Assembly: GCA_003604975.1 (NCBI GenBank)
Contig: QZIR01000017.1
Span: 1-64,000, forward strand
Reading direction: 5' to 3'
Source: Desulforudis sp.
GTDB lineage: Bacteria > Bacillota > Desulfotomaculia > Desulfotomaculales > Desulforudaceae
Length of the DNA: 64,000 nt
Part shown: positions 1 through 64,000 of the stretch, in pieces
How the letters are laid out: each line of letters starts with the position of its first letter
Position numbering within the stretch: position 1 is the stretch's first letter
Position numbers and translations under genes: made by a program
The notes under the pieces: model-generated
Database searches by the model: none
The model's input: the letters and a program-made list of their open reading frames with translations, nothing else
Told to the model about the DNA's origin: nothing

Positions 1-235
1 GCACCGCGTTTTCTGGTTTTGGCGAAGGTCTGTTCAGGATTATCAAGGGATCTAGCATTTGTGGCACTGTTTTTCACGGGGTTGGTGTCAAACTCAAGTG
101 AGACATCTCGTCTAAACCCTCTTGATGAGTTTAGACAAACGAATACTGCGCTCTTTGGCATTCTCAAGCTGCTTCTTTGTGGGTTTGGTTTGTGTATATT
201 GATTTCCTGGATATGAGTCCAAAACCTAGGAATTG

Positions 236-688
236 CTAGTAAGGGTTATGGGGATTCGGTTTCTGTTTTGGCAAATCGAAAACGCATCGTAAAATATCTT
301 TCGAAGTAACAATACCTCTTATTTTCTGATCTGGGGAAAGAACCGGCAGGCAAGAAATCCGATTATTTAGCATTAGCTCGGCGGATTGTTCAATAGTCAT
401 ATCTTCGGTAGCTGTAATGAGGTTTCGGGTCATAATATGGTGTACCTTTTTTCTCAATGTAGCTTGATCACGGGCTTGCTCCGATAAAGATCCAATAAAG
501 CAACTAACATTGCGATACACGTCTCTATCCGATACTATCCCCACAAATTCCCCGCTTTCAGGAGCTACAACTAAGACATGGCTAAACCCGGCGTGTTTGA
601 ATATTTCTAGGATTTCTCCAATCGGATCGTCCATTTCCACGGTAACCACTCTTGTCGTCATGATATCTTTAATAGTAAAAGAACTCAT
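236..688 (-). CDS. Two-CBS-domain protein
   Basis: A 150-residue protein made of two CBS domains (about residues 8-65 and 82-140) and no other domain. The CBS signatures 'IMTTRVVTVEMDD', 'GIVSDRDV', 'IMTRNLITATED' and 'GIVTSKDIL' are all present. Paired CBS domains bind adenine nucleotides such as AMP, ATP or S-adenosylmethionine and usually act as energy sensors. Stand-alone CBS proteins have no fixed target, so the partner is unknown. The gene ends close to a stretch (1-235) in which I see no gene and is not in an obvious operon. Family assignment is firm; role is not. Confidence 0.85.
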   Translation of the reverse strand: MSSFTIKDIMTTRVVTVEMDDPIGEILEIFKHAGFSHVLVVAPESGEFVGIVSDRDVYRNVSCFIGSLSEQARDQATLRKKVHHIMTRNLITATEDMTIEQSAELMLNNRISCLPVLSPDQKIRGIVTSKDILRCVFDLPKQKPNPHNPY

Positions 689-902
689 AACCGCACCCTT
701 TTCTGTTGCTATCTTGGTATGTTTTTACCCGAAATATCTGCTTGACGTTGTTGCACCCAAATTAACGGCAACCTTTAGGGTCTCTTTAAGTATTCTTCGT
801 TCTTTCGCATTTTCCCTTCAATACGTGCGTGCATAAATAGATGCAAATCTTAAGGAAATGGATCAGTGTGATTTCAACGAACCGGAATCAACCAACCCCA
901 GC

Positions 903-974
903 ACGGCCGAGATCGGCGTAGGAATGGGCCTTTTTAACCTGACCACTTTCATGGGCGGGGCCTTCGGGCCCGCC
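903..974 (+). pseudogene. MFS transporter fragment
   Basis: About 24 codons read 'TAEIGVGMGLFNLTTFMG' followed by GGAFGPA. This is the kind of Gly-rich transmembrane segment found in drug-exporting major facilitator proteins. The frame runs into unrelated sequence on both sides and no start or stop fits a transporter, so I read it as a remnant. The surrounding stretch 689-1100 holds nothing else I recognise. The assignment rests on a short motif read by eye. Confidence 0.35.
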
Positions 975-1100
975 CATGACCAGGAATACAGGCATGGTGA
1001 CCTGTGCCGCAATCAAGTGCCGGCGGCATTTTGGCGGGCCTCCTTGCATATCCCGGCCACGGAACGCAGACCCTAGGGTAAGACAGTACCGCACACGGGG

Positions 1101-1535
1101 GTGATCGGCATACGGGTAGAGTGGTATATCCCGGCCCTGGGTACACCTGTGGTCGCGCTGGCCGACTACGGGCTCAGCCTTAACCTGGCTGCATACAAGA
1201 CTTTGGCGGAGCCTACGGGGGTGCGCCTGGGTTTCGACCGGAACCGCAGATGGATCGTGATCAAGCCCCTGCAAGGGACAGAGGACGAGGTCCGACTACA
1301 GGAAGGGCTTCCGGTCCGTGGGCGGGACGGTAGCGTAAGGGTCAACGGGCGGGACTTTACCCGCTTCGTGCATCGCTATTACCCGGAGCTTCGACCCGGA
1401 AACCGTGCTGTTCGTTACCTGGCCTGGCAGAGTGAGGATGACGGTCTGCTGGTGGTGGATTTGAACCAGCCGGTGGAAATGGGCCGGGGGAACGACGGGA
1501 CAGACGATGATGGGGAAACCGAAAACCAGCACTAG
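1101..1535 (+). CDS. Hypothetical protein, 144 aa
   Basis: I do not recognise the family. The product is soluble, with a central run of alternating hydrophobic residues (WIVIKPL, GLLVVDL) and an acidic, low-complexity C-terminus (GTDDDGETENQ). The start is GTG after a G-rich stretch. Codon composition is like the GC-rich coding genes of the window, which favours a real gene. It ends about 40 bases before a tRNA-like 3' end. It lies between a transporter fragment and a tRNA remnant, so this patch may be a site of past rearrangement. Confidence 0.5.
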   Translation: MIGIRVEWYIPALGTPVVALADYGLSLNLAAYKTLAEPTGVRLGFDRNRRWIVIKPLQGTEDEVRLQEGLPVRGRDGSVRVNGRDFTRFVHRYYPELRPGNRAVRYLAWQSEDDGLLVVDLNQPVEMGRGNDGTDDDGETENQH

Positions 1536-1571
1536 GTTCCCGGGTTTTGTGATCTACGGGATGCCTTCGGC

Positions 1572-1619
1572 CCGACCGATCTTTGAAGGTCGGTGGTTCG
1601 ATTCCAGCCGTGCCCACCA
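1572..1619 (+). pseudogene. tRNA 3'-end remnant
   Basis: Bases 1592-1619 read as the 3' end of a tRNA: T stem GGTGG/CCAGC (one mismatch) around the loop TTCGATT, acceptor strand CGTGCCC, discriminator A, then CCA. A terminator follows at once. The inverted repeat CCGACC/GGTCGG (1572-1577/1588-1593) encloses 10 bases and overlaps the T stem, so it cannot be a normal anticodon arm. No 5' partner GGGCACG lies in the preceding 100 bases. I infer a truncated tRNA, perhaps a scar of integration at a tRNA 3' end. Confidence 0.5.
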
Positions 1620-1621
1620 GG

Positions 1622-1660
1622 AAAAAACTTCACCGGGTTGGAAGTCCGGTGGGTTTCTTC
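1622..1660 (+). terminator. Rho-independent terminator after tRNA remnant
   Basis: Stem CACCGG (1631-1636) pairs with CCGGTG (1646-1651), with an A-run before and GTTTCTTCT after. It directly follows the CCA end, as expected for a tRNA transcript. The rest of the stretch to 2033 is AT-rich; the only notable item is a nine-codon ORF at 1975-2004 with a GAGGGGGTGG ribosome site. Confidence 0.6.
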
Positions 1661-2033
1661 TCGCTTCCTTTCGGCTACCTTAAAAAGGCCAGGATCACAC
1701 CATATCAATTCGAGAGTCCCCCAAATTTCCTCAATAGGAATCTTGACCGCCTGAGCCATCTTTGCATAATTCCAAAAATTTAGTAATAGATAAACAATAT
1801 AGGTAGGACACTCTAATTCCCAATGTCGAAATACACTGAATAAGTAGTTAAACGCTGCCTGACTTATGACAGGTTTTTTGTCAGCTATGAGACATTTTAT
1901 TGTCCTACAAACTGTTATCATGGCTTTGATAAAGAGGTTGTCACAATATTCCGATTTGTCAGAGGGGGTGGTTAATGGACGTAGTTACGTTGGTTAGTTG
2001 GTAACAAATCAATTGCTTAGGGGGGTGTAAACT

Positions 2034-3815
2034 GTGGACGACAAGTCCAAGAACCAGCCAACGCCGTCTGACGACATAGTAGTAGACAAACCAAAATCAA
2101 GTTGGTCCGATCTTTGGAAGTTCGAGGATTACTGGGCAATCTGGCTGGGGGTTCTGCTGCTGGTAGCCGGTATGTTCATCTTTTTTAACAATCCGCCAGC
2201 AGAAATGAATGAGAAGATCGCCAAGGCCAACGCTACGATGCAGGCCGAAGCGGAAAAGGCGCCGTTTGAGACTATCGCCTGGGTTGAGGCCAACGACGCC
2301 AAGGGTAAGCTAAAGGCCAGTGACGGAGATCTGGCCAAGACACTGAACACTTATCTCACCAGACCACACGGGTGGGATTCAAACCCAATTCCTTCATTCT
2401 ATCTAAGTGAAGAAGATGCGGCGGCCAAGAGCGCCGCGGCGGCGGGTAAATACGAGGCGGCCAAGGAAAAGACGGCCGAAGCCAGGGCTGCGGCCGAGGA
2501 AGCGGAAGCCGCGGCAGCGGCGGCCGGCTTCAAGGACCCGACACTCAACAAGCAGGCTGACGAAGCGATTGACGTCTGGGTGGCTGCCAAGGCCTCGGAA
2601 TCCAAGGCGAAAAAGTCTGCTGAGACGAAACCGTACAACCTTATTCCGATCTTGATCGTTCTTTGTGTGGCCTTCGCCCTGTTCTTCGCCATCGGCACAG
2701 CCTTTATGGGCCGGAAGGTGGGCGGATTCCTGCTCGGTTTCCCGTTTGTGTTCCTGGTGGCGACACTGGCCTACATGTTGTCCAACCAGGCAACTATGAA
2801 AGCGTACGGTATTGAATATGTGATTTGGGCCATCGGCTTAGGCCTTTTGATCAGTAATACCATTGGGACACCCAAATGGGTGATGCCGGCCGTCCAGACC
2901 GAGTACTATATCAAGACCGGCCTGGTGCTTCTGGGCGCCAGCATCCTGTTCAGCAAGATCCTCCTGATCGGTCAGGCGGGTATCTTCGTGACCTGGGTGG
3001 TCACCCCGATCGTCCTGATCTTCACCTTCTGGTTCGGCCAAAGGGTGCTCAAGATGGAGTCCAAGACGCTTAACATCACTGTCTCCGCCGATATGTCGGT
3101 TTCCGGCGTTTCTGCCGCCATCGCGACGGCGGCCGCCTGCCGGGCCAAGAAGGAAGAGCTCACCCTGGCGGTCGGGATGTCCGTAGCCTTTACCGCCGTG
3201 ATGATGATCGCCATGCCGGCCTTTATTAAGGCCGTGGGTATGCACCACGTGCTGGGCGGCGCCTGGATGGGCGGCACCATCGACTCGACGGGCGCCGTGG
3301 TAGCGGCGGGCGCAATCCTGAGTGATACCGCAATGTACGTGGCGGCCACGATCAAGATGATCCAGAACGTGATGATCGGTGTTATCGCCTTCGGTGTGGC
3401 GGCCTACTGGTGCACAAAGGTGGAATGCACTCCAGGTGTGAAGCTCGGCTTCAAGGACGCCATTTACGAGATCTGGGTGCGCTTCCCGAAATTCGTACTC
3501 GGCTTCATCGGCGCGTCCATCGTGTTCTCGATCATCTACAGCTCAATGGGTCCGGATGTCGGCAAGGTCCTGATTGATGAGGGTGTCATCAAGGGCTGGA
3601 CTTCGTCCCTCCAGGGTTGGTTCTTCGCCCTGGCCTTTGCGAGCATCGGCCTGGCCACCAACTTCCGTGAGCTGGCCAAATACTTTAAGGGCGGCAAGGT
3701 CGTCATCCTCTACGTCTGCGGCCAGTCGTTCAACATCATCCTGACCCTGCTGATGGCCTACCTGATGTTCTTCGTGGTGTTCCCCGGAGTCACTGAGAAA
3801 CTGATGGGCGGCTAA
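2034..3815 (+). CDS. YeiH/UPF0324-family putative sulfate exporter
   Basis: A 593-residue membrane protein of the YeiH family (putative sulfate exporters). An N-terminal helix (about residues 36-50) is followed by an Ala/Glu/Lys-rich soluble stretch (about 60-200) that looks like a coiled coil. About ten membrane segments then carry family motifs such as 'LLGASILF', 'SADMSVSGVSAA' and 'GGTIDSTGAVVAAGAIL'. The GTG start has a strong AGGGGGGTG site. YeiH proteins are usually near 340 residues, so the long helical N-terminal insert is extra. Export or import of sulfate, sulfite or another anion is plausible in a sulfate reducer but the substrate is not shown here. Confidence 0.8.
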   Translation: MDDKSKNQPTPSDDIVVDKPKSSWSDLWKFEDYWAIWLGVLLLVAGMFIFFNNPPAEMNEKIAKANATMQAEAEKAPFETIAWVEANDAKGKLKASDGDLAKTLNTYLTRPHGWDSNPIPSFYLSEEDAAAKSAAAAGKYEAAKEKTAEARAAAEEAEAAAAAAGFKDPTLNKQADEAIDVWVAAKASESKAKKSAETKPYNLIPILIVLCVAFALFFAIGTAFMGRKVGGFLLGFPFVFLVATLAYMLSNQATMKAYGIEYVIWAIGLGLLISNTIGTPKWVMPAVQTEYYIKTGLVLLGASILFSKILLIGQAGIFVTWVVTPIVLIFTFWFGQRVLKMESKTLNITVSADMSVSGVSAAIATAAACRAKKEELTLAVGMSVAFTAVMMIAMPAFIKAVGMHHVLGGAWMGGTIDSTGAVVAAGAILSDTAMYVAATIKMIQNVMIGVIAFGVAAYWCTKVECTPGVKLGFKDAIYEIWVRFPKFVLGFIGASIVFSIIYSSMGPDVGKVLIDEGVIKGWTSSLQGWFFALAFASIGLATNFRELAKYFKGGKVVILYVCGQSFNIILTLLMAYLMFFVVFPGVTEKLMGG

Positions 3816-3840
3816 ACCGCGGGGTGTGGAGGTACCTGTT

Positions 3841-4140
3841 TTGAGTGTTTTCCTCAATACAGCAGGCGGGCTGAAAAGCCCGCCTGCCTCTAAAAGGAGA
3901 AAGTGGCTCTCCCTCATGCTCGGTGTCTTGCTGATCTGGGCGTTCGTCTTTGTGGTCGCGCCCCTGATCGACCGCGTACCCGCCGTCGGCCAGGCTCACG
4001 AAACGATCAAGGATGAAAAGATTGAGGCCGGCGCCTTCTGGTACGCCGACGTGGAAAAGGTGGGCGAAGCTGCTACCTTCATGCGTAATGCACGTGATTT
4101 CTCGCCGTCCGCACCTCATGTCCCCAGCGGGCCGCCTTAA
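3841..4140 (+). CDS. Single-helix membrane protein, 99 aa
   Basis: Small protein with basic KRRKW followed by one membrane helix (LMLGVLLIWAFVFVVAP) and an outward hydrophilic tail. I chose the TTG at 3841 because GGAGGT lies seven bases upstream; an in-frame GTG at 3826 overlaps that site, and an ATG at 3916 would start inside the helix. It lies 25 bases after the YeiH-type gene on the same strand and is probably co-transcribed, so it may be an accessory subunit. No family recognised. Its early codons contain a perfect hairpin. Confidence 0.55.
   Translation: MSVFLNTAGGLKSPPASKRRKWLSLMLGVLLIWAFVFVVAPLIDRVPAVGQAHETIKDEKIEAGAFWYADVEKVGEAATFMRNARDFSPSAPHVPSGPP
3862..3887 (+). repeat. Perfect 11-bp hairpin
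   Basis: GCAGGCGGGCT pairs with AGCCCGCCTGC around GAAA. It has no U-run, so it is a poor intrinsic terminator. It falls between the YeiH gene and the membrane helix of the next gene, inside that gene's reading frame. Confidence 0.7.
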
Positions 4141-4174
4141 ACGCAAACCATAGATAGTTCAATATGGAACGTGG

Positions 4175-4212
4175 CAAAACTCTTCCGCACCCTCAGGGAG
4201 GAGTTTTGTCTT
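4175..4212 (+). terminator. Terminator before the antiporter operon
   Basis: CAAAACTC (4175-4182) pairs with GAGTTTTG (4201-4208), extended inward by TTCC/GGGA, followed by TCTT. It ends the exporter unit. The remaining AT-rich bases to about 4457 form the leader of the antiporter operon and hold no gene I can support. Confidence 0.6.
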
Positions 4213-4457
4213 AAAAGTGGTATCCATTTTAAAAGACCTAAAGCCAAGCAATTCTTGGCAAACTGTACAAAATATTAAGCTCAAAATTTTTTATTGAAAA
4301 TTTCAATCATCCTTGTTATCATGGCTTAGGCTCCTAATGTTGTCACCATATGCTGGATCAAGATCGATCATCCTTTTTGGCATGGGAGCTGGGGAAAACC
4401 TACAAGATCATTTGAACTGCTCAAATTCTTGTTTGAATGCGAGTTGAAGAACGGACT

Positions 4458-4937
4458 ATGAGTTTTATCCTTACATTCTTATTGATGTTTGCTTTCTGGA
4501 TGCTCCTTTCCGGACAAACCCAGCCCATTCTCCTCCTACTCGGAGTAATTTCGAGCCTGCTCGTGGCGTATTGGTCTCACGATCTGTTTATCGGCAAGGC
4601 CGACATCGGTCAGGGTATCGTCCGCTTTCTCCGACTGATTAGATACATTCCCTGGCTTTTATGGCAAATCGTGCTGGCTAACCTGCACTTAGTCTACCTT
4701 ACTCTGCATCCGAAGATGCCGATTGAACCGACGATGATGACATTTAAAACCAACTTCAATACAGACATGGGTGTTTTCATTCTGGCTACGTCAATAACCC
4801 TCACCCCGGGTACCGTTACTGTAGAGGCCACCCGAGATGAATTTGTCGTGCATTCCATTTCCAAGACTACGGCCGAAAGCCTGGTAAGCGGTGAAATGCA
4901 GGCAAGGGTAAAGGAGATAGAGGGACATCGTGTTTGA
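4458..4937 (+). CDS. mnhE: Mrp antiporter subunit E
   Basis: Na+/H+ antiporter subunit E of the Mrp/Mnh complex. It has two or three N-terminal membrane helices and the family segment 'LATSITLTPGTVTVEATRD' near residue 115, followed by the short cytoplasmic tail. Length (about 159 residues) matches the family. I prefer the ATG at 4458 over the one at 4437 because the protein then starts directly at the first helix; neither has a clear ribosome site. First gene of a ten-gene plus-strand operon with overlapping or nearly touching reading frames. Confidence 0.88.
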   Translation: MSFILTFLLMFAFWMLLSGQTQPILLLLGVISSLLVAYWSHDLFIGKADIGQGIVRFLRLIRYIPWLLWQIVLANLHLVYLTLHPKMPIEPTMMTFKTNFNTDMGVFILATSITLTPGTVTVEATRDEFVVHSISKTTAESLVSGEMQARVKEIEGHRV

Positions 4938-5184
4938 GATCGCAGAAATTATTATCGTCCTGGCGGTATTCCTGGTGCTCTACCGGACCATCGTGGGACC
5001 CCGCTTCTTTGACCGGGCCCTCGCGGCCAACGTCATGGGCACCAAGACCGTGGTATTGTTGGTTCTGATCGGGTTTGTTTACGCCCGTCCGCACTTTCTG
5101 GACATCGCTCTGGTTTACGCGTTGATCAACTTCATTGCCACCCTGGCGATCCTCAAGTACCGGGAAAGCCTGGGCCTGGATTAA
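4930..5184 (+). CDS. mnhF: Mrp antiporter subunit F
   Basis: 84 residues with three membrane helices and the MrpF motif 'VGPRFFDRALAANVMGTK'. The GTG start overlaps the end of the E gene by eight bases, so translation is probably coupled. MrpF sits in the membrane sector of the multi-subunit cation/proton antiporter and is needed for assembly of the complex in other bacteria. Confidence 0.88.
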   Translation: MFEIAEIIIVLAVFLVLYRTIVGPRFFDRALAANVMGTKTVVLLVLIGFVYARPHFLDIALVYALINFIATLAILKYRESLGLD

Positions 5185-5223
5185 TGTTGAAGGCAAAATA
5201 CGGATTATACAGGATGAAGCGAT

Positions 5224-5604
5224 ATGGATGTTAAAACGATTATAACCGCCGTACTCTTATTTACCGGTTGTTTCTTTATCGTGGTGGCCGCGATCGGCGT
5301 GGTTCGCTTTCCGGACTTCTTTGCCCGGATGCACCCGGCCGGCAAGGGCGACACGCTCGGCCAGGCGCTGATCCTGCTGAGCCTGATGGTTTACGAGGGC
5401 TTTACCTTGATCACCGTCAAGCTCTTCATCATTATGGTCTTTATCCTGGTGGCAAACCCGACGGGGAGCCACTTCATCGCTAAGGGTGCCTACGTCGCCG
5501 GAGTCAAGCCAACCAAGGCACACGAGGAAGTCGATATCTCGTCGTCCGAAGTTGCTGTCTCGTCAACTAGTAAAAAACATTGTGGGGTTGACAGTGCATC
5601 ATGA
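5224..5604 (+). CDS. mnhG: Mrp antiporter subunit G
   Basis: 126 residues; three helices with the family motif 'GVVRFPDFFARMHPAGKGDT', in which the Arg, Pro, His and Lys positions typical of MrpG are all kept. The C-terminus carries a Ser-rich hydrophilic tail (about residues 100-126) longer than usual. The stop overlaps the start of the next gene (ATGA), so the two are translationally coupled. Part of the membrane arm of the antiporter. Confidence 0.88.
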   Translation: MDVKTIITAVLLFTGCFFIVVAAIGVVRFPDFFARMHPAGKGDTLGQALILLSLMVYEGFTLITVKLFIIMVFILVANPTGSHFIAKGAYVAGVKPTKAHEEVDISSSEVAVSSTSKKHCGVDSAS

Positions 5605-6194
5605 TTATTGATCTGATTCTCTTGCTCATTCTGGTGATCTGCGCGATCGTTGCCATCCAAATGCGCGACCTGCTAAGCGCGATCATGCTCCTCACTGTTT
5701 ACAGCCTGGTGATGACCCTGGTCTGGACCAGGCTGAATGCCGTGGACGTAGCTTTTACGGAGGCCGCTGTCGGCGCTGGCATCACTACGGTTCTCCTGAT
5801 CGCGGCCCTGAGCCGGACGCAGAGGGGCGAAGAGGGTGACACCAAGCTCCCGTCGTCCCTACGGGTTTCACCCCGCGTGGGTCTGGTCGTGGTGCTCCTT
5901 ACCGGCGCCCTGTTGACCTTCGGTACTCTGGATATGCCCGATTACGGGGATCCTAACGCCCCCGTGAACATGCATGTGGCCCCGTACTACATCGAAGCAT
6001 CGTATCACGATACGGGAGTCCACAACTTCGTGACCGCCATTCTGGCATCTTACAGAGGATATGACACTCTCGGTGAGACCACCGTTATTTTCACCGCCGG
6101 GATGGGTGTGATTCTGCTCCTGAGACGCACCAACCAAAGGTACAAGGGAAGGGTGGACAGTGGCCAAAAGAAAGATGAAAGAGAACATTATTAG
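5601..6194 (+). CDS. MbhD/MbhE-like subunit (MrpA C-terminal module)
   Basis: 197 residues matching the C-terminal part of MrpA, found as separate proteins MbhD and MbhE in membrane-bound hydrogenases. Residues 1-85 are the MbhD-type part with 'MRDLLSAIMLLTVYSLVMTL' and 'DVAFTEAAVGAGITTVLLI', including the membrane-buried Glu of FTEA. Residues 95-180 are MbhE-like with 'HNFVTAILASYRGYDTLGE'. In classical Mrp this is fused to a NuoL-like channel; here it stands alone, as in Mbh-type clusters. The end overlaps the next gene by about 35 bases. Confidence 0.85.
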   Translation: MIIDLILLLILVICAIVAIQMRDLLSAIMLLTVYSLVMTLVWTRLNAVDVAFTEAAVGAGITTVLLIAALSRTQRGEEGDTKLPSSLRVSPRVGLVVVLLTGALLTFGTLDMPDYGDPNAPVNMHVAPYYIEASYHDTGVHNFVTAILASYRGYDTLGETTVIFTAGMGVILLLRRTNQRYKGRVDSGQKKDEREHY

Positions 6195-6597
6195 AAAAAC
6201 AGCGGCGAGGCTATCGATCCCGTTCATCCAGCTCTACGCCCTCTACGTCATCGCCCACGGTGAGCTCGGTCCCGGCGGCGGATTCCAGGGCGGGGTCATC
6301 CTTGGCGCGAGCGTGATCCTGTTCATCCTCGCCTACGGAATGGAAGAAGGAGTGAACAGGGTCAAGCAATGGAAGACGGACGTCCTGAATTCCGTAGGCG
6401 TGCTGCTTTACGGCGGGATCGGGATCCTGTGCCTGTTCTTGGGTGGTAAGTACCTCCAGTACAACGTATTGCCTGTTTCCGATCCCAAGCTGGCCAGTCA
6501 GCTGGGGATCATCGGGATCGAGATCGGGGTCGGCATTACGGTGGCTGCGATTATGATCACCCTATTCATTGAAACTGCAAGGCGAGATGAAAAATGA
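6160..6597 (+). CDS. mnhB: Mrp antiporter subunit B
   Basis: 145 residues with four membrane helices and the MnhB signature 'LYALYVIAHGELGPGGGFQG'. The start is either GTG 6160 or ATG 6175; both overlap the preceding gene, and no ribosome site decides. The stop overlaps the start of subunit C (ATGA). Structural membrane subunit of the cation/proton antiporter. Confidence 0.88.
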   Translation: MAKRKMKENIIRKTAARLSIPFIQLYALYVIAHGELGPGGGFQGGVILGASVILFILAYGMEEGVNRVKQWKTDVLNSVGVLLYGGIGILCLFLGGKYLQYNVLPVSDPKLASQLGIIGIEIGVGITVAAIMITLFIETARRDEK

Positions 6598-6980
6598 TTG
6601 AGTTTATCCTGGGTAAGTACAACTACTGGATCTGTATCGCCCTGATGATGGTCGGGTTCTACGGGATGATCGCCAAGGAGAACCTGATCAAGAAGATCAT
6701 CGGGATGAATATCTTCCAGACCGCCGTGTTTCTGTTCTACATCTCGATGTCTAAGGTTCACGGTGGTACGGCCCCAATTGAATGGCACCACGCCGTGGTC
6801 TATGATAATCCCCTGCCCCACGTGCTGATCCTGACCGCGATTGTGGTGGGCGTGAGTACCACAGCCGTAGCGCTAGCCCTCGTGATTCAGATCTATCAAA
6901 AGTACGGGACGATTGAAGAAAACCGGATCCTCGAGCTGAACCGGATCGAAGAAGAAAAAAATCTGGAGATGAACGGGTAG
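6594..6980 (+). CDS. mnhC: Mrp antiporter subunit C (NuoK-like)
   Basis: 128 residues with three helices, homologous to NuoK of complex I. 'MMVGFYGMIAKENLIKKIIGM' and 'LPHVLILTAIVVGVSTTAVALAL' mark helices 1-2 and 3, with the conserved Glu of AKEN. The tail is rich in Glu and Lys (EENRILELNRIEEEKN). It forms the core together with subunit D and is closely spaced to it (six bases). Confidence 0.9.
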   Translation: MIEFILGKYNYWICIALMMVGFYGMIAKENLIKKIIGMNIFQTAVFLFYISMSKVHGGTAPIEWHHAVVYDNPLPHVLILTAIVVGVSTTAVALALVIQIYQKYGTIEENRILELNRIEEEKNLEMNG

Positions 6981-6986
6981 GTAAGA

Positions 6987-8480
6987 ATGATTGCGCACTT
7001 TCCAATTCTCGTAATCGTAGTTGTCCTGCTGGCAGCCCCCATAGTTCCGCTTGTCGGGAGAAAGAACTGGGTATTCGGCTGGTACGTCGCCACCGGGGCC
7101 ACCCTGCTCTCTTTCTTAATGTCCCTTTCTCTCCTGAATACCGTACTTACGGACGGCCGGATTAGCTACTGGCTGGGTAATTGGGAGCCTCCCTTCGGTA
7201 TTGAGTACGTCTACGACCCACTGAATGCCTTTGTCCTGGTCCTGGTCTCCTTCCTGGCTTTTATGGTTGCCGTCTATGCCCGTAAAAGCCTGGAGGCCGA
7301 ACTGCAGCCGGATCGGTTAACCCCCTTCTACTCGATGTATATGCTCTTCGTGGCCGGGCTGATGGGTATGGTAGCCACCGGTGACCTGTTTAACGTATAC
7401 GTGTTTCTGGAAATCACATCCCTAGCCGGTTACTGCCTGATCGCTGTAGGGCAGAAGCGCGAAGCGCTGATGGCCAGCTTTACCTACCTGATCCTGGGTA
7501 CCATCGCGGCGACCTTCGTTCTGCTGGGTATTGGTTATCTCTACATGGCTACCGGAACCCTCAATATGGCCGACTTGGCGCAGCGGCTGCCGGATCTCTA
7601 CCAGTCCAAGGTGGTCCTGACCGCCTTTGCCTTCTTCACTGTGGGCTTAAGCATCAAGATCGCCCTGTTCCCCCTGCACAATTGGCTGCCCAACGCCTAT
7701 ACCTACGCACCGTCGGTTACGAGCACGATCATGGCGGCCACGGCCACCAAGGTAGGCGCTTATGCCCTGATCCGGGTCATGTTCACCGTCTTTCAGCCGG
7801 ACTTCGAGGTCACCGTGGTGCACGTCACCCAGGTCCTGATCTTTGTCTCGTCGGTGGCTATCCTGGCCGGTTCAATCATCGCCGTGGCCCAGACGGACAT
7901 CAGGAAGATGCTGGCCTACTCCAGTATCGGACAAATCGGGTACATCACTCTGGGCATCGCCCTGATGAACGAGATCGCCATGACCGGCAGCGTGGTGCAC
8001 ATCTTAAACCACGCCCTGATGAAGGGGAGCCTCTTCCTGGTGGTCGGTGCCATCGTTTACAAGACCGGGATCACGCACATCAACGATTTCATCGGTCTCG
8101 GGAAGAAGATGCCGGTGACCATGGCCGCGTTTACGATAGCTGCCCTGTCCATGATCGGGGTGCCGCTTACCGTCGGCTTCGTCAGCAAGTGGTACCTCGC
8201 GATCGGTTCGCTGGATGCCGGAATGTGGTACCTGATCCCGGTGATTCTCCTGAGTTCCCTCCTCACGGCGGTGTATTTCTGGAGGGTCATTGACAACATC
8301 TACTTTAAGAAACCTGAAAAAGAAAACGCGGACGAACAGACCCCGCCTGGAATCAGCGAGGCTCCGGCCCTAATGCTGGTACCGACCTTTGCCCTGGCGG
8401 CGCTCTGTGTCGTGTTTGGAATATTTGCCTCAGTGCCTGTATCGATCGCCGAAAAGGCCGCGGTAATGCTCCTGAGATAG
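6987..8480 (+). CDS. mnhD: Mrp antiporter channel subunit D, copy 1
   Basis: 497-residue NuoL/M/N-type antiporter subunit with about 14 helices. The channel residues are present: Glu142 in 'VYVFLEITSLAGY' (TM5), Lys224 in 'LSIKIALFPLHNWLP' (TM7) and the lysine of 'ATATKVGAYALIRV' (TM8). This fits a working proton or sodium pathway. It is the copy that most resembles classical MrpD and directly follows subunit C. Two more channel-type subunits follow in the same operon. Confidence 0.9.
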   Translation: MIAHFPILVIVVVLLAAPIVPLVGRKNWVFGWYVATGATLLSFLMSLSLLNTVLTDGRISYWLGNWEPPFGIEYVYDPLNAFVLVLVSFLAFMVAVYARKSLEAELQPDRLTPFYSMYMLFVAGLMGMVATGDLFNVYVFLEITSLAGYCLIAVGQKREALMASFTYLILGTIAATFVLLGIGYLYMATGTLNMADLAQRLPDLYQSKVVLTAFAFFTVGLSIKIALFPLHNWLPNAYTYAPSVTSTIMAATATKVGAYALIRVMFTVFQPDFEVTVVHVTQVLIFVSSVAILAGSIIAVAQTDIRKMLAYSSIGQIGYITLGIALMNEIAMTGSVVHILNHALMKGSLFLVVGAIVYKTGITHINDFIGLGKKMPVTMAAFTIAALSMIGVPLTVGFVSKWYLAIGSLDAGMWYLIPVILLSSLLTAVYFWRVIDNIYFKKPEKENADEQTPPGISEAPALMLVPTFALAALCVVFGIFASVPVSIAEKAAVMLLR

Positions 8481-8543
8481 AAACCGTAACCAGTTAGTTA
8501 ACGCTCGATTAACGCCTGACTCTTGTTGCTTTGAGGTGAAGAA

Positions 8544-10025
8544 GTGGACATCATCATATCTGCAAGCCCGCTATACGCCGTTCTGGTCTCACTACTCGCG
8601 GTGGTCCTGATCGGCGTTTCAGGGAAAAACCCGAACCTGAGGGAATCGTGGACCATCGTCGCGGCCCTGATCAAGTTCTCGATCGTCGTCTCCATGCTGC
8701 CCAAGATTTTAGACGGCAAGATCATCGAGTATACGGTCTTTACGATGATGCCCGGGTTGGATCTCGCCCTCCGGGTGGATCCCCTGAGCATGTTCTTCGC
8801 CCTCACAGCGTCCCTGCTTTGGATTATCACGGCCTTTTACTGCATTGGTTACATGCGGGCGGGAAAGGAAAAGAACCAAACCCGGTTCTACATGTGCTTC
8901 GCGGTGGCCCTGTCGGGCGCGCTGGGTATCGCCTTTTCCGCAAACCTGTTCACCCTGTTTGTTTTCTATGAGATCCTGACCCTTTGCACCTACCCCCTGG
9001 TGGTGCACAAGCAAACCCCCGAAGCGGTCAGAGGAGCCCGGCGCTACCTTACCTACCTCCTGGGAACGTCCATCGCCTTCCAGCTGTCGGCCATCTTCCT
9101 CACATACTTCTATGCCGGTACGCTTGAGTTTACCGCAGGTGGAATCTTGGCCGGCTCAGCCTCGAACACGGTAATCACGATTATCTTTGTCCTCTTCGTG
9201 ATGGGCATTGGGAAAACGGCAATTATGCCCTTCCATGCCTGGTTGCCGGCAGCGATGGTTGCGCCTACTCCGGTCAGCGCCCTGCTGCACGCGGTGGCAG
9301 TCGTTAAAGCCGGTGTCTTCACCCTGATCAAGGTGATCCTATACGTTTTCGGGGTGGACTTGCTGCAAGAACTCGGGCTGGGCGTGGCGCTCGCCTATGT
9401 TGCTGCCTTTACGATTATAGTGGCGTCCATCATGGCCTTACGGCAGGACAACCTGAAGCTGCGGCTGGCCTATTCAACAGTCGGTCAGTTATCTTACATC
9501 ATTATGGCCGTCGCACTGCTCACCCCCAGTGGTATAACCAGTGCGTTGATTGCGGTTATGATCCACGCCTTCGGCAAGATCACCCTCTTTTTCACCGCCG
9601 GGGCGATTTACATTGCGGCGCATAAGACCAAGGTTAGTGAGCTGGACGGGATCGGGAAACAAATGCCCTTTACGATGTTTGCCTTTACCGTGGGCGCCCT
9701 CTCGATGGTCGCGGTACCACCGGCCGCCGGGTTTATCAGCAAGTGGTACCTGCTCCTGGGTGCCTTCGAAGCGCACCAGCTGGTGCTTATCGGAGCTATC
9801 GTGGTCAGTACGCTTTTAAATGCGGCCTACTACCTTCCTATCGTGTACGCCGCCTTCTTTAAGCCGGTTCCGCTGGGTGAAGGTACCGAGATGCACGAGG
9901 CGCCGGCCCTCATGGTGGCACCCCTGGTGTTTACGGCTATTGGTACGTTAGTGCTCTTCCTATGGCCGACACTGCTCTTTGACCTGGCAAAACTGGTTCT
10001 GGCCAGTGTGATGGGAGGTTATTAG
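8544..10025 (+). CDS. Mrp-type channel subunit D, copy 2
   Basis: 493-residue paralogue of the preceding gene, GTG start. It keeps Glu143 in 'LFVFYEILTLCTYPL', Lys224 in 'MGIGKTAIMPFHAWLP' and Lys in 'AVVKAGVFTLIK', the key charged residues of a proton-translocating NuoL-like half-channel. About 14 membrane helices. A 63-base gap separates it from copy 1, while the next gene begins three bases after its stop. A second complete channel subunit means the complex is not the ordinary A-G Mrp type. Confidence 0.88.
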   Translation: MDIIISASPLYAVLVSLLAVVLIGVSGKNPNLRESWTIVAALIKFSIVVSMLPKILDGKIIEYTVFTMMPGLDLALRVDPLSMFFALTASLLWIITAFYCIGYMRAGKEKNQTRFYMCFAVALSGALGIAFSANLFTLFVFYEILTLCTYPLVVHKQTPEAVRGARRYLTYLLGTSIAFQLSAIFLTYFYAGTLEFTAGGILAGSASNTVITIIFVLFVMGIGKTAIMPFHAWLPAAMVAPTPVSALLHAVAVVKAGVFTLIKVILYVFGVDLLQELGLGVALAYVAAFTIIVASIMALRQDNLKLRLAYSTVGQLSYIIMAVALLTPSGITSALIAVMIHAFGKITLFFTAGAIYIAAHKTKVSELDGIGKQMPFTMFAFTVGALSMVAVPPAAGFISKWYLLLGAFEAHQLVLIGAIVVSTLLNAAYYLPIVYAAFFKPVPLGEGTEMHEAPALMVAPLVFTAIGTLVLFLWPTLLFDLAKLVLASVMGGY

Positions 10026-10027
10026 TC

Positions 10028-10276
10028 TTGAAAAAGAAGGAATCCGATTTCTTTGATCGTCCGAAAAACCTAAAGGCCATGGCGGCCATCCTGATCGCGG
10101 CACTTATCGGGCTGTTGATCTTTGATTTCTTCGTCCATAAACATCCCTTCTTCGGTTGGGACGGGCTGCCCACCTTTTACGCCTTCTACGGTTTTGTTGG
10201 CTGTGTACTGCTGGTGGTAATCGCCAAGAATATACGACCCTTCTTAAAAAGAGAGGAAGACTACTACGATGATTAG
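10028..10276 (+). CDS. Small two-helix membrane protein of antiporter operon
   Basis: 82 residues, TTG start, with basic N-terminus (MKKKESDFFDRPKN), two membrane helices (about 17-37 and 48-68) and an acidic C-terminus (REEDYYDD). It begins three bases after channel copy 2 and overlaps copy 3 by eight bases, so it is embedded in the operon and probably a complex subunit. I do not recognise a named family; its position between two NuoL-like genes suggests an interface subunit. Confidence 0.7.
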   Translation: MKKKESDFFDRPKNLKAMAAILIAALIGLLIFDFFVHKHPFFGWDGLPTFYAFYGFVGCVLLVVIAKNIRPFLKREEDYYDD

Positions 10277-12059
10277 TATGTTCCCACCTGCCCTTGTCCT
10301 TATCATCGGCGCATTGATCATTCCTTTTCTAAAAGGAAGAGCCCGTTCTGCATACATGCTCATCCTGCCGGTAGTCGCTTTTTTCGTGCTGCAAAGCATC
10401 CCGGAAGACACTTACGGGCTGATGCGTTTTCTCAACAACGACCTTTCTTTACGGATTGACCAGCTAAGCCTCGTCTTTGGTTATGCCTTCATCTTGATCA
10501 CCTTTATCGGGACCATTTATGCTTTACACGTCAAAGACCTCGGGGAACAGGTGGCCAGTTACGTTTATGCCGGCAGCGCCCTTGGTGTTGTCTTCGCGGG
10601 TGACTTGATTTCCCTATTTGTCTTCTGGGAACTCCTTACCTTGTCAGCCACTTTTATCATCTGGTCCCGGGGATCCAAGGCCTCACAGGGGGCTGGCTTG
10701 CGGTACCTGATGGTGCACATCTTCGGTGGGGTAATCCTGCTGGCGGGTATTATCCTCCGGGTCGTCCAAACCGGCTCTACCGAGTTTGGCTACATCGGAC
10801 TTGACACCTTGTCTTCATACCTGATCCTGCTGGGCTTTGCGATCAACGCGGCCATCCCGCCGCTACACGCATGGCTCGTTGACGCCTATCCGGAGGCTAG
10901 TATCACCGGTACCGTATTCTTAAGCGCTTTTACCACGAAGACCGCGATCTACGTCCTGGCCAGGGGATTCGCCGGTACGGAGCTCCTGATCGTGCTTGGC
11001 GCCATAATGACGGTGTTCCCCATCTTCTTCGCGGTGCTCGAGAACGACCTCCGCAGGGTGCTCTGCTACAGCCTGATTAACCAGGTCGGGTTTATGGTGG
11101 TCGGTATCGGTATTGGAACGGCGTTGGCCCTAAACGGCGCGGTGGCGCACGCCTTTGCGGACGTCCTGTTTAAGTCCCTGTTGTTCATGGCGGTGGGTGC
11201 AGTAATGTACCGGACCGGCACCTGCAAGGCAAATGAACTGGGCGGACTGTACAAGACAATGCCGATCACCCTGATCTTCTGCCTGGTTGGGGCGGCCTCG
11301 ATCTCGGCTTTCCCACTCTTTAGTGCCTTTGCTACCAAGTCAATGATTATTTCCGCCACTGGATACGAGCAGATGACCGTCATCTTCCTGCTGCTACTGT
11401 TTGCTTCCGCCGGTGTTTTCCACCATGCTGGTATTAAGATTCCTTACTTCATCTTCTTTGCGCACGACTCCGGCAAACGGCCGCAGGAGGCGCCGCCGAA
11501 CATGCTGATTGCGATGGGCATTGCCGCCTTCCTCTGCATCTTCATCGGTGTCTATCCCAAGACGCTGTACAGTATCCTGCCCTACCCCGTACACTACGTG
11601 CCGTACACCCCGGATCACGTGGTCAGCCAGTTGCTGCTACTCTTCTGTGCTTCCCTGGCTTTCGCGACCTTAATGATTACCCGGTATTATCCGCCGGAAC
11701 TGCATGCAATTAACCTGGATACGGACTGGTTCTACCGCAGGGGTGTGCCCAGACTCATTGCCCTGGCCGGGACCCCATTATCCCGGCTGAACGAACGGCT
11801 CGGCCACGCCTTCCTGGAGGTGCTGCCCCGGTCCCTGATCTGGTTCGGCCAGAATCCCTCAGCCGCTCTGAAGATCGCCGTGGATACCGTGCTGATGCCG
11901 TTTCGAAGCGAGAGCCGTAAGGCGAAGGCGAAGAAGGAAATTAACTTGGCCAAGGCCTCGTCGGCGACCTATGTGCTGCGCCCCTGGTCGATCGGCTCGG
12001 CTATGGGCTCGGTCACCCTGTTCCTGGCCGCTTACCTGTTGTTTTATTATCTGTTCTAG
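10269..12059 (+). CDS. Mrp-type channel subunit D, copy 3, atypical
   Basis: 596-residue NuoL-like subunit, longer than copies 1 and 2 by a C-terminal extension (about residues 480-596) with an amphipathic, charged stretch and a final membrane helix, like the lateral helix region of NuoL or MrpA. Glu121 in 'LFVFWELLTLSA' is kept, as is the TM8 lysine in 'FTTKTAIYVLAR'. At the TM7 position where the other copies have lysine, this copy has Asn193 ('GFAINAAIPPLHAWL'). The missing lysine suggests altered or absent proton transfer through this subunit. Confidence 0.85.
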   Translation: MISMFPPALVLIIGALIIPFLKGRARSAYMLILPVVAFFVLQSIPEDTYGLMRFLNNDLSLRIDQLSLVFGYAFILITFIGTIYALHVKDLGEQVASYVYAGSALGVVFAGDLISLFVFWELLTLSATFIIWSRGSKASQGAGLRYLMVHIFGGVILLAGIILRVVQTGSTEFGYIGLDTLSSYLILLGFAINAAIPPLHAWLVDAYPEASITGTVFLSAFTTKTAIYVLARGFAGTELLIVLGAIMTVFPIFFAVLENDLRRVLCYSLINQVGFMVVGIGIGTALALNGAVAHAFADVLFKSLLFMAVGAVMYRTGTCKANELGGLYKTMPITLIFCLVGAASISAFPLFSAFATKSMIISATGYEQMTVIFLLLLFASAGVFHHAGIKIPYFIFFAHDSGKRPQEAPPNMLIAMGIAAFLCIFIGVYPKTLYSILPYPVHYVPYTPDHVVSQLLLLFCASLAFATLMITRYYPPELHAINLDTDWFYRRGVPRLIALAGTPLSRLNERLGHAFLEVLPRSLIWFGQNPSAALKIAVDTVLMPFRSESRKAKAKKEINLAKASSATYVLRPWSIGSAMGSVTLFLAAYLLFYYLF

Positions 12060-12202
12060 CTGGATACCATAACTCTTGAGTTCTTCGCCGTACGTACAGG
12101 GCGATCATCTGGTGAATGCAGACAGACACCGCTTTTCTTTAACGGTGCCGACAGAGCTGTGACCGGTGGTCGCTCTCTCAGTTTGGTATGGAGGTGGCAA
12201 CG

Positions 12203-12793
12203 ATGTCCGACAAGTATGAAGTAATCCTCGGGTATGAGCAGCAGTTTGCCAAGAATCTGGCCCTGCGGCTGCGGGCGGAGCGCCGGCAACCGATCTGGCA
12301 GTTCTTCATCCCCTTTAAGTTTGCCTTTGAGTTCTTGTCTGCGAAGCGGGATATGCAAGCCTTCACCGAAAGCTTTACCTACATCCGGAAACTAGCCCTC
12401 AACACCGCCCGGTGGACGGCTGGCCCCGAAGAGTCGCAGGAAAGAATTGACGACCTGGAGAATACTATCCGTAAGTGGCTGACCTCCCGCGAGGCCTATT
12501 CTGAGGAAATGCTCGAAGCACAAATGGAGCTCGTCGTCCTGCTACTCGAGCACTACTCCCACCTGCTCCAAGCGGACGGGGACGACTACCCGATCCTGGT
12601 GAAGAACGCTTATCAAAGCCGCCCAGCCGCCTACGAGTCGTTGCTACGGAAGCTAAGCGACGCCGAAAACAGAGCGGACCGGGCGCTGGTGGCTATCCTG
12701 GGGGAAAGTGAGCAGTTCACCGCCGAAATGGAGCAAAAGCAGGCCGCCCTGTACGACCTGCGGACCAGGGAAATGCGCGAAATCTTCATCTAG
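12203..12793 (+). CDS. EQQFAK paralogue 1, unknown function
   Basis: About 196-residue protein, mostly helical, with the N-terminal motif 'YEVILGYEQQFAKNLALRLR', a hydrophobic patch 'IWQFFIPFKFAFEF' (about residues 35-48) and a charged C-terminal helix. I chose ATG 12203 because GGAGGTG precedes it; ATG 12188 would overlap that site. It follows the antiporter operon by 143 bases on the same strand and is paralogous to the next gene. Function not recognised. The hydrophobic patch could let it associate with the membrane. Confidence 0.65.
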   Translation: MSDKYEVILGYEQQFAKNLALRLRAERRQPIWQFFIPFKFAFEFLSAKRDMQAFTESFTYIRKLALNTARWTAGPEESQERIDDLENTIRKWLTSREAYSEEMLEAQMELVVLLLEHYSHLLQADGDDYPILVKNAYQSRPAAYESLLRKLSDAENRADRALVAILGESEQFTAEMEQKQAALYDLRTREMREIFI

Positions 12794-12803
12794 AATCAAG
12801 GGG

Positions 12804-13463
12804 GTGGGGGCAACGGCCCTGTCGCCTAACATCGAGGCTAACTACAATCTGATCCTCTCCCACGAACAGCAGTTCGCCAAAAACGTGGCGACCATAGTCA
12901 TGGAGAAACCGGAGATCTCGGTCTGGATGTTTCTGTTCCCCTTTGTCCTGATCCCGTTCATGCAGCGCTACCAACAGTTCCAGGAATCGGTTAACCTGTT
13001 CTCCCAGGGATACCTGTTTACCAAGAAGCTAACGCTGGACGCCGCTCTCAGGGTCAGCACCGAAGGCCGATCTAAAGAGGAGGCCCTTGCCGATGCGGCG
13101 GTTCTGGTGAACCGCGGGGGGGGCGCCCCGGGACAGGATACGGAGAGTGGTTTTACGGACCACCGGCAAAAAGTACGCGATAGACAAATTGCGGAGATTG
13201 CCCTGCTAGCCGACCATTACCACGCCCTGCTCGGCAGCACGGGGAATAGTTACTCATCGCTGGTGGCAGGCGCTTACAAGTTCAGGGAGAATTACACTAA
13301 GTTCTTAATCCGGCTGGAAGAGGCCGAAAAGCGGGTAAACCAGGCTTCACTCAGGGCCTACGGAAACGAGGTCGAGAATCTGCCCGACATCATTTTCAAA
13401 ATGGAAAGGGCCCTGGCTGCACTCAGGGCCAACGAGACACAGAAGATCTTCGGTCAAAAGTAG
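12804..13463 (+). CDS. EQQFAK paralogue 2, unknown function
   Basis: About 219 residues and clearly related to the previous gene: 'YNLILSHEQQFAKNVATIVM', then 'VWMFLFPFVLIPFMQRYQQF', and the same length of helical C-terminus ending in 'TQKIFGQK' (compare REMREIFI). Start uncertain: GTG 12804 has almost no spacing to AAGGGG, whereas alignment with paralogue 1 (leader and first codons) points to CTG 12819 with AAGGGGGTG upstream. It has an insert around residues 90-125 absent from paralogue 1. Function unknown. Confidence 0.62.
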   Translation: MGATALSPNIEANYNLILSHEQQFAKNVATIVMEKPEISVWMFLFPFVLIPFMQRYQQFQESVNLFSQGYLFTKKLTLDAALRVSTEGRSKEEALADAAVLVNRGGGAPGQDTESGFTDHRQKVRDRQIAEIALLADHYHALLGSTGNSYSSLVAGAYKFRENYTKFLIRLEEAEKRVNQASLRAYGNEVENLPDIIFKMERALAALRANETQKIFGQK

Positions 13464-13482
13464 CAGGGCGAAGTTTTGCCCT

Positions 13483-13508
13483 TTGCGAGGACGCGGGGGT
13501 CTTCGCAA
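13483..13508. terminator. Bidirectional hairpin between convergent genes
   Basis: TTGCGAGGAC (13483-13492) pairs with GTCTTCGCAA (13499-13508), one G-U pair. It lies between the ends of a plus-strand and a minus-strand gene and probably blocks read-through both ways. No long T-run. Confidence 0.55.
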
Positions 13509-13514
13509 TGAGGC

Positions 13515-13877
13515 TTAGTCCAGCTGTACGCCTCTCTCTTTTAATTCCTGCAGTTTACGCTCCGAACAACCCGAGCAGCGGAATTCCGGGTGCTTATCCC
13601 GGGACTTGTCGTAGTTCTTGCTACGAACCAGCCGGAAGCCCTTGGCCACCTGCCCGCAGTCCACGCACTCCACCCTTTCCTTGATCTCCCACTGGGGCGC
13701 CAGGATCGGCGACGTGAAGATGAACCTATCAACCCAAAAGAAGATCAGTCCGCCAATCAGGTTGGCGACAATCGTGGCGAAGGTGACGCTGAAGTTGCTC
13801 AACCAGAGGAGCACCACGGCCAGGACCGGTGTGGAAAGCTGCCAACGCAGCAGATACAGGAGGTATCTCTTTAACAC
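13515..13877 (-). CDS. Two-helix membrane protein with zinc-ribbon-like tail
   Basis: 120 residues. Two N-terminal membrane helices (about 10-27 and 32-50), then a soluble domain with CVDCG and CSGCSE pairs, spaced like a zinc ribbon. The C-terminus is charged. No named family is recognised. It stands alone between convergent plus-strand genes, and nothing in its context gives a function. Confidence 0.6.
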   Translation of the reverse strand: MLKRYLLYLLRWQLSTPVLAVVLLWLSNFSVTFATIVANLIGGLIFFWVDRFIFTSPILAPQWEIKERVECVDCGQVAKGFRLVRSKNYDKSRDKHPEFRCSGCSERKLQELKERGVQLD

Positions 13878-13992
13878 CCACCCTCCACTCCCTTAACACT
13901 AGATATACGGGCCCCGCGACTAGCATTGCAGCGATCAGGGAAATCATTAGGCATAGGCAGTATACCATAAATTATGCAAGGGGTGCACGAAC

Positions 13993-14547
13993 ATGAACAG
14001 ACCGGCCGGTGAACCACTGATCGTGGAGGCAGTTATCGAGATCCCACGGGGGAGCTCCAACAAATATGAGTACGACCGCCACACCGGTGACTTCAGGCTG
14101 GATCGGGTGCTCTATTCCCCCATTCACTACCCGACCGATTACGGCTTCATCCCGCACACCCTAACCGATGACGGTGATGAACTGGACATAATGGTGATGA
14201 TTTCGAAGTCTACCTTTCCGGGCTGCCGCGTGCGCGCGCGCGTCCTGGGGGCCCTGGAGATGACCGACGAGAAGGGCAAGGATATCAAGGTCCTGGCTGC
14301 CGCGGTCAGCGATCCGCGCATGAACCGCTATCGAGATATCAGCGATGTCGGTCGGCACACCCTGAAGGAGATCGAGTACTTCTTCGCCGTCTATAAGGAC
14401 CTGGAAGAGAAGAAAACCATCGTAAACGGTTGGCGCAACCGCACCTTCGCAGAATCAACGGTCCAAGAAAGCAGGCTGTACCCGGCAGTCCATGAAGCGG
14501 TGGACCTATCACCCCGACCAGGACATCTTCAAGACCTGCCCCATTAG
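13993..14547 (+). CDS. ppa: Inorganic pyrophosphatase, family I
   Basis: 184-residue soluble pyrophosphatase that hydrolyses PPi to two phosphates. Family I landmarks: 'IEIPRGSSNKYEYD', 'LDRVLYSPIHYPTDYGFIP' and the metal-binding signature DGDELDIM, which fits the known pattern D-x-D-[PE]-x-D. Start ATG after AAGGGG. In sulfate reducers PPi is released by ATP sulfurylase when APS is made, so this enzyme may drive sulfate activation; it lies 25 kb from the apr genes. The C-terminus (about 160-184) is weakly conserved. Confidence 0.92.
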   Translation: MNRPAGEPLIVEAVIEIPRGSSNKYEYDRHTGDFRLDRVLYSPIHYPTDYGFIPHTLTDDGDELDIMVMISKSTFPGCRVRARVLGALEMTDEKGKDIKVLAAAVSDPRMNRYRDISDVGRHTLKEIEYFFAVYKDLEEKKTIVNGWRNRTFAESTVQESRLYPAVHEAVDLSPRPGHLQDLPH

Positions 14548-14788
14548 GGAGACCACTGTGATAGAAAACCGGTATAGTTTGTTCGGCCAATGCCAAAACC
14601 CTCCTAAGCTGTATATGTTAGCGGTGTTGGGCCTAGTTCCGTTAAGTGGCGGGCCTGGTTACATTTCACCAATGATCAGCGCACATTCTTCATAAACGTG
14701 CAAAAAGAAGCAAAATTCCGGTGGAATCATAGAGGATATCCTCTCGTAACATAGAATTAGTATAGCACTAACTAACGGGAGGGAGAAC

Positions 14789-15892
14789 ATGAGCAAGACA
14801 ATCACCCTAAGCGTCATCAAGGCTGACGTAGGTGGATTTATAGGGCATTCCGGAGTCCATCCCGAACTGATTGAAAGAGCCCGGGGGCTGTTGGCGGGGA
14901 GTCCTTTGCTGATTGATTTCCGGGTAACCAGTGTCGGCGATGACGTTAACCTGATTATTACCCACGAACACGGGCGCAATAACGGGGAGATCCACCAACT
15001 CGCGTGGGACACCTTCGTCGCCTGTACGGACGTGGCCAAGAAACTCAAGCTCTACGGGGCCGGACAGGACCTCCTGGGCGATGCCTTCTCCGGCAACATC
15101 AAGGGCTTGGGACCTGGTGTGGCTGAGATCGAGGTTGAAGAACGCAAGAGCGAACCCGTGATCGTGTTTATGGCGGACAAGACTGAACCCGGCGCCTGGA
15201 ATTTCCCACTGTACAAGATGTTTGCGGACCCCTTCAACACCTCCGGCCTGGTTATTGACCCGAGTATGCACGGCGGATTCATCTTCGAGGTCCGTGACCT
15301 GATTGAGAACAAGAAGATCAAGTTCACGATGCCTGAAGACCTCTATGATATGCTGGTCTTCATCGGCGCCCCCGGCCGGTATGCGATCAAGCGGATCTTC
15401 CACCGGGCGACCGGTGAGATCGCCGCGTCCTCCAGCACCCAACGCCTGAACCTGATGGCCGGACGCTATGTTGGTAAGGACGACCCGGTGTGCATCGTAC
15501 GCTGTCAGAGCGGCTTCCCGGCTGTGGGCGAGGCCCTCGAGCCCTTCGCCTTCCCGCACCTGGTCTCCGGATGGATGCGTGGTTCGCACAGCGGCCCGCT
15601 CATGCCCGTGGCCCAGCGGCAGTCCACGCCGACGCGGTTTGACGGTCCACCGCGGGTCTGCGCCCTTGGTTTCCAGTTAGCTGAAGGTAAGCTCGTCGGT
15701 CCCCAGGACCTGTTTGACGACCCGGCCTTCGACAACTCCCGGAAGACGGCCCTGGACATCGCCGACTACCTGCGCCGTCTGGGACCGTTTGAGCCACACC
15801 GGTTACACCTCGACGAAATGGAATACACCACAATGCCCCTGGTAATGGAGAAGCTCAAGGACCGCTTCATCAGCCTACGGACAAAAAAATAG
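14789..15892 (+). CDS. fbp: Fructose-1,6-bisphosphatase, class V (archaeal-type)
   Basis: 367 residues of the bifunctional FBP aldolase/phosphatase family found in archaea and deep-branching bacteria. Characteristic segments are 'TLSVIKADVGGFIGHSGVHP' at the N-terminus, 'GAGQDLLGDAFSGNIKGLGP', 'MADKTEPGAWNFPLYKMFAD' and 'GSHSGPLMPVAQRQS'. In this family the same active site condenses triose phosphates and removes the phosphate, making gluconeogenesis one-way. Start ATG with AGGGAGG. Monocistronic, with its own terminator. It suits an autotrophic or organic-acid-fed life and feeds the glycogen genes further on. Confidence 0.92.
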   Translation: MSKTITLSVIKADVGGFIGHSGVHPELIERARGLLAGSPLLIDFRVTSVGDDVNLIITHEHGRNNGEIHQLAWDTFVACTDVAKKLKLYGAGQDLLGDAFSGNIKGLGPGVAEIEVEERKSEPVIVFMADKTEPGAWNFPLYKMFADPFNTSGLVIDPSMHGGFIFEVRDLIENKKIKFTMPEDLYDMLVFIGAPGRYAIKRIFHRATGEIAASSSTQRLNLMAGRYVGKDDPVCIVRCQSGFPAVGEALEPFAFPHLVSGWMRGSHSGPLMPVAQRQSTPTRFDGPPRVCALGFQLAEGKLVGPQDLFDDPAFDNSRKTALDIADYLRRLGPFEPHRLHLDEMEYTTMPLVMEKLKDRFISLRTKK

Positions 15893-15918
15893 ACTGTTTT
15901 CCTCAACACTGTAAATAG

Positions 15919-15949
15919 AAGGAGGGAGCTTTTCGGGCTCTCTCCTTTT
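15919..15949 (+). terminator. Terminator after FBPase
   Basis: AAGGAGGGAGC pairs with GCTCTCTCCTT, followed by TTTA, 27 bases after the stop of the class V FBPase gene. Confidence 0.75.
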
Positions 15950-16028
15950 ACGATGCAATAATAATACCTGTACCCAGCCCTAAGTCAGTACGAGCTTCTG
16001 GAACTCCTCCAGTATGCAATCAAAACCC

Positions 16029-16466
16029 TTAGAGTTCACCGATTGCTTCCCGGGCCAGGGCATCCGCACGGTTGTTGAGTTCGTCGTTGCTGTGTCCCTT
16101 CGTCTTCACAAAGCGCACCTGGTGCCGGCCCGCCAGCGAGATCAGTTCCTGCCACAGGTCGCGGTTCTGGACGGGCTGTTTCTTGGCGTTAACCCACCCG
16201 TTACGGTCCCAGCGTTCATACCAGCGGTCCCGGAAACAGTTCACCAGGTAAGCCGAATCACTGACCAGGGTGACCTGGTCGTGCGTTCCATCCAGCACCC
16301 TGAGTGCTTCCAGCGCCGCTTTCAACTCCATCCGCTGGTTCGTGGTTTCCTTCTCCGAACCGGATATCTCGCGCTGCCGGTCCCCTTCAATGATAACCGC
16401 GGCCCAGCCGCCCGGTCCGGGATTGCCTGAACAGGCCCCGTCAGTGTAAATGATTGCTTCCTTCAA
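16029..16466 (-). CDS. rnhA: Ribonuclease HI
   Basis: 145-residue RNase HI, which cuts the RNA strand of RNA-DNA hybrids. The catalytic set is visible: Asp in 'IYTDGACSGNPGPGGW', Glu in 'NQRMELKAALEAL', Asp in 'LVSDSAYLVN' and the C-terminal Asp in 'NNRADALAREA'. The handle region 'RWDRNGWVNAKKQPVQNRDL' is present. Full length. It is the last gene of a minus-strand group with the FhlB-like and FliK-like genes, an order also known in other Firmicutes. Confidence 0.93.
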   Translation of the reverse strand: MKEAIIYTDGACSGNPGPGGWAAVIIEGDRQREISGSEKETTNQRMELKAALEALRVLDGTHDQVTLVSDSAYLVNCFRDRWYERWDRNGWVNAKKQPVQNRDLWQELISLAGRHQVRFVKTKGHSNDELNNRADALAREAIGEL

Positions 16467-16501
16467 AGTCGATGGTCACCCCTTCCTCTATTCTATGATT
16501 C

Positions 16502-16837
16502 TTAGCGGCGGTCTGACTGCTTGGCCTTCTCCTCCAGGTGATACACCCACGCGATCACCTGCGCCACCACTTCGTAAAGCGCCTGCGGTATTTCACGGTC
16601 GACGGCTAGTCCGGTGAGCGTCCAGGCCAGCTCCTCGTTGCGGTAAACCGGCACCCCGGTTTCCCGCGCCCGCTCCTCGATCAGTTCGGCCAGTCTTCCC
16701 CTCCCGGTCGCCACCACGCGCGGCGCGGCGTCCTCACCCTGGTCATACGCCAGCGCCGCCGCAGCCTTCGGCCGGGACCGCACCGTCTCGTTATTACTGT
16801 CCGTGGTCTTCCCCGTTTGGCCCACTACTTTCCCCAT
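16502..16837 (-). CDS. FhlB-like export-switch domain protein
   Basis: 111 residues homologous to the cytoplasmic C-terminal domain of FlhB/EscU type III export proteins without the membrane part: 'AAALAYDQGEDAAPRVVATG' and 'VPVYRNEELAWTLTGLAVDREIPQALYEVVAQVIAWVY'. The autocleavage NPTH motif of FlhB is not present, as usual for these stand-alone FhlB proteins. Such proteins are common in Firmicutes beside a FliK-like gene. They may modulate flagellar export, though no other flagellar gene is in this window. Confidence 0.8.
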   Translation of the reverse strand: MGKVVGQTGKTTDSNNETVRSRPKAAAALAYDQGEDAAPRVVATGRGRLAELIEERARETGVPVYRNEELAWTLTGLAVDREIPQALYEVVAQVIAWVYHLEEKAKQSDRR

Positions 16838-16923
16838 CCCATCTATGTAACCATCCGTCCCCAGATCTCAGACTAAAGCCACTCCGTCCTTGCTGAAGTT
16901 CCAGGAACGGGCTCTGTCCTTCT

Positions 16924-17889
16924 TCATACCTGGATGTCCAGGGGTACATACTCATTGATCTTTGATTCGACCCCCAGTACTTCGACTACGGAGGCGATGC
17001 GACCCGTCTCCACCTGTAGACTCTGGATCCCGAAGCCGGTATTACGCCAGCGCCCCTCAAGATCACCCAATGCAGTACGAAAAAGCGTCACATATCTGCT
17101 GTCAGGCAAGACAATCCGCCCGGTCAGCTGGCCGTCCCTGAGTTCCACGACGACCCAAAAGGCGCCGAACGTCGGTGTTTCTAGGTTGAGCACCAACCGA
17201 ACGGGGTCGGTTGCCATTTCGGAACCCTTCGGACTGGGCAACACCAGGTAGAGGATCCCCTGAAACCACTCTCCCCCGTTCAGGGAGAAGGCGTACAGGT
17301 TCCCCAGTTCCGGATGACTTGTCGAGGCGCGGTTCAGCAGTTCTTGTCCTGCCGGATCGGCATTCCCGCGGCCCAAAAGGTAGGCCAGCACCCGGCTGAA
17401 TACCGCAGACTGGTCCGGTAGATCCAGGGTCATCAGCCAGGCCCGCGCGGTCAGATAGGCCGCCCGTTCACTCTCCGGCAAACCACGCAATTCAGCCATG
17501 ATCTTCTGAATGACTTCCCGGTAAACTGGCAGGTTCCAGCGCAGCAACTCGCGCAGTACCGGACCGGACTGGGCGGCATCCGGAAGCCCGAGGGCCCGGG
17601 CCAAGTCAGGCAGGGTCACCCCCTTGCCTCCCGCGGGAGCCGGAGAGACATGGCGTACTCGGATCTGGTCCTTGCTGATCTGTTCAATGATCGCCCAGAA
17701 GTGCTCTCCTGGTCGCGAGGGCAGGTTTCCTGCAGCACGGTAGAGGCTACCCTGCAGGTTGACGATCCCGCCGCCGGTACCCAGTTCGACCAACTGAAGA
17801 CGTACGACCTGCCCGGGTAAGAACTGTGTCATCAGCCGGAGCGCGTCCATCACCACCGGCTGAATCGGGCTGATCCCCACACCCACCAC
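16924..17889 (-). CDS. FliK-like hook-length control domain protein
   Basis: 321 residues. The C-terminal third resembles the Flg_hook (FliK C-terminal) domain: beta-rich segments 'PVRLVLNLETPTFGAFWVVVELRDGQLTG' and 'FRTALGDLEGRWRNTGFGIQ'. The centre (about 95-200) is helical and of unknown fold. GTG start at 17889; an internal ATG about 13 codons later is possible. It precedes the FhlB-like gene, a pairing known in Firmicutes. It is probably not a classical FliK because no long Gln/Pro-rich N-terminus exists. Confidence 0.65.
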   Translation of the reverse strand: MVGVGISPIQPVVMDALRLMTQFLPGQVVRLQLVELGTGGGIVNLQGSLYRAAGNLPSRPGEHFWAIIEQISKDQIRVRHVSPAPAGGKGVTLPDLARALGLPDAAQSGPVLRELLRWNLPVYREVIQKIMAELRGLPESERAAYLTARAWLMTLDLPDQSAVFSRVLAYLLGRGNADPAGQELLNRASTSHPELGNLYAFSLNGGEWFQGILYLVLPSPKGSEMATDPVRLVLNLETPTFGAFWVVVELRDGQLTGRIVLPDSRYVTLFRTALGDLEGRWRNTGFGIQSLQVETGRIASVVEVLGVESKINEYVPLDIQV

Positions 17890-18034
17890 ACCAATCTTAG
17901 ACTGAGTTTCCAGTAGGTACTATGATCATTATAGAGCAGAAACCCGGGGTGAACAAACCGGTCTTGGGATCTGGGATCTCCCAAAAATCCGGGAGAAACA
18001 TGTTCCAGAATGACCGCTGTTGATACCCACGACA

Positions 18035-18043
18035 TGGTATAAT
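18035..18043 (+). promoter_or_regulatory. Extended -10 promoter element
   Basis: TGGTATAAT is an extended -10 box (TGn plus perfect TATAAT) about 50 bases before the ATG of the coiled-coil gene. No good -35 is visible, which is common for extended -10 promoters. Confidence 0.5.
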
Positions 18044-18091
18044 GTACCTAAGGTAATAGGCAGGCTGATCGGAAGCTGGAAAGGAGTGATG

Positions 18092-18517
18092 ATGGTGGAG
18101 GAAATCCTGAAAACCATTCTGTCGAGGTTGGACTCCTTGGATAATGGACAGAGGACTCTTCAGGACGGACTGAAAACCCTTCAAGACGGACAGAAGGCAC
18201 TTGAAGACGGACAAAAGGCCATCTGGGGGAAACTCACTGAACACGACGGGATCCTGGGAACGCTGCTGGAGCGTACCTCAAGTGTGGAGATGCGTCTTGA
18301 TAACGTGGAGAATCGTCTTGAAGGTGTGGAAAAGAACCAGGCCCGGCTTGAACTCCGCATAGAAAATGAAGTCATTGAAAAGATCAAGGCGCTTTTCGAC
18401 GACCGGGAGATCCAGAATAACCGGTTTGACATCATCGAAAACAAGCTTGACGGTGTCTCTCTCGACTTGCGTTATCTCGTAACGCGGGTTATCAGGCTGG
18501 AACAAGTCGCGAAGTAG
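18092..18517 (+). CDS. Coiled-coil protein with LxDGxK repeats
   Basis: About 141 residues. AAGGAG at 18081 and the ATGATGGTG cluster mark the start; I take the second ATG. The N-terminal half is a seven-residue repeat (TLQDGLK, TLQDGQK, ALEDGQK), followed by more heptads (MRLDNVENRLEGVEKNQARLE), so the whole chain should be one long coiled coil. No catalytic motif. Such proteins occur in Desulfotomaculum relatives, but I know no function. Confidence 0.65.
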   Translation: MVEEILKTILSRLDSLDNGQRTLQDGLKTLQDGQKALEDGQKAIWGKLTEHDGILGTLLERTSSVEMRLDNVENRLEGVEKNQARLELRIENEVIEKIKALFDDREIQNNRFDIIENKLDGVSLDLRYLVTRVIRLEQVAK

Positions 18518-18611
18518 AAGTGACTGAGCCGACACGGTGCACCGTGTCAAGCACTTAACCCTTTCTTCCCACCAGCCGAAGCATGAAGTCAGTTATTTCC
18601 ATGCAACACAA

Positions 18612-18638
18612 AAACCCCGCAATACCTTTGCGGGGTTT
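18612..18638 (-). terminator. Terminator after tRNA-Thr
   Basis: AAACCCCGC pairs with GCGGGGTTT around nine bases. It lies just beyond the CCA end of the minus-strand tRNA-Thr and reads with a TTTTTG tail on that strand. Confidence 0.8.
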
Positions 18639-18648
18639 AACTTTCTAA

Positions 18649-18724
18649 TGGAGCTGATGGCCGGATTCGAACCGGCGACCTGCTCATTACGAGTGAGCTG
18701 CTCTACCTACTGAGCCACATCAGC
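18649..18724 (-). tRNA. tRNA-Thr (CGT)
   Basis: 76 bases including an encoded CCA. Acceptor GCTGATG pairs with CATCAGC; anticodon loop CTCGTAA gives CGT, decoding ACG. T arm GCCGGTTCGAATCCGGC is perfect. A terminator follows. Confidence 0.95.
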
Positions 18725-18858
18725 ACAAGGTGGGTATAAAGAACCCACATATAAGATAATAGCAAGGGAATCAACCCGTGTCAACGACCGCATTTATCCG
18801 TTAATCTATGCGCCGTAGGGAGCGTGTAGGGAGCGTGCCTGGCACCTCTCTACATAAG

Positions 18859-18888
18859 AATAAGTTAATAACTTAAGTGCCTGGCACC
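18859..18888. repeat. 30-bp dispersed repeat, copy A
   Basis: Thirty bases identical to 57744-57773 except one position; the right end holds GTGCCTGGCAC, an odd-centred palindrome. A partial copy (GTGCCTGGCACCTCT) lies at 18835-18849. The upstream gene ends inside this copy. Confidence 0.8.
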
Positions 18889-19131
18889 TCTGGAGGTAAT
18901 CTCCCACACGATCCCGTCGAAGGTGACCAGACCCGCTTCCTGTAGACGTTCGAGCGCCTTTCGGGTGATATATTCCACCGGAATGTCCGTAAAGGATGGC
19001 GGCACCAGGAGCAGTTCGTGCGGCCGGATCTCGATGCACAGGGCCACGTCGCCCTCTTCAGACGGTCCGACCAGTTCCAGGAATTGCAGAATATCGAGTT
19101 GACGATTGGTCAGTTCCCTCTGATCACTCAT
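18865..19131 (-). CDS. Small winged-helix-like protein
   Basis: 88 residues with the look of a winged-helix DNA-binding fold: 'LTNRQLDILQFLELVGPSEEGDVA' and 'VEYITRKALERLQEAGLVTFDGIVWEIT'. The ATG overlaps the end region of leuS, two bases before its stop, so the two are coupled. The last nine or so residues (RGARHLSY) are encoded by a dispersed repeat that also supplies the stop, so the original C-terminus may have been changed. Function unknown. Confidence 0.55.
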   Translation of the reverse strand: MSDQRELTNRQLDILQFLELVGPSEEGDVALCIEIRPHELLLVPPSFTDIPVEYITRKALERLQEAGLVTFDGIVWEITSRGARHLSY

Positions 19132-19132
19132 T

Positions 19133-21613
19133 CTACTTCACGACGATGTTGACCAGCTTCTTCGGCACGACAACCACCTTCACGATGGTCTTGTCTTCGA
19201 GGAGTTTCTGTACGCGGGGCTGTTCCATGACCGTCCGCTTAACCTCTTCATCCGAAGACTCTGCGGATACCACCACCCGGTCACGGACTTTGCCGTTAAT
19301 CTGGACGACTACCGTGGCCTGGTCCTCCACAAGCAGGTCAGACCGGAATTCGGGCCAGGGTTCCTTGTGGACGCTGTCAGTATGACCGGTGCGGCTCCAG
19401 AGTTCGTCCGCCATAAAGGGGGCGAACGGGGCCAGCAAGCGGATCAAGTTCTCCACGGCCTCGCGCCACACGGCCCGTTCCTGGTCCATCTCCGGCACCC
19501 GGTCACGGTAGTGGTACATGCCGTTGACCATTTCCATAATCGCGCTGATCGCGGTATTGAAGTTGAACCGGGTTTCCACGTCCTCGGTAACCTTTTTAAT
19601 CGTCAGGTGGGTTAGTCGGCGCATCTCGCGGTTGACCCCGACCAGCCCTTCCGGCGGTATCGTCGGTGCCTTGGCCACCGCCCCCGCCAGAGGCGTTACC
19701 AGGCGCCAGACGCGGGTCAGGAAGCGGAAGCAGCCCTCCACACCCTGGTCGGACCACTCCAGGTCCCGCTCCGGAGGCGCCGCGAAGAGGACGAAGAGGC
19801 GCGTGGTGTCGGCGCCGTAACGGTTCAGGATCTCCTCGGGGCTAACGACGTTCCCCTTGGACTTGGACATCTTGGCTCCGTCCTTCAGCACCATCCCCTG
19901 GGTCAAGAGGTTGGTGAACGGCTCCTCGACCTTGGTCAATTTTAAGTCATATAAAACCTTCGTAAAGAAACGGGAATACATCAGGTGCAGAATCGCGTGC
20001 TCCACCCCGCCGATGTACTGGTCCACAGCCATCCAGCGGTCCACCTTGTCCAGATCCCAGGGACCACCTTCCTCGCGCGGACTGGTGTAGCGGAAGTAGT
20101 ACCAGGACGAACACATGAAGGTGTCCATGGTGTCGGTTTCCCGTCTGGCCGCTCCGCCGCAGGACGGGCAGTTGGTATGCACGAACTCCGGCGCCTCGAC
20201 GAGCGGAGACTGGCCCGTAGGCTTAAAGGAGACGTTCTCGGGCAGCAGCACGGGCAGATCCTCGTCGGGTACCGGAACGGAGCCGCACCGGTCGCAGTAA
20301 ACAATCGGGATGGGTGCTCCCCAATAACGCTGGCGCGAGATGAGCCAGTCACGCAGGCGGTAGGCCACCTTCGGCCTGCCCAGGCCCTGTTCATCCAGGT
20401 GGGCGTTGATCGCCGCAATGGCGTCCTGCTTCTTTAATCCGTTGAAGGGCGCCGAGTTGACCAAGTACCCTTCCCCGGGGTAAGCCTCGTCCATCGTATC
20501 CGGATCAAGGGCTTCGCCCTCCGGCTGGATGACCACCCGGATCGGCAGGTTGTACTTACGGGCAAACTCAAAATCGCGCTGGTCGTGCGCCGGCACACCC
20601 ATCACGCAGCCGGTGCCGTACTCCAGCAGTACGTAGTTAGCGGTTAGGATCGGCACTTCTTCCCCCGTAAGCGGGTTAATGCAGTAAGATCCAAGCCGGA
20701 TCCCCTCTTTCTCGGCTTCTCCGACGGTACGGTCAAGCTCACTGAGGCTGCGGGCCCGGTGAATAAAGGCCTCCACTTGGGGCCACTGCTCCGGGGCAGT
20801 CAGGCTGGGCACCAACGGATGTTCCGGTGCGAGCACCATGTAGGTGACCCCGTACAGCGTATCCGGACGGGTCGTAAACACCGTGATCTTGTCTTCCCGG
20901 CCCACAATCGGAAACTCGATTTCACCGCCGCTGGAGCGGCCGATCCAGTTCTCCTGCATGATTTTGACCTTATCGGGCCAACCGGGAAGCTTGTTCAGAT
21001 CGCGCAACAGCCGATCGGCGTAGTCCGTGATCTTAAAGAACCACTGTTCGAGTTCCTTGCGCTGCACCTCGGTCTTACAGCGTTCGCACTCACCCGAGAC
21101 CACCTGTTCGTTAGCGAGCACGGTGGCACAGGATGGGCACCAGTTAACCGGGGCCTTGCGCTTATAAGCGAGGCCGTGTTTATAGAAGAACAGAAAAAGC
21201 CATTGGGTCCAGCGGTAGTACCCGGGGTGGCAAGTCGCCACCTCACGGCTCCAGTCGTAGCTGACACCCAATAGCTTCAGTTGTTCACGCATCGCGGTGA
21301 TATTGTCCCAGGTCCATTCGGCCGGGGGTACCCCGTGCTTGATCGCGGCGTTTTCGGCGGGCAGGCCAAAGGCGTCCCAGCCCATCGGGTGCAGTACATC
21401 GTAACCGCGCATGGTCTTGAACCGCGCCACCACGTCACCGATGGCGTAGTTGCGCACATGCCCCATGTGCAGCTTGCCCGACGGATAGGGAAACATCTCC
21501 AGGCAATAGTACTTGGGACGCTCAGAGAAGTCCGGAACTCGGTAGACATCGCCGTCCGCCCACCGCTGCCGGGCCTTCTCCTCGATCTGATGGAAGTTGT
21601 ATTTCTCTTCCAC
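19133..21613 (-). CDS. leuS: Leucyl-tRNA synthetase
   Basis: About 826 residues from the GTG at 21613 ([19 protein letters not shown]). Class I synthetase motifs are '[18 protein letters not shown]' (HIGH) and [11 protein letters not shown] (KMSKS). The editing domain contains TTRPDTLYG and the zinc-ribbon insert has CPSC/CERC. The frame is open further upstream, but that stretch reads through a terminator and tRNA-Ala, so I exclude it. No T-box leader is visible. It makes Leu-tRNA. Full length for the family. Confidence 0.95.
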
Positions 21614-21640
21614 TCCGGATACCCCCACGTATAAATTATT

Positions 21641-21672
21641 AAAGCCCTCATCCCACCAGGATGAAAGGCTTT
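21641..21672 (-). terminator. Terminator between tRNA-Ala and leuS
   Basis: AAAGCC(C)TCATCC pairs with GGATGA(AA)GGCTTT with a small bulge, followed on the minus strand by AATAATTTAT. It ends the tRNA-Ala transcript and lies just before leuS. Confidence 0.65.
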
Positions 21673-21687
21673 TAAAGTCGTTCATGA

Positions 21688-21762
21688 TGGTGGAGCTGGC
21701 GGGGATTGAACCCGCGGCCTCTACCATGCCAAGGTAGCGCGCTCCCACTGCGCCACAGCCCC
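21688..21762 (-). tRNA. tRNA-Ala (GGC)
   Basis: 75 bases with encoded CCA. Acceptor GGGGCTG/CAGCTCC; anticodon stem CTACC/GGTAG with loop holding GGC, decoding GCC. Acceptor position 3-70 is a G-U pair; the usual alanine identity pair G3-U70 is therefore present. Confidence 0.95.
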
Positions 21763-21985
21763 ATCACACTTATGTATTATAGAATACGGGTCATGAAAAG
21801 TCAACTTCAATCTAAGACCAAGAATTGCAGGCCATCGCAAAGCCTCACTGACCGCGAGACTGTGACTGACGGCCACATTCACGCCCGTTTTTGATGTGAA
21901 AGCTCTTCCCGGGGACTGTACGGATTACGGTACCAACCTGCGCCACTCGGCTGTTAGAGCGTTGAAGGATACTTGATTATTAGGC

Positions 21986-22345
21986 TCAGATGCTCGCCCG
22001 GATATTTACTACCGGCGCATCGCCCCAGAGTCTTTCCAGGTTGTAAAAAACGCGTTCCTCATCCAGGAAGATGTGGATTACCAAGTGGTTGTAGTCCAGC
22101 AATACCCACCGGCCTTCCTTTTGACCCTCCCGGCGCAGCGGGAAGACGCCCTCGTCTTCGAGTTCTTCTACAATATGGTCGGCAATGGCCTTGACGTGTG
22201 TTGTGGAGCGTCCAGTGACGATCAGGAAATAGTCGCTTACCACCGTTAGTTTACGAATGTCCAGAACGACCGGGTCATACCCTTTTACGCTTTCGGCCGC
22301 CTGTACCGCACGCTGCAGGATCGCATCAACGGTAATGAGCCTCAC
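21986..22345 (-). CDS. rsfS: Ribosome silencing factor RsfS
   Basis: 119 residues of the RsfS/YbeB/Iojap family, which binds ribosomal protein uL14 and blocks 30S-50S joining in starved cells. Family motifs are 'DPVVLDIRKLTVVSDYFLIVTGRST', 'EGQKEGRWVLLDYNHLVIHIF' and 'ERVFYNLERLWGDAPVV'. In most Firmicutes it follows nadD and yqeK; here an RRM gene sits between nadD and rsfS and yqeK is absent. Confidence 0.93.
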   Translation of the reverse strand: MRLITVDAILQRAVQAAESVKGYDPVVLDIRKLTVVSDYFLIVTGRSTTHVKAIADHIVEELEDEGVFPLRREGQKEGRWVLLDYNHLVIHIFLDEERVFYNLERLWGDAPVVNIRASI

Positions 22346-22474
22346 CCTCCTTCTAAAAGGTATACGTCCGTTGTCTAACCTCGTACCTTAGGCTTTCACG
22401 GTCAGCACTACTTAATGCTGATTCGTATCCCTAGCATACCACAAGGGAAATTTCATTGGCAAACCCTGGGCCTG

Positions 22475-22507
22475 AAAAGAAAAAAAGGACGATGCGAAAC
22501 CGTCCTT
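22475..22507 (-). terminator. Terminator downstream of RRM gene
   Basis: AAGGACG (22485-22491) pairs with CGTCCTT (22501-22507); the A-rich flank on the plus strand gives a U-tract on the minus strand. The 340-base gap between rsfS and the RRM gene holds nothing else I recognise. Confidence 0.6.
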
Positions 22508-22685
22508 GACCCCTAAGAACCGATGTGTTCAAAGAAACTTTGAAATACTCGTGACTGGACGCGTTCCCGATCTGAAGATAGCAATCTTCAAGGTCTCCTC
22601 GAATCCGTGGTACACGAGAATCCGGAAGGCAATCTGTAACTTTATACGGCCAACGCCAATCCTTCTTGGCCGTGTCTTCCGCCAG

Positions 22686-22961
22686 CTACCAGCGAGGGTT
22701 GTTCTCGGTACGAGCCCGCGCTTCGTTTACGGTAATCACCCGGCCAGCCATCTCGGCGCCGTTTAAGGCACTGATCATGGCCTCGGCGTCTTCGTCCTTG
22801 ACTTCAACGAAGCCGAAGCCGCGCGAGCGCCCGGTCTGCCGGTCGGTAATGATCCGGCTGGACACTACTTCACCGTATTCGGCGAAGGCCCGTTCCAGAT
22901 CTTCCGCCTGGGTCGACCAAGGGAGGTTACCAACGTATAAGGTCCGTGCTATGCTAATCAC
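22686..22961 (-). CDS. RRM RNA-binding protein
   Basis: About 91 residues, a single RNA-recognition motif. RNP2 is LYVGNLPW and RNP1 is RGFGFVEV, with aromatic residues in the usual RNA-stacking places. The GTG at 22961 has AAGGAA upstream; a longer frame exists but lacks a site. Single-RRM proteins in bacteria resemble the cold-responsive Rbp proteins of cyanobacteria and probably bind mRNA. It sits where yqeK is normally found. Confidence 0.88.
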   Translation of the reverse strand: MISIARTLYVGNLPWSTQAEDLERAFAEYGEVVSSRIITDRQTGRSRGFGFVEVKDEDAEAMISALNGAEMAGRVITVNEARARTENNPRW

Positions 22962-23001
22962 CTCATTTCCTTTTTGAGTATTATTTGCAGCAGGCAACGC
23001 C

Positions 23002-23622
23002 CTAATGCAAATCTTGTTGATACAACCCATGGATAAAGATGTACTCCTCAACTACTTCTGGCAACAGATACTTGATTGGTTTACCGGCCCGGACCCGGCG
23101 CCTGATGTCCGAAGACGAGATTGCCAGCGCCGGTACTTCCAGCGGCACAATCCGGGCAATCAGATGGGGCGGCAATTCCTGGAGACGCTCTTTCAGGTTG
23201 TTCAAATCATGTCCTGGACGGGTGGCGGCGATGAAACAGCATCTCTTGAGCAGTTCCTGCACCCTGTGCCAGGAGAGAATCTCCAAAACCGCATCTGCTC
23301 CGGTAATGAAGAATACCTCTTCAGGCCGATAACGCCGGTAAACCTCCTGGACGGTGTCAAACGTGTAGGAGGGGCCGGGACGGTTTATCTCCAAGTCCGA
23401 AACCTCGAAAAAAGGATTGGATGCGACGGCAAGCGTGGTCATGGCCAGGCGATGCTTGGCTTCGGAGATCCGGTGATCGGTCTTGTGGGGCGGTCGACCT
23501 GCTGGGACGAAAACCACCTTTTCAAGCTGAAACTCGTGACGGACACCCTCTGCGGCAACCAGATGGCCGTAATGAACGGGATCAAACGTACCGCCCATTA
23601 CCGCAAGCTTCCTCAACTGCAT
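23002..23622 (-). CDS. nadD: Nicotinate-nucleotide adenylyltransferase
   Basis: 206 residues. Makes nicotinic acid adenine dinucleotide from NaMN and ATP in NAD synthesis. The nucleotidyltransferase motif GGTFDPVHYGHL near residue 10 and the second motif 'ALAISSSDIRRRVRAGKPIKYLLP' (ISSTxIR type) are intact. Full length. It lies between proA (upstream) and the RRM gene (downstream) on the minus strand. Confidence 0.94.
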   Translation of the reverse strand: MQLRKLAVMGGTFDPVHYGHLVAAEGVRHEFQLEKVVFVPAGRPPHKTDHRISEAKHRLAMTTLAVASNPFFEVSDLEINRPGPSYTFDTVQEVYRRYRPEEVFFITGADAVLEILSWHRVQELLKRCCFIAATRPGHDLNNLKERLQELPPHLIARIVPLEVPALAISSSDIRRRVRAGKPIKYLLPEVVEEYIFIHGLYQQDLH

Positions 23623-23768
23623 GAACCTTCCTGTGCATTGATTGACTCAAATTATACTGCCTGAAATGGTAGGAAGCAAGCATTTCCCCGATTTTCTCCC
23701 TTAGCAGCGTTCGGAGGCCTCTTATTCCCTACGGTCAGCTTATGCCCGTTTTCGTCCGCCGGTCACCC

Positions 23769-25034
23769 TCATGACCGAGTCTGGCCCTCACCATAGATAA
23801 TGTACTTGATCGTGGTCAGCTCCTTGAGCCCCATCGGTCCCCGCGCGTGTAGCTTCTGGGTCGAGATCCCGATCTCGGCCCCGAAACCGAACTGGAAACC
23901 GTCCGTGAAGCGCGTCGAGGCATTGACGTATACGGCAGCAGCGTCCACCTCACGCAGGAAGCGCCTCGCGTTGGTGTAGTTTTCGGTGACAATCGCTTCA
24001 GAGTGCCTGGTGCCGTAGCGGTAAATATGGTCCACGGCTTCTTCGAAATCCCGCACCACGCGTACGGCAATGATCAGATCCAGGTACTCCGTAGCCCAGT
24101 CATCCTCGGTCGCGGGCACGACCCAATCCGCAAACTCCCGCGTCTGGGGGCAGCCACGCACCTCGACCCCCTGCTCCTGAAAACGCCGTAGCAGACGACC
24201 GGGAAGCAGTTCGGCTGCCACGTCCTGGTGCACCAGCAGCGTTTCCGCCGCGTTGCAAACCCCCGGACGGTGGCACTTGGCGTTGATCACAATCCCGGAA
24301 GCCATCTCCAGGTCCGCTTCGGCATCGACGTAGACGTGGCAATTGCCTACGCCGGTCTCGATCACCGGTACGGAGGCGTTCTGGACCACGAACTGGATCA
24401 GCCCGGACCCGCCGCGGGGAATTAGGGTGTCCAGGTATTCGCTGAGCTTCAGCATTACCCCGACCGCAGCCCGGTCGGTGATGTCGATAAACTCGATCGC
24501 CCCGTCGGGGATACCGGCTGCAGTGGCCGCTTCCGAGATGACCTTTACAATGGCCACGTTAGAATTGATGGCCTCGGAGCCTCCCTTGAGGAGTACGGTA
24601 TTGCCCGCCTTGAGGCAGAGCCCGGCAGCGTCCACCGTAACATTGGGGCGGGCCTCGTAGATGATACCGATCACGCCAAGCGGCACCCGGATCTGTCCGA
24701 CCTGCAGGCCGTTCGGCCTGGTCCACATGGCGTCCACCTCGCCGACCGGGTCCGGCAGACCAGCGACCACTTCCAACCCTTCAGCCATATCACGGATGCG
24801 GGCCTCGTTCAACAGGAGACGGTCCAGAAGAGCCTTGGACAGACCTTTGGCCTTACCGGCCTCGATGTCTTTGGCGTTGGCCTCCAGGATGGCCGGTGTG
24901 TTCTTGATCAGGCTCTCCGCCATGGCCAGCAGGGCGGCGTTCTTCGCCCCGGTGGAGAGGTAGGCCAGCCGTCGGGCGGCCTCCTTCGCCCTTTTGGCCT
25001 TGGCGACCACGCTTTCGCGTATCGCATCACTCAT
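23769..25034 (-). CDS. proA: Gamma-glutamyl phosphate reductase
   Basis: 421 residues; reduces gamma-glutamyl phosphate to glutamate semialdehyde with NADPH in proline synthesis. Catalytic cysteine is in 'INAKCHRPGVCNAAETLLVH' and the family segment 'LIPRGGSGLIQFV' is present. The start overlaps the end of the HIT gene by eight bases. proB lies one gene upstream, so proB-HIT-proA form one unit. Confidence 0.95.
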   Translation of the reverse strand: MSDAIRESVVAKAKRAKEAARRLAYLSTGAKNAALLAMAESLIKNTPAILEANAKDIEAGKAKGLSKALLDRLLLNEARIRDMAEGLEVVAGLPDPVGEVDAMWTRPNGLQVGQIRVPLGVIGIIYEARPNVTVDAAGLCLKAGNTVLLKGGSEAINSNVAIVKVISEAATAAGIPDGAIEFIDITDRAAVGVMLKLSEYLDTLIPRGGSGLIQFVVQNASVPVIETGVGNCHVYVDAEADLEMASGIVINAKCHRPGVCNAAETLLVHQDVAAELLPGRLLRRFQEQGVEVRGCPQTREFADWVVPATEDDWATEYLDLIIAVRVVRDFEEAVDHIYRYGTRHSEAIVTENYTNARRFLREVDAAAVYVNASTRFTDGFQFGFGAEIGISTQKLHARGPMGLKELTTIKYIIYGEGQTRS

Positions 25035-25542
25035 TCTGTTTCCCCCCTTCTTCCTCCATTGCTTTCTGGATCTTCGTGTAGGTAGCCTCCAGCCTCTCGG
25101 AGATCACTTTTACGTCTCCGAGCACAGGCATGAAATTCGTGTCTCCGTTCCAGCGCGGGACAATGTGGATGTGAAAATGCCCCGGGATACCTGCTCCGGC
25201 AACCCGGCCCACGTTGATCCCGATATTGAACCCATCCGGGTTAAAGGCCCGGCGCAGGATCTTGACCATCCAGCGGGTGACCTCGAACAGCTCGAGCATT
25301 TCGGGGCCTTCCAGGTTCTCGATGTCCCCCACGTGCCGCCGCGGAGCGACCAGCAGGTGACCGTTATTGTAGGGGTAGAGGTTCATCAAGACAAAGCACT
25401 GCTCGGTGCGGACGATCAGCAGGTTTTCCGCATCCCGTGCCGGGTCGTCGTTTAGCTTATGACAGAAGATGCATTCCGGATCGGGTTCACTGGCGGCGCT
25501 GGTCACGTAAACGCTGCGCCAGGGCGCCCATAGTTTGTCCAT
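25027..25542 (-). CDS. HIT-family hydrolase/phosphorylase
   Basis: About 171 residues from the ATG of MDKLWAPWRSVYV. The histidine triad is GHFHIHIVPRW near residue 125. An N-terminal CIFC pair with a downstream HVGD suggests a zinc site as in GalT and Ap4A phosphorylase-like HIT proteins. These act on nucleoside phosphates such as Ap4A. It sits between proB and proA and overlaps proA, so it is co-expressed with proline synthesis for unknown reasons. Confidence 0.88.
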   Translation of the reverse strand: MDKLWAPWRSVYVTSAASEPDPECIFCHKLNDDPARDAENLLIVRTEQCFVLMNLYPYNNGHLLVAPRRHVGDIENLEGPEMLELFEVTRWMVKILRRAFNPDGFNIGINVGRVAGAGIPGHFHIHIVPRWNGDTNFMPVLGDVKVISERLEATYTKIQKAMEEEGGKQNE

Positions 25543-25611
25543 TGCGATCACCTCTATAGTAACAATTTGCTGCTAATGCACTTCTCTTTCAAACGTATGA
25601 CGGGGCTGGAA

Positions 25612-26748
25612 TTATAGCTCCAACACCATGTTGTTGCGGTGGACGATCTCCTCGTTACGCTTGCCACCGAGGATCCTACTGATCTGGCCCGTCTTACAGC
25701 CCTTGATGCGATCCACCTCTTCCGACGAGAAGTTGGTAAGGCCGCGAGCCAGCTCGATACCCTCCGGGTCCACGATGCTCACCGTGTTCCCCATTTCGAA
25801 GACGCCTTCCACGCCCACCACGCCGGAAGGCAGCAGGCTCTTCCCGTTTTGCACCAGCGCCCGAGCCGCGCCCTCGTCCACGACGATCTTACCGCGTACG
25901 GTAGTACTGTAGGCGATCCACTGCTTACGTGTTTCCATCTTGGTCGCCACCGGCCAAAAGACCGTCCCGATCTCCTCGCCGGTCAGGACCCTCCGGAGGA
26001 CGTTATCCACGGTCGCCCGGGCGATCACGCCCGTCACCCCCGAATGGGTCGCCACCCGGACGGCGTGCAGCTTGCTGACCATGCCGCCGGTACCCAGGCG
26101 ACTGCCTGCGGCGCCGGCCAGCTGTTCGATCTCCGGCGTGATCTCGTCCACGGAGGCGATCAGCCGGGCTTCCGGGTCCAGGCGGGGGTTGGCTGTGTAC
26201 AAACCGTCGGTATCGGTGAGCATGACCAGAACCTCGAAATCCATCAGCCCGGCCACGAGGGCGGACAGGTTGTCGTTGTCGCCGAACTTGATCTCGTTCA
26301 CGGCTACGGTGTCGTTTTCGTTGATGATCGGCAACACGCCGAAACGCAACAACGCGCGTAACGTGTTGCGCGCGTTTAAAAACCGGCGGCGATCGGCGAA
26401 GTCCTCTCGCGTCAGCAGAACCTGGCCTACCGTGATGCCGTACTCCGAAAACATCTTTTCGTACATGTGCAGGAGCATCCCCTGCCCCACGGCGGCGCAG
26501 GCCTGCTTCTCGGGAATGGTCCGCGGACGGGACTTCAACCCGATCTTCCCGGCGCCGGCCCCGATCGCGCCGGAGGTCACCAGGATCACTTCCCGACCCT
26601 GGTTGTGCAGGTCAGCCATCTGTCGGACCAGGTTCTCGATACAGGCCAAGTTCAATTTGCCCGTTTCATAAGCCAGGGAACTTGTACCGACCTTGACCAC
26701 AATCTGGTTATAACTCTTTAATACGGTTCGCGAAGCTTGTTTCATCAT
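25612..26748 (-). CDS. proB: Glutamate 5-kinase
   Basis: 378 residues: an amino-acid kinase domain (about 1-260) with 'VVKVGTSSLA', 'SGAIGAGAGKIGL', 'FGDNDNLSALVAG' and 'GTGGMVSKLHAVRVAT', then a C-terminal PUA domain (about 280-360). It phosphorylates glutamate in the first step of proline synthesis and is usually inhibited by proline. Start MMKQAS; either ATG is possible. Divides from obgE by about 56 bases. Confidence 0.95.
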   Translation of the reverse strand: MMKQASRTVLKSYNQIVVKVGTSSLAYETGKLNLACIENLVRQMADLHNQGREVILVTSGAIGAGAGKIGLKSRPRTIPEKQACAAVGQGMLLHMYEKMFSEYGITVGQVLLTREDFADRRRFLNARNTLRALLRFGVLPIINENDTVAVNEIKFGDNDNLSALVAGLMDFEVLVMLTDTDGLYTANPRLDPEARLIASVDEITPEIEQLAGAAGSRLGTGGMVSKLHAVRVATHSGVTGVIARATVDNVLRRVLTGEEIGTVFWPVATKMETRKQWIAYSTTVRGKIVVDEGAARALVQNGKSLLPSGVVGVEGVFEMGNTVSIVDPEGIELARGLTNFSSEEVDRIKGCKTGQISRILGGKRNEEIVHRNNMVLEL

Positions 26749-26804
26749 TAAAAAACCCGAATCTCAAAATACTAAAATTTTCACTACAATATCACATAAG
26801 TGCT

Positions 26805-28663
<1,859 letters not shown>

Positions 28664-28762
28664 GCTGCTTGTGCTTCTCCTCTCCCTATAATGACCTGCC
28701 ACCAACGACCCACAACCTGGTAACGACAGCATAACATCCCAAATCGCCAGCTGGCAATTCAT

Positions 28763-28796
28763 CTCCTAACCTCCGACCTCTGACGACCAACGACCG
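28763..28796. repeat. Seven-base periodic repeat after glgP
   Basis: On the minus strand, immediately after the glgP stop, the units GGTCGTT, GGTCGTC, AGAGGTC, GGAGGTT follow each other with seven-base spacing. Similar runs occur elsewhere in the window at gene ends. Confidence 0.55.
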
Positions 28797-31346
28797 TTAC
28801 ATGCGTGCCCAGGTTACCTCCGGCAGCTCAAAGGCTTGGGCAAAGTCAGGGCTGACCGGCCTTACGCGTACCCCATAACCGAAGGTACCCTGGGGCAGTG
28901 TGATCTTGCCGGTAAACCGGAAGTTTTCCTCGGCGGGTTGGTCTGCAAAGCTCAGCGGAACAGCGTTGGGGTTTTTCAGTCCCCGCTCGGCCGTGTCACC
29001 GTAAACCACCTCTACCCGCACATCGCCGTGCCAGATCGAGCCGAGGTTCACCACGGCATTGAACTCCAACTGGTCTCCGGCCTTCAGGCCGCGGGTGTCG
29101 CCGGTGCTGACCGACACAAAGGACACCTTGGACCAGTTGTCGTGGATGAAGCGTTTAAAGGCCTGAACCCGGTCCGCGACTTCCGCGCCGTTGGCGGCAA
29201 AAATGCGACCCCTGGCGCCCGTTGGCAGGTAGTAACGCTCCGTATATTCAGTCACCATCCGCTCCGTGCTGAACCTCGGCGCGACTGTCCGGATGGAGGC
29301 CTTCATCATCTGCACCCACTCACTGGGTAAACCGTTGTCCTGGCGGTAGTAGGTGGGGATGACCTGGTTCTCCAAGGTGGTGTACAGTGAATGAGTGTCG
29401 TCGGCGTCCTGCAATCCCCAGTCGGTGTAATCCTTCGGTTCCCCGATCGCGAACCCGTTGGCGCCGTCGTAGGCCTCAGGCCACCAGCCGTCCAGGATGC
29501 TGAAGTTGAGTACCCCGTTCAGGCCGGCCTTCATCCCACTGGTACCGCTGGCCTCGTAAGGTCGGCGCGGGTTGTTCAGCCAGACATCGCAGCCGTGCAG
29601 CAGCAGGCGGGCCAACGCCATGTCATACCCTTCGATAAACAGGATTTTCCCCCGGAAGCGCTCGTCATGTGCGAGTTCGTGCACTTCCTTGATGAACTCC
29701 TGCCCCTGGCGGTCGCGCGGGTGGGCCTTACCAGCGAACAGGAACTGTACCGGTCGGGACGGGTCATTGACCATACGGTTCAGCCGGTCACGGTCACGCA
29801 GGAACAGCGTGGCCCGCTTGTAGGTCGCGAATCGCCGGGCAAAACCGATCGTCAGCGTTTGGGGGCTAAGGTATTGGTCGACTTCCTGGATGTAGGCCAG
29901 CGGCTCACCGTTACGTCTGCGCTGGTACTTGACTCTCTCGCGCACCCGTTCGATCATGTCTTCTTTTAACTGCTGGTGGGTCTCCCAAAGCACCTTGTCG
30001 GGTATTTTCTCTACGGCCTGCCACTGGGTCGAATCCCCAATGTGTTCATCCCAGTTGGGCCCGATATACTCCTCCAACAGGTTGCGCAGCGGCGGCGCGA
30101 CCCAGGTGGGGGTATGAATGCCGTTGGTCACCGCACCCACCGGCACTTCCTCTTCCGGTACGGACGGAAACATCCAGTTACACATCCGTCGTGTAACTTC
30201 CCCGTGGAGCTGGCTGACCCCGTTCACGAAGGCAGCTAGATGCATCGCCAGCACCGTCATGTTGAAACCCTGGCGGCCGGGATCCCAGCCGAGGGCCATG
30301 AATTCATCGCGCGACATCTTTAGTAACGGGTAAATCCGGTGGAAATAATGGTCGATCTGCTCGGTCGGAAAGACGTCGTGTCCCGCCGGCACCGGCGTGT
30401 GGGTAGTAAACACCGTCGAGGACCGTACCACCTCAATCGCAGCCTGGGGAGAAAGACCCTCGCCAACCAGTTCCCGGATCCGTTCAATGCCCGAGAATGC
30501 GGCGTGCCCCTCGTTGATATGGTAAACGTCCGGCTTGATCCCCATCGTGCGCAACGCCCGGACCCCCCCGATGCCGAGCAGGATTTCCTGCCCGATGCGG
30601 GTGTCGCAGTCACCGCCGTACAGCTGGCCCGTAAGCCGGCAGAATTCCTCTCGGTTGCCCTCGATGTCGGTGTCCATTAGGTAGATCGGGATCCGGCCGA
30701 CCTGCATTTTCCAGATCTGTACCCGGGCCGTGCCCTCCGGCATTTCCACCTCTACGAAGAGGTCCTTACCGTCCTGGTCCTGTACGGGGAGCAGGGGCAG
30801 TTCATCAAAGTTCAGGTCGGGGTAATGGGGTACCTGCCAGCCCTCGCGGTTGATCCGCTGGTCGAAATAGCCGTGCCGGTACAGGAGTCCGATGCCCACG
30901 AAGGGGATTCCCCGGTCACTGGCAGCCTTACAGTGGTCCCCGGCCAGTACCCCCAGACCACCGGAGTAAACCGGGTGGGATTCGTGGACCCCGAATTCTG
31001 CCGAAAAATAGGCCACCTGCCGGTCAGTGGCGCCCGGAAAGTGTGTCTCGTACCAGCTTTGTCTGGCCATGTAGTCGTCGTAGCGGGTAAACAGGTGGTC
31101 GTAAGCAGCCAGGTAATCGGAATCGGCGGCGGCCTCGACCAGGTCGGCTTGCTTCACATTGAGGAGAAAGCGCACCGGGTTGTGGGAGACCAGATCCCAT
31201 AGCCTGTAATCAATCCGGCGAAAGAGGTCCTGGGCGTCAGGGCTCCAGCTGAACCACATATTGTAAGCCAGTTCGGACAATCTGCGAATCCGTTCAGGCA
31301 AAACCGGCATTACCGAAATCTTGTTGAAACAGATCAAAGAGTTCAT
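28797..31346 (-). CDS. glgP: Alpha-glucan (glycogen) phosphorylase
   Basis: About 849 residues. N-terminal DUF3417-type region ('RIRRLSELAYNMWFSWSPDA') followed by the GT35 phosphorylase fold: 'YFSAEFGVHESHPVYSGGLG', 'HINEGHAAFS', 'THTPVPAGHDVF', and the PLP-lysine segment 'EASGTSGMKAGLNGVLNFS'. It releases glucose-1-phosphate from glycogen or maltodextrin. The start is uncertain between ATGs at 31367 and 31346. It lies downstream of the synthase/branching fusion, so storage and use are encoded together. Confidence 0.93.
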   Translation of the reverse strand: MNSLICFNKISVMPVLPERIRRLSELAYNMWFSWSPDAQDLFRRIDYRLWDLVSHNPVRFLLNVKQADLVEAAADSDYLAAYDHLFTRYDDYMARQSWYETHFPGATDRQVAYFSAEFGVHESHPVYSGGLGVLAGDHCKAASDRGIPFVGIGLLYRHGYFDQRINREGWQVPHYPDLNFDELPLLPVQDQDGKDLFVEVEMPEGTARVQIWKMQVGRIPIYLMDTDIEGNREEFCRLTGQLYGGDCDTRIGQEILLGIGGVRALRTMGIKPDVYHINEGHAAFSGIERIRELVGEGLSPQAAIEVVRSSTVFTTHTPVPAGHDVFPTEQIDHYFHRIYPLLKMSRDEFMALGWDPGRQGFNMTVLAMHLAAFVNGVSQLHGEVTRRMCNWMFPSVPEEEVPVGAVTNGIHTPTWVAPPLRNLLEEYIGPNWDEHIGDSTQWQAVEKIPDKVLWETHQQLKEDMIERVRERVKYQRRRNGEPLAYIQEVDQYLSPQTLTIGFARRFATYKRATLFLRDRDRLNRMVNDPSRPVQFLFAGKAHPRDRQGQEFIKEVHELAHDERFRGKILFIEGYDMALARLLLHGCDVWLNNPRRPYEASGTSGMKAGLNGVLNFSILDGWWPEAYDGANGFAIGEPKDYTDWGLQDADDTHSLYTTLENQVIPTYYRQDNGLPSEWVQMMKASIRTVAPRFSTERMVTEYTERYYLPTGARGRIFAANGAEVADRVQAFKRFIHDNWSKVSFVSVSTGDTRGLKAGDQLEFNAVVNLGSIWHGDVRVEVVYGDTAERGLKNPNAVPLSFADQPAEENFRFTGKITLPQGTFGYGVRVRPVSPDFAQAFELPEVTWARM

Positions 31347-31500
31347 CCTCTCAAAAGAGTGATACATTTATTTTATGGTTAACTTGCCTCGAACTGCATT
31401 TTTCGATGCTATTCGCCGAGCTTCAATTTTATGGTTTATGGAGGAAAAATCAGACCCTGACATCGCAGGGACCGTGCAATACTTTTTGTTTTGACCGCTC

Positions 31501-34308
31501 CTAATTTGCGGTGGGTACCGTCAGGACGGTTTCATCCCTCACGACGAGGGTCCTGGCGTAGACGTCTTTGGTTCGTTCTGAAATGTAGCGCCAGTCGTAA
31601 AGGGTGACCACCTTCTGCCAGCCCTTACGCGCCATCTGCAGGGAGACCCCGGGGGCAGTAATGATCTGGGTGAGATAATAGGCCATCAGGTCGGGACGGT
31701 TCGGCGAGATCTTAAATCCGTCAACCCCGTGCTCGATCACTTCACCAAGGCCGCCAGTGTCGGAAACGATCACCGGGACCTGGGCGGCCAAAGCCTCCAG
31801 GGCCACGATCCCGAAGGGTTCATACAGGCTGGGGAAAACCGCTACCGCCGCTCCGAGGAAAAGCTCGTTCCGATCGGCGCCGTCCACAAAACCGGCGAAG
31901 CGCACATGGTCGCCCAGCCCCAGGCTTTCGGAGAGCTGTTGGAGTTCCTCCATGTAGGGGCCGATTCCGGCCACCACCAGCTGCAGTTCGGGGAATCGAG
32001 GCAGCAGCAGCGACAGTGCCTGGAGCAGCACCTGGACCCCCTTCTCCGGTACCAGTCGGCCGATATAAAGGATGTATCCGCCGTCGGCCAGGGTCCGAAT
32101 GTCCCCGGTCCAGCCCCTTACGCCTAGGGAGGTTGGCTCGACCCCGTTCGGAATCACGCTTATCTTTAGCGCCGGGACATCGAACAACCGCTCGATTTCC
32201 TGGGCCATGTACTCGCTGCAGCAGATCAGTGAAGCCGCGTCCTGTGTCAGCTGCTTCTCCTCGCCGTGAATCTGGTACTGCAGCTCGTTGTGCAGACCCC
32301 GGTGTCTCCCGTGCTCGGTGGCGTGGATCGTGGCCACCAGCGGAATATTGAAGGCCCGGGAAATCTCGGCCCCCGCCGCCCCTACCAGCCAGTCATGGGC
32401 GTGGACCACGTCGAATTGCTGTCCGCCTTCACGCAGGGCCTCCGCGAGCTCGATCATGCCCAGATTTAGCTCGTGTACCCAGGTCAGAAAATCGCGCGCC
32501 CGGATCCGGTCCTCGGGAAAGCGGTGCACCCTGACCCCAGCCACCCACTCGTACTGGTTCAGATGAGGCGCCGGCGAGGTCACTACATGTACCTCGTCCC
32601 CCTGGGAGGCCATCGCCGTCGACAGGTCATGGACGTGCCGGCCCAGGCCCCCCACGGTCAGCGGGGGGAACTCCCAGGAAAGCATCAGTACCCGAAACCT
32701 ACGCCTGTTCCGGGTCGTCCCGCTCCGGTAGTGGTGACTGTAGACCCGGAAATCGATGTCCGGAAAGATGTTGTCCTGGACCTCAAGTTCCGTCAGCTTC
32801 GACTGGTGGACCAACCCCTTGTCCAGCCCGTCCACCAGGGTGTTGAACCGGTTGATGTGCCGGGAGAGCCTGCGGTTCGCGTATTCGACGGCCGTCCCCA
32901 TCTTGATGATAAAGGCCCAGTCACTCGACTGTGCCAGCAGGAGCTCACGCCCGGCCTGGTTCAAGACGCGGCGGACCATGCCCCTGGCCCCGTAATGCAA
33001 ATCCGCGAGCTCCGCCATCCGGGTCTCCATCACGTGGGTGTGCCGGTATATCCAGTCGTTGGTTTCGTTCAGCCACACCTCGTTGTAGCCGCCCGCCCCC
33101 CAGCTGGACAGGGAAAGTTCCACCACTTCGTTTTCAGGATACACATCCAGGTACCGACTGGGCGTGGTCATCTCGATACCTTCAACCTTTTCCGCTGCCT
33201 GGCGGCACAAAGCCTCAATCCACTTCGGCCCTTCAAACCACCAGTGTCCAAACAGCTCAGCGTCGTACGGGGCCACCATCAGCGGGATCCGGTCAATTTG
33301 CTCCCCGATGTGCTCTGCTTGGAGCTGTCTCGACTGCAGGAAGTGCCGAGCATGGGCGCGGGTCTTCTCCTCCGCCACATCCGGTTGATAGATTTGCTTC
33401 TCGGAATGCGGGGCGGTGATCCGGTAATACTTGAAACCCGTGTCCGTACGCACCCCCTCGGCCGGGGTGTACGGGGCCAGGTATTCCCAGTCCAGTTCAT
33501 AGCCAATATCGCGGTAATACTCACGGTAATAAGGGTCACCCGGGTATCCCACCAGGCGGTCCCACACCTGCCGGGAGCTTTCCGGATCGCGCGCGAAGGC
33601 CGCTACTCCGGAGGGGCAGTAGGCCGGGGAATAAACCCCGTAGCGCGGGTGGGGACGGGCGTACTCCAGGCCGTGCGTTTCTGTGAAGAAATACCGGACC
33701 CCGTTATCACGCAACAGTTCGTCGACGCCAGGGATGTAGGCACATTCCGGCAGCCAGAAACCCTTGGGCAGGCACTCAAAATGCTTTTTGAAGGTGTTTA
33801 CACCGATCTGGATCTGGGCCCGCCGAGCCTCCTGGGTACGCATCAGCGGCAGATACCCATGAGTCGCCGCCGTAGTAATCAGCTCGACCGATCTATAGTC
33901 CTGAAAGCCCCGGAAGGCCCAGACCAGGTTGGAGTCATAGCGTCGAAAGACATCCCGGGCTTCTTCCAGGCGATGGCCGTACATTTCGGCCAGAACACGC
34001 AAATCCGGCTGGTCGGCCAGCCGGCGATGTTCAAGATCAGCCAATACCAATAGCCGTTCCAGGTATCTCCGGTACCGCTCCTGCATCATGGGGTCTGTGA
34101 ACATCGAGATCAGCGGGGGCGATACAGAAATGGTCAGCTTGAATTCCACCCTGTCCCGGTAAAGGTCTTCAATCCTGCGAATCAGCGGGATGTAACACTC
34201 GGTCAGGGCCTGGTAATACCATTGTTCCTCCAGGTGCCGCTCCGCCTCGGGATGGCACACAAAAGGCAAATGGGCATGCAGCACCAGGGCTAGGTATCCC
34301 TTGGTCAT
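31501..34308 (-). CDS. GH57 branching enzyme fused to GT4 glycosyltransferase
   Basis: 935 residues in two catalytic halves. Residues 1-520 are a GH57 domain of the DUF1957-containing branching-enzyme type: LVLHAHLPFV, nucleophile Glu near 185 in GFWLPECAY, acid Asp in 'APYDAELFGHWWFEGP'. From about 538 a glycogen-synthase-like GT-B domain begins: 'VLMLSWEFPPLTVGGLGRHV', 'VVHAHDWLVGAAG', 'YIGRLVPEKGVQVLL' and 'FPSLYEPFGIVALEALA'. One chain could thus elongate and branch alpha-glucan. It lies between DUF4912 and glgP. Full length; no frameshift. Confidence 0.9.
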   Translation of the reverse strand: MTKGYLALVLHAHLPFVCHPEAERHLEEQWYYQALTECYIPLIRRIEDLYRDRVEFKLTISVSPPLISMFTDPMMQERYRRYLERLLVLADLEHRRLADQPDLRVLAEMYGHRLEEARDVFRRYDSNLVWAFRGFQDYRSVELITTAATHGYLPLMRTQEARRAQIQIGVNTFKKHFECLPKGFWLPECAYIPGVDELLRDNGVRYFFTETHGLEYARPHPRYGVYSPAYCPSGVAAFARDPESSRQVWDRLVGYPGDPYYREYYRDIGYELDWEYLAPYTPAEGVRTDTGFKYYRITAPHSEKQIYQPDVAEEKTRAHARHFLQSRQLQAEHIGEQIDRIPLMVAPYDAELFGHWWFEGPKWIEALCRQAAEKVEGIEMTTPSRYLDVYPENEVVELSLSSWGAGGYNEVWLNETNDWIYRHTHVMETRMAELADLHYGARGMVRRVLNQAGRELLLAQSSDWAFIIKMGTAVEYANRRLSRHINRFNTLVDGLDKGLVHQSKLTELEVQDNIFPDIDFRVYSHHYRSGTTRNRRRFRVLMLSWEFPPLTVGGLGRHVHDLSTAMASQGDEVHVVTSPAPHLNQYEWVAGVRVHRFPEDRIRARDFLTWVHELNLGMIELAEALREGGQQFDVVHAHDWLVGAAGAEISRAFNIPLVATIHATEHGRHRGLHNELQYQIHGEEKQLTQDAASLICCSEYMAQEIERLFDVPALKISVIPNGVEPTSLGVRGWTGDIRTLADGGYILYIGRLVPEKGVQVLLQALSLLLPRFPELQLVVAGIGPYMEELQQLSESLGLGDHVRFAGFVDGADRNELFLGAAVAVFPSLYEPFGIVALEALAAQVPVIVSDTGGLGEVIEHGVDGFKISPNRPDLMAYYLTQIITAPGVSLQMARKGWQKVVTLYDWRYISERTKDVYARTLVVRDETVLTVPTAN

Positions 34309-34311
34309 GGG

Positions 34312-34761
34312 CTAGCCTTCTCCTTCCGGACCGAAGCCGGACGAACCGGGTTGATCGTCCTTTTTGTAAGTCTTGAACGGTACGGGTACCTGGGTTTGCC
34401 GCTGTACGGTCTCCACTACCTCCTCAGGCGGAGTCGCTACGACCTCCGAACTCAGGTATGAGTAATAATGGTCTCCTTCACGACGGCCCAGTTCGCAGCG
34501 GTATTCCACCCCGTCGTTCACGTTGCGGAAATACCAGTTGCCCGTGCGCCAGTCGGGCAAGACTTCCTCAAGCAGGACGCTCCCGTTGCGACTGACTTGA
34601 TAAAGACGCAGGGCAAACTCACCGCCCGTCGTCAACAGATCCCAGAATTCCGGTGACAGTTCCCAGTACACGTAGACCACGCCCGGCCCCTGCACGAGGG
34701 CCACCAGCGTGTTCCCGTCGTAGCTGGGGGGCAGTGGTGAGGTCCAGTTGGTATGGTTCAT
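34312..34761 (-). CDS. DUF4912 protein
   Basis: 149 residues with the DUF4912 pattern 'LVALVQGPGVVYVYWELSPE', then 'GNWYFRNVNDGVEYRCELGRR'. The fold is expected to be beta-rich and carbohydrate-module-like. It is the first gene of the glycogen unit, three bases before the GH57-GT4 fusion. It may help bind glucan or the enzymes, but no activity is established. The C-terminal 30 residues are Pro/Gly-rich and probably disordered. Confidence 0.8.
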   Translation of the reverse strand: MNHTNWTSPLPPSYDGNTLVALVQGPGVVYVYWELSPEFWDLLTTGGEFALRLYQVSRNGSVLLEEVLPDWRTGNWYFRNVNDGVEYRCELGRREGDHYYSYLSSEVVATPPEEVVETVQRQTQVPVPFKTYKKDDQPGSSGFGPEGEG

Positions 34762-34893
34762 TGCGGATCCTCCTCTCGGCTCTCCTTGGGAAGTATTGTA
34801 AAGACCATCCGGCTTCCGTCATATAGGTTAGATGAATAGTAGCTTTGGTGCGGGTGCAGCTTCTGTGTTAGAAGATGTAAGGTGGCGTAGATT

Positions 34894-35832
34894 GTGATTA
34901 GTGGGCTGGTTTTTCTGGGCGGTCTCGGGCTGCTCCTTTTCGGTCTCCGACTCTTGCAGGGTGGTCTGGAACGGGCAGCAAAACCCCAACTCCAAACCGT
35001 TCTCCTGCGCCTCGCCGGGAATCCCTTCAATGCCACCGTGACCGGCGTATTCGTTACCGCCCTGGTCCAGAGCAGTACCGCCGTAACGGTGCTCAGTATC
35101 GGTTTTGTCAATACCGGCCTGATGACCCTGTCTCAGGCCGTAGGCATCATCCTGGGAGCCAATATCGGTACCTGCCTGACCGTGCAGCTAATGACCCTTG
35201 ACCTGGGAAACCTGGCCCCGCTTCTGCTCGCGGTCGGCCTGGTCCTATGGCGCACCGGCCGCCGACTGAGCCCCGCCGGTCAGAGTCTTGCCGGATTCGG
35301 CTCTGTCTTCCTGGCCCTTGAATTGATGTCAGTTTCCCTGTCACCTTTGGGTGAGAGCATCTGGTTCCAGGACCTCACCTCCGGGCTGACCGGAAACTAC
35401 CTGATGGCGGCCGCGGTCGGAGCGCTGGCGACCGGTCTTCTCCATTCCTCAAGCACCAGCACCGGGGTCGTCATTGCCCTCGCCCGTGAAGGTTTGATCG
35501 GGCTTCCGGAGGCCGTTGCCCTGATCCTCGGCAACAACGTGGGAACCTGCTCCACTGCCCTGTTGGCCAGCCTGGCTGGATCGACCGCCGGCAAGCGGGT
35601 CGCCTTGGCGCACCTGCTGATTAACCTGGCCGGGGCCGTTATTTTGCTTCCGGCGGTACCGGCGCTGGCCGCCTTACTACCCCTTCTCGGGTCCGGCATC
35701 GATCACCAGGTCGCTAATGCCCACACCGTCTTCAACGTTGTTTCATCGCTGGTCATCCTGCCGTTTGTCTACCCTTTTACCCGTTTGCTATACTGCGTGG
35801 TACCCGGTGACGACTATCTACGCATGCGCTGA
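34894..35832 (+). CDS. Na+/phosphate-type cotransporter, transport core only
   Basis: 312 residues with about eight membrane helices and the two inverted repeats of the NptA/NaPi-II family: 'TALVQSSTAVTVLSIGFVN' with 'GIILGANIGTCLT', and 'TGLLHSSSTSTGVVIALA' with 'ALILGNNVGTCSTALLA'. GTG start with AAGGTGG. Many homologues carry a C-terminal PhoU-like domain; this one does not. It overlaps the end of the convergent carboxypeptidase gene by 19 bases. The ion and substrate are inferred from the family only. Confidence 0.85.
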   Translation: MISGLVFLGGLGLLLFGLRLLQGGLERAAKPQLQTVLLRLAGNPFNATVTGVFVTALVQSSTAVTVLSIGFVNTGLMTLSQAVGIILGANIGTCLTVQLMTLDLGNLAPLLLAVGLVLWRTGRRLSPAGQSLAGFGSVFLALELMSVSLSPLGESIWFQDLTSGLTGNYLMAAAVGALATGLLHSSSTSTGVVIALAREGLIGLPEAVALILGNNVGTCSTALLASLAGSTAGKRVALAHLLINLAGAVILLPAVPALAALLPLLGSGIDHQVANAHTVFNVVSSLVILPFVYPFTRLLYCVVPGDDYLRMR

Positions 35833-37013
35833 CTGGTCCTCACGGTCCGGACCACGAACCTCATCGCGTAGACGAACATAACCAGGCCTGCGAACACCAC
35901 TCCCACCCAGAAATACCAGAGAGTCTGTATGGGGCGGCTGACATCGTTGCCGGCAATAACCGGTACGGTTCCCAGTTCTTTTCCATTATGATTTAATACG
36001 AGGCGCCCCACGGTTTCTCCTTCTCCGATTGGCGCCTTAAGCTCCCCGTCAAGGACTATTTCTGACCGGATCACCGGATCCGGGTTCCGTACGGGAAACA
36101 CCCACCGCAGGGTTTCACTGGCGACCAGATCCAGCCCGGTGTTCCCAACCACCACTGGGGCGTGCCCAACCTTCATCCCCGCAGAAACAACCTCGGTCGA
36201 GACAAACTCATCGAAACCGTAGTTCAGAAGGTTTGCCGTGTCACTCCAGACCGTCTGCTCCTCGTTCTTGAGAACCACCGTCAATAGTTCGCGGCCGTCT
36301 CTTTCGGCCAGACCCACCAGGCACCGCTTTGCCCTTGAGGTATAGCCGGTCTTGATACCGGTCGCACCCTCATAGCTCCACAGCAGCTTGTTAGTGTTCA
36401 CTAGGTTGGTGACCGTCTCCGGATCCTCTCGTATGATGGTTCCGGTCCTGGTTGAAACCAGCTCCCTGAAGCGCAAATCCTGAATGGCCGCCCGGGCGAT
36501 CAGGGACAGGTCCCGGGCCGTAGAATAATGGTCGTCTTCGTGTAGGCCATTCGGGTTCACAAAGTGCGAATTCACCGCCCCGATGCGCCGTGCCTCCTCG
36601 TTCATCATCGCGGCAAAACCCTCGACCGACCCGGCGATATGCTCTGCAATGGCCACTGCCGCATCGTTGGCTGAATTCAGCATCATGGCCCGGACCAGGT
36701 CATTCAGGATGACTTCCTCACCCTCCACAAGGTAGATGGATGTCCCCTCCACGGCCCGCACGCAGGACCCGATGGTTACTGTGTCCTCCAGATTACCATG
36801 TTTTAAGGCCAGCAGCGTGGTCAGCATCTTGGTCGTGCTGGCCGGGTACATCTGCTGGTCGGCGTTTTTTTCGTATAGGCACTGCCCGGTCGATAGATCG
36901 ATTAGGATGGCCGCCTCCCCCGCCATAAGGGGTTCAGCTGCGTAAGCCTTTCCCATCAAGAAAGAGAGTAGGACTGCAATTAGGAGAAGGGTGTAGATCC
37001 TGGTGCGTTTCAT
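35814..37013 (-). CDS. dacF: D-alanyl-D-alanine carboxypeptidase (DacF/PBP5 type)
   Basis: 399 residues from the ATG of MKRTRIYTLL. N-terminal signal peptide ending near AYAAEP; catalytic SxxK is STTK, second motif SAN, third KTG ('GATGIKTGYTSRAKR'). A PBP5-type C-terminal beta domain and a final membrane helix (about 365-385) follow, so it is anchored outside the membrane. It trims pentapeptide side chains of peptidoglycan. In spore formers such genes shape the cortex. Confidence 0.93.
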   Translation of the reverse strand: MKRTRIYTLLLIAVLLSFLMGKAYAAEPLMAGEAAILIDLSTGQCLYEKNADQQMYPASTTKMLTTLLALKHGNLEDTVTIGSCVRAVEGTSIYLVEGEEVILNDLVRAMMLNSANDAAVAIAEHIAGSVEGFAAMMNEEARRIGAVNSHFVNPNGLHEDDHYSTARDLSLIARAAIQDLRFRELVSTRTGTIIREDPETVTNLVNTNKLLWSYEGATGIKTGYTSRAKRCLVGLAERDGRELLTVVLKNEEQTVWSDTANLLNYGFDEFVSTEVVSAGMKVGHAPVVVGNTGLDLVASETLRWVFPVRNPDPVIRSEIVLDGELKAPIGEGETVGRLVLNHNGKELGTVPVIAGNDVSRPIQTLWYFWVGVVFAGLVMFVYAMRFVVRTVRTSQRMRR

Positions 37014-37133
37014 TCTGCTCCCCATTTATCATTATGGTTTCTTTCATTATACCGGAAAGTCTTACAGGTTTGTACCAGGATTCAACCCAACAACAATAAG
37101 AAGATATATGCCGGAAAGACAGGAACATAACCA

Positions 37134-37167
37134 CAAAAAAGAACAGGGACCGCAAAACCGGCCCTGT
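37134..37167 (-). terminator. Terminator after htrA
   Basis: ACAGGG (37143-37148) with ACCG pairs with CGGCCCTGT; on the minus strand a TTCTTTTTTG tract follows. It lies about 30 bases after the htrA stop. Confidence 0.75.
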
Positions 37168-37196
37168 CCCTCGGATCCCGCTAGTCTATGGTACGG

Positions 37197-38336
37197 TTAG
37201 CCGCGGGGCTTTTCACCGAGAACCACCTTCAGGGTGATCGTCGTCCCGTTCCGGTAAAGGGTCGCTTCAAGCTCATCGCCCACCTTGTTCTGCCGTACGA
37301 CGTGAATCACGTTCTGACTGTTCTTCGTCTTCTCGTCGCCGAGCTGGAGCAGCACATCCCCGGGTTTAACCCCGGCCCGGGCCGCAGGGCTGTTGACCTC
37401 GACCGAGTGGATCAATACGCCGTCCATCTGCTTCAGACCCAGGTAACTGGCCAAATCGGGAGTCAACATCTGCAGGCGGACACCCAGCCAGGGGTGTGTG
37501 ATCTTCCCGGTCTCAACTAGTTCATCCAGCACCGGTTTAACCACGGTCGACGGGATTGCAAAGCCAATTCCCTGGGCCTGGGCGTTTACGGCCGTGTTAA
37601 TCCCAATGACCTCGCCCTTCAGATTCAGCAGCGGGCCGCCGCTGTTCCCAGGGTTAATGGACGCGTCGGTCTGCAAAAGGTTATCGTAGTAGCGGTCCTC
37701 GATCGTCACCGGGCGGCTCTTGGCGCTGATCACGCCCAGCGTAACGGTGTGGTCGAGGCCGTAGGGGTTACCAATAGCGATTACCCACTCCCCGACCCGG
37801 GCCTTCTCGGAGTCCCCAATCTTCAGGAAGGGCAGGGCTTTCGGGGCCTCGACCTTGAGTACCGCCAGGTCCAGGTCGTAGTCGGAACCGACCACCTTGG
37901 CCGGCAGCCGTTCCTCGTGTCCGGTCAGGGTCACCCAGACCTCAGTAGCACCGTGGATGACGTGCTCATTGGTCAGGACGTAGCCATCCTTCGAAAACAG
38001 GAAGCCGGAACCCATTCCCTGACGGGGCTGGGGTGTCATCCCCGGTGGGCGTCCGAAGAACTCCCGAAAGAAGGGGTCGTTCCACAACGGACTCCACTCC
38101 ATATCCCTGGTGGAGGCCACCACGGTGTCAATCTTGACCACCGCTGGTCCGACCTGACCCACGATATCCGCCACCGATTCCAGCTGGCCCAGATCCATGC
38201 CGGCAGCTCCGGCCTGCCGGCTTTCGATGCCGGGTTCAACAACCATATCCTGCACAAACGCATTTCCGGCCGCAAACATGGCTCCAGCCACAAAGGCGCA
38301 GATCGCAACCAGGGCCATAATTCTCTTCCCACTCAT
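37197..38336 (-). CDS. htrA: HtrA/DegP-type serine protease
   Basis: 379 residues: an N-terminal membrane anchor (about 5-25), trypsin-like protease with His in 'LTNEHVIHG', Asp in 'DYDLDLAVLKV' and Ser in 'INPGNSGGPLLNL', then one PDZ domain (about 280-370). This is the short one-PDZ form usual in Firmicutes. It degrades or refolds damaged proteins outside the membrane. Start ATG (MSGKRIM) with a G-rich upstream site. Single gene. Confidence 0.94.
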   Translation of the reverse strand: MSGKRIMALVAICAFVAGAMFAAGNAFVQDMVVEPGIESRQAGAAGMDLGQLESVADIVGQVGPAVVKIDTVVASTRDMEWSPLWNDPFFREFFGRPPGMTPQPRQGMGSGFLFSKDGYVLTNEHVIHGATEVWVTLTGHEERLPAKVVGSDYDLDLAVLKVEAPKALPFLKIGDSEKARVGEWVIAIGNPYGLDHTVTLGVISAKSRPVTIEDRYYDNLLQTDASINPGNSGGPLLNLKGEVIGINTAVNAQAQGIGFAIPSTVVKPVLDELVETGKITHPWLGVRLQMLTPDLASYLGLKQMDGVLIHSVEVNSPAARAGVKPGDVLLQLGDEKTKNSQNVIHVVRQNKVGDELEATLYRNGTTITLKVVLGEKPRG

Positions 38337-38486
38337 TACCGCTTGTGCTCCCCCTCCCGGATTTATTTTGAGGATATTATAACAGCAATCTATTTCCCTG
38401 GGAAGCGTGTCCCCGCCACGGACCAGAAGGCCTGGTTCTCATAACCCCATCTCTAGACCGTGATCCCCCCAGTTGGTATCGTTCCA

Positions 38487-38636
38487 TCAGGGCGATCTTC
38501 TGTCGTCGCGATGGCCGGCAAAGGACTGCCCGTCGCGCGGAAACAGCTCAATGTCCAGGACCAAGCCTGGAAAACCATGCTCGTTAAGGACACGGGCCAG
38601 CTCTTGAATTGCACGGCGGGACGCGTTATGATCAAT
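38487..38636 (-). pseudogene. Possible gene remnant
   Basis: About 48 codons on the minus strand read like protein ('NASRRAIQELARVLNEHG', then FPGLVLDIELFPRDG) and end in a stop, but no start or ribosome site exists and the frame runs into AT-rich promoter-like sequence of the opposite gene. Family not recognised. The 38337-38680 gap holds nothing else certain. Confidence 0.3.
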
Positions 38637-38680
38637 AAGTGTAGAAAAAATTAAGTATGACCTTAAGGTGATGATCGCCC

Positions 38681-40180
38681 TTGTTCTTCAGAAAGGTGGT
38701 AACGCGCCGTCACGGCCGTGCCTATACCTATCTTAAGCTAATCGAAAACTACCGGGAAGATGGCAAGATCAAGCAACGGGTCATTGCCAACCTTGGTAAC
38801 ATTGAACGCTTTTCCCCGGAACGGGTGCAGGCTCTGATCGCCGGTCTGGCCCGCATCTACGACGGGGCAATGCTGGAAAACGAGGTCACGGAAGCGGCCC
38901 AGTTTGACGATCACCTCATCGATCACGAGGTCATCCGCGGTCTCTGGCGCGGACTGGGGCTGGCCGATTTGGCCCGGGCGGCCATCAGGGATCGGGACGG
39001 GTTGGAAACCTTCCTGATCGAGGCCGCCATCCTCCACGAGGTCCTGCATCCGAAGGGCAATCATTCGTTGAGTGCCTGTTACGCGTCCACCGTTCCGGAG
39101 TTGAAGGGGCAGGACGTCTCGGCCGTGCATTTCCACCATGCGCTCACCCGGTTCAGCCGTGCCAGTTCCCCGGTCGAGGTCTTGCTGCTCGACCGGCTGC
39201 ACGGGGCGGGTCTGATTATGGACACCGAAACAATCGTACTTAAACTGATCAGCAGCGACTTTACTGGTTTCCAGTGTACCCTGTCCCCGTCGGGCCTACT
39301 CTACGAGGTCCGGCCGTATCACCATCCGATCGAGCTGGCCGTCGTCTCCTCGTCCAACGGCCTGCCCCTGAGCTGCCGGGTCGGATTTACACCGTTTAGC
39401 GGGCAGGACATCGTCAACCTGGTGGCCGAGGTAAATACCAACCTGCACCCGGCCCACTGTATCGTTTCAGATGTGCGCAGAAGGTGCACCAACGAGCTGG
39501 ACGAACTGCCCCTAGAGTACCTGGCCACGGTTTCGGCGTCCTGGTTTGCCGAAGTCCCGATTAACCTGGACGACGTCTGGAACGGCCGGGACGTGACCGC
39601 TATGTGCGGACGGTGGGTCAAGAGCATGGACACCCGGCAGGCCCGGTACATCGCCTGCTACAACCCGGCGCCCGACGCCGTAACCGACCACATAGTCGAC
39701 GAATACGTGGACCATGCCATTTACGAGTTGGAGCGCCTGCGGGGTTCCGTGCAAAAGGGCCGGATTCGGCGCCGCCGTACCGTCCTGCGCCGTTTGACCG
39801 ACATCCTCAAACGGCATCAAGCCTTATCCTATTTCGAATACGACCTGGGCTCCGGGTCTGATATCCGGCTGGATTTTGACCTGAACCTGGAGAGCATGGA
39901 ACGGGATAAGACCCTGCGCCGTACCCGGGTATTCAAGACCAACCTGTTCGATGTTCCCGTTCAGAAGGTCGTGGAGCTGTTCCAGCACACCAAGCGCGTC
40001 GAGGCTAACCTGGAGTTGATCCGTGATCACACCAAGATTCCGATCGTACCGTCCCTGACCGACTCCCTGCATTCCATTGATTTCATCGCCGGGCAGACCC
40101 TGGTCCATGTCCTCGGCGAGACGCTCCGACGGCTGGAGGACCAGTACGGCCCCCGGATCCTGGAGCGGCTGGAGAGATAA
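38681..40180 (+). CDS. IS1634-like transposase, isolated and diverged
   Basis: 499 residues. The N-terminus 'TYLKLIENYREDGKIKQRV' and IANLGN are typical of IS1634-group (IS4 superfamily) transposases. Candidate catalytic residues by eye are Asp193 (SSDFTGF), Asp264 (IVSDVRRR, lacking the usual DRG) and Glu441 (KRVEANLELIR). TTG start with AAGGTGATG. Open over its full length. I see no terminal inverted repeats or target duplication, and two hairpins follow the stop. It may be domesticated or a one-copy remnant with lost ends. It lies beside the sulfate-reduction operon. Confidence 0.65.
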   Translation: MFFRKVVTRRHGRAYTYLKLIENYREDGKIKQRVIANLGNIERFSPERVQALIAGLARIYDGAMLENEVTEAAQFDDHLIDHEVIRGLWRGLGLADLARAAIRDRDGLETFLIEAAILHEVLHPKGNHSLSACYASTVPELKGQDVSAVHFHHALTRFSRASSPVEVLLLDRLHGAGLIMDTETIVLKLISSDFTGFQCTLSPSGLLYEVRPYHHPIELAVVSSSNGLPLSCRVGFTPFSGQDIVNLVAEVNTNLHPAHCIVSDVRRRCTNELDELPLEYLATVSASWFAEVPINLDDVWNGRDVTAMCGRWVKSMDTRQARYIACYNPAPDAVTDHIVDEYVDHAIYELERLRGSVQKGRIRRRRTVLRRLTDILKRHQALSYFEYDLGSGSDIRLDFDLNLESMERDKTLRRTRVFKTNLFDVPVQKVVELFQHTKRVEANLELIRDHTKIPIVPSLTDSLHSIDFIAGQTLVHVLGETLRRLEDQYGPRILERLER

Positions 40181-40185
40181 AAGAA

Positions 40186-40205
40186 GGCGTCCCGCCTGGG
40201 ACGCC
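40186..40205 (+). terminator. Perfect 8-bp hairpin after transposase
   Basis: GGCGTCCC pairs with GGGACGCC around GCCT, five bases after the stop. No U-run; it probably works together with the terminator that follows. Confidence 0.6.
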
Positions 40206-40231
40206 CGAGAAACCGAACAAAAACAAAAGGG

Positions 40232-40262
40232 GGGCGCCTCCGATGAGGACGCCCTTTTCTTT
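40232..40262 (+). terminator. Rho-independent terminator, convergent junction
   Basis: GGGCGCCTC pairs with GAGG(A)CGCCC around CGAT, followed by TTTTCTTT on the plus strand. It overlaps the end of hdrB, whose transcript comes from the other side. Confidence 0.75.
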
Positions 40263-41142
40263 ATTTCACGCCGTAAGCGGCGAGTTTGCTGCCGGGTGCC
40301 ACGATGTTATAGCTGAATCCCAGGTCCTTCGGCTTCAGGTCAAAGGCAACTCCCATGAGCTGTGTGATGAATAATACCGGCATGTCGTACTTCGTGCCAG
40401 TGACCTTGTTGATCTTCTTCTGGTACACGTCTGTGTTCATGTGGCACATCGGACACGGGGTCACGATTATGTCGGCGCCGGCCTGCGCCGCGCTTTCGAG
40501 AACTTTACCGGTGCAGTGATAGATCATATCCACCTTGGTAAACTGCTGGGAACCGCCGCAGCAACGGGCGGCCATGGGGAAGGGTACCGCCCTGGCACCA
40601 AGCGCTTCCACCACTTTATCCATCATCTGCGGGTATTCTACATCGTCAAAATCCCGACGGCGCAGAGCGCGCACTGTCTGGCAGCCCGAATAGCAGGCTA
40701 CTTTTAACCCGGTCAGCGGCTTGATGGTCCTGGCCTTGATCTTGTCGAGCCCGATATCATTGACCAGAACGTCGATCAGCTGGCGGACATTAAGCGTCAT
40801 GTTGTACTGCATATTGGCCGCGCCCAGGGCCTCGTTGATCTGGGCCGCGAATTCCGGTTCGAGCTTCATTCTCTCGTTGACCCAGGCCAGATTCAGGTAG
40901 CAGGAACTGCAGCCAACCAGCACGTCGTGTCCGGCCGATTCGGCCAGGGCCAGGTTCCGGGCGGCAATCGCCAGCTGCGGCAGGTCACCGACGTAGTTGG
41001 CGCTCACGGTCGCGCCGCAACAGTTCCAGTCCGGAATCTCGTGTGCGTCTAACTCAAGCGCTTTTTCGACGGCCTCAAAGGAGACTAGATAGGCTTTGCC
41101 CGTTGCCTCCATTGAGCAGCCGGGGTAAAAACTATACGCCAT
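40261..41142 (-). CDS. hdrB: HdrB-like subunit of the Qmo/Hdr module
   Basis: 293 residues with two CCG domains, the hallmark of heterodisulfide reductase subunit B: 'YPGCSMEATG', DWNCCGATV, VGCSSCYLN; then 'ACYSGCQTVRALRR', ARCCGGSQQF, TPCPMCHMN. These cysteines bind non-cubane [4Fe-4S] clusters where thiol chemistry occurs in HdrB. Here, as in other Gram-positive sulfate reducers, HdrCB replaces membrane subunit QmoC and links QmoAB to an electron source. Overlaps hdrC by 11 bases. Last gene of the operon. Confidence 0.92.
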   Translation of the reverse strand: MAYSFYPGCSMEATGKAYLVSFEAVEKALELDAHEIPDWNCCGATVSANYVGDLPQLAIAARNLALAESAGHDVLVGCSSCYLNLAWVNERMKLEPEFAAQINEALGAANMQYNMTLNVRQLIDVLVNDIGLDKIKARTIKPLTGLKVACYSGCQTVRALRRRDFDDVEYPQMMDKVVEALGARAVPFPMAARCCGGSQQFTKVDMIYHCTGKVLESAAQAGADIIVTPCPMCHMNTDVYQKKINKVTGTKYDMPVLFITQLMGVAFDLKPKDLGFSYNIVAPGSKLAAYGVK

Positions 41143-41731
41143 CCTTATGTGCCTCCTTCTGTATGGCCGCAGCCTTTTCGTAAATCTTCTTCAGATCCTT
41201 CAGGCCTTTAATCTTTTTCGGCGGAAACAGCGGCAGCCGCTTGTGCTTGATCATATCCAGACCGACGTCCTGTTGTTTCATCGCATCCGGAATGGAGCCG
41301 GGACCCAGCTTCATGTAGAAGGAGTTGGTCATTGCGGCTTCGTACACCCGGCCACGCTTCATGGCGCTCTGGAAGAACACCTTGGAGAGCAGTGCCACTC
41401 CCGACTTACACGACTTCTTGGCCAGTTCGTGTTTCAGGCCGTGCATTACATCAACAATCGGAATGCCACGTGGGCAGCGTACGGTACAAAGGTAGCACGA
41501 GGTACAGAGCCACGGGGTGTTGGCGTTCATTACCTTCTCTTTCTCTCCCGCGTGGATCATCTTGAACAGCCTACGCGGCGTGTAGTCCATCAGCTCGCGT
41601 GCTGGACAGGTGACGGCACACAGCCCGCACTGCATACACTGACTGGCGTACGCACCGTTTTCAATCGCGCGAAATTCGCGGTGAAAAGCCGGTTCGTACT
41701 TTGGAGTCGCCTGTTCTTTATCGGCGGACAT
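41132..41731 (-). CDS. hdrC: HdrC-like iron-sulfur subunit
   Basis: 199 residues with two [4Fe-4S] motifs, 'CMQCGLCAVTCPARELMDY' and 'CTSCYLCTVRCPRGIPIVD', and the HdrC helix 'TPRRLFKMIHAG'. It is soluble; QmoC, by contrast, is fused to a membrane cytochrome-like domain. HdrC hands electrons between HdrB and the flavin subunits. A 346-base spacer with three hairpins separates it from qmoB, and it overlaps hdrB. Confidence 0.92.
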   Translation of the reverse strand: MSADKEQATPKYEPAFHREFRAIENGAYASQCMQCGLCAVTCPARELMDYTPRRLFKMIHAGEKEKVMNANTPWLCTSCYLCTVRCPRGIPIVDVMHGLKHELAKKSCKSGVALLSKVFFQSAMKRGRVYEAAMTNSFYMKLGPGSIPDAMKQQDVGLDMIKHKRLPLFPPKKIKGLKDLKKIYEKAAAIQKEAHKDGV

Positions 41732-41938
41732 CTTGTTCTACCCCCTCCAGACTGGTACAGATTTTTAAATCTATCGAAATCCCATATTTCCTCGGCCTGA
41801 AGGCGCTAGCCTTTGAGCTGGCCACCGGATACAGGCACCAGCCGGTCACGCAGGGTTACGGAGTCAGCTCTCGGCAGCTACCACGCCCGGCAGCCCCGAA
41901 ATCCAAGCCGCGCCGCACACCCGTAAAACGCCTCCTGC

Positions 41939-41970
41939 GGAGATTAATACGGCATACCGCGTTAATCTCC
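41939..41970. repeat. Hairpin 1 in qmoB-hdrC spacer
   Basis: GGAGATTAA pairs with TTAATCTCC, with CGG/CCG in the loop region. The 41732-42077 spacer holds no gene; it contains this and two further hairpins. Confidence 0.75.
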
Positions 41971-41977
41971 TGCTTGT

Positions 41978-41998
41978 GATGCGCCGAGAAAGCGCATC
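41978..41998. repeat. Hairpin 2 in qmoB-hdrC spacer
   Basis: GATGCGC pairs with GCGCATC around seven bases (CGAGAAA). Confidence 0.65.
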
Positions 41999-42022
41999 TC
42001 TAGCCTAAATACTATTCAGGTA

Positions 42023-42055
42023 GTATCCGGGCCATGCCAGGCATAGCCCGGATAC
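42023..42055. repeat. Hairpin 3 in qmoB-hdrC spacer
   Basis: GTATCCGGGC pairs with GCCCGGATAC (10 bp perfect) around 13 bases. It lies about 22 bases after the qmoB stop on the minus strand and could cap or stabilise the aprBA-qmoAB transcript. Confidence 0.75.
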
Positions 42056-42077
42056 ACCTGTAATCCCTGAAATTGGA

Positions 42078-44306
42078 CTAGAAGCCCTTCATCGGGTTCG
42101 GGCCGAGTTCGGCCAGCCTCTCCGAGAAGCTGTCCAGAATCGACGGGATCTGGGTGTAGTCCATGATGCTGATCGCCTTAAAGCGCACCCGCTCGGATTC
42201 CAGGCCCAGGCGGTCGAGCGTTTCCGAAACCTTGGAGAGGCGGATCTCCGCCAACTCGCTGCCCTTCATGAAGTGGCACTGGTAATCGTCACCGTGTTTG
42301 CAACCTAAGAGTAACACGCCGTCAAACCCCTTGGACATGGCGTCCGAGATCCAGACCAGGTTCAGCGAGCCCAGGCAGCGGACCGGGATCACGCGGATCC
42401 AGGCGTTGTACTGCAGGCGGCCCAGACCGGCCATATCCAGTGCGGGGATGGCGTCGTTCTCGCAGGCGAAAATCAGGATTCTTGGTTTTTCATCTTCTTC
42501 ATCGGGGACTTCGACGGCCTTGGCCATGTTACCGATCATACCCACCGAGTAGTTCTTGAAGGAGATGATGCGCTCGGGGCAGGCGCCCATGCAGGTGCCG
42601 CACCTTCTACAGCGAGTGCGCTCGGGCAGCGGATTGCCCTTTTCGTCCTCGTTGATCGCGCCGAAGGGACATTCCTCGGTACAACGCTTGCACTGGGTGC
42701 AGCGCTGCATCGCGAACTCGGGATAGGACTCGTCACCGCTGCGCGGGTGTACGGCCTTACCGGCCGCACAGGCCTCGATACACTGGATGGCCTTCATGGC
42801 AGCGCCGGTGGCGTCTTCCATAGCCGCCGCCACGTGCATCGGGTTCCGAACCGTGCCCACCGGGTAGATACCGGTCCGGCGCGACTCGTACGGGAAGCAG
42901 ACGAAGTGTGAGTCCGGGAAGCCGTACTTCAGGGTCGGCAGTTCCGGACCCTGCCGATACTTCAGGTTTAGGAGGTCGGACTTCAAAATGACATCCTTCG
43001 GAATGTCATCTTCTTCTCCCTTCTCCTTGGCCGCAGCCGCTTCCGCCTCAGCTTCGGTCTGTCCAGGTTCTGTGCCGAAGGCCGTGGTCGGGACCATACC
43101 GTTGGCCAGCACGATGTAGTCGAGTCCCTGAACAGCCACCTTCTCACCCAGGATGGCGTCGTCGATCTCGACGGTTAACTTGCCGCTGGCGCCCACAATG
43201 TTCGCAACCTCACCCTTGATGAAGACGGTTCCGTCTGCCTGGACCTGCTTGTAAAGGTACTCGTACTTACCGACCGCCCGGAGGTCCTTGTAGAAGACAT
43301 AGGCCTGACCGGCCGGGTTCTGTTCCTTAAGGTAGCGGGCCTGCTTCAGGGATTCTACGCAACAGGCCGCAGAACAGTAGGAAAGGAAATGTACGTCACG
43401 GGAACCGGCACACTGGATAAAGCCGACCCGCTCTACGTCCTTGAGCTTACCGTCGATGGCCAGTTGCTCAAAGTCGGCCTGGTTAATCACCTGCGGGAAC
43501 TTGCCGTAGCCCAGGTGGCCCAGTTTTGCCGGGTCAAACGGTACGGAGCCGGTAGCCAGGATGACCGCGCCCGCGCGTTCATCCACCGTGCCGCCACCAC
43601 TCTTGATCTTGACGTCAAAGGTGCCCGGGCCGCCGGCAATGCTCTCCACCGTAGCCCCGGTGTACACCTTAATGTTCGGGTTGTCCTCAATCGCCTTGGT
43701 CAGCGCGGGTACCGGATTCTCAGGCAGTACATCGTAAGGCACTTTGGTCGGAGCGACCTTGTACATCTTCCCGACATAGCCGCCCAGGGCCGGTCCCTTC
43801 TCGACGATGACCGCTTTGTAACCCGCCTTGGCCGCTTCCATGGCTGCGGTCATACCGGCAATACCGCCACCAACCACCAGAACGTCCTTGGACAGGTTCT
43901 CCACCTGCCAGGGTTCCGGAAGCTCGGTAAGCTTCACCTTGGTCATTGCCATACGCAGTAGGTCCTCGGCCAGCATCTGTGTGTCTTCGTCATCAGCCGT
44001 GTGGCTCCAGGCCACCTGCTCACGGATGTTAACCCGGTCCACGATAACACCGGGGCCGAAACGGAACTCCTCGTACTTCACGCGTGAAGAACAGGCTGGA
44101 ATAACGATGGTGTTCACGCCGTCGGCGATATCGGCCTTGATCAGGTCTACGCCTTCCTTACTGCACAGGAAGGGATGATTCTTGCAGTTCTGCTGTTTGA
44201 ATTCACTCTTCACGACTTTGGCCAGGGCATCAACATCCAGCGCCCCACCTATGCCGCAGCCGGTGCAAATGTATACTCCCCACTTCTTATCCATTCTAGT
44301 TGCCAC
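42078..44306 (-). CDS. qmoB: QmoB (HdrA-MvhD-type flavoprotein)
   Basis: 742 residues. N-terminal HdrA-type Cys-rich part (CTGCGIG), FAD domain with 'DVLVVGGGIAGMTAAMEAAK', two [4Fe-4S] motifs ('CTQCKRCTEECPFGA', 'CRRCGTCMGACPE' near 550-590), then an MvhD-like C-terminal domain beginning 'ILIFACENDAIPALDMAG', as usual in QmoB. Qmo passes electrons to APS reductase; in enzymes with QmoC they come from the quinone pool, here probably through HdrCB. It overlaps qmoA by 11 bases. Confidence 0.93.
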   Translation of the reverse strand: MATRMDKKWGVYICTGCGIGGALDVDALAKVVKSEFKQQNCKNHPFLCSKEGVDLIKADIADGVNTIVIPACSSRVKYEEFRFGPGVIVDRVNIREQVAWSHTADDEDTQMLAEDLLRMAMTKVKLTELPEPWQVENLSKDVLVVGGGIAGMTAAMEAAKAGYKAVIVEKGPALGGYVGKMYKVAPTKVPYDVLPENPVPALTKAIEDNPNIKVYTGATVESIAGGPGTFDVKIKSGGGTVDERAGAVILATGSVPFDPAKLGHLGYGKFPQVINQADFEQLAIDGKLKDVERVGFIQCAGSRDVHFLSYCSAACCVESLKQARYLKEQNPAGQAYVFYKDLRAVGKYEYLYKQVQADGTVFIKGEVANIVGASGKLTVEIDDAILGEKVAVQGLDYIVLANGMVPTTAFGTEPGQTEAEAEAAAAKEKGEEDDIPKDVILKSDLLNLKYRQGPELPTLKYGFPDSHFVCFPYESRRTGIYPVGTVRNPMHVAAAMEDATGAAMKAIQCIEACAAGKAVHPRSGDESYPEFAMQRCTQCKRCTEECPFGAINEDEKGNPLPERTRCRRCGTCMGACPERIISFKNYSVGMIGNMAKAVEVPDEEDEKPRILIFACENDAIPALDMAGLGRLQYNAWIRVIPVRCLGSLNLVWISDAMSKGFDGVLLLGCKHGDDYQCHFMKGSELAEIRLSKVSETLDRLGLESERVRFKAISIMDYTQIPSILDSFSERLAELGPNPMKGF

Positions 44307-45555
44307 CCCCTACCGTACCCTGAATAGCCTGAAGTGCTGCAGCGGTAGCATCGCGAACGGATCCGGAGACCTCCGACGGTTTCTTGGCACAGCCGGCGCC
44401 GCTGATACCAACCTCAGCCGCGCTGGTAACGACAAAGCCATCCTTATCGGTCACATCAAAGCCTACCGGAACCCCGGTATCCCTGGTGGGCGGCGCCATG
44501 CCGGTCGCCAACACTACCAGGTCGGCCTGCTGCTTGATCACCTTGCCGGCATACTGATCCTCAACCTCAAGCTCGAGGGTACCCGAGGCATCCTCGGTGA
44601 TCTCGCCCACTTTACCTTTGATGAAGATCACGTTCTCGTCCTTCTGTACTCTTGCGTAGAAGTCCTCGTATTTACCCATCGCGCGGATGTCAATGTAGAA
44701 AACGTAAATCTTGGCATCTGGATACTGTTCGCGGATGTAGGTGGTCTGCTTCAGGGTAGCCATGCAGCAGACCTGCGAGCAGTAAGGCTGGTGGTTCTCG
44801 TCACGTGATCCGGCACACTGGACAAAGGCAATGGTTTCCGGCGCCTTGCCGTCTGACGGGCGCACAATCTTGCCGCCGGTCGGACCAGCCAGCACGGCCA
44901 TGCGCTCGAGCATCACGTTGGTAATCACGTTCTTGTTCCGGCCAAACCCGTAGTAACCAATCTTGGACGGGTCATAGGGGTTCCAACCGGTCGCCCATAC
45001 GATCGCGCCCACGTTCAGGCTGACCGTCTCCGGCTGCATGCCGAGGTCGATGGCCTTGTACTCACAGACCTCGAGGCACTTACCGCAGGACGCGCCCTGA
45101 CAAGCGACGGTATCGATCGTAAACTTTAGGGGGAAGGCAAACTGGTGCGGCAGGTTGGCTGCCTTGGTCTTGTCGAGACCATAGTTGAAAGCGTTGGGGA
45201 TCTCCACGGGGCAAACTTCGGTACACTTGCCGCAGGCCGTACAGTTAGCATTAATGAAAGTTGGGTTCAGCTTGACCTTAACGTCAAAATTCCCCTTTTG
45301 TCCGGAGATAGATTCCACTTCCGCAGAAGTATAAAACTTAATGCTTAGGTTTTCACGGAGCCGTTTGAAGTTGATTTCCAGTCCACAGTTCGGGGGGCAA
45401 AGTTTCGGGAAGTACTGGTGCAGCTGGGTGACCCGGCCACCCAGATAGGGGTTCTTCTCGACGATAACCACGTCGCGTCCCGCTTCGGCTGCTTCCAGTG
45501 CTGCCGAAAGACCACTGATTCCCCCCCCGACCACCAGGATCGTTTTGTTTGCCAT
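44296..45555 (-). CDS. qmoA: QmoA (HdrA-like flavoprotein)
   Basis: 419 residues from the ATG of MANKTILVVGGG. FAD-binding 'GGGISGLSAALEAAEAG', two iron-sulfur regions ('NCTACGKCTEVCPVEIPN', 'CQGASCGKCLEVCEYKAID') and the HdrA segment 'VQCAGSRDENHQPYCSQVCC'. QmoA is the flavin subunit thought to contact AprAB. It is shorter than archaeal HdrA, as normal for QmoA. The gene lies about 200 bases after aprA with a strong hairpin between. Confidence 0.93.
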   Translation of the reverse strand: MANKTILVVGGGISGLSAALEAAEAGRDVVIVEKNPYLGGRVTQLHQYFPKLCPPNCGLEINFKRLRENLSIKFYTSAEVESISGQKGNFDVKVKLNPTFINANCTACGKCTEVCPVEIPNAFNYGLDKTKAANLPHQFAFPLKFTIDTVACQGASCGKCLEVCEYKAIDLGMQPETVSLNVGAIVWATGWNPYDPSKIGYYGFGRNKNVITNVMLERMAVLAGPTGGKIVRPSDGKAPETIAFVQCAGSRDENHQPYCSQVCCMATLKQTTYIREQYPDAKIYVFYIDIRAMGKYEDFYARVQKDENVIFIKGKVGEITEDASGTLELEVEDQYAGKVIKQQADLVVLATGMAPPTRDTGVPVGFDVTDKDGFVVTSAAEVGISGAGCAKKPSEVSGSVRDATAAALQAIQGTVGGGN

Positions 45556-45709
45556 CTTTCCACACCCTATGTGCAATTTTAAATGCGTGGGAGGTCTTGG
45601 CTTCCGTCTCCAGCTGCCATCAGACCTCCTCAGCGTGCAATTCCTATGGATTCCGGACAGCCTGCAGGCGCATGGCGGTCACAGGCTGTATTTTGATTAA
45701 AGTAAACGG

Positions 45710-45737
45710 GCGGGCGAAATCACTTGATTTCGCCCGC
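45710..45737. repeat. Perfect 12-bp hairpin between aprA and qmoA
   Basis: GCGGGCGAAATC pairs with GATTTCGCCCGC around four bases. It lies 20 bases after the aprA stop. On the minus strand it is followed by CCGTTTACTTT, so it may partly terminate or stabilise the aprBA message. Confidence 0.8.
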
Positions 45738-45757
45738 GAACCGCTTATTGTTGGAAC

Positions 45758-47629
45758 CTACAGTCTGATGATGGGCTTCTTGAAGACTTCCCAGCTGTCG
45801 TTGGCAGCATCGTACTTACAGTTGACAAACACTTCCCAGTTGTCGTCCAGGGCCGGTGTGTCAGAGCGGAAGTAGTAGCCGGGCCAGCGGGTCTCTTCAC
45901 GGAACAGCAGGCTTACCAGGTGTGACTCGGCCTGGAAAGTCCGGTGATAGTTCTCCCAAGCTCTCATGAGCTCGTGGAGGTCTCTCGCCGCCAGCTTGTC
46001 GGAGTCTTCCTTCAGCAGCTGCAGGTACTCGAGGCCCTTCTCCATAAGCGACTTGCTGGTCAGGAAGTTGGAGGTGTAGCCACCAGCGTACTCGTCCATA
46101 AGCTTCTGGAGACGGAACATGTACTGCTTCGGCAGGATGTAGTTGGGGTTAATTTCCGCAGTGGTGCCGTAGCCACCAAACTCTTCGAAACGCGCCATCG
46201 GGGCCACGATCTTCGCCTTGATCGCCTCGACGGTAGCGGGATCCACGTTCGGGAGTTCAGGGTTCTCAAGGGCGTACTTGCAAATCCACTTACCGGCGAT
46301 GCGGCCTTCCGCGTGGGAGCCGGAGGAGAACTTGTGCGAGGAGGCGCCGGAGGCGTCACCCGCGGCAAACAGGCCCTTGACGGTGGTCATATTGGCATAG
46401 CCCCAGAAGTACTCGTCCGGAGCGATGTCAGGCGAACCACTGACCCAGGCGCCGGAGGCACCGGAGTGCGAACCGATGAAGTAAGGCTCAGCAGCAGCGA
46501 TCTCGGAGGCCTTCTTCTCAGGCTCGATGTCGCAGGCCGCCCACAGGAGGGCCTGGGCAATCGTCATGTCGAGGAAGTCTTCCCAAGCTTCCGCTTCGAG
46601 ATGCTTCATCTTCTTCTTGAAGGCCTTCTCGTCGCCTTCGTACTTCTTCGCGAGGTTCTGGATGGCTTCCGCGGTCTGCATGTAGATCGGGCCCTTACCG
46701 GCGGAGACGTCCATCATACCGAGCCAGTTACGCAGGTTGGCGGGGATCGGCTTCACAGCACCGAAGCGGCCCCACTTCGCCAGCTCGTCTCTGTTGGTGA
46801 CCATGTACACTTCGCCATCAGCGTTCGTGGCGGTGGACTTGAAAAGCAGGAACCAGGCGCCGACCGGGCCGTAGGCATCCTTGAAGCGGACCGGGATGAA
46901 GCGCACTTCCTGGCAGGTCATTTCGGCGCCAGCCTTGATGGTGAAGTAGGCGCTGGAACCGGTCGAGAACGGCGGGTACCAGGAACGGCCGAGACCTTCA
47001 CCATTGGACCGGGGACGGAACACGCCGACGGTACCGCCCATCGCGCAGAGGACGGCCTTCGCGCGGAACACGTAAATCTTGTTTTCACGGGTGCTAAAGC
47101 CAACCGCGCCGGCGATTCTGTCGCCATCCAGCAGAGGCTCAACGATGAAGACGCGCTCGTAGATGTTCTCGGTGCCGAGGGCGTTCTTCGCAGCTTCCGC
47201 GACGATGATCTTGTAGGATTCACCGTTGATCATGAGCTGCCAGCGGCCGCTCTCACGCAGATAGGAGCCATCTTCCGCTTTCCAGATCGGGAGGCCCCAC
47301 TTCTCAAACAGGTGCACGGTAGAGTCAACGTGACGGGCAATGTCGTATACCAGGTCGTCGCGGGCGATGCCCATCAGGTCGTTACGGACGTACTCGACGT
47401 AGTCCATGCAGGTGTTCTGGCCTTCGGCCAGACCGAGGTACAGGTTGATCGCGGAGAGACCCATCGCCACGGCGCCGCTTCTGTCCATGGCAGCCTTGTC
47501 AACGAGGGTTACCTTAAGTCCGTGTTTCTTGGCCCAGTGCGCAGCTTCTACAGCGGCGCCGCAGTTAGCCATACCACCACCGATAAGTAGCACATCAGTA
47601 GTGACTTCTACAGTTTCAAAGTTCGGCAT
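45758..47629 (-). CDS. aprA: Adenylylsulfate (APS) reductase alpha subunit
   Basis: 623 residues. Flavoprotein of the fumarate reductase fold that reduces APS to sulfite plus AMP in the cytoplasm. FAD site is 'LLIGGGMANCGAAVEAA'. By-eye equivalents of the substrate-site residues known from the Archaeoglobus enzyme are Asn62, Glu137 (INGESYK), Trp217 (RSWYPPF), Arg248 (IPVRFKDAYG) and His388 (GSHSGASGAW), all present. It follows aprB by 21 bases and precedes qmoAB. Confidence 0.97.
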   Translation of the reverse strand: MPNFETVEVTTDVLLIGGGMANCGAAVEAAHWAKKHGLKVTLVDKAAMDRSGAVAMGLSAINLYLGLAEGQNTCMDYVEYVRNDLMGIARDDLVYDIARHVDSTVHLFEKWGLPIWKAEDGSYLRESGRWQLMINGESYKIIVAEAAKNALGTENIYERVFIVEPLLDGDRIAGAVGFSTRENKIYVFRAKAVLCAMGGTVGVFRPRSNGEGLGRSWYPPFSTGSSAYFTIKAGAEMTCQEVRFIPVRFKDAYGPVGAWFLLFKSTATNADGEVYMVTNRDELAKWGRFGAVKPIPANLRNWLGMMDVSAGKGPIYMQTAEAIQNLAKKYEGDEKAFKKKMKHLEAEAWEDFLDMTIAQALLWAACDIEPEKKASEIAAAEPYFIGSHSGASGAWVSGSPDIAPDEYFWGYANMTTVKGLFAAGDASGASSHKFSSGSHAEGRIAGKWICKYALENPELPNVDPATVEAIKAKIVAPMARFEEFGGYGTTAEINPNYILPKQYMFRLQKLMDEYAGGYTSNFLTSKSLMEKGLEYLQLLKEDSDKLAARDLHELMRAWENYHRTFQAESHLVSLLFREETRWPGYYFRSDTPALDDNWEVFVNCKYDAANDSWEVFKKPIIRL

Positions 47630-47650
47630 TACCTTAACCTCCTTCGTTAG

Positions 47651-48106
47651 TTATTTAAGTTTCGGAACATCCGCGCCGGTGCCCAGGAAGTCCAGCGAAG
47701 CGGGCTCGGTGAACAGGTAGGTCGGGTTGTTGATGTCATCTACACCTGCACCATATCCGCCGTCCGGAACAGCAGAACCTTCGTCGTTGGTCCGGATGGG
47801 GAACTTAAAGCGCTTCAAGACACCGTTTCTGAACTTAACGGTCCACATGATGTCCTGGGAGCCACGAAGCGGTACACAGCTGGCGCCCATCGGTACGAAG
47901 TCGGCATAGCCTCTGAGGTCAATGGCCTGCTGCGGGCAGATCTTGGCGCAGCACAGGCATTCCCAGCAAGCATCGTATTCCTGGTTGTAAGCCTTCATTC
48001 TGTCTTTGTCGAGCTTCATCAGGTCGTTCGGGCAGATGTACATACAAGCAGTTTTGTCCTGCCCCTTGCAGCCGTCGCACTTCTCCGAGATTACAAATGC
48101 CGGCAT
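47651..48106 (-). CDS. aprB: APS reductase beta subunit
   Basis: 151-residue ferredoxin-like subunit with two [4Fe-4S] clusters: 'CDGCKGQDKTACMYICPND' and 'CWECLCCAKICPQQAID', then a beta sheet and a long C-terminal tail (about 105-151) that in known structures wraps AprA. ATG with TTAGGAGG seven bases upstream. First gene of the operon; the 900-base region before it should contain the promoter. Confidence 0.97.
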   Translation of the reverse strand: MPAFVISEKCDGCKGQDKTACMYICPNDLMKLDKDRMKAYNQEYDACWECLCCAKICPQQAIDLRGYADFVPMGASCVPLRGSQDIMWTVKFRNGVLKRFKFPIRTNDEGSAVPDGGYGAGVDDINNPTYLFTEPASLDFLGTGADVPKLK

Positions 48107-48983
48107 TTACTCAAACCTCCTAATTTAAGTTTTGTAGCTTGGGACCACAAAAGAGTCTTCAGCAAAATTCCTCCCTGGCATCACTCTGAGCTTGCTGCTA
48201 CCACTCCCTTTCCACAGATTAATCCTAGGTGTCCGTGGACACGCTCCCTCCAGTATGGCCTCCCTGCGGGATCCCCCGATTGAGATCGATATAACAGATA
48301 CTTGAGGAGGCCCAGACCCTGGGGGTGCTTCCACTTTACGGAAATAACCACACGGAGCTAGACATCATTGCTTTCGGCCCCGCAAGATTAACCTGAGAAC
48401 CCTCCAACCGATGCCGGATACTGCCGTAACTCAGCTATTTCTACAAGGCAGAACACCTGGGGCACGATTGGGCGCATTCCAAGTTGGGAAGTTATTTCGA
48501 CGTAGACGTATGGTTTTCCTGCAAGGAATTCAAAAAATCCAACATTTCCGGCGTATAATTCCTGGGACAGAACCCAACATCTACGACTTTTGCTCGGAAT
48601 ATTGTGAAGTTAGGCACATACCGCTCTATACGTAACGCGTCTTACGACGGAAGTACCCAAGGGTTTAGGAGATACTCAATCTTGCCTTAAGAATTTGAGT
48701 GTTAGAAGATTGTAAATTGATTAGCTAGACTATAACACAAGTTTCCGGGAGTGACAACCCTCAAGAGAGTAAAGATTCGGTCCCTCGCCAACGGCTAAAT
48801 TATCCGTGATGCTCATTCTATGTCCGGAAACTGAGTACCATTCCAGGAATCTGTCAGCGGGTCAGTCCCTTTTTTGGGGCTTATTCGGGCGACTTTTGCA
48901 AAATTAATCACATATTCTGTACTGCAAATTATTTCCCGTGGTATAATACTGTTGTTGCTAGAGCAATTTCCTGGTAAATTATC
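48107..48983. other. Gene-free region upstream of aprB
   Basis: About 880 bases between divergent aprB and the YlbF-type gene. Only short, unconvincing frames exist on either strand and I find no protein motif. Base composition drops toward AT in the part near 48700-48980, where 'GTGGTATAATACTG' (48940-48953) is a good extended -10 element for the plus-strand gene. The aprB promoter must lie in the left part, but I cannot place it. Confidence 0.5.
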
Positions 48984-49010
48984 TTGAACCTTAAACAGGA
49001 GGTAGTAACA

Positions 49011-49346
49011 GTGTCTCAGGAAGTGATGACCAAGGCTGCCGAGTTGGGCCGGGCAATCAGCGAATCACCCGAGTCGCAACTTGTAAGAGAGCGTCAGCAG
49101 AAAATGTTCGATAATACCGAAGCCCTGGAAATGCTCAAGACCTTCCAGATGATGCAGAACCAGTGCCGCTTGAAGCAGGAGAAAGGCGAGGAAGTGACCG
49201 CGGACGAGGTTAAGGCCCTGGAACAGATGGAGCTCAAGATGCAGGAACACCGTCTCATCCGTGAGTTTTTTGAAGCTCAGAACGCGCTGCAGGAGATGCT
49301 GAAAAAGGCAATGCAGATCGTGGTACGGTACGACAAGGAAACCTAG
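49011..49346 (+). CDS. YlbF/YmcA-family protein
   Basis: 111 residues from the GTG at 49011, which has AGGAGGTAG in front; an in-frame TTG at 48984 lacks one. All-helical, with the family pattern 'AAELGRAISESPESQLVRER' and 'FQMMQNQCRLKQEKGEEV'. In Bacillus, YlbF, YmcA and YaaT form a complex that helps RNase Y mature mRNAs and promotes sporulation and competence. The gene stands alone between aprB and the apr-like pair, with its own terminator. Confidence 0.82.
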   Translation: MSQEVMTKAAELGRAISESPESQLVRERQQKMFDNTEALEMLKTFQMMQNQCRLKQEKGEEVTADEVKALEQMELKMQEHRLIREFFEAQNALQEMLKKAMQIVVRYDKET

Positions 49347-49377
49347 TTCGGTCGTCGGTCGTCGGAACGGACTGTTG

Positions 49378-49408
49378 ATCAGGGGCGGTAGTCCCCTGAT
49401 TTGTTTTA
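49378..49408 (+). terminator. Terminator after YlbF gene
   Basis: ATCAGGGG pairs with CCCCTGAT around seven bases, followed by TTGTTTT. A seven-base repeat (GTCGTCG twice) lies between the stop codon and this hairpin. Confidence 0.8.
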
Positions 49409-49442
49409 GTAAACCCAGGCTGAAGCGGTGACAGGGAAGCTG

Positions 49443-49474
49443 TTAAAAATGGCGCTCCCGTTTCCGAGAGCGCC
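49443..49474 (-). terminator. Terminator after aprB-like gene
   Basis: GGCGCTC pairs with GAGCGCC around ten bases; on the minus strand ATTTTTAAC follows. It ends the apr-like unit. Confidence 0.75.
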
Positions 49475-49492
49475 ACGCTGTAAAACTTAGGT

Positions 49493-49831
49493 CTATTCTT
49501 CTTCCTCGTCCCCGGCCAGCGTCTTCATCACGAAACGCTCCACGTTCCCACGGCAGTCGATCAACGTCCAGGTCACACTGTGCGTACCGACTAACGGAAT
49601 TAGCTTGCCGGGAAAGAAAGCGACCTGGTACTGCAACCGGGTCTGGATCGCCTGTCGCGGACAGGCCTTGGTGCAGCTCATGCAGTCCCAGCAGTCGCCC
49701 ACGTTTCGGCATACAGCCTTGTTGACGGACCGGTCGAGCATCATCAGGTCGCCCGGACAAACCTGTTCGCACAAGGGCTCACCCTCACCCTGACAACCGT
49801 CGCATTTGTCGGGTATTACCATTGGCGGCAT
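49493..49831 (-). CDS. AprB-like ferredoxin, shortened tail
   Basis: 112 residues, paralogous to AprB. Both cluster motifs are kept: Cys10, 13, 21, 25 ('CDGCQGEGEPLCEQVCPGD') and Cys47, 50, 53, 57 (CWDCMSCTKACP), including the Trp of CWDC. It lacks about 40 residues of the AprB C-terminal tail and ends in acidic DEEEE. ATG after AGGGGGG. It lies downstream of the AprA-like gene, the reverse of the normal aprBA order, with 231 bases between. Confidence 0.88.
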   Translation of the reverse strand: MPPMVIPDKCDGCQGEGEPLCEQVCPGDLMMLDRSVNKAVCRNVGDCWDCMSCTKACPRQAIQTRLQYQVAFFPGKLIPLVGTHSVTWTLIDCRGNVERFVMKTLAGDEEEE

Positions 49832-49958
49832 TGAATCGTCCCCCCTCTTGTAGAAATCAGTAAACTCTACCGCTTAGGGATGTGTGAGGTGAGAGGTTAG
49901 AGGTTCGATACTTGAAGGAATTCGCACGGCGAATTCCACCCCATAATCTCACTTCCAG

Positions 49959-49972
49959 CTTCTCACTTCTCA
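49959..49972. repeat. TGAGAAG tandem repeat, copy downstream of aprA-like
   Basis: CTTCTCACTTCTCA, the reverse complement of the TGAGAAGTGAGAAG found at 51966-51979. More seven-base-periodic sequence lies at 49884-49912. The two copies flank the AprA-like gene in inverted orientation. Confidence 0.6.
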
Positions 49973-49997
49973 CCTCTCAGTCGCCTTCCGCGCCCTG

Positions 49998-50043
49998 CTT
50001 GTCCTCGTAGAGGGCTCGTTTCTGAACCCTCTGCGAGGACAAG
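49998..50043. repeat. 17-bp hairpin between aprA-like and aprB-like
   Basis: The arms 49998-50014 and 50027-50043 (CTTGTCCTCG... and ...CGAGGACAAG) pair with one T-G position around 12 bases. It lies 20 bases after the AprA-like stop, without a U-run. It may stabilise or process the message. A 9-bp inverted repeat GGAATTCGC/GCGAATTCC lies in the same spacer at 49918-49938. Confidence 0.75.
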
Positions 50044-50062
50044 TGCTCTCCAGACTTATTTC

Positions 50063-51838
50063 TTAAATGGACTCCTCGTTCCGATCACCCGGCACGATCT
50101 GCTCGTACGCCTCCTTATCGAAGGTAAGCTCGTCGGTTTCAGGATCCCAGACCGAGGTAATGAAACAATCGAAGTTCTCGTTGTCCACGTTCGGATAATC
50201 CGTCCGGTTCACGTAACCGGGGTAGCGGGTCTCCTTCCGGTAGTTAATCTGTTCAATGACCAACTGGCAGACGTCGAGTCGGTTGATGACATCCCAGGCC
50301 AGCTGCAGGTCATGCAGATCCTTGGCCACCAGGTATTTCAGCTGGTCGTGGCGCATCCGGTTAATCAGCTTACGCGCCATCGACAGATAGGATTCGCTGA
50401 CGTGGAACCAGCGGGAACGACCGCCGCAATATTCCTCCATTATAAACTGCATCCGCCATTCCATCTCTTCCGGGATAATCCCCTCGATCGGTTTGCCGTT
50501 GGTGTAGAAGGTGCACTTCTGATAGCGCTCAAGCGGCTCGAAGGTACGCACCTCCAGGCGGTCAAGCTCATCAGGATCAATCTCCAGCAACTGTGGATCA
50601 ACCCGTTCGATGTAATAGAGAATGGACCGTGCCGCAAGGCGGCCGCAGGTCCAGGTGCCGGAAATAAAGCGTGATGGTGCGGCGCCGAGGGCGTCCCCCG
50701 ACACAAAGAGCCGTTCAATGGTGGTCATCCGTGACGTGCCAATCGTCCAGGCCCCCGACAGGCCGGCGTGCGAACCTACTAGTGACGGGTCGGCGGCATC
50801 GATCTCAACCGGGTCCATCGACGGATTGATGTCATTGCAGCCCCAGTACAGAACCAGGCAGGGAGACATGTCCAGATACTGGCCCTTGAGCCCGGCCACG
50901 CGTTCCGGATCACCCCGCCTGGTATCCATCATGATCGGGCCCCTGTGATTCAGGGTCTCCTGACATAGGGCCCAGGCCCGGATCGGTGTAGGCGCCGTGT
51001 GACCGCCGAGCTTCACGTACTCTGGCCGCTCACGCATAAACGCTTCGCCCAGAGAGTTGATCATCGGCGCGCCCATTCCGATGGCCAGGGTACCGGTAGG
51101 ACTGTATGTATCCTTGGTACGGACCGGGACCAGACGGTGGTCGAAGCCGACCATTTTCGCCCCTGCCCGCTTGCACATCGCATATGCCCCGCCCGCATTG
51201 AACGGGAAATACCAGATGCGGTGGTGCGCATCGTCGTGCCCAAGGGGTCTCCAGAGACCGGCACACCCGCCGGCGGCCAGTAACACGGCCTTGCCGCGGG
51301 CGATGTAGAACTTGCCGTCGCGGACGCCAAAACCGACACAGCCGGCGACCTTGCCGCCAATTTTAATCAGCTCGGTTACGAATACCCGGTTATAGATCTC
51401 GGCTCCGGCCTGCATCGCCATGCTCGCCGTGACCGGCTTCAGCAGGGAGCCATTGATCTCAACATTCCACTTCCCGCGGTTGAGGTAACGGCCGTCCGGC
51501 TTCTTTTTGATCGGGAGACCCTCCGCTTCCAGCAGGGCCACCGTTTCGTTCACCAGTTCTGCCACGCTCATGATAATATCCTCACGAATCGGTGCCCCGC
51601 ACATATCGTACCGGGCGTAGGACACGTAATCTTGAGGCGTACCCTGGTTGATGTACATGTTCAGAGCGTTCATTCCGGCCGACAAGCAACCACTGTTACG
51701 AATAAAGGCCTTTTCCAGAATGACAATTTTGAGGTCCCTGCCGCCGCGCTGTCGTGCCTCCCAGGCCGCCAGGCAGCCCGCCGTGCCGCCTCCGATGATC
51801 AGTAAATCGGCATCAATGTATACCCTTTCCCTGGCCAC
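50063..51838 (-). CDS. AprA-like flavoprotein, divergent paralogue
   Basis: 591 residues from the GTG at 51838 (GGGGAGGGG upstream). Related to AprA along its length: FAD site 'DLLIIGGGTAGCLAAWEARQ', and by eye Asn60, Trp209 (RIWYFPF), Arg240 (LVPVRTKDTY) and His357 (VGSHAGLSGAW) match the APS-site residues. The Glu in AprA INGESYK is replaced (INGSLLKP), and 'GPVGAWFLLF' becomes 'SPTGTLAIGM'. It also lacks the AprA insert near 320-350. Probably a redox flavoenzyme with a related but different substrate, partnered by the AprB-like ferredoxin. Confidence 0.85.
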   Translation of the reverse strand: MARERVYIDADLLIIGGGTAGCLAAWEARQRGGRDLKIVILEKAFIRNSGCLSAGMNALNMYINQGTPQDYVSYARYDMCGAPIREDIIMSVAELVNETVALLEAEGLPIKKKPDGRYLNRGKWNVEINGSLLKPVTASMAMQAGAEIYNRVFVTELIKIGGKVAGCVGFGVRDGKFYIARGKAVLLAAGGCAGLWRPLGHDDAHHRIWYFPFNAGGAYAMCKRAGAKMVGFDHRLVPVRTKDTYSPTGTLAIGMGAPMINSLGEAFMRERPEYVKLGGHTAPTPIRAWALCQETLNHRGPIMMDTRRGDPERVAGLKGQYLDMSPCLVLYWGCNDINPSMDPVEIDAADPSLVGSHAGLSGAWTIGTSRMTTIERLFVSGDALGAAPSRFISGTWTCGRLAARSILYYIERVDPQLLEIDPDELDRLEVRTFEPLERYQKCTFYTNGKPIEGIIPEEMEWRMQFIMEEYCGGRSRWFHVSESYLSMARKLINRMRHDQLKYLVAKDLHDLQLAWDVINRLDVCQLVIEQINYRKETRYPGYVNRTDYPNVDNENFDCFITSVWDPETDELTFDKEAYEQIVPGDRNEESI

Positions 51839-51901
51839 GCCGCTTTCCCCTCCCCGCAGCAAATTTCCTTAAACCGTCGTTGATTTACCCCATCCGGATA
51901 C

Positions 51902-51911
51902 AACACGTGTT
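51902..51911. promoter_or_regulatory. Palindrome upstream of aprA-like gene
   Basis: AACACGTGTT is a perfect 10-base palindrome 64 bases before the AprA-like start, in an AT-rich stretch that should hold its promoter. It could be a regulator site; no regulator is identified. Confidence 0.35.
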
Positions 51912-52002
51912 ATTGTATTTTTCTATTAATGGGAATTCAACAGGCATCCCCTGATTCCTGCAAAATGAGAAGTGAGAAGTGAGATTGGTGCCGTTTTGCA
52001 GT

Positions 52003-52752
52003 CTACCGTCGGCTCAGTCCTGCTTTCAAGCCCCACAGAACCAGGAGGGAGACGGCGACCACGCCGAGGCTGAAGGCCTGACCAACGGTAAGGCCGGCGA
52101 TTCCAGTTTCCGGGGAAACGCGCCAGAAATCAATTACGAAGCGATAGGCGCCGTACAATAGCAGGTACAACATCATCAGGTAGCCGTCAAAGGGCTTTCG
52201 TTTCCGGCTCACCCAAAGGACCACAAAAATCAGGATCCCGAAAACCGCTGAATAGAGCTGCGTGGGATGACGCAGAACGTGGTCAAACGGAAAATTTACG
52301 CCCCACCACCCGGTAGTGGGCAGACCATAGCAACAACCGTTGAGAAAACAGCCGATCCGCCCGAAGGGGTACCCGGCGGCCACCCCAAGGGCCAAGAGGT
52401 CGCCGAGACGAGTCAACCGCATCCTCTTCCGCCTGGTGTACCAGGCCGCCACGACCAGGCACAGTGCCAAGGCGCCAAAAAAGGAGAGTCCCCCCTCCCA
52501 GATATGGAACACCGCCAGGGGGTTGGCTGCGAACTCGGCCCACGTCCACTCCAGGAGTACGTAGGCCAAACGACTGCCAACCACCCCAGCAACGACCAGA
52601 TAGAGCGCCAGGTCCAGGATGGTGTCTACATCATAGCCCCGCCTTTTGCCCTCGTGCAGGACCACCCCCGTCCCGGCGATGATGCCCATAGCCACCATGA
52701 AGCCATAGGCCGTCACCGGGAAAGGGCCGGCGTAGAACAATATCGGATGCAA
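52003..52752 (-). CDS. lgt: Prolipoprotein diacylglyceryl transferase
   Basis: 249 residues, seven membrane helices. Signature 'YPFGRIGCFLNGCCYGLP' plus HPTQLYSA and 'YRFVIDFWR' contain the residues that bind phosphatidylglycerol. It attaches the lipid to the lipobox cysteine of lipoproteins, such as the tungstate-binding protein encoded upstream. Starts three bases after mogA, so it ends the Moco operon. Confidence 0.94.
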   Translation of the reverse strand: MHPILFYAGPFPVTAYGFMVAMGIIAGTGVVLHEGKRRGYDVDTILDLALYLVVAGVVGSRLAYVLLEWTWAEFAANPLAVFHIWEGGLSFFGALALCLVVAAWYTRRKRMRLTRLGDLLALGVAAGYPFGRIGCFLNGCCYGLPTTGWWGVNFPFDHVLRHPTQLYSAVFGILIFVVLWVSRKRKPFDGYLMMLYLLLYGAYRFVIDFWRVSPETGIAGLTVGQAFSLGVVAVSLLVLWGLKAGLSRR

Positions 52753-52754
52753 AT

Positions 52755-53258
52755 CTAGCCTTCCACCTTAAACCGCTGCGCGCACTCGCCGGCACGCCCG
52801 GTGAGAATTTCCAAGCCGTGGGGCAGGATTGGGAGAATAGCCTCCAGGCACTCCTTGGCCCCTTTCGGACTGCCGGGCAGGTTCACGATCAGGGTTCGCT
52901 TCCGAATCCCAGCCACCGCCCGGCTTAGGAAAGCCCGCGACGTGATCTTGCTGCTTTCCAGCCGCATGGCCTCGGCCAGTCCCGGAACGGGGCGTTCCAC
53001 CACGGCCAAGGTCGCCTCCGGAGTGTTATCACGGGGTGCAAACCCCGTCCCACCGGTGGTCAGGATCAGCTCAACCTGCCGGTCGCAAAGACCAACCAGC
53101 GTTTCCATGATCATTTCGATGTCGTCCGGAACCAGGGCCGTAGCCGCGACCTCCCATCCCTGTTCGCGGATCACTCTGGTCAGCACTTCACCGGCGGCAT
53201 CCTCGCGTTCGCCCCGCGACCCCTTATCGCTTACGGTGACAATCGCGACCTTAAACAT
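52755..53258 (-). CDS. mogA: Molybdopterin adenylyltransferase (MogA/MoaB)
   Basis: 167 residues. Motif '[20 protein letters not shown]' binds molybdopterin; '[15 protein letters not shown]' is the N-terminal family mark. It adenylates molybdopterin before metal insertion by MoeA. It overlaps the MOSC gene by eight bases and is followed directly by lgt. Confidence 0.92.
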
Positions 53259-53694
53259 CGGTCACGACCTCGACCGTATCCCCGACCTTGACCAAGCCGC
53301 CCTGGACCACTTTGACGAAGATCCCTTCCCGGGGCATGATGCAGTCGCCCACCTGTTTGAATACCGCACAGCCCACATGACACTTCTTGCCGATCTGGGA
53401 CACTTCCCCGACCACCTCAGACCCGATGCGCAGCATGGTACCCACCGGCAGGCTGTGCAGTTCCATGCCCTCCGTCGTCAGGTTCTCCGCGAAATCACCC
53501 GGTCCCACCTTTAGCCCCTGGGCGCGCATCCGTTCGATGCTTTCAACAGCCAGCAGGCTTACCTGCCGGTGCCAGGGACCGGCATGCGCGTCACCGACCA
53601 CCCCATGATCAACCTGGAACACGGCTTCACCCACGTTCTCCTTACGTACACCTTTGGTTTCACTCGTGCAGACGGCTAGAACACGTCCTGCCAC
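53251..53694 (-). CDS. MOSC-domain protein
   Basis: About 147 residues from the GTG at 53694 with AGGGGGAGA upstream. MOSC core: '[20 protein letters not shown]', '[12 protein letters not shown]' and the conserved Cys in '[16 protein letters not shown]'. MOSC domains handle sulfur or molybdenum cofactor intermediates, often with MogA and MoaC. The start lies inside the end of moaC, so both are coupled. Confidence 0.9.
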
Positions 53695-54179
53695 TCTGTC
53701 TCCCCCTCTCTGGAAAAGCGTCCGCTCCGGCCACCGGACTTTTCCACCAGCCGGATGTCGCCGATCACCATTTCCTTGTCCACAGCTTTGCACATATCGT
53801 AGATGGTCAGGGCCGCCACGCTGACCGCGGTCAGTACTTCCATCTCCACCCCGGTCTGACCGGCGGTCTTGACCCGGGCCTGGATTTCCAGGATGCCTTC
53901 GCCAACTCCGTAGCGAAAATCAACGGTTACCCCGGTAAGCATCAGCGGGTGACAGAGCGGAATCAGCCGTGCCGTCTCTTTGGCGGCCATAATCCCCGCC
54001 GTACGCGCCACGGCTAGCACCTCACCCTTGGCCACCGTCCCGGAACGGATCCGTTCCAAGGTTGACGGGTGCATCCGTACCGTGCCCCGGGCCACCGCCT
54101 CCCGGACTGTGACCGCTTTTTCGGTGACCTCAACCATCTTTACCCGACCCTGTCCATCCACGTGCGTAAACTCGGCCAC
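53676..54179 (-). CDS. moaC: Cyclic pyranopterin monophosphate synthase
   Basis: 167 residues from GTG 54179 (GAGGTG upstream). Motifs '[21 protein letters not shown]' and '[23 protein letters not shown]' carry the active-site Lys, His and Glu. Together with MoaA (not in this window) it converts GTP into the pterin precursor of molybdenum/tungsten cofactor. An upstream GTG at 54188 overlaps the ribosome site and is less likely. Confidence 0.94.
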
Positions 54180-54266
54180 TGTTTTCACCTCGAAAAACTC
54201 AACTTCTCGCTGAGCACGCTAAATCCTTCCGGTTCCCGTTCTTAGCCCCTTACCACTTCCGACCGC

Positions 54267-56204
54267 TCAACGCTCATTGCCCGAATACTCCCACATAATC
54301 CGCCCGCAGTCACGTAGGTCGTATCCGCCGAGTGACTCCACAGCTTTCCGGAACCCGCCCTCGTTAACCACGTCCAGCGCCCGCCGGATGACGGGCTGGT
54401 CCCAGAACTCCCGGGGGACACAGAGGTCGTAGCGTTCCTCGGTGACGGGTACAAAGTCAAGGCCCAGCGCCTGGGCCGCGGCACGAATACCGAGGCTACA
54501 GTCGGCCGTACCGGAGGCCACCGCGGCGGCCACCGCCATGTGGGTGTACTCCTCCCGGTCGTAGCCTTTGACCTGATCCGGGCTGATCCCCAACTGCTTC
54601 AGGTTGAAATCTGTGAGCACCCGTGTCCCCGCACCCCGCTGGCGGTTTACAAAGCGTACTTCTTCACGGGCCAGATCGCTGAAGTCGCGGATCTGCTTCG
54701 GGTTCCCGGGAGCGACGATGAAACCCTGCTCCCGGTAGGTAAGGTTCATCAGCACCACGGCGCGCCCGGGCAGGTACTTTTTGATATAGGAAACGTTATA
54801 TTCCCCGGTCTCCTCGTCTAAAAGGTGGGTCCCGGCCATGTGCGCCTCGCCCCGCTTCAGGGCCAGGAGTCCGCCCAGGCTTCCCACGTGAGCCGAGGAC
54901 AGGCTGGCCAGGGGGTACTGAATCTTGAGGTAATTGGCCAGGACATCCAGCGCGATGTCATGACTCCCGATTACCACCGTGGTCTCCGCAATCTCCTCGC
55001 GGGTGCGCAGGAGTTCAACCCCAACTCGCTGCCCGGCTTCAAACCCCTCGGTGAACCGCGGCACGACCAGGATGCCGTCGGCCCGGATCATCGTCAGGAT
55101 CAGGCCGGCCCCGCGCCCGAGCGGGGTCACAACAACGTTGTCCCCCACCTGGCCTAGTTTCACCCGCACAAATTCGTCGACACCCATCGGTGAGACCACC
55201 CGGCGTGAAAGGAAGGCTTCGATCCTCTCCCTTGCCGCTACGGCCCGCCCCAGCTTCCGGTAGACGACCGGTTTGGCAAACAGCTCTAGGGTCAGCGCTG
55301 CCGAAACCGGATAGCCGGGAATCCCAAACACGGGCTTACCCCTGATCACACCCAGGACCACCGGTTTGCCGGGCTTGATCGCCACGCCGTGGTTCACGAC
55401 CTGTCCGAGTTCGCGGATCAAGGCCGCGCTGAAGTCTTCCCGCCCGGCGGAGGCCCCGGCATTGATGATCACGGCATCGCTTGTTTCCAACGCCTCCGTG
55501 AGGGCCTCCCGCAGACGCTCGTACACGTCGGGTACGATCGGATGCCGGACGGCCTCGGCGCCCCATTCGGTCAGAAAGGAGCCCAGCACCCGGGAATTAT
55601 ACTCCACGATGTCACCCGGTTGCAGGTCGCCCCCCGGTTCAACCACCTCGGTCCCGGTTGGAATGATGGTTACCCTCGGCCTGGGGCGAACGAGGATGGC
55701 GGTCACACCGCCCGCGAGCATTCCCCCGATATCCACCGGCCGGACCACGTGGTTGGCCGGGATGATCATCTCCGTGGCCACGATGTCCTCCCCAATCACC
55801 CGTACGTGCTGCCACGGAAAGGCCGGGGCGATGATTTCGATCTCGTCCTCAGCCAAATAGTGCACGTCCTCGACCATTATCACCGCGTCACACCCTTCGG
55901 GCAGGGGATCACCTGTATCGACCACGTACGCCTTTTCGTCGACCTTCAGCCGCAGGGGGGTATGTTCGGTGGCCCCGAAGGTGTCCCGAGCGCGTACGGC
56001 CAGTCCGTCCATGGCCGAGGCGTTGAAGTGCGGCGACGAGGTCCGGGCAAAGACCGGGGCCGCGGTGACCCGCCCGAGCGCCTCGGTCGTCGGGATTTCC
56101 TCAGGTTCCGCCGGGTTCAGCGCCCCCTCGCCATCCAGGACACCCAGGTATTCTTCCAGCGCTTCTTCCCAGGGTTTTTCGGAGAGATAAATGTTTCGCT
56201 TCAC
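54267..56204 (-). CDS. MoeA fused to a substrate-binding-protein domain
   Basis: 645 residues. Residues 1-410 are MoeA/gephyrin-like ('SSPHFNASAMDGLAVRARD', 'DTGDPLPEGCDAVIMVED', 'PGKPVVLGVIRGKPVFGIPG'), which inserts metal into adenylated molybdopterin. Residues 415-645 form a PBP-like domain ('ETTVVIGSHDIALDVLANYL', 'VNRQRGAGTRVLTDFNLKQLG', 'GTADCSLGIRAAAQALGL') that may bind the oxyanion or sense it. The fusion is known in Firmicutes and archaea. GTG start with GGTGGGAG. Its stop lies in seven-base-periodic sequence. Confidence 0.92.
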   Translation of the reverse strand: MKRNIYLSEKPWEEALEEYLGVLDGEGALNPAEPEEIPTTEALGRVTAAPVFARTSSPHFNASAMDGLAVRARDTFGATEHTPLRLKVDEKAYVVDTGDPLPEGCDAVIMVEDVHYLAEDEIEIIAPAFPWQHVRVIGEDIVATEMIIPANHVVRPVDIGGMLAGGVTAILVRPRPRVTIIPTGTEVVEPGGDLQPGDIVEYNSRVLGSFLTEWGAEAVRHPIVPDVYERLREALTEALETSDAVIINAGASAGREDFSAALIRELGQVVNHGVAIKPGKPVVLGVIRGKPVFGIPGYPVSAALTLELFAKPVVYRKLGRAVAARERIEAFLSRRVVSPMGVDEFVRVKLGQVGDNVVVTPLGRGAGLILTMIRADGILVVPRFTEGFEAGQRVGVELLRTREEIAETTVVIGSHDIALDVLANYLKIQYPLASLSSAHVGSLGGLLALKRGEAHMAGTHLLDEETGEYNVSYIKKYLPGRAVVLMNLTYREQGFIVAPGNPKQIRDFSDLAREEVRFVNRQRGAGTRVLTDFNLKQLGISPDQVKGYDREEYTHMAVAAAVASGTADCSLGIRAAAQALGLDFVPVTEERYDLCVPREFWDQPVIRRALDVVNEGGFRKAVESLGGYDLRDCGRIMWEYSGNER

Positions 56205-56419
56205 GGAACTCCCACCTTTGTCTGTGGTGTACTTGTCTTTACTGCCTAGGCGGCTCTGGGTTTACCCCCGGACTCCGTGCTGCGCTTCGACCGGTTCTAA
56301 GCTCGGTTCGGTGCGTGGCTAGCCGTCCTGTGGATTGTAGGTGGCTAAGAACGGTACCCCGAAGCTCCGCAAGTCGCCGGGTTATAAACCAGATCCGCCT
56401 CCCTCTGTCGACTTATTCC

Positions 56420-57631
56420 TCAGAACGGGATTACTTCTACTTCCTCGCCCGCGGACACACCCTGGCTTTCCAGGGGAATCCGGGCCAGGCCGTCCGCGCG
56501 CACCATGGTCACGATCAGGCTGGACTTGCCCAGAATCGGCTCCGCCGTCAGCACCCCGTCCACGTACGACAGGGCCACCCGGACGTAGTCCTCCTTGCCG
56601 GGCGGGGACGAAAGCGACCTCGTAATCCGGGCCCGCAGCGACAGCTTGGACGCGGTCGGGTTGATGAGCGGCTTCACGATCAGTTCGAACACCACCATGG
56701 CCGATACCGGGTGTCCGGGCAGGCCGATCAGGGGTTTCCCGTCAACGACCGCGCCAATGGTCGGTTTTCCCGGGCGCACCGCCAGCCCATGAAATAGTAC
56801 TCCGGGCTTCCCCATACTGTTGATCACGTCGGCGGTAAAGTCCCGTTTTCCGACCGAGCTGCCCCCGGAGATCACTACCGCATTGTTTTCGGTCAGGGCC
56901 AGGCGTACCGTGTCGGACAGCAACTCAAAGTCATCACCTACCACACCGTAACGCCGCGCCCCCCCGCCGTTCACCTCCACCAGCGCTCCGTTCGTGTAGG
57001 AGTTTACATCCCTGACCTGGCCGGGGGCCAACGCCGCATCGACCGGGACCACCTCGTCCCCAGTGGTGATCACCCCAACCCGGGGTGGCCGCACCACCGA
57101 GACCCGACTCACACCGGCGGCCGCCAGCAACCCGACATCCTGGGCCCGCAGCCTGCGCCCCGCCGTTAGAAGCAAGGCGCCCCGGGTAATGTCGTCCCCG
57201 CGACGCACGGTATTATCTCCCGGAGCGACCGGACGGGTAACCCCGATGGTGTGCTCGTCCAACTGCTCGGTATACTCCACCATGACCACGGCGTCGGTAC
57301 CCGCGGGGAGCATACCGCCCGTGGCAATGCGATAAGCCTGTCCCACGGAAACGCTACCACCAGGAGCGGATCCCATCAACACCTCGCCGATGATATCCAG
57401 GTAGGCCGGGAGCCCTTCGGTTGCCCCGAAGGTGTCCTGGGCCCGTACGGCGAAGCCGTCCATGGTCGACCGGTCAAAGCCGGGCACATCCTCGGGGGCG
57501 GTCACATCCCGCTCCAGTACTCTTCCGAGCGCCTCGACCAGGCCCGCCTTCTCCGATTGAGGCGCCCAGCGGATGTGTGCCCGTAAAATCTCAAGCGCTT
57601 GTTCAATGGTCAGTGCACGAAACAGATTCAC
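56420..57631 (-). CDS. moeA: Molybdopterin molybdenumtransferase MoeA
   Basis: 403 residues of the MoeA family: 'VPGFDRSTMDGFAVRAQD', 'ATGGMLPAGTDAVVMVEY', 'SGGSSVGKRDF' and 'RPGKPTIGAVVDGKPLIGLPGHPVS'. It makes Moco or the tungsten form from adenylated molybdopterin. It is separate from the fused MoeA that follows 215 bases later. Two MoeA types are typical where both Mo and W are handled. Confidence 0.93.
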   Translation of the reverse strand: MNLFRALTIEQALEILRAHIRWAPQSEKAGLVEALGRVLERDVTAPEDVPGFDRSTMDGFAVRAQDTFGATEGLPAYLDIIGEVLMGSAPGGSVSVGQAYRIATGGMLPAGTDAVVMVEYTEQLDEHTIGVTRPVAPGDNTVRRGDDITRGALLLTAGRRLRAQDVGLLAAAGVSRVSVVRPPRVGVITTGDEVVPVDAALAPGQVRDVNSYTNGALVEVNGGGARRYGVVGDDFELLSDTVRLALTENNAVVISGGSSVGKRDFTADVINSMGKPGVLFHGLAVRPGKPTIGAVVDGKPLIGLPGHPVSAMVVFELIVKPLINPTASKLSLRARITRSLSSPPGKEDYVRVALSYVDGVLTAEPILGKSSLIVTMVRADGLARIPLESQGVSAGEEVEVIPF

Positions 57632-57743
57632 GCCGAAAACCTCCGTCAGTTCTCTTCAATTCTCACCAGTCACCTTATCCTACCATAGGCTCCCAGACAC
57701 CGCAAAAACGGAACAATAAGGGGACTAACGGGAAAATCCTTTC

Positions 57744-57773
57744 AATAAGTTAATAAGTTAAGTGCCTGGCACC
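57744..57773. repeat. 30-bp dispersed repeat, copy B
   Basis: Same 30 bases as at 18859-18888 with one difference. It lies two bases after the stop codon of the tungstate ABC ATPase gene. Confidence 0.8.
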
Positions 57774-57775
57774 AG

Positions 57776-58498
57776 CTAGTAGACCATGTCGCCGTGGATG
57801 AAAGCCCGGGTGCGATCATCCCCGGGAGAGGTAAAGACCGCTTCTGTCGGGCCGTCCTCGACCACCTTGCCTTCGTACATAAAGGTGATGTGGTCGGCCA
57901 GGCGTCGGGCTTGAAAGACGTTATGGGTCACCAGAATCACCGTGGTCTGCCGCTCCCGGTTGATCATCCGAACCAGATCCTCGATCATTCCCACGTTTTG
58001 CGGATCCAGGTTCGAGGTCGGCTCATCCAGGAGCAGCACCTCCGGTTCGGTTACAAAAGCCCGGGCGATGGCCACCCGCTGCGCCTCGCCCCCCGACAAA
58101 GTCCGGGCCGGCTGTCTCTCCAAGTGCACAAGCCCCACCGTTTTCAGGGCCTCCAGCACCTTCTCCCGCACGTCCGCTCTTTGGAGACCGCGAACCTTCA
58201 AGCCGTAGGCCACGTTCTCGTATACGCTGGCCTCGAACAGCACCGGCTTTTGAAACACCATCGCCATACGGCGCTGCAGGGACAACCGCGGACGGCAGGT
58301 CACCAGATCGTGCCCGCGAAAGATAATCTGCCCGGCAGTCGGCTTTTCAATCATGTTTAGGAGCCTTAGAAGCGTACTCTTTCCGGAGCCGCTCGGCCCC
58401 ATGATCCCGTGGATGAGCCCCCGGGTAAAAACACAGCCAGGAATCTCGACCACATTGCGAGACCCGTAACTTTTGCATACCGATTCGAGGCGAAACAC
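57776..58498 (-). CDS. tupC: Tungstate ABC transporter ATPase
   Basis: 240-residue ABC ATPase with Walker A GPSGSGKST, signature LSGGEAQRVAIA, Walker B 'VLLLDEPTSNLD' and H-loop in VTHNV. It powers the tupAB importer. GTG start, seven bases after the permease stop. The family is close to phosphate and molybdate importers; the neighbouring TupA identifies the substrate. Confidence 0.9.
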   Translation of the reverse strand: MFRLESVCKSYGSRNVVEIPGCVFTRGLIHGIMGPSGSGKSTLLRLLNMIEKPTAGQIIFRGHDLVTCRPRLSLQRRMAMVFQKPVLFEASVYENVAYGLKVRGLQRADVREKVLEALKTVGLVHLERQPARTLSGGEAQRVAIARAFVTEPEVLLLDEPTSNLDPQNVGMIEDLVRMINRERQTTVILVTHNVFQARRLADHITFMYEGKVVEDGPTEAVFTSPGDDRTRAFIHGDMVY

Positions 58499-58505
58499 AT
58501 TCTCG

Positions 58506-59198
58506 CTAATGACGCCCTACCCCCTGAATCCGGTACAACACCGAGTTGATAATGAAGGCCAACGCCAGGAGGACAATCCCCAATCCGATCGCCATCTCGA
58601 AGTTGCCCCTGCGGGTCTCCAGGACAATGGCACTGGTCATCACCCTGGTCTTGCCCTCGATGTTTCCGCCCACCATCATCACCGCCCCAACCTCGGCCAT
58701 CAGCCGGCCCAGGCCGGTGACAACCGCTCCGGTAATGGCGAGGCGGGCTTCGCGGATGATCGTCAGTGCCACCTGCCAGGCGCTGGCCCCCAGGGAAACC
58801 GCGGTATCCCGGATTTCCCGGTCTTTGCTCCGTACGGCAATCATAGTCAGCCCAGTCACAATCGGCAGGGCCAGGATGGTCTGGGCTAGGATCATCGCCG
58901 TCGGTGAAAATAATAGGTTGAGTACTCCGAACGGTCCCGCCGAAGAAAGAAGCAGATATACGAATAACCCGACCAGCACCGGAGGCAGTCCCATCAGGGT
59001 ATAGAGAATCTGGGCAAGCCACCGCACCCGGTGCGCCGGTGCAAGGCCCAGCCAGGTACCCAGAGGGATACCCGCGGCCGACGCCAACAGGACCGAGACC
59101 CCGGATACCAGCAGCGACATCCAGATGATCTGCATCATCGCCGGGTCACGTGTGATGATCAGGCTGAATGCCTGGCTAAGGCCGTCCCAGATGACCAA
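58506..59198 (-). CDS. tupB: Tungstate ABC transporter permease
   Basis: 230 residues with five or six membrane helices and the EAA loop 'LGASAWQVALTIIREARLAI', where the ATPase docks. TTG start with AAAGGAG. It forms the membrane channel of the tungstate importer. Lies about 110 bases after tupA. Confidence 0.9.
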   Translation of the reverse strand: MVIWDGLSQAFSLIITRDPAMMQIIWMSLLVSGVSVLLASAAGIPLGTWLGLAPAHRVRWLAQILYTLMGLPPVLVGLFVYLLLSSAGPFGVLNLLFSPTAMILAQTILALPIVTGLTMIAVRSKDREIRDTAVSLGASAWQVALTIIREARLAITGAVVTGLGRLMAEVGAVMMVGGNIEGKTRVMTSAIVLETRRGNFEMAIGLGIVLLALAFIINSVLYRIQGVGRH

Positions 59199-59306
59199 CC
59201 ACTCCTTTAATAAAGGATGGGGGGATGAAAGGCGGGGCCTCTCATCCGCTTTCCCGGAAATATCACACTCTCAGGGGGGTGCCTTTGATACCCTGGAGTT
59301 TAATTA

Positions 59307-60179
59307 CTATTGAGCGTTGGGGTAGAACAGCTGCTCCCCGTGCTGCTTGAAGCCGGCGATAAGCTGCTGACCCTCATCGGAAACAAAGAACTGGATGAGC
59401 GCGGTGGCTCCGTCATAATTAATGTGAGGGTTCTTTTCGGGGTTCGGCACCATGATGCCATACTGGTTGAATAGCGCCTGGTCACCCTCCACCAGAACCA
59501 CCAAGTTCAGCTTGTCCCGTAGGGCGATGTAGGTGCCCCGGTCGGTCAGGGTGTAGCCCTGCTGCTCACTGGTCATGCGGAGAACATCGCCCATGCCCTG
59601 TCCCACCGACTGGTACCAGTTGCCCTGCGGATTGGTACCCGCCTTCTTCCAGATCGATTTCTCCTTGGAGTGGGTGCCGGAATCGTCGCCCCGGGACACA
59701 AAGACGGCCTCCTTTTCAGCAACCTGCTGGAAAGCCGCGGCGGCGTCCGCGCTGCCCTTGATTCCTACCGGGTCATCCGTCGGCCCCACGACCACGAAGT
59801 CATTGTACATTACGTCCTGCCGGTCGACAAAGAAGCCCTCCTGCACCAACTGCCGTTCCTTGTCCTTTGCGTGCACCAGCAACACGTCTGCATCGCCGCG
59901 CTTCCCCACCTCCAGCGCCGCTCCGGTACCCATTGACAGAACGGAAACCCTGTAGTTGTACTTCTCCTCGAACACTGGAAGGATCTCGTCCAAAAGACCG
60001 CTGTCGTAAGTGCTGGTAGTTGTGGCCAACTTTAGTTCCTGGGGAGGTTCCTGCGAAGTACCGTCTTGACCGCCGCTGGTCAAAGTACCGCCCTGCCCGC
60101 ATCCGGCGGCGACTATCAGAACCAGCAGGACAAGTACCGTTAGGCGCCATCCTCGAACCCATGGATTAGTTGTTTTCAT
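59307..60179 (-). CDS. tupA: Tungstate-binding lipoprotein
   Basis: About 290 residues from the ATG of MKTTNPW (AAGGAGG upstream). Signal with lipobox VAAGC, so it is lipid-anchored outside the cell by Lgt. The ligand motif 'LATTTSTYDSGLLDEILP' (TTTS) and 'VFVSRGDDSGTHSKEKSIW' are typical of TupA, which prefers tungstate over molybdate. First gene of the minus-strand tungstate/Moco block. Confidence 0.92.
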   Translation of the reverse strand: MKTTNPWVRGWRLTVLVLLVLIVAAGCGQGGTLTSGGQDGTSQEPPQELKLATTTSTYDSGLLDEILPVFEEKYNYRVSVLSMGTGAALEVGKRGDADVLLVHAKDKERQLVQEGFFVDRQDVMYNDFVVVGPTDDPVGIKGSADAAAAFQQVAEKEAVFVSRGDDSGTHSKEKSIWKKAGTNPQGNWYQSVGQGMGDVLRMTSEQQGYTLTDRGTYIALRDKLNLVVLVEGDQALFNQYGIMVPNPEKNPHINYDGATALIQFFVSDEGQQLIAGFKQHGEQLFYPNAQ

Positions 60180-60682
60180 TGCCAAATCCTCCTTACGATT
60201 CTTCATTCATTCGGCTTGAGCACCATGTTTCCAAAATCGTAGACTACCCAAGGCTCACCCGTTTCCAGGCAAACCCTGCCGGCCCGGCGACCCTGGTTCA
60301 TCCTGTAGGTCGAAGGGCTCGGAGCAATCGTATTCCGTTTGGCCAAACAAAAAAGCCGGGTTGCGCAAAGGGCGACCCGGCCACAATGTCCACAGTGGAC
60401 AATCCTGGACCAAGCGCTCTCCTTTCCGCAACGGGAGGCACGTCCGTTTCCAGGCGTACCCTGTCGATCCGCCGCCATAGTCCTTCTGACCACAGGCGTG
60501 CAGATTCGGAGAAACTAGATCTCTTATTCGCTTTCAGCCGGGACGATTCCTGCTGGTTTTTCAACAAGTTTCTTGTCTTTGTATTGAGATTTCGTTGCCA
60601 AATTGTTACTACTTTGTTCACAGTTTCGTCACAACTAATGTTCATACTAGGAGTAAGCAGGTGCAAGGAGGTGAAATCATTC

Positions 60683-61189
60683 GTGAAAAGCAAACTAGTC
60701 GTACTCGTACTGACCCTGGTTTTCGTCTTTGCCGCAATCCAGACCGCTTCAGCCGGCTGGGGCGGGGGGCAAAGCATGAAAATGCGGCAAAACCCCGTGA
60801 ACATGACGGACCAGCTTGGGCTCACCGCCGAGCAGGCGGCGAAAATCCGTCAGCTCCAGGAATCCCAGCAGAAGGCGATGACAGAGCTGCAAGGCAAGCT
60901 GCGCCAGGCCCGCTTTGAACTCCGCCAGCTGAGCTTCACGCCGGGCGCTACCGAAAAACAGTTGGAGTCCAAGGCCGCCGAGGTGCAAAAGCTCCAGCAG
61001 CAGAAGCTCGAACTGATGCAACAGCACCGGGATCAGATACGCGCGATCCTTACCGACGAGCAGCTGGCTCGCTGGTCTGAGGTCCGGAACGGCGGACCCT
61101 GCCCCAATCCGAACGGACCCATGAGCGGTCCGATGGGTGGGCGGGGAGCCGGCAACAGCGGGTTTTGCCCCTTCGGACAGACCCGGTAG
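60683..61189 (+). CDS. Spy/CpxP-like secreted protein
   Basis: About 168 residues from the GTG at 60683 (AAGGAGGTGA upstream). Signal peptide ending at ASAGWG; the body is helical with two LTxxQ-type motifs, 'LGLTAEQAAKIRQLQ' and 'ILTDEQLARWSEV', as in Spy, CpxP and ZraP. The C-terminus is Gly/Pro/Asn-rich with two Cys. Such proteins bind unfolded proteins or metals outside the membrane. It stands 130 bases before a two-component pair that probably senses the same stress. Confidence 0.8.
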   Translation: MKSKLVVLVLTLVFVFAAIQTASAGWGGGQSMKMRQNPVNMTDQLGLTAEQAAKIRQLQESQQKAMTELQGKLRQARFELRQLSFTPGATEKQLESKAAEVQKLQQQKLELMQQHRDQIRAILTDEQLARWSEVRNGGPCPNPNGPMSGPMGGRGAGNSGFCPFGQTR

Positions 61190-61320
61190 ATATGAAGTAA
61201 CAGCCTGACGGGTCGCGGAAATCCGCGGCCCGCTTTTCTGTTTCAAGCAAATGCTAATCGGTTAAATAAAGTGTATAGTGTAATTGATTACCTGGCTTTT
61301 GCGGAAGGAGGCGCTGGACG

Positions 61321-62001
61321 TTGTTCACGGGTACCATCCTAGTTGTCGACGATGAGGAGTCGGTACGTGAACTGACCCGTCTGTACCTCGAACGGGAGGG
61401 GTTCCGTGTGGAGACAGCGGCTGACGGTGAGGAGGCCCTCGCCCAGGTCGCTAACCTGCGTCCGGACCTGATCGTCCTGGATATCATGCTGCCGAAGGTG
61501 GACGGTTGGGCCGTCTGCCGCGAGATCCGCCGGGAGTTGGTTACCCCGATCATCTTCCTTTCCGCCAAAGGCGAGGAATACGACCGTATTCTCGGGCTAG
61601 AACTGGGCGCCGACGACTACCTGACCAAACCCTTCAGCCCGCGTGAACTGGTGGCCCGGGTCAAGGCGGTGCTCCGTCGCGGGAGTGCCGGGCCCTCGGG
61701 CAAAACCCTCCGCTACCCCGGCATGGTCATCGACGGGGCCGCGCATACCGTGGAAGTCGACGGGCAGGACCTGACCCTTGCGCCCCGCGAGTTCGAGCTG
61801 CTCTGGTTTCTTGCTTCGCACCCCGGCCAGGTATTCAGCCGCGACCAGCTGTTGACCAACGTCTGGGGCTACAGTTACCCCGGTGACCAGCGGACCGTGG
61901 ACACGCACGTCAAGCGGCTGCGCGAGAAGATGCCGGACAAGAGCGCGTCCTGCCTGAAGACCGTCTGGGGGCGGGGCTACAAGTTCGAGGTGACATCGTG
62001 A
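61321..62001 (+). CDS. OmpR-family response regulator
   Basis: 226 residues. Receiver domain with 'ILVVDDEES', phospho-Asp in 'LIVLDIMLPKVDGW', Lys in 'DDYLTKPFSPREL'; then a winged-helix DNA-binding domain ending 'CLKTVWGRGYKFEV'. TTG start with AAGGAGGCG. It overlaps the kinase gene by four bases (GTGA). Likely regulates the Spy-like gene, as CpxR does. Confidence 0.94.
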   Translation: MFTGTILVVDDEESVRELTRLYLEREGFRVETAADGEEALAQVANLRPDLIVLDIMLPKVDGWAVCREIRRELVTPIIFLSAKGEEYDRILGLELGADDYLTKPFSPRELVARVKAVLRRGSAGPSGKTLRYPGMVIDGAAHTVEVDGQDLTLAPREFELLWFLASHPGQVFSRDQLLTNVWGYSYPGDQRTVDTHVKRLREKMPDKSASCLKTVWGRGYKFEVTS

Positions 62002-63506
62002 TGGCGAACTCTCTGCTGGGGAAACTCCTGACCGCTTTCCTGCTCGTGGTCGTGATCACCCTGTCGATCACCGTCCTCGCCACCACACACCTTTTTGGCA
62101 GCTACTACACTACCGAGAAACAGCGGGAACTCACCGAACGTGGACATTCCATCGCCGACGTGATCGCTTCGGAGTTGGAAAGCCAGCCCGCCACGGGGTT
62201 GCTGCCCATCGCCCGCGGCCTCTCCGGCTATTTCGGGGAGCGCGTCTTGATCCTTGACCGGCGCGGGATGGCCCTTTCGGCCGGACACCAAGGTATGGGT
62301 ATGGGCCGGCGTCAAAGCGTGCTCGCGGAGGGCGACGTGGCCAGACTACTAAAGGGAGAAGTGGTGTCGCATACCGCGTTTGACCCCAGACTGAGCACCA
62401 CCGTCCTGGCCGTAGCCGTACCCATCCTGGTGAACAACCAGACCGAGGGTACGGTGCTGATGGTCGCCCCTCTGGCCGACATCGAGGCCACCGTATCTGC
62501 GGTACGCCGGATCTCGTTCTACACGGCCGGGCTGGCCCTGTTGCTGGCCGGGGTTATTGGTTTCCTGATTTCCCGCTCGATTACCCGGCCCATCCGCGAG
62601 ATCAGCCAGGCCACTGAGCTGATGGCCAAGGGCGATTTCCAGCGTCGCGTAGAAAATAACTCCGGCGACGAAATCGGCCAGCTGGCCCGGAACTTCAATC
62701 AGCTGGCTGCCAACCTTGATCACACCCTGAGCGCCTTGAACCGGGAAAAGCATAAGATTGGGAAGATGGAGCGGCTGCGGCGTGACTTCGTGGCCGACGT
62801 CTCGCACGAGCTGCGTACTCCGCTTACCTCGGTACACGGGATCATCGAGGGGATGCTGGACGGGGTGATTGACGAGAAGCAGGCCCGAAACCAGTATCTG
62901 CCCCTGGCGTACCGTGAGACTTCGAGAATGAACCGCCTGATCCAGAACCTGCTTGACCTGTCCCGGCTGGAAGCCGGGAACCACACGTGGGAGATCCACG
63001 CCGTGGACCTGGGTGAAGCGGTCTCGCGGGTCCTCTCACGGTTGCAGCCCCAGATTGCGGACGCCGACGTTGAGGTCAGGGTAAACGTCCCGGCCGACCT
63101 GCCGCCGATCCCGGCCAACGAGGAGCGCCTCGAACAGGTCTTGACTAACCTGGTCTCGAACGCCGTACATTATTCACCGCCGTCCGGTATTATCGATATT
63201 GAAACCAAAATGGGGCCTGGGGAAAGGATCACCGTTTTTGTCCGTGACGATGGCCCGGGGATACCGGAAAAGGACCTACCGTATATCTGGGAGAGGTTCT
63301 ACCGGGTGGATAAGTCCCGTTCCCGTAATGCCGGCGGAACGGGACTGGGGTTGGCGATCGTAAAGGAGATCATTGAAGCCCACGGCGGTACGGTGCAGGT
63401 GGAGTCGGCGCCCGGACGGGGATCGACCTTCAGCTTCACCCTACCCCTGCACCGGGAAACGGAAAACCCCGGGGCCGATCCCGATCGGGCTCCCCGGGGT
63501 TACTGA
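61998..63506 (+). CDS. Sensor histidine kinase
   Basis: 502 residues. Membrane helix near 10-32, an extracellular sensor domain (about 35-165), second helix near 170-190, HAMP ('RSITRPIREISQATELMAKG'), phospho-His in 'VADVSHELRTPLTSVHG', and an ATPase with N, G1 (DDGPGIPE) and G2 (GTGLGLAIV) boxes. Partner of the preceding regulator. The sensor loop has a Gly/Met-rich patch (HQGMGMGRR), which might bind metal. Overlaps the convergent ArsR gene by seven bases. Confidence 0.93.
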   Translation: MMANSLLGKLLTAFLLVVVITLSITVLATTHLFGSYYTTEKQRELTERGHSIADVIASELESQPATGLLPIARGLSGYFGERVLILDRRGMALSAGHQGMGMGRRQSVLAEGDVARLLKGEVVSHTAFDPRLSTTVLAVAVPILVNNQTEGTVLMVAPLADIEATVSAVRRISFYTAGLALLLAGVIGFLISRSITRPIREISQATELMAKGDFQRRVENNSGDEIGQLARNFNQLAANLDHTLSALNREKHKIGKMERLRRDFVADVSHELRTPLTSVHGIIEGMLDGVIDEKQARNQYLPLAYRETSRMNRLIQNLLDLSRLEAGNHTWEIHAVDLGEAVSRVLSRLQPQIADADVEVRVNVPADLPPIPANEERLEQVLTNLVSNAVHYSPPSGIIDIETKMGPGERITVFVRDDGPGIPEKDLPYIWERFYRVDKSRSRNAGGTGLGLAIVKEIIEAHGGTVQVESAPGRGSTFSFTLPLHRETENPGADPDRAPRGY

Positions 63507-63814
63507 TTCAGGAGTTCCAAACGCTCATGCGCTTGCTGCAGCAGAATTTCACGCGCGTGGTCCAGCATCCGGAAAGCCGCGTCCTGCCGTACCCAGTACA
63601 TCATCTTCATCCCGTCCTTGCGTGAACCCAGGATGCCGGCCTTCTTCAACACGGCCAGGTGCTGCGAGACATTCGACTGTTCCAGTTCCAGCTCGGCCAT
63701 GATCTCGCACACGCAGCGCTCCCCGTCCCGCAGGCTCTCTACGATTCGCACCCGCGTAGGATGACCCACAGCCTTGAAAATTTCGGCCTGCATAACCCAG
63801 ATGTCCGAAGCCAT
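63500..63814 (-). CDS. ArsR/SmtB-family repressor
   Basis: About 104 residues from the ATG of MASDIWVM (GGGAG eight bases upstream). Winged helix with 'QSNVSQHLAVLKKAGILGSR'. The metal-site-like 'GERCVCEIMAEL' resembles ELCVCDL of ArsR/CadC sensors, keeping two cysteines. It probably releases DNA on binding a metal or thiol-reactive compound. A palindrome upstream is the likely operator. Confidence 0.9.
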   Translation of the reverse strand: MASDIWVMQAEIFKAVGHPTRVRIVESLRDGERCVCEIMAELELEQSNVSQHLAVLKKAGILGSRKDGMKMMYWVRQDAAFRMLDHAREILLQQAHERLELLNQ

Positions 63815-63838
63815 ACACATTACTCCCAATCTGGATAA

Positions 63839-63856
63839 GGATATGCTAATATATCC
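63839..63856. promoter_or_regulatory. Probable ArsR operator
   Basis: GGATATGCTAATATATCC: arms GGATAT/ATATCC around six bases, 25 bases before the repressor start. Its position and AT-rich 6-6-6 layout suit ArsR/SmtB self-regulation. Confidence 0.5.
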
Positions 63857-63904
63857 AATCTAAACGCTGGAGGCCGAAAAGTCAAGCCGGATCGGCAACC
63901 ACGG

Positions 63905-64000
63905 TTATTTTCCGGGGATCACCCGCTTGGACGGGAACACTCCCCCGTGAATGGACCGGGCGTCGGTAATGTTAAAGAAGATTCCGGGATCACATTTGTT
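63905..64000 (-). CDS. C-terminal end of a gene, partial
   Basis: The last 31 codons of a minus-strand gene run off the window edge: 'KCDPGIFFNITDARSIHGG', then VFPSKRVIPGK and a TAA stop. The reading frame looks coding, but I do not recognise the family from so little. Confidence 0.5.
   Translation of the reverse strand, partial: NKCDPGIFFNITDARSIHGGVFPSKRVIPGK

Follow-up and report, generated by a model that had tools for sequence, protein, structure and literature searches.

A second AprA/AprB-like gene pair lies beside the canonical aprBA genes in the 64,000-nucleotide stretch of Desulforudis sp. DNA analysed here (the window), and its AprA-like protein belongs to a separate clade of AprA homologues, clade X. 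We put the chance at about even that this pair, AprA2B2, is an alternative APS reductase that receives its electrons by a route other than Qmo. This reading draws on sequence homology, conserved residues, the linkage and co-occurrence of genes, and selection; substrate, direction, electron donor and role are inferred. Judged by its anatomy and genomic context, the pair looks more like a working adenylyl-sulfate reductase of its own type than like a duplicate or a relic.

Position and class of the second pair

Both genes were found as open reading frames on the minus strand, with the places and sizes of the original prediction, upstream of the canonical apr and qmo genes:

50063–51838, minus strand: AprA-like FAD subunit, clade X, 591 aa (ORF, profile search, alignment, tree)
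49832–50062, no strand: spacer between the AprA-like and AprB-like genes, a dispersed genomic repeat plus hairpin (comparison with relatives)
49493–49831, minus strand: AprB-like 2x[4Fe-4S] subunit, clade X, 112 aa, acidic end (ORF, profile search, alignment)
47651–48106, minus strand: canonical aprB (above the TIGR02060 cut-off, PF12139 tail present)
45758–47629, minus strand: canonical aprA (above the TIGR02061 cut-off)
44296–45576, minus strand: qmoA-like, HdrA-type flavoprotein (D. reducens gene order, PMC4759654, and inspection)
42078–44306, minus strand: qmoB-like (same basis)
41132–41731, minus strand: hdrC-like (same basis)
40261–41142, minus strand: hdrB-like (same basis)

The minus-strand order is AprA-like, AprB-like, aprB, aprA, qmoA, qmoB, hdrC, hdrB. 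The two pairs lie closer together than the 3 kb first estimated: 1.4 kb separates the AprB-like gene from aprB, and 2.4 kb the AprA-like gene from aprA. The AprA-like gene starts at an ATG, and an upstream TTG would yield 599 aa. Between both apr pairs, on the opposite strand, is a YlbF/YmcA-like gene (48984–49346) whose position is kept in other family members.

The A-B gene order, the reverse of aprBA, was read correctly from the window and recurs in 22/22 clade X relatives. The spacer, described as rich in inverted repeats, does contain them but is not a conserved part of the pair: positions 49860–50062 are a dispersed repeat that includes the inverted repeats and recurs as 14 further partial copies elsewhere in the genome, and the A-B spacer ranges from 17 to 266 bp among clade X relatives. 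Since it is not conserved in relatives, the spacer is probably no working part of the locus; as a functional element it was rejected because of its dispersed, length-variable nature. A stretch resembling this repeat (GAGAAGTGAGAAGTGAG) also occurs near 51965.

Profile scores set the two pairs apart. The canonical AprA (883 bits) and AprB (193 bits) exceed the curated NCBIfam cut-offs, while the AprA-like protein falls below that for AprA (TIGR02061; 440 vs 641.75 bits) and the AprB-like protein below that for AprB (TIGR02060; 86.8 vs 135.65 bits). The best NCBIfam match of the AprA-like protein, NF005331 (PRK06854), reaches 504.7 bits, below its 557-bit cut-off. Identity to the window's canonical proteins is 35% for AprA and 38% for AprB, and the 35% identity together with the trees described below rules out a plain duplicate of aprBA. 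The original prediction allowed that the protein might instead be a fumarate reductase, with no link to Apr; the score against the fumarate reductase/succinate dehydrogenase flavoprotein family TIGR01812 (73 bits vs a cut-off of 567) and the fold ranking rule this out, the top Foldseek ranks for an AlphaFold model with a pLDDT of 73 (several pocket segments below 50) being 1jnr/2fja and 8a8o.

Distribution, phylogeny and gene neighbourhoods of clade X

Searching 113 genomes of the class recovered clade X in 22, which fall into five family groups and without exception carry A and B as a pair, with AprA identities of 63–100% (92% for the nearest named record, L020). Below clade X, identity falls sharply in this search, to 40–44% for a group that we call T and 35–39% for canonical AprA. 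Outside the class, a 399-genome phylum sample held no member, the best other matches being 44–47% identical. Maximum-likelihood trees set off X, canonical AprA (C), T and the PAPS-reductase group (PAPSR) each by a 100/100 branch, and X stayed intact at 100/100 when 20 phylum sequences were added. With the root placed on the canonical branch (the tree contains no outgroup), X is sister to a larger clade made up of T, PAPSR and a further group, U. AprA2B2 would have arisen not from the neighbouring aprBA but on the side of the AprA tree that holds PAPS-reducing and probable assimilatory AprA-like enzymes.

A clade of its own outside ordinary AprA had been proposed as the result to look for, and the tree bears this out; in the sampled class, clade X was seen nowhere but alongside canonical apr. 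Canonical apr genes occur in 22/22 X genomes (aprA itself was found in 21, and in the 22nd the contig ends inside apr), a co-occurrence with canonical aprA of hypergeometric p about 1e-4 if genomes are counted as independent of kinship. Judged from sequence, clade X is separate from aprBA, and all of its members in this sample belong to Gram-positive sulfate reducers. We found no earlier description of it among open-access papers. Divergent AprA-like paralogues have been reported from archaeal genomes without typical AprA residues or linkage to sulfate reduction (PMC7174415); compared by description, these too lie outside canonical AprA, whereas X largely keeps both the residues and the linkage.

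Pairwise comparison of the window's AprA-X with its nearest relative gives a dN/dS of 0.047, and clade X AprA is under strong purifying selection. Its neighbourhoods differ among families. In f1 and f14 X adjoins aprBA (the contigs of G003 are too short to show this); the linkage is lost in f2 and f3, with X located elsewhere in f2. X follows an lgt-like gene (by inspection) in f1 and several f2 genomes, with molybdenum-cofactor-type genes beyond; in G001 it is cleanly absent between the lgt-like gene and aprB.

The adenylyl-sulfate pocket and the likely substrate

Pocket positions are given in A. fulgidus numbering, with residue roles as described for that enzyme: Asn74, Trp234, Arg265 and His398 around the sulfate, Arg317 as adenine clamp, and Tyr95, Trp144 and Gly274 in the channel (PMC2211403). 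What had been noted by eye about this site held up on alignment. The window's AprA-like protein keeps Asn74, Trp234, Arg265 and His398, has Ser in place of Glu151 of the INGESYK motif, and carries SPTGTLAIGM in place of GPVGAWFLLF; the AprA-only inserts that it lacks are several short ones, the largest of about 14 columns. Across clade X, Asn74, Trp234, Arg265, Arg317, Tyr95, Trp144 and Gly274 are invariant (22/22), and position 151 is Ser, Arg or Ala. His398 is kept in 20/22 members; it is Asn (AAC) in L008 and L009, from two related genomes including the single-contig G004, and the sister L011 keeps His.

Relative to canonical AprA, clade X has six fixed pocket changes (E141R, Q143K, Q145N, L278I, D361Q and H446S), any of which could alter specificity, and 33 residues unique to it. 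The conserved channel that includes Gln145, Leu278, His446 and Asp361 is incomplete, with N, I, S and Q fixed at these positions. The lost inserts, the absent AprB tail and the changed GPVG motif also occur in other non-canonical AprA-like groups and are therefore not peculiar to this pair. Compared with AprBA (A. fulgidus 1JNR/2FJA), X shares the fold, the two-cluster AprB, Asn74/Trp234/Arg265/Arg317/His398, Trp-B48 and, in several families, a genomic link to sat/qmo; it differs in its 35–38% identity, scores below curated cut-offs, tail-less AprB, A-B order, six fixed pocket changes and separate clade.

The suggested use of another adenylyl- or sulfo-compound stays a conjecture. X retains those residues of the APS site that bind the sulfate and clamp the adenine, which makes APS itself its likeliest, and also its most economical, substrate. 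A minority possibility, to which we give some weight, is that the pair serves as a reductase or dehydrogenase of something else: a modified adenylyl-sulfate, some other sulfo-nucleotide, an organosulfonate or, like the fumarate-reductase relatives, a carboxylate. The six fixed substitutions and 33 X-only residues point that way, as does sister group T, annotated as APS reductase and typically found beside a DASS transporter: 5/6 of the sampled T genomes outside the class have neither a PF01747 ATP sulfurylase nor APS kinase by our search, which indicates that enzymes of this superfamily are able to move away from APS. Against this possibility, X occurs solely in sulfate reducers that have canonical apr genes, and it retains Gly274, Tyr95, Arg317 and the sulfate-binding set, some of the pocket positions being changed in T (Y95W, G274D, F261W).

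The counts of genomes with ATP sulfurylase or APS kinase are small and include related genomes, and PF01747 is blind to CysND-type enzymes; several of the genomes examined for ATP sulfurylase gave CysD-like matches below the cut-off. The annotation of T as adenylyl-sulfate reductase is doubtful, because several T-bearing Bacillota gave no PF01747 ATP sulfurylase. One T pair, a third AprA/AprB-like pair in the window's own genome (L004, G000:C46, 133–6353), shares its operon with genes for a DASS anion transporter and for HdrA-like and HdrC-like proteins, and many T relatives have a Crp/Fnr-type regulator gene upstream.

Groups U and T together make up the Bacillota family NF005331 (PRK06854), 'adenylyl-sulfate reductase subunit alpha'; X lies below its 557-bit cut-off, is 40–47% identical to it and forms a sister clade. 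U shares most pocket residues with X, to near identity, including an X-like Trp-Asn at 144–145. ATP sulfurylase is present in 6/7 U genomes vs 80/399 in the phylum sample (Fisher p 3e-4) and APS kinase in 2/7, making U a candidate group of assimilatory flavin-type APS reductases, mostly with ATP sulfurylase and without APS kinase. Given the near-identical pocket, we count this pattern in favour of APS reduction by X. Elsewhere in the phylum its members (L105, L106, L107, L108, L112, L114, L116) occur in unrelated contexts, for example beside guaA.

An assimilatory PAPS reductase like the Methanothermococcus thermolithotrophicus enzyme (MtPAPSR; 8A8O; PMC10322725) appears very unlikely. By sequence the best PDB match of the AprA-like protein is 8a8o, the alpha subunit of that enzyme, ahead of A. 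fulgidus APS reductase, and X and MtPAPSR share the lack of canonical AprA inserts, a tail-less AprB, the SPTGT motif, an Arg and a Lys within the 118–122 loop and, in relatives, the A-B order. Gln145 is said to clash with the 3'-phosphate, and Lys120, Arg121 and Ser122 have been proposed to hold PAPS (PMC10322725); Lys120 and an Arg at the Glu141 position are common to both, and Gln145 is replaced in X. Positions 120–122 of X, however, are Lys, Trp and Asn, so that Arg121 and Ser122 are absent, and Ile stands at position 278, where the PAPSR group has Gln throughout (with Arg at 144). X is 39–40% identical to MtPAPSR, lies outside the PAPSR clade and has another gene context. APS kinase was detected in 7/9 PAPSR-type genomes and in the window's own genome (one copy), but not in 14/22 X genomes, among them G004, assembled as one contig, and G008, assembled as two. 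PAPS is hence not the usual substrate in these 14, and the missing kinase together with the lacking PAPS-pocket residues makes it unlikely for X as a whole and rules it out as the main reading. The PAPSR-like AprA genes of L087 and L124 adjoin CysD-like genes, and no APS kinase was found in those genomes (one of them 77% complete).

Electron partners and the proposed role of AprA2B2

As predicted, AprB-X keeps all eight cluster cysteines and lacks the tail that clamps AprA (PF12139 absent); it also retains the electron-relay Trp-B48, and its C-terminus is acidic in most members. The proposal of a regulatory or accessory Apr is disfavoured, as strong purifying selection keeps the flavin-site residues, the cluster cysteines and Trp-B48 in place. 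A non-catalytic paralogue, whether regulatory or decaying, is improbable to a high degree: His398Asn in two genomes and the clean absence from G001 would fit it, and the low dN/dS, together with unbroken ORFs and cofactor residues that are conserved throughout the 22 genomes of five families, argues against it.

A loop of AprB has been proposed to dock Qmo (PMC2211403). This loop reads KGQDK in all complete canonical AprB examined here and is altered in X. Family f5, to which Desulfocucumis palustris L028 belongs, has an operon that runs AprA-X, AprB-X, an HdrA-like protein of 793 aa, sat, aprB, aprA and qmoA. These two features, the altered loop and the relatives' own HdrA, make it doubtful that the pair uses the same Qmo/Hdr chain, as had been supposed. 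At E 1e-140 no f5-type HdrA-like partner was found in families f1, f2 and f3, which speaks against a dedicated HdrA in every X genome and leaves the clade without a recognised donor common to all families. Selenocysteine in the HdrA of f9 genomes was considered and rejected, the TGA being a normal stop.

In our favoured reading, an alternative APS reductase, AprA2B2 would bind APS made by Sat, N5 of the reduced FAD would attack the sulfur, and AMP and sulfite would be released. Electrons would pass through both AprB2 clusters and Trp48 from a donor whose docking is probably unlike that of Qmo on canonical AprB: in the Desulfocucumis-type family an HdrA-like protein dedicated to it, and perhaps ferredoxin or an Hdr/Qmo-type protein elsewhere. 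Counting against this, canonical aprBA is present in every X genome, and a second APS reductase seems redundant. The fixed pocket changes, the Asn at position 398 in two genomes, the failure to find the HdrA-like partner in f1, f2 and f3, and the lost linkage to aprBA in f2 and f3 weigh on the same side.

The same isoenzyme running in reverse, as an AMP-dependent sulfite oxidase for sulfite detoxification or for sulfur/thiosulfate disproportionation, is distinctly unlikely in our view. AprBA chemistry is reversible (PMC2211403), and in L064 and L061 a gene for a TauE/SafE-like permease (weak PRK10621 match) is found adjacent or close to X; genes for sulfite export or oxidation are not consistently linked to X, however, canonical AprBA could do likewise, and direction is not a property that sequence displays.

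The finding bears on how genes of this kind are catalogued, as surveys based on aprA, like automatic annotation, lump together at least five different AprA-type groups, among them T, found in several genomes with no detected ATP sulfurylase. It also concerns energy metabolism. QmoC is reportedly missing from Gram-positive sulfate reducers (D. reducens, PMC4759654; also PMC10504309), and X bears both on electron delivery to APS reductase and on energy saving in these organisms: deep-subsurface and thermophilic lineages have a conserved second AprAB-like enzyme, with sat, aprBA and the gene of an HdrA-like protein as neighbours. A more ambitious and rather unlikely interpretation is that X is a third AprAB type besides the APS and PAPS reductases, specific to sulfate reducers, with a remodelled adenylyl-sulfate pocket and a coupling, made in some hosts by an HdrA of its own, to electron bifurcation or confurcation of the flavin-based kind. 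If so, Gram-positive sulfate reducers would possess two energetically different routes for reducing APS or a related compound.
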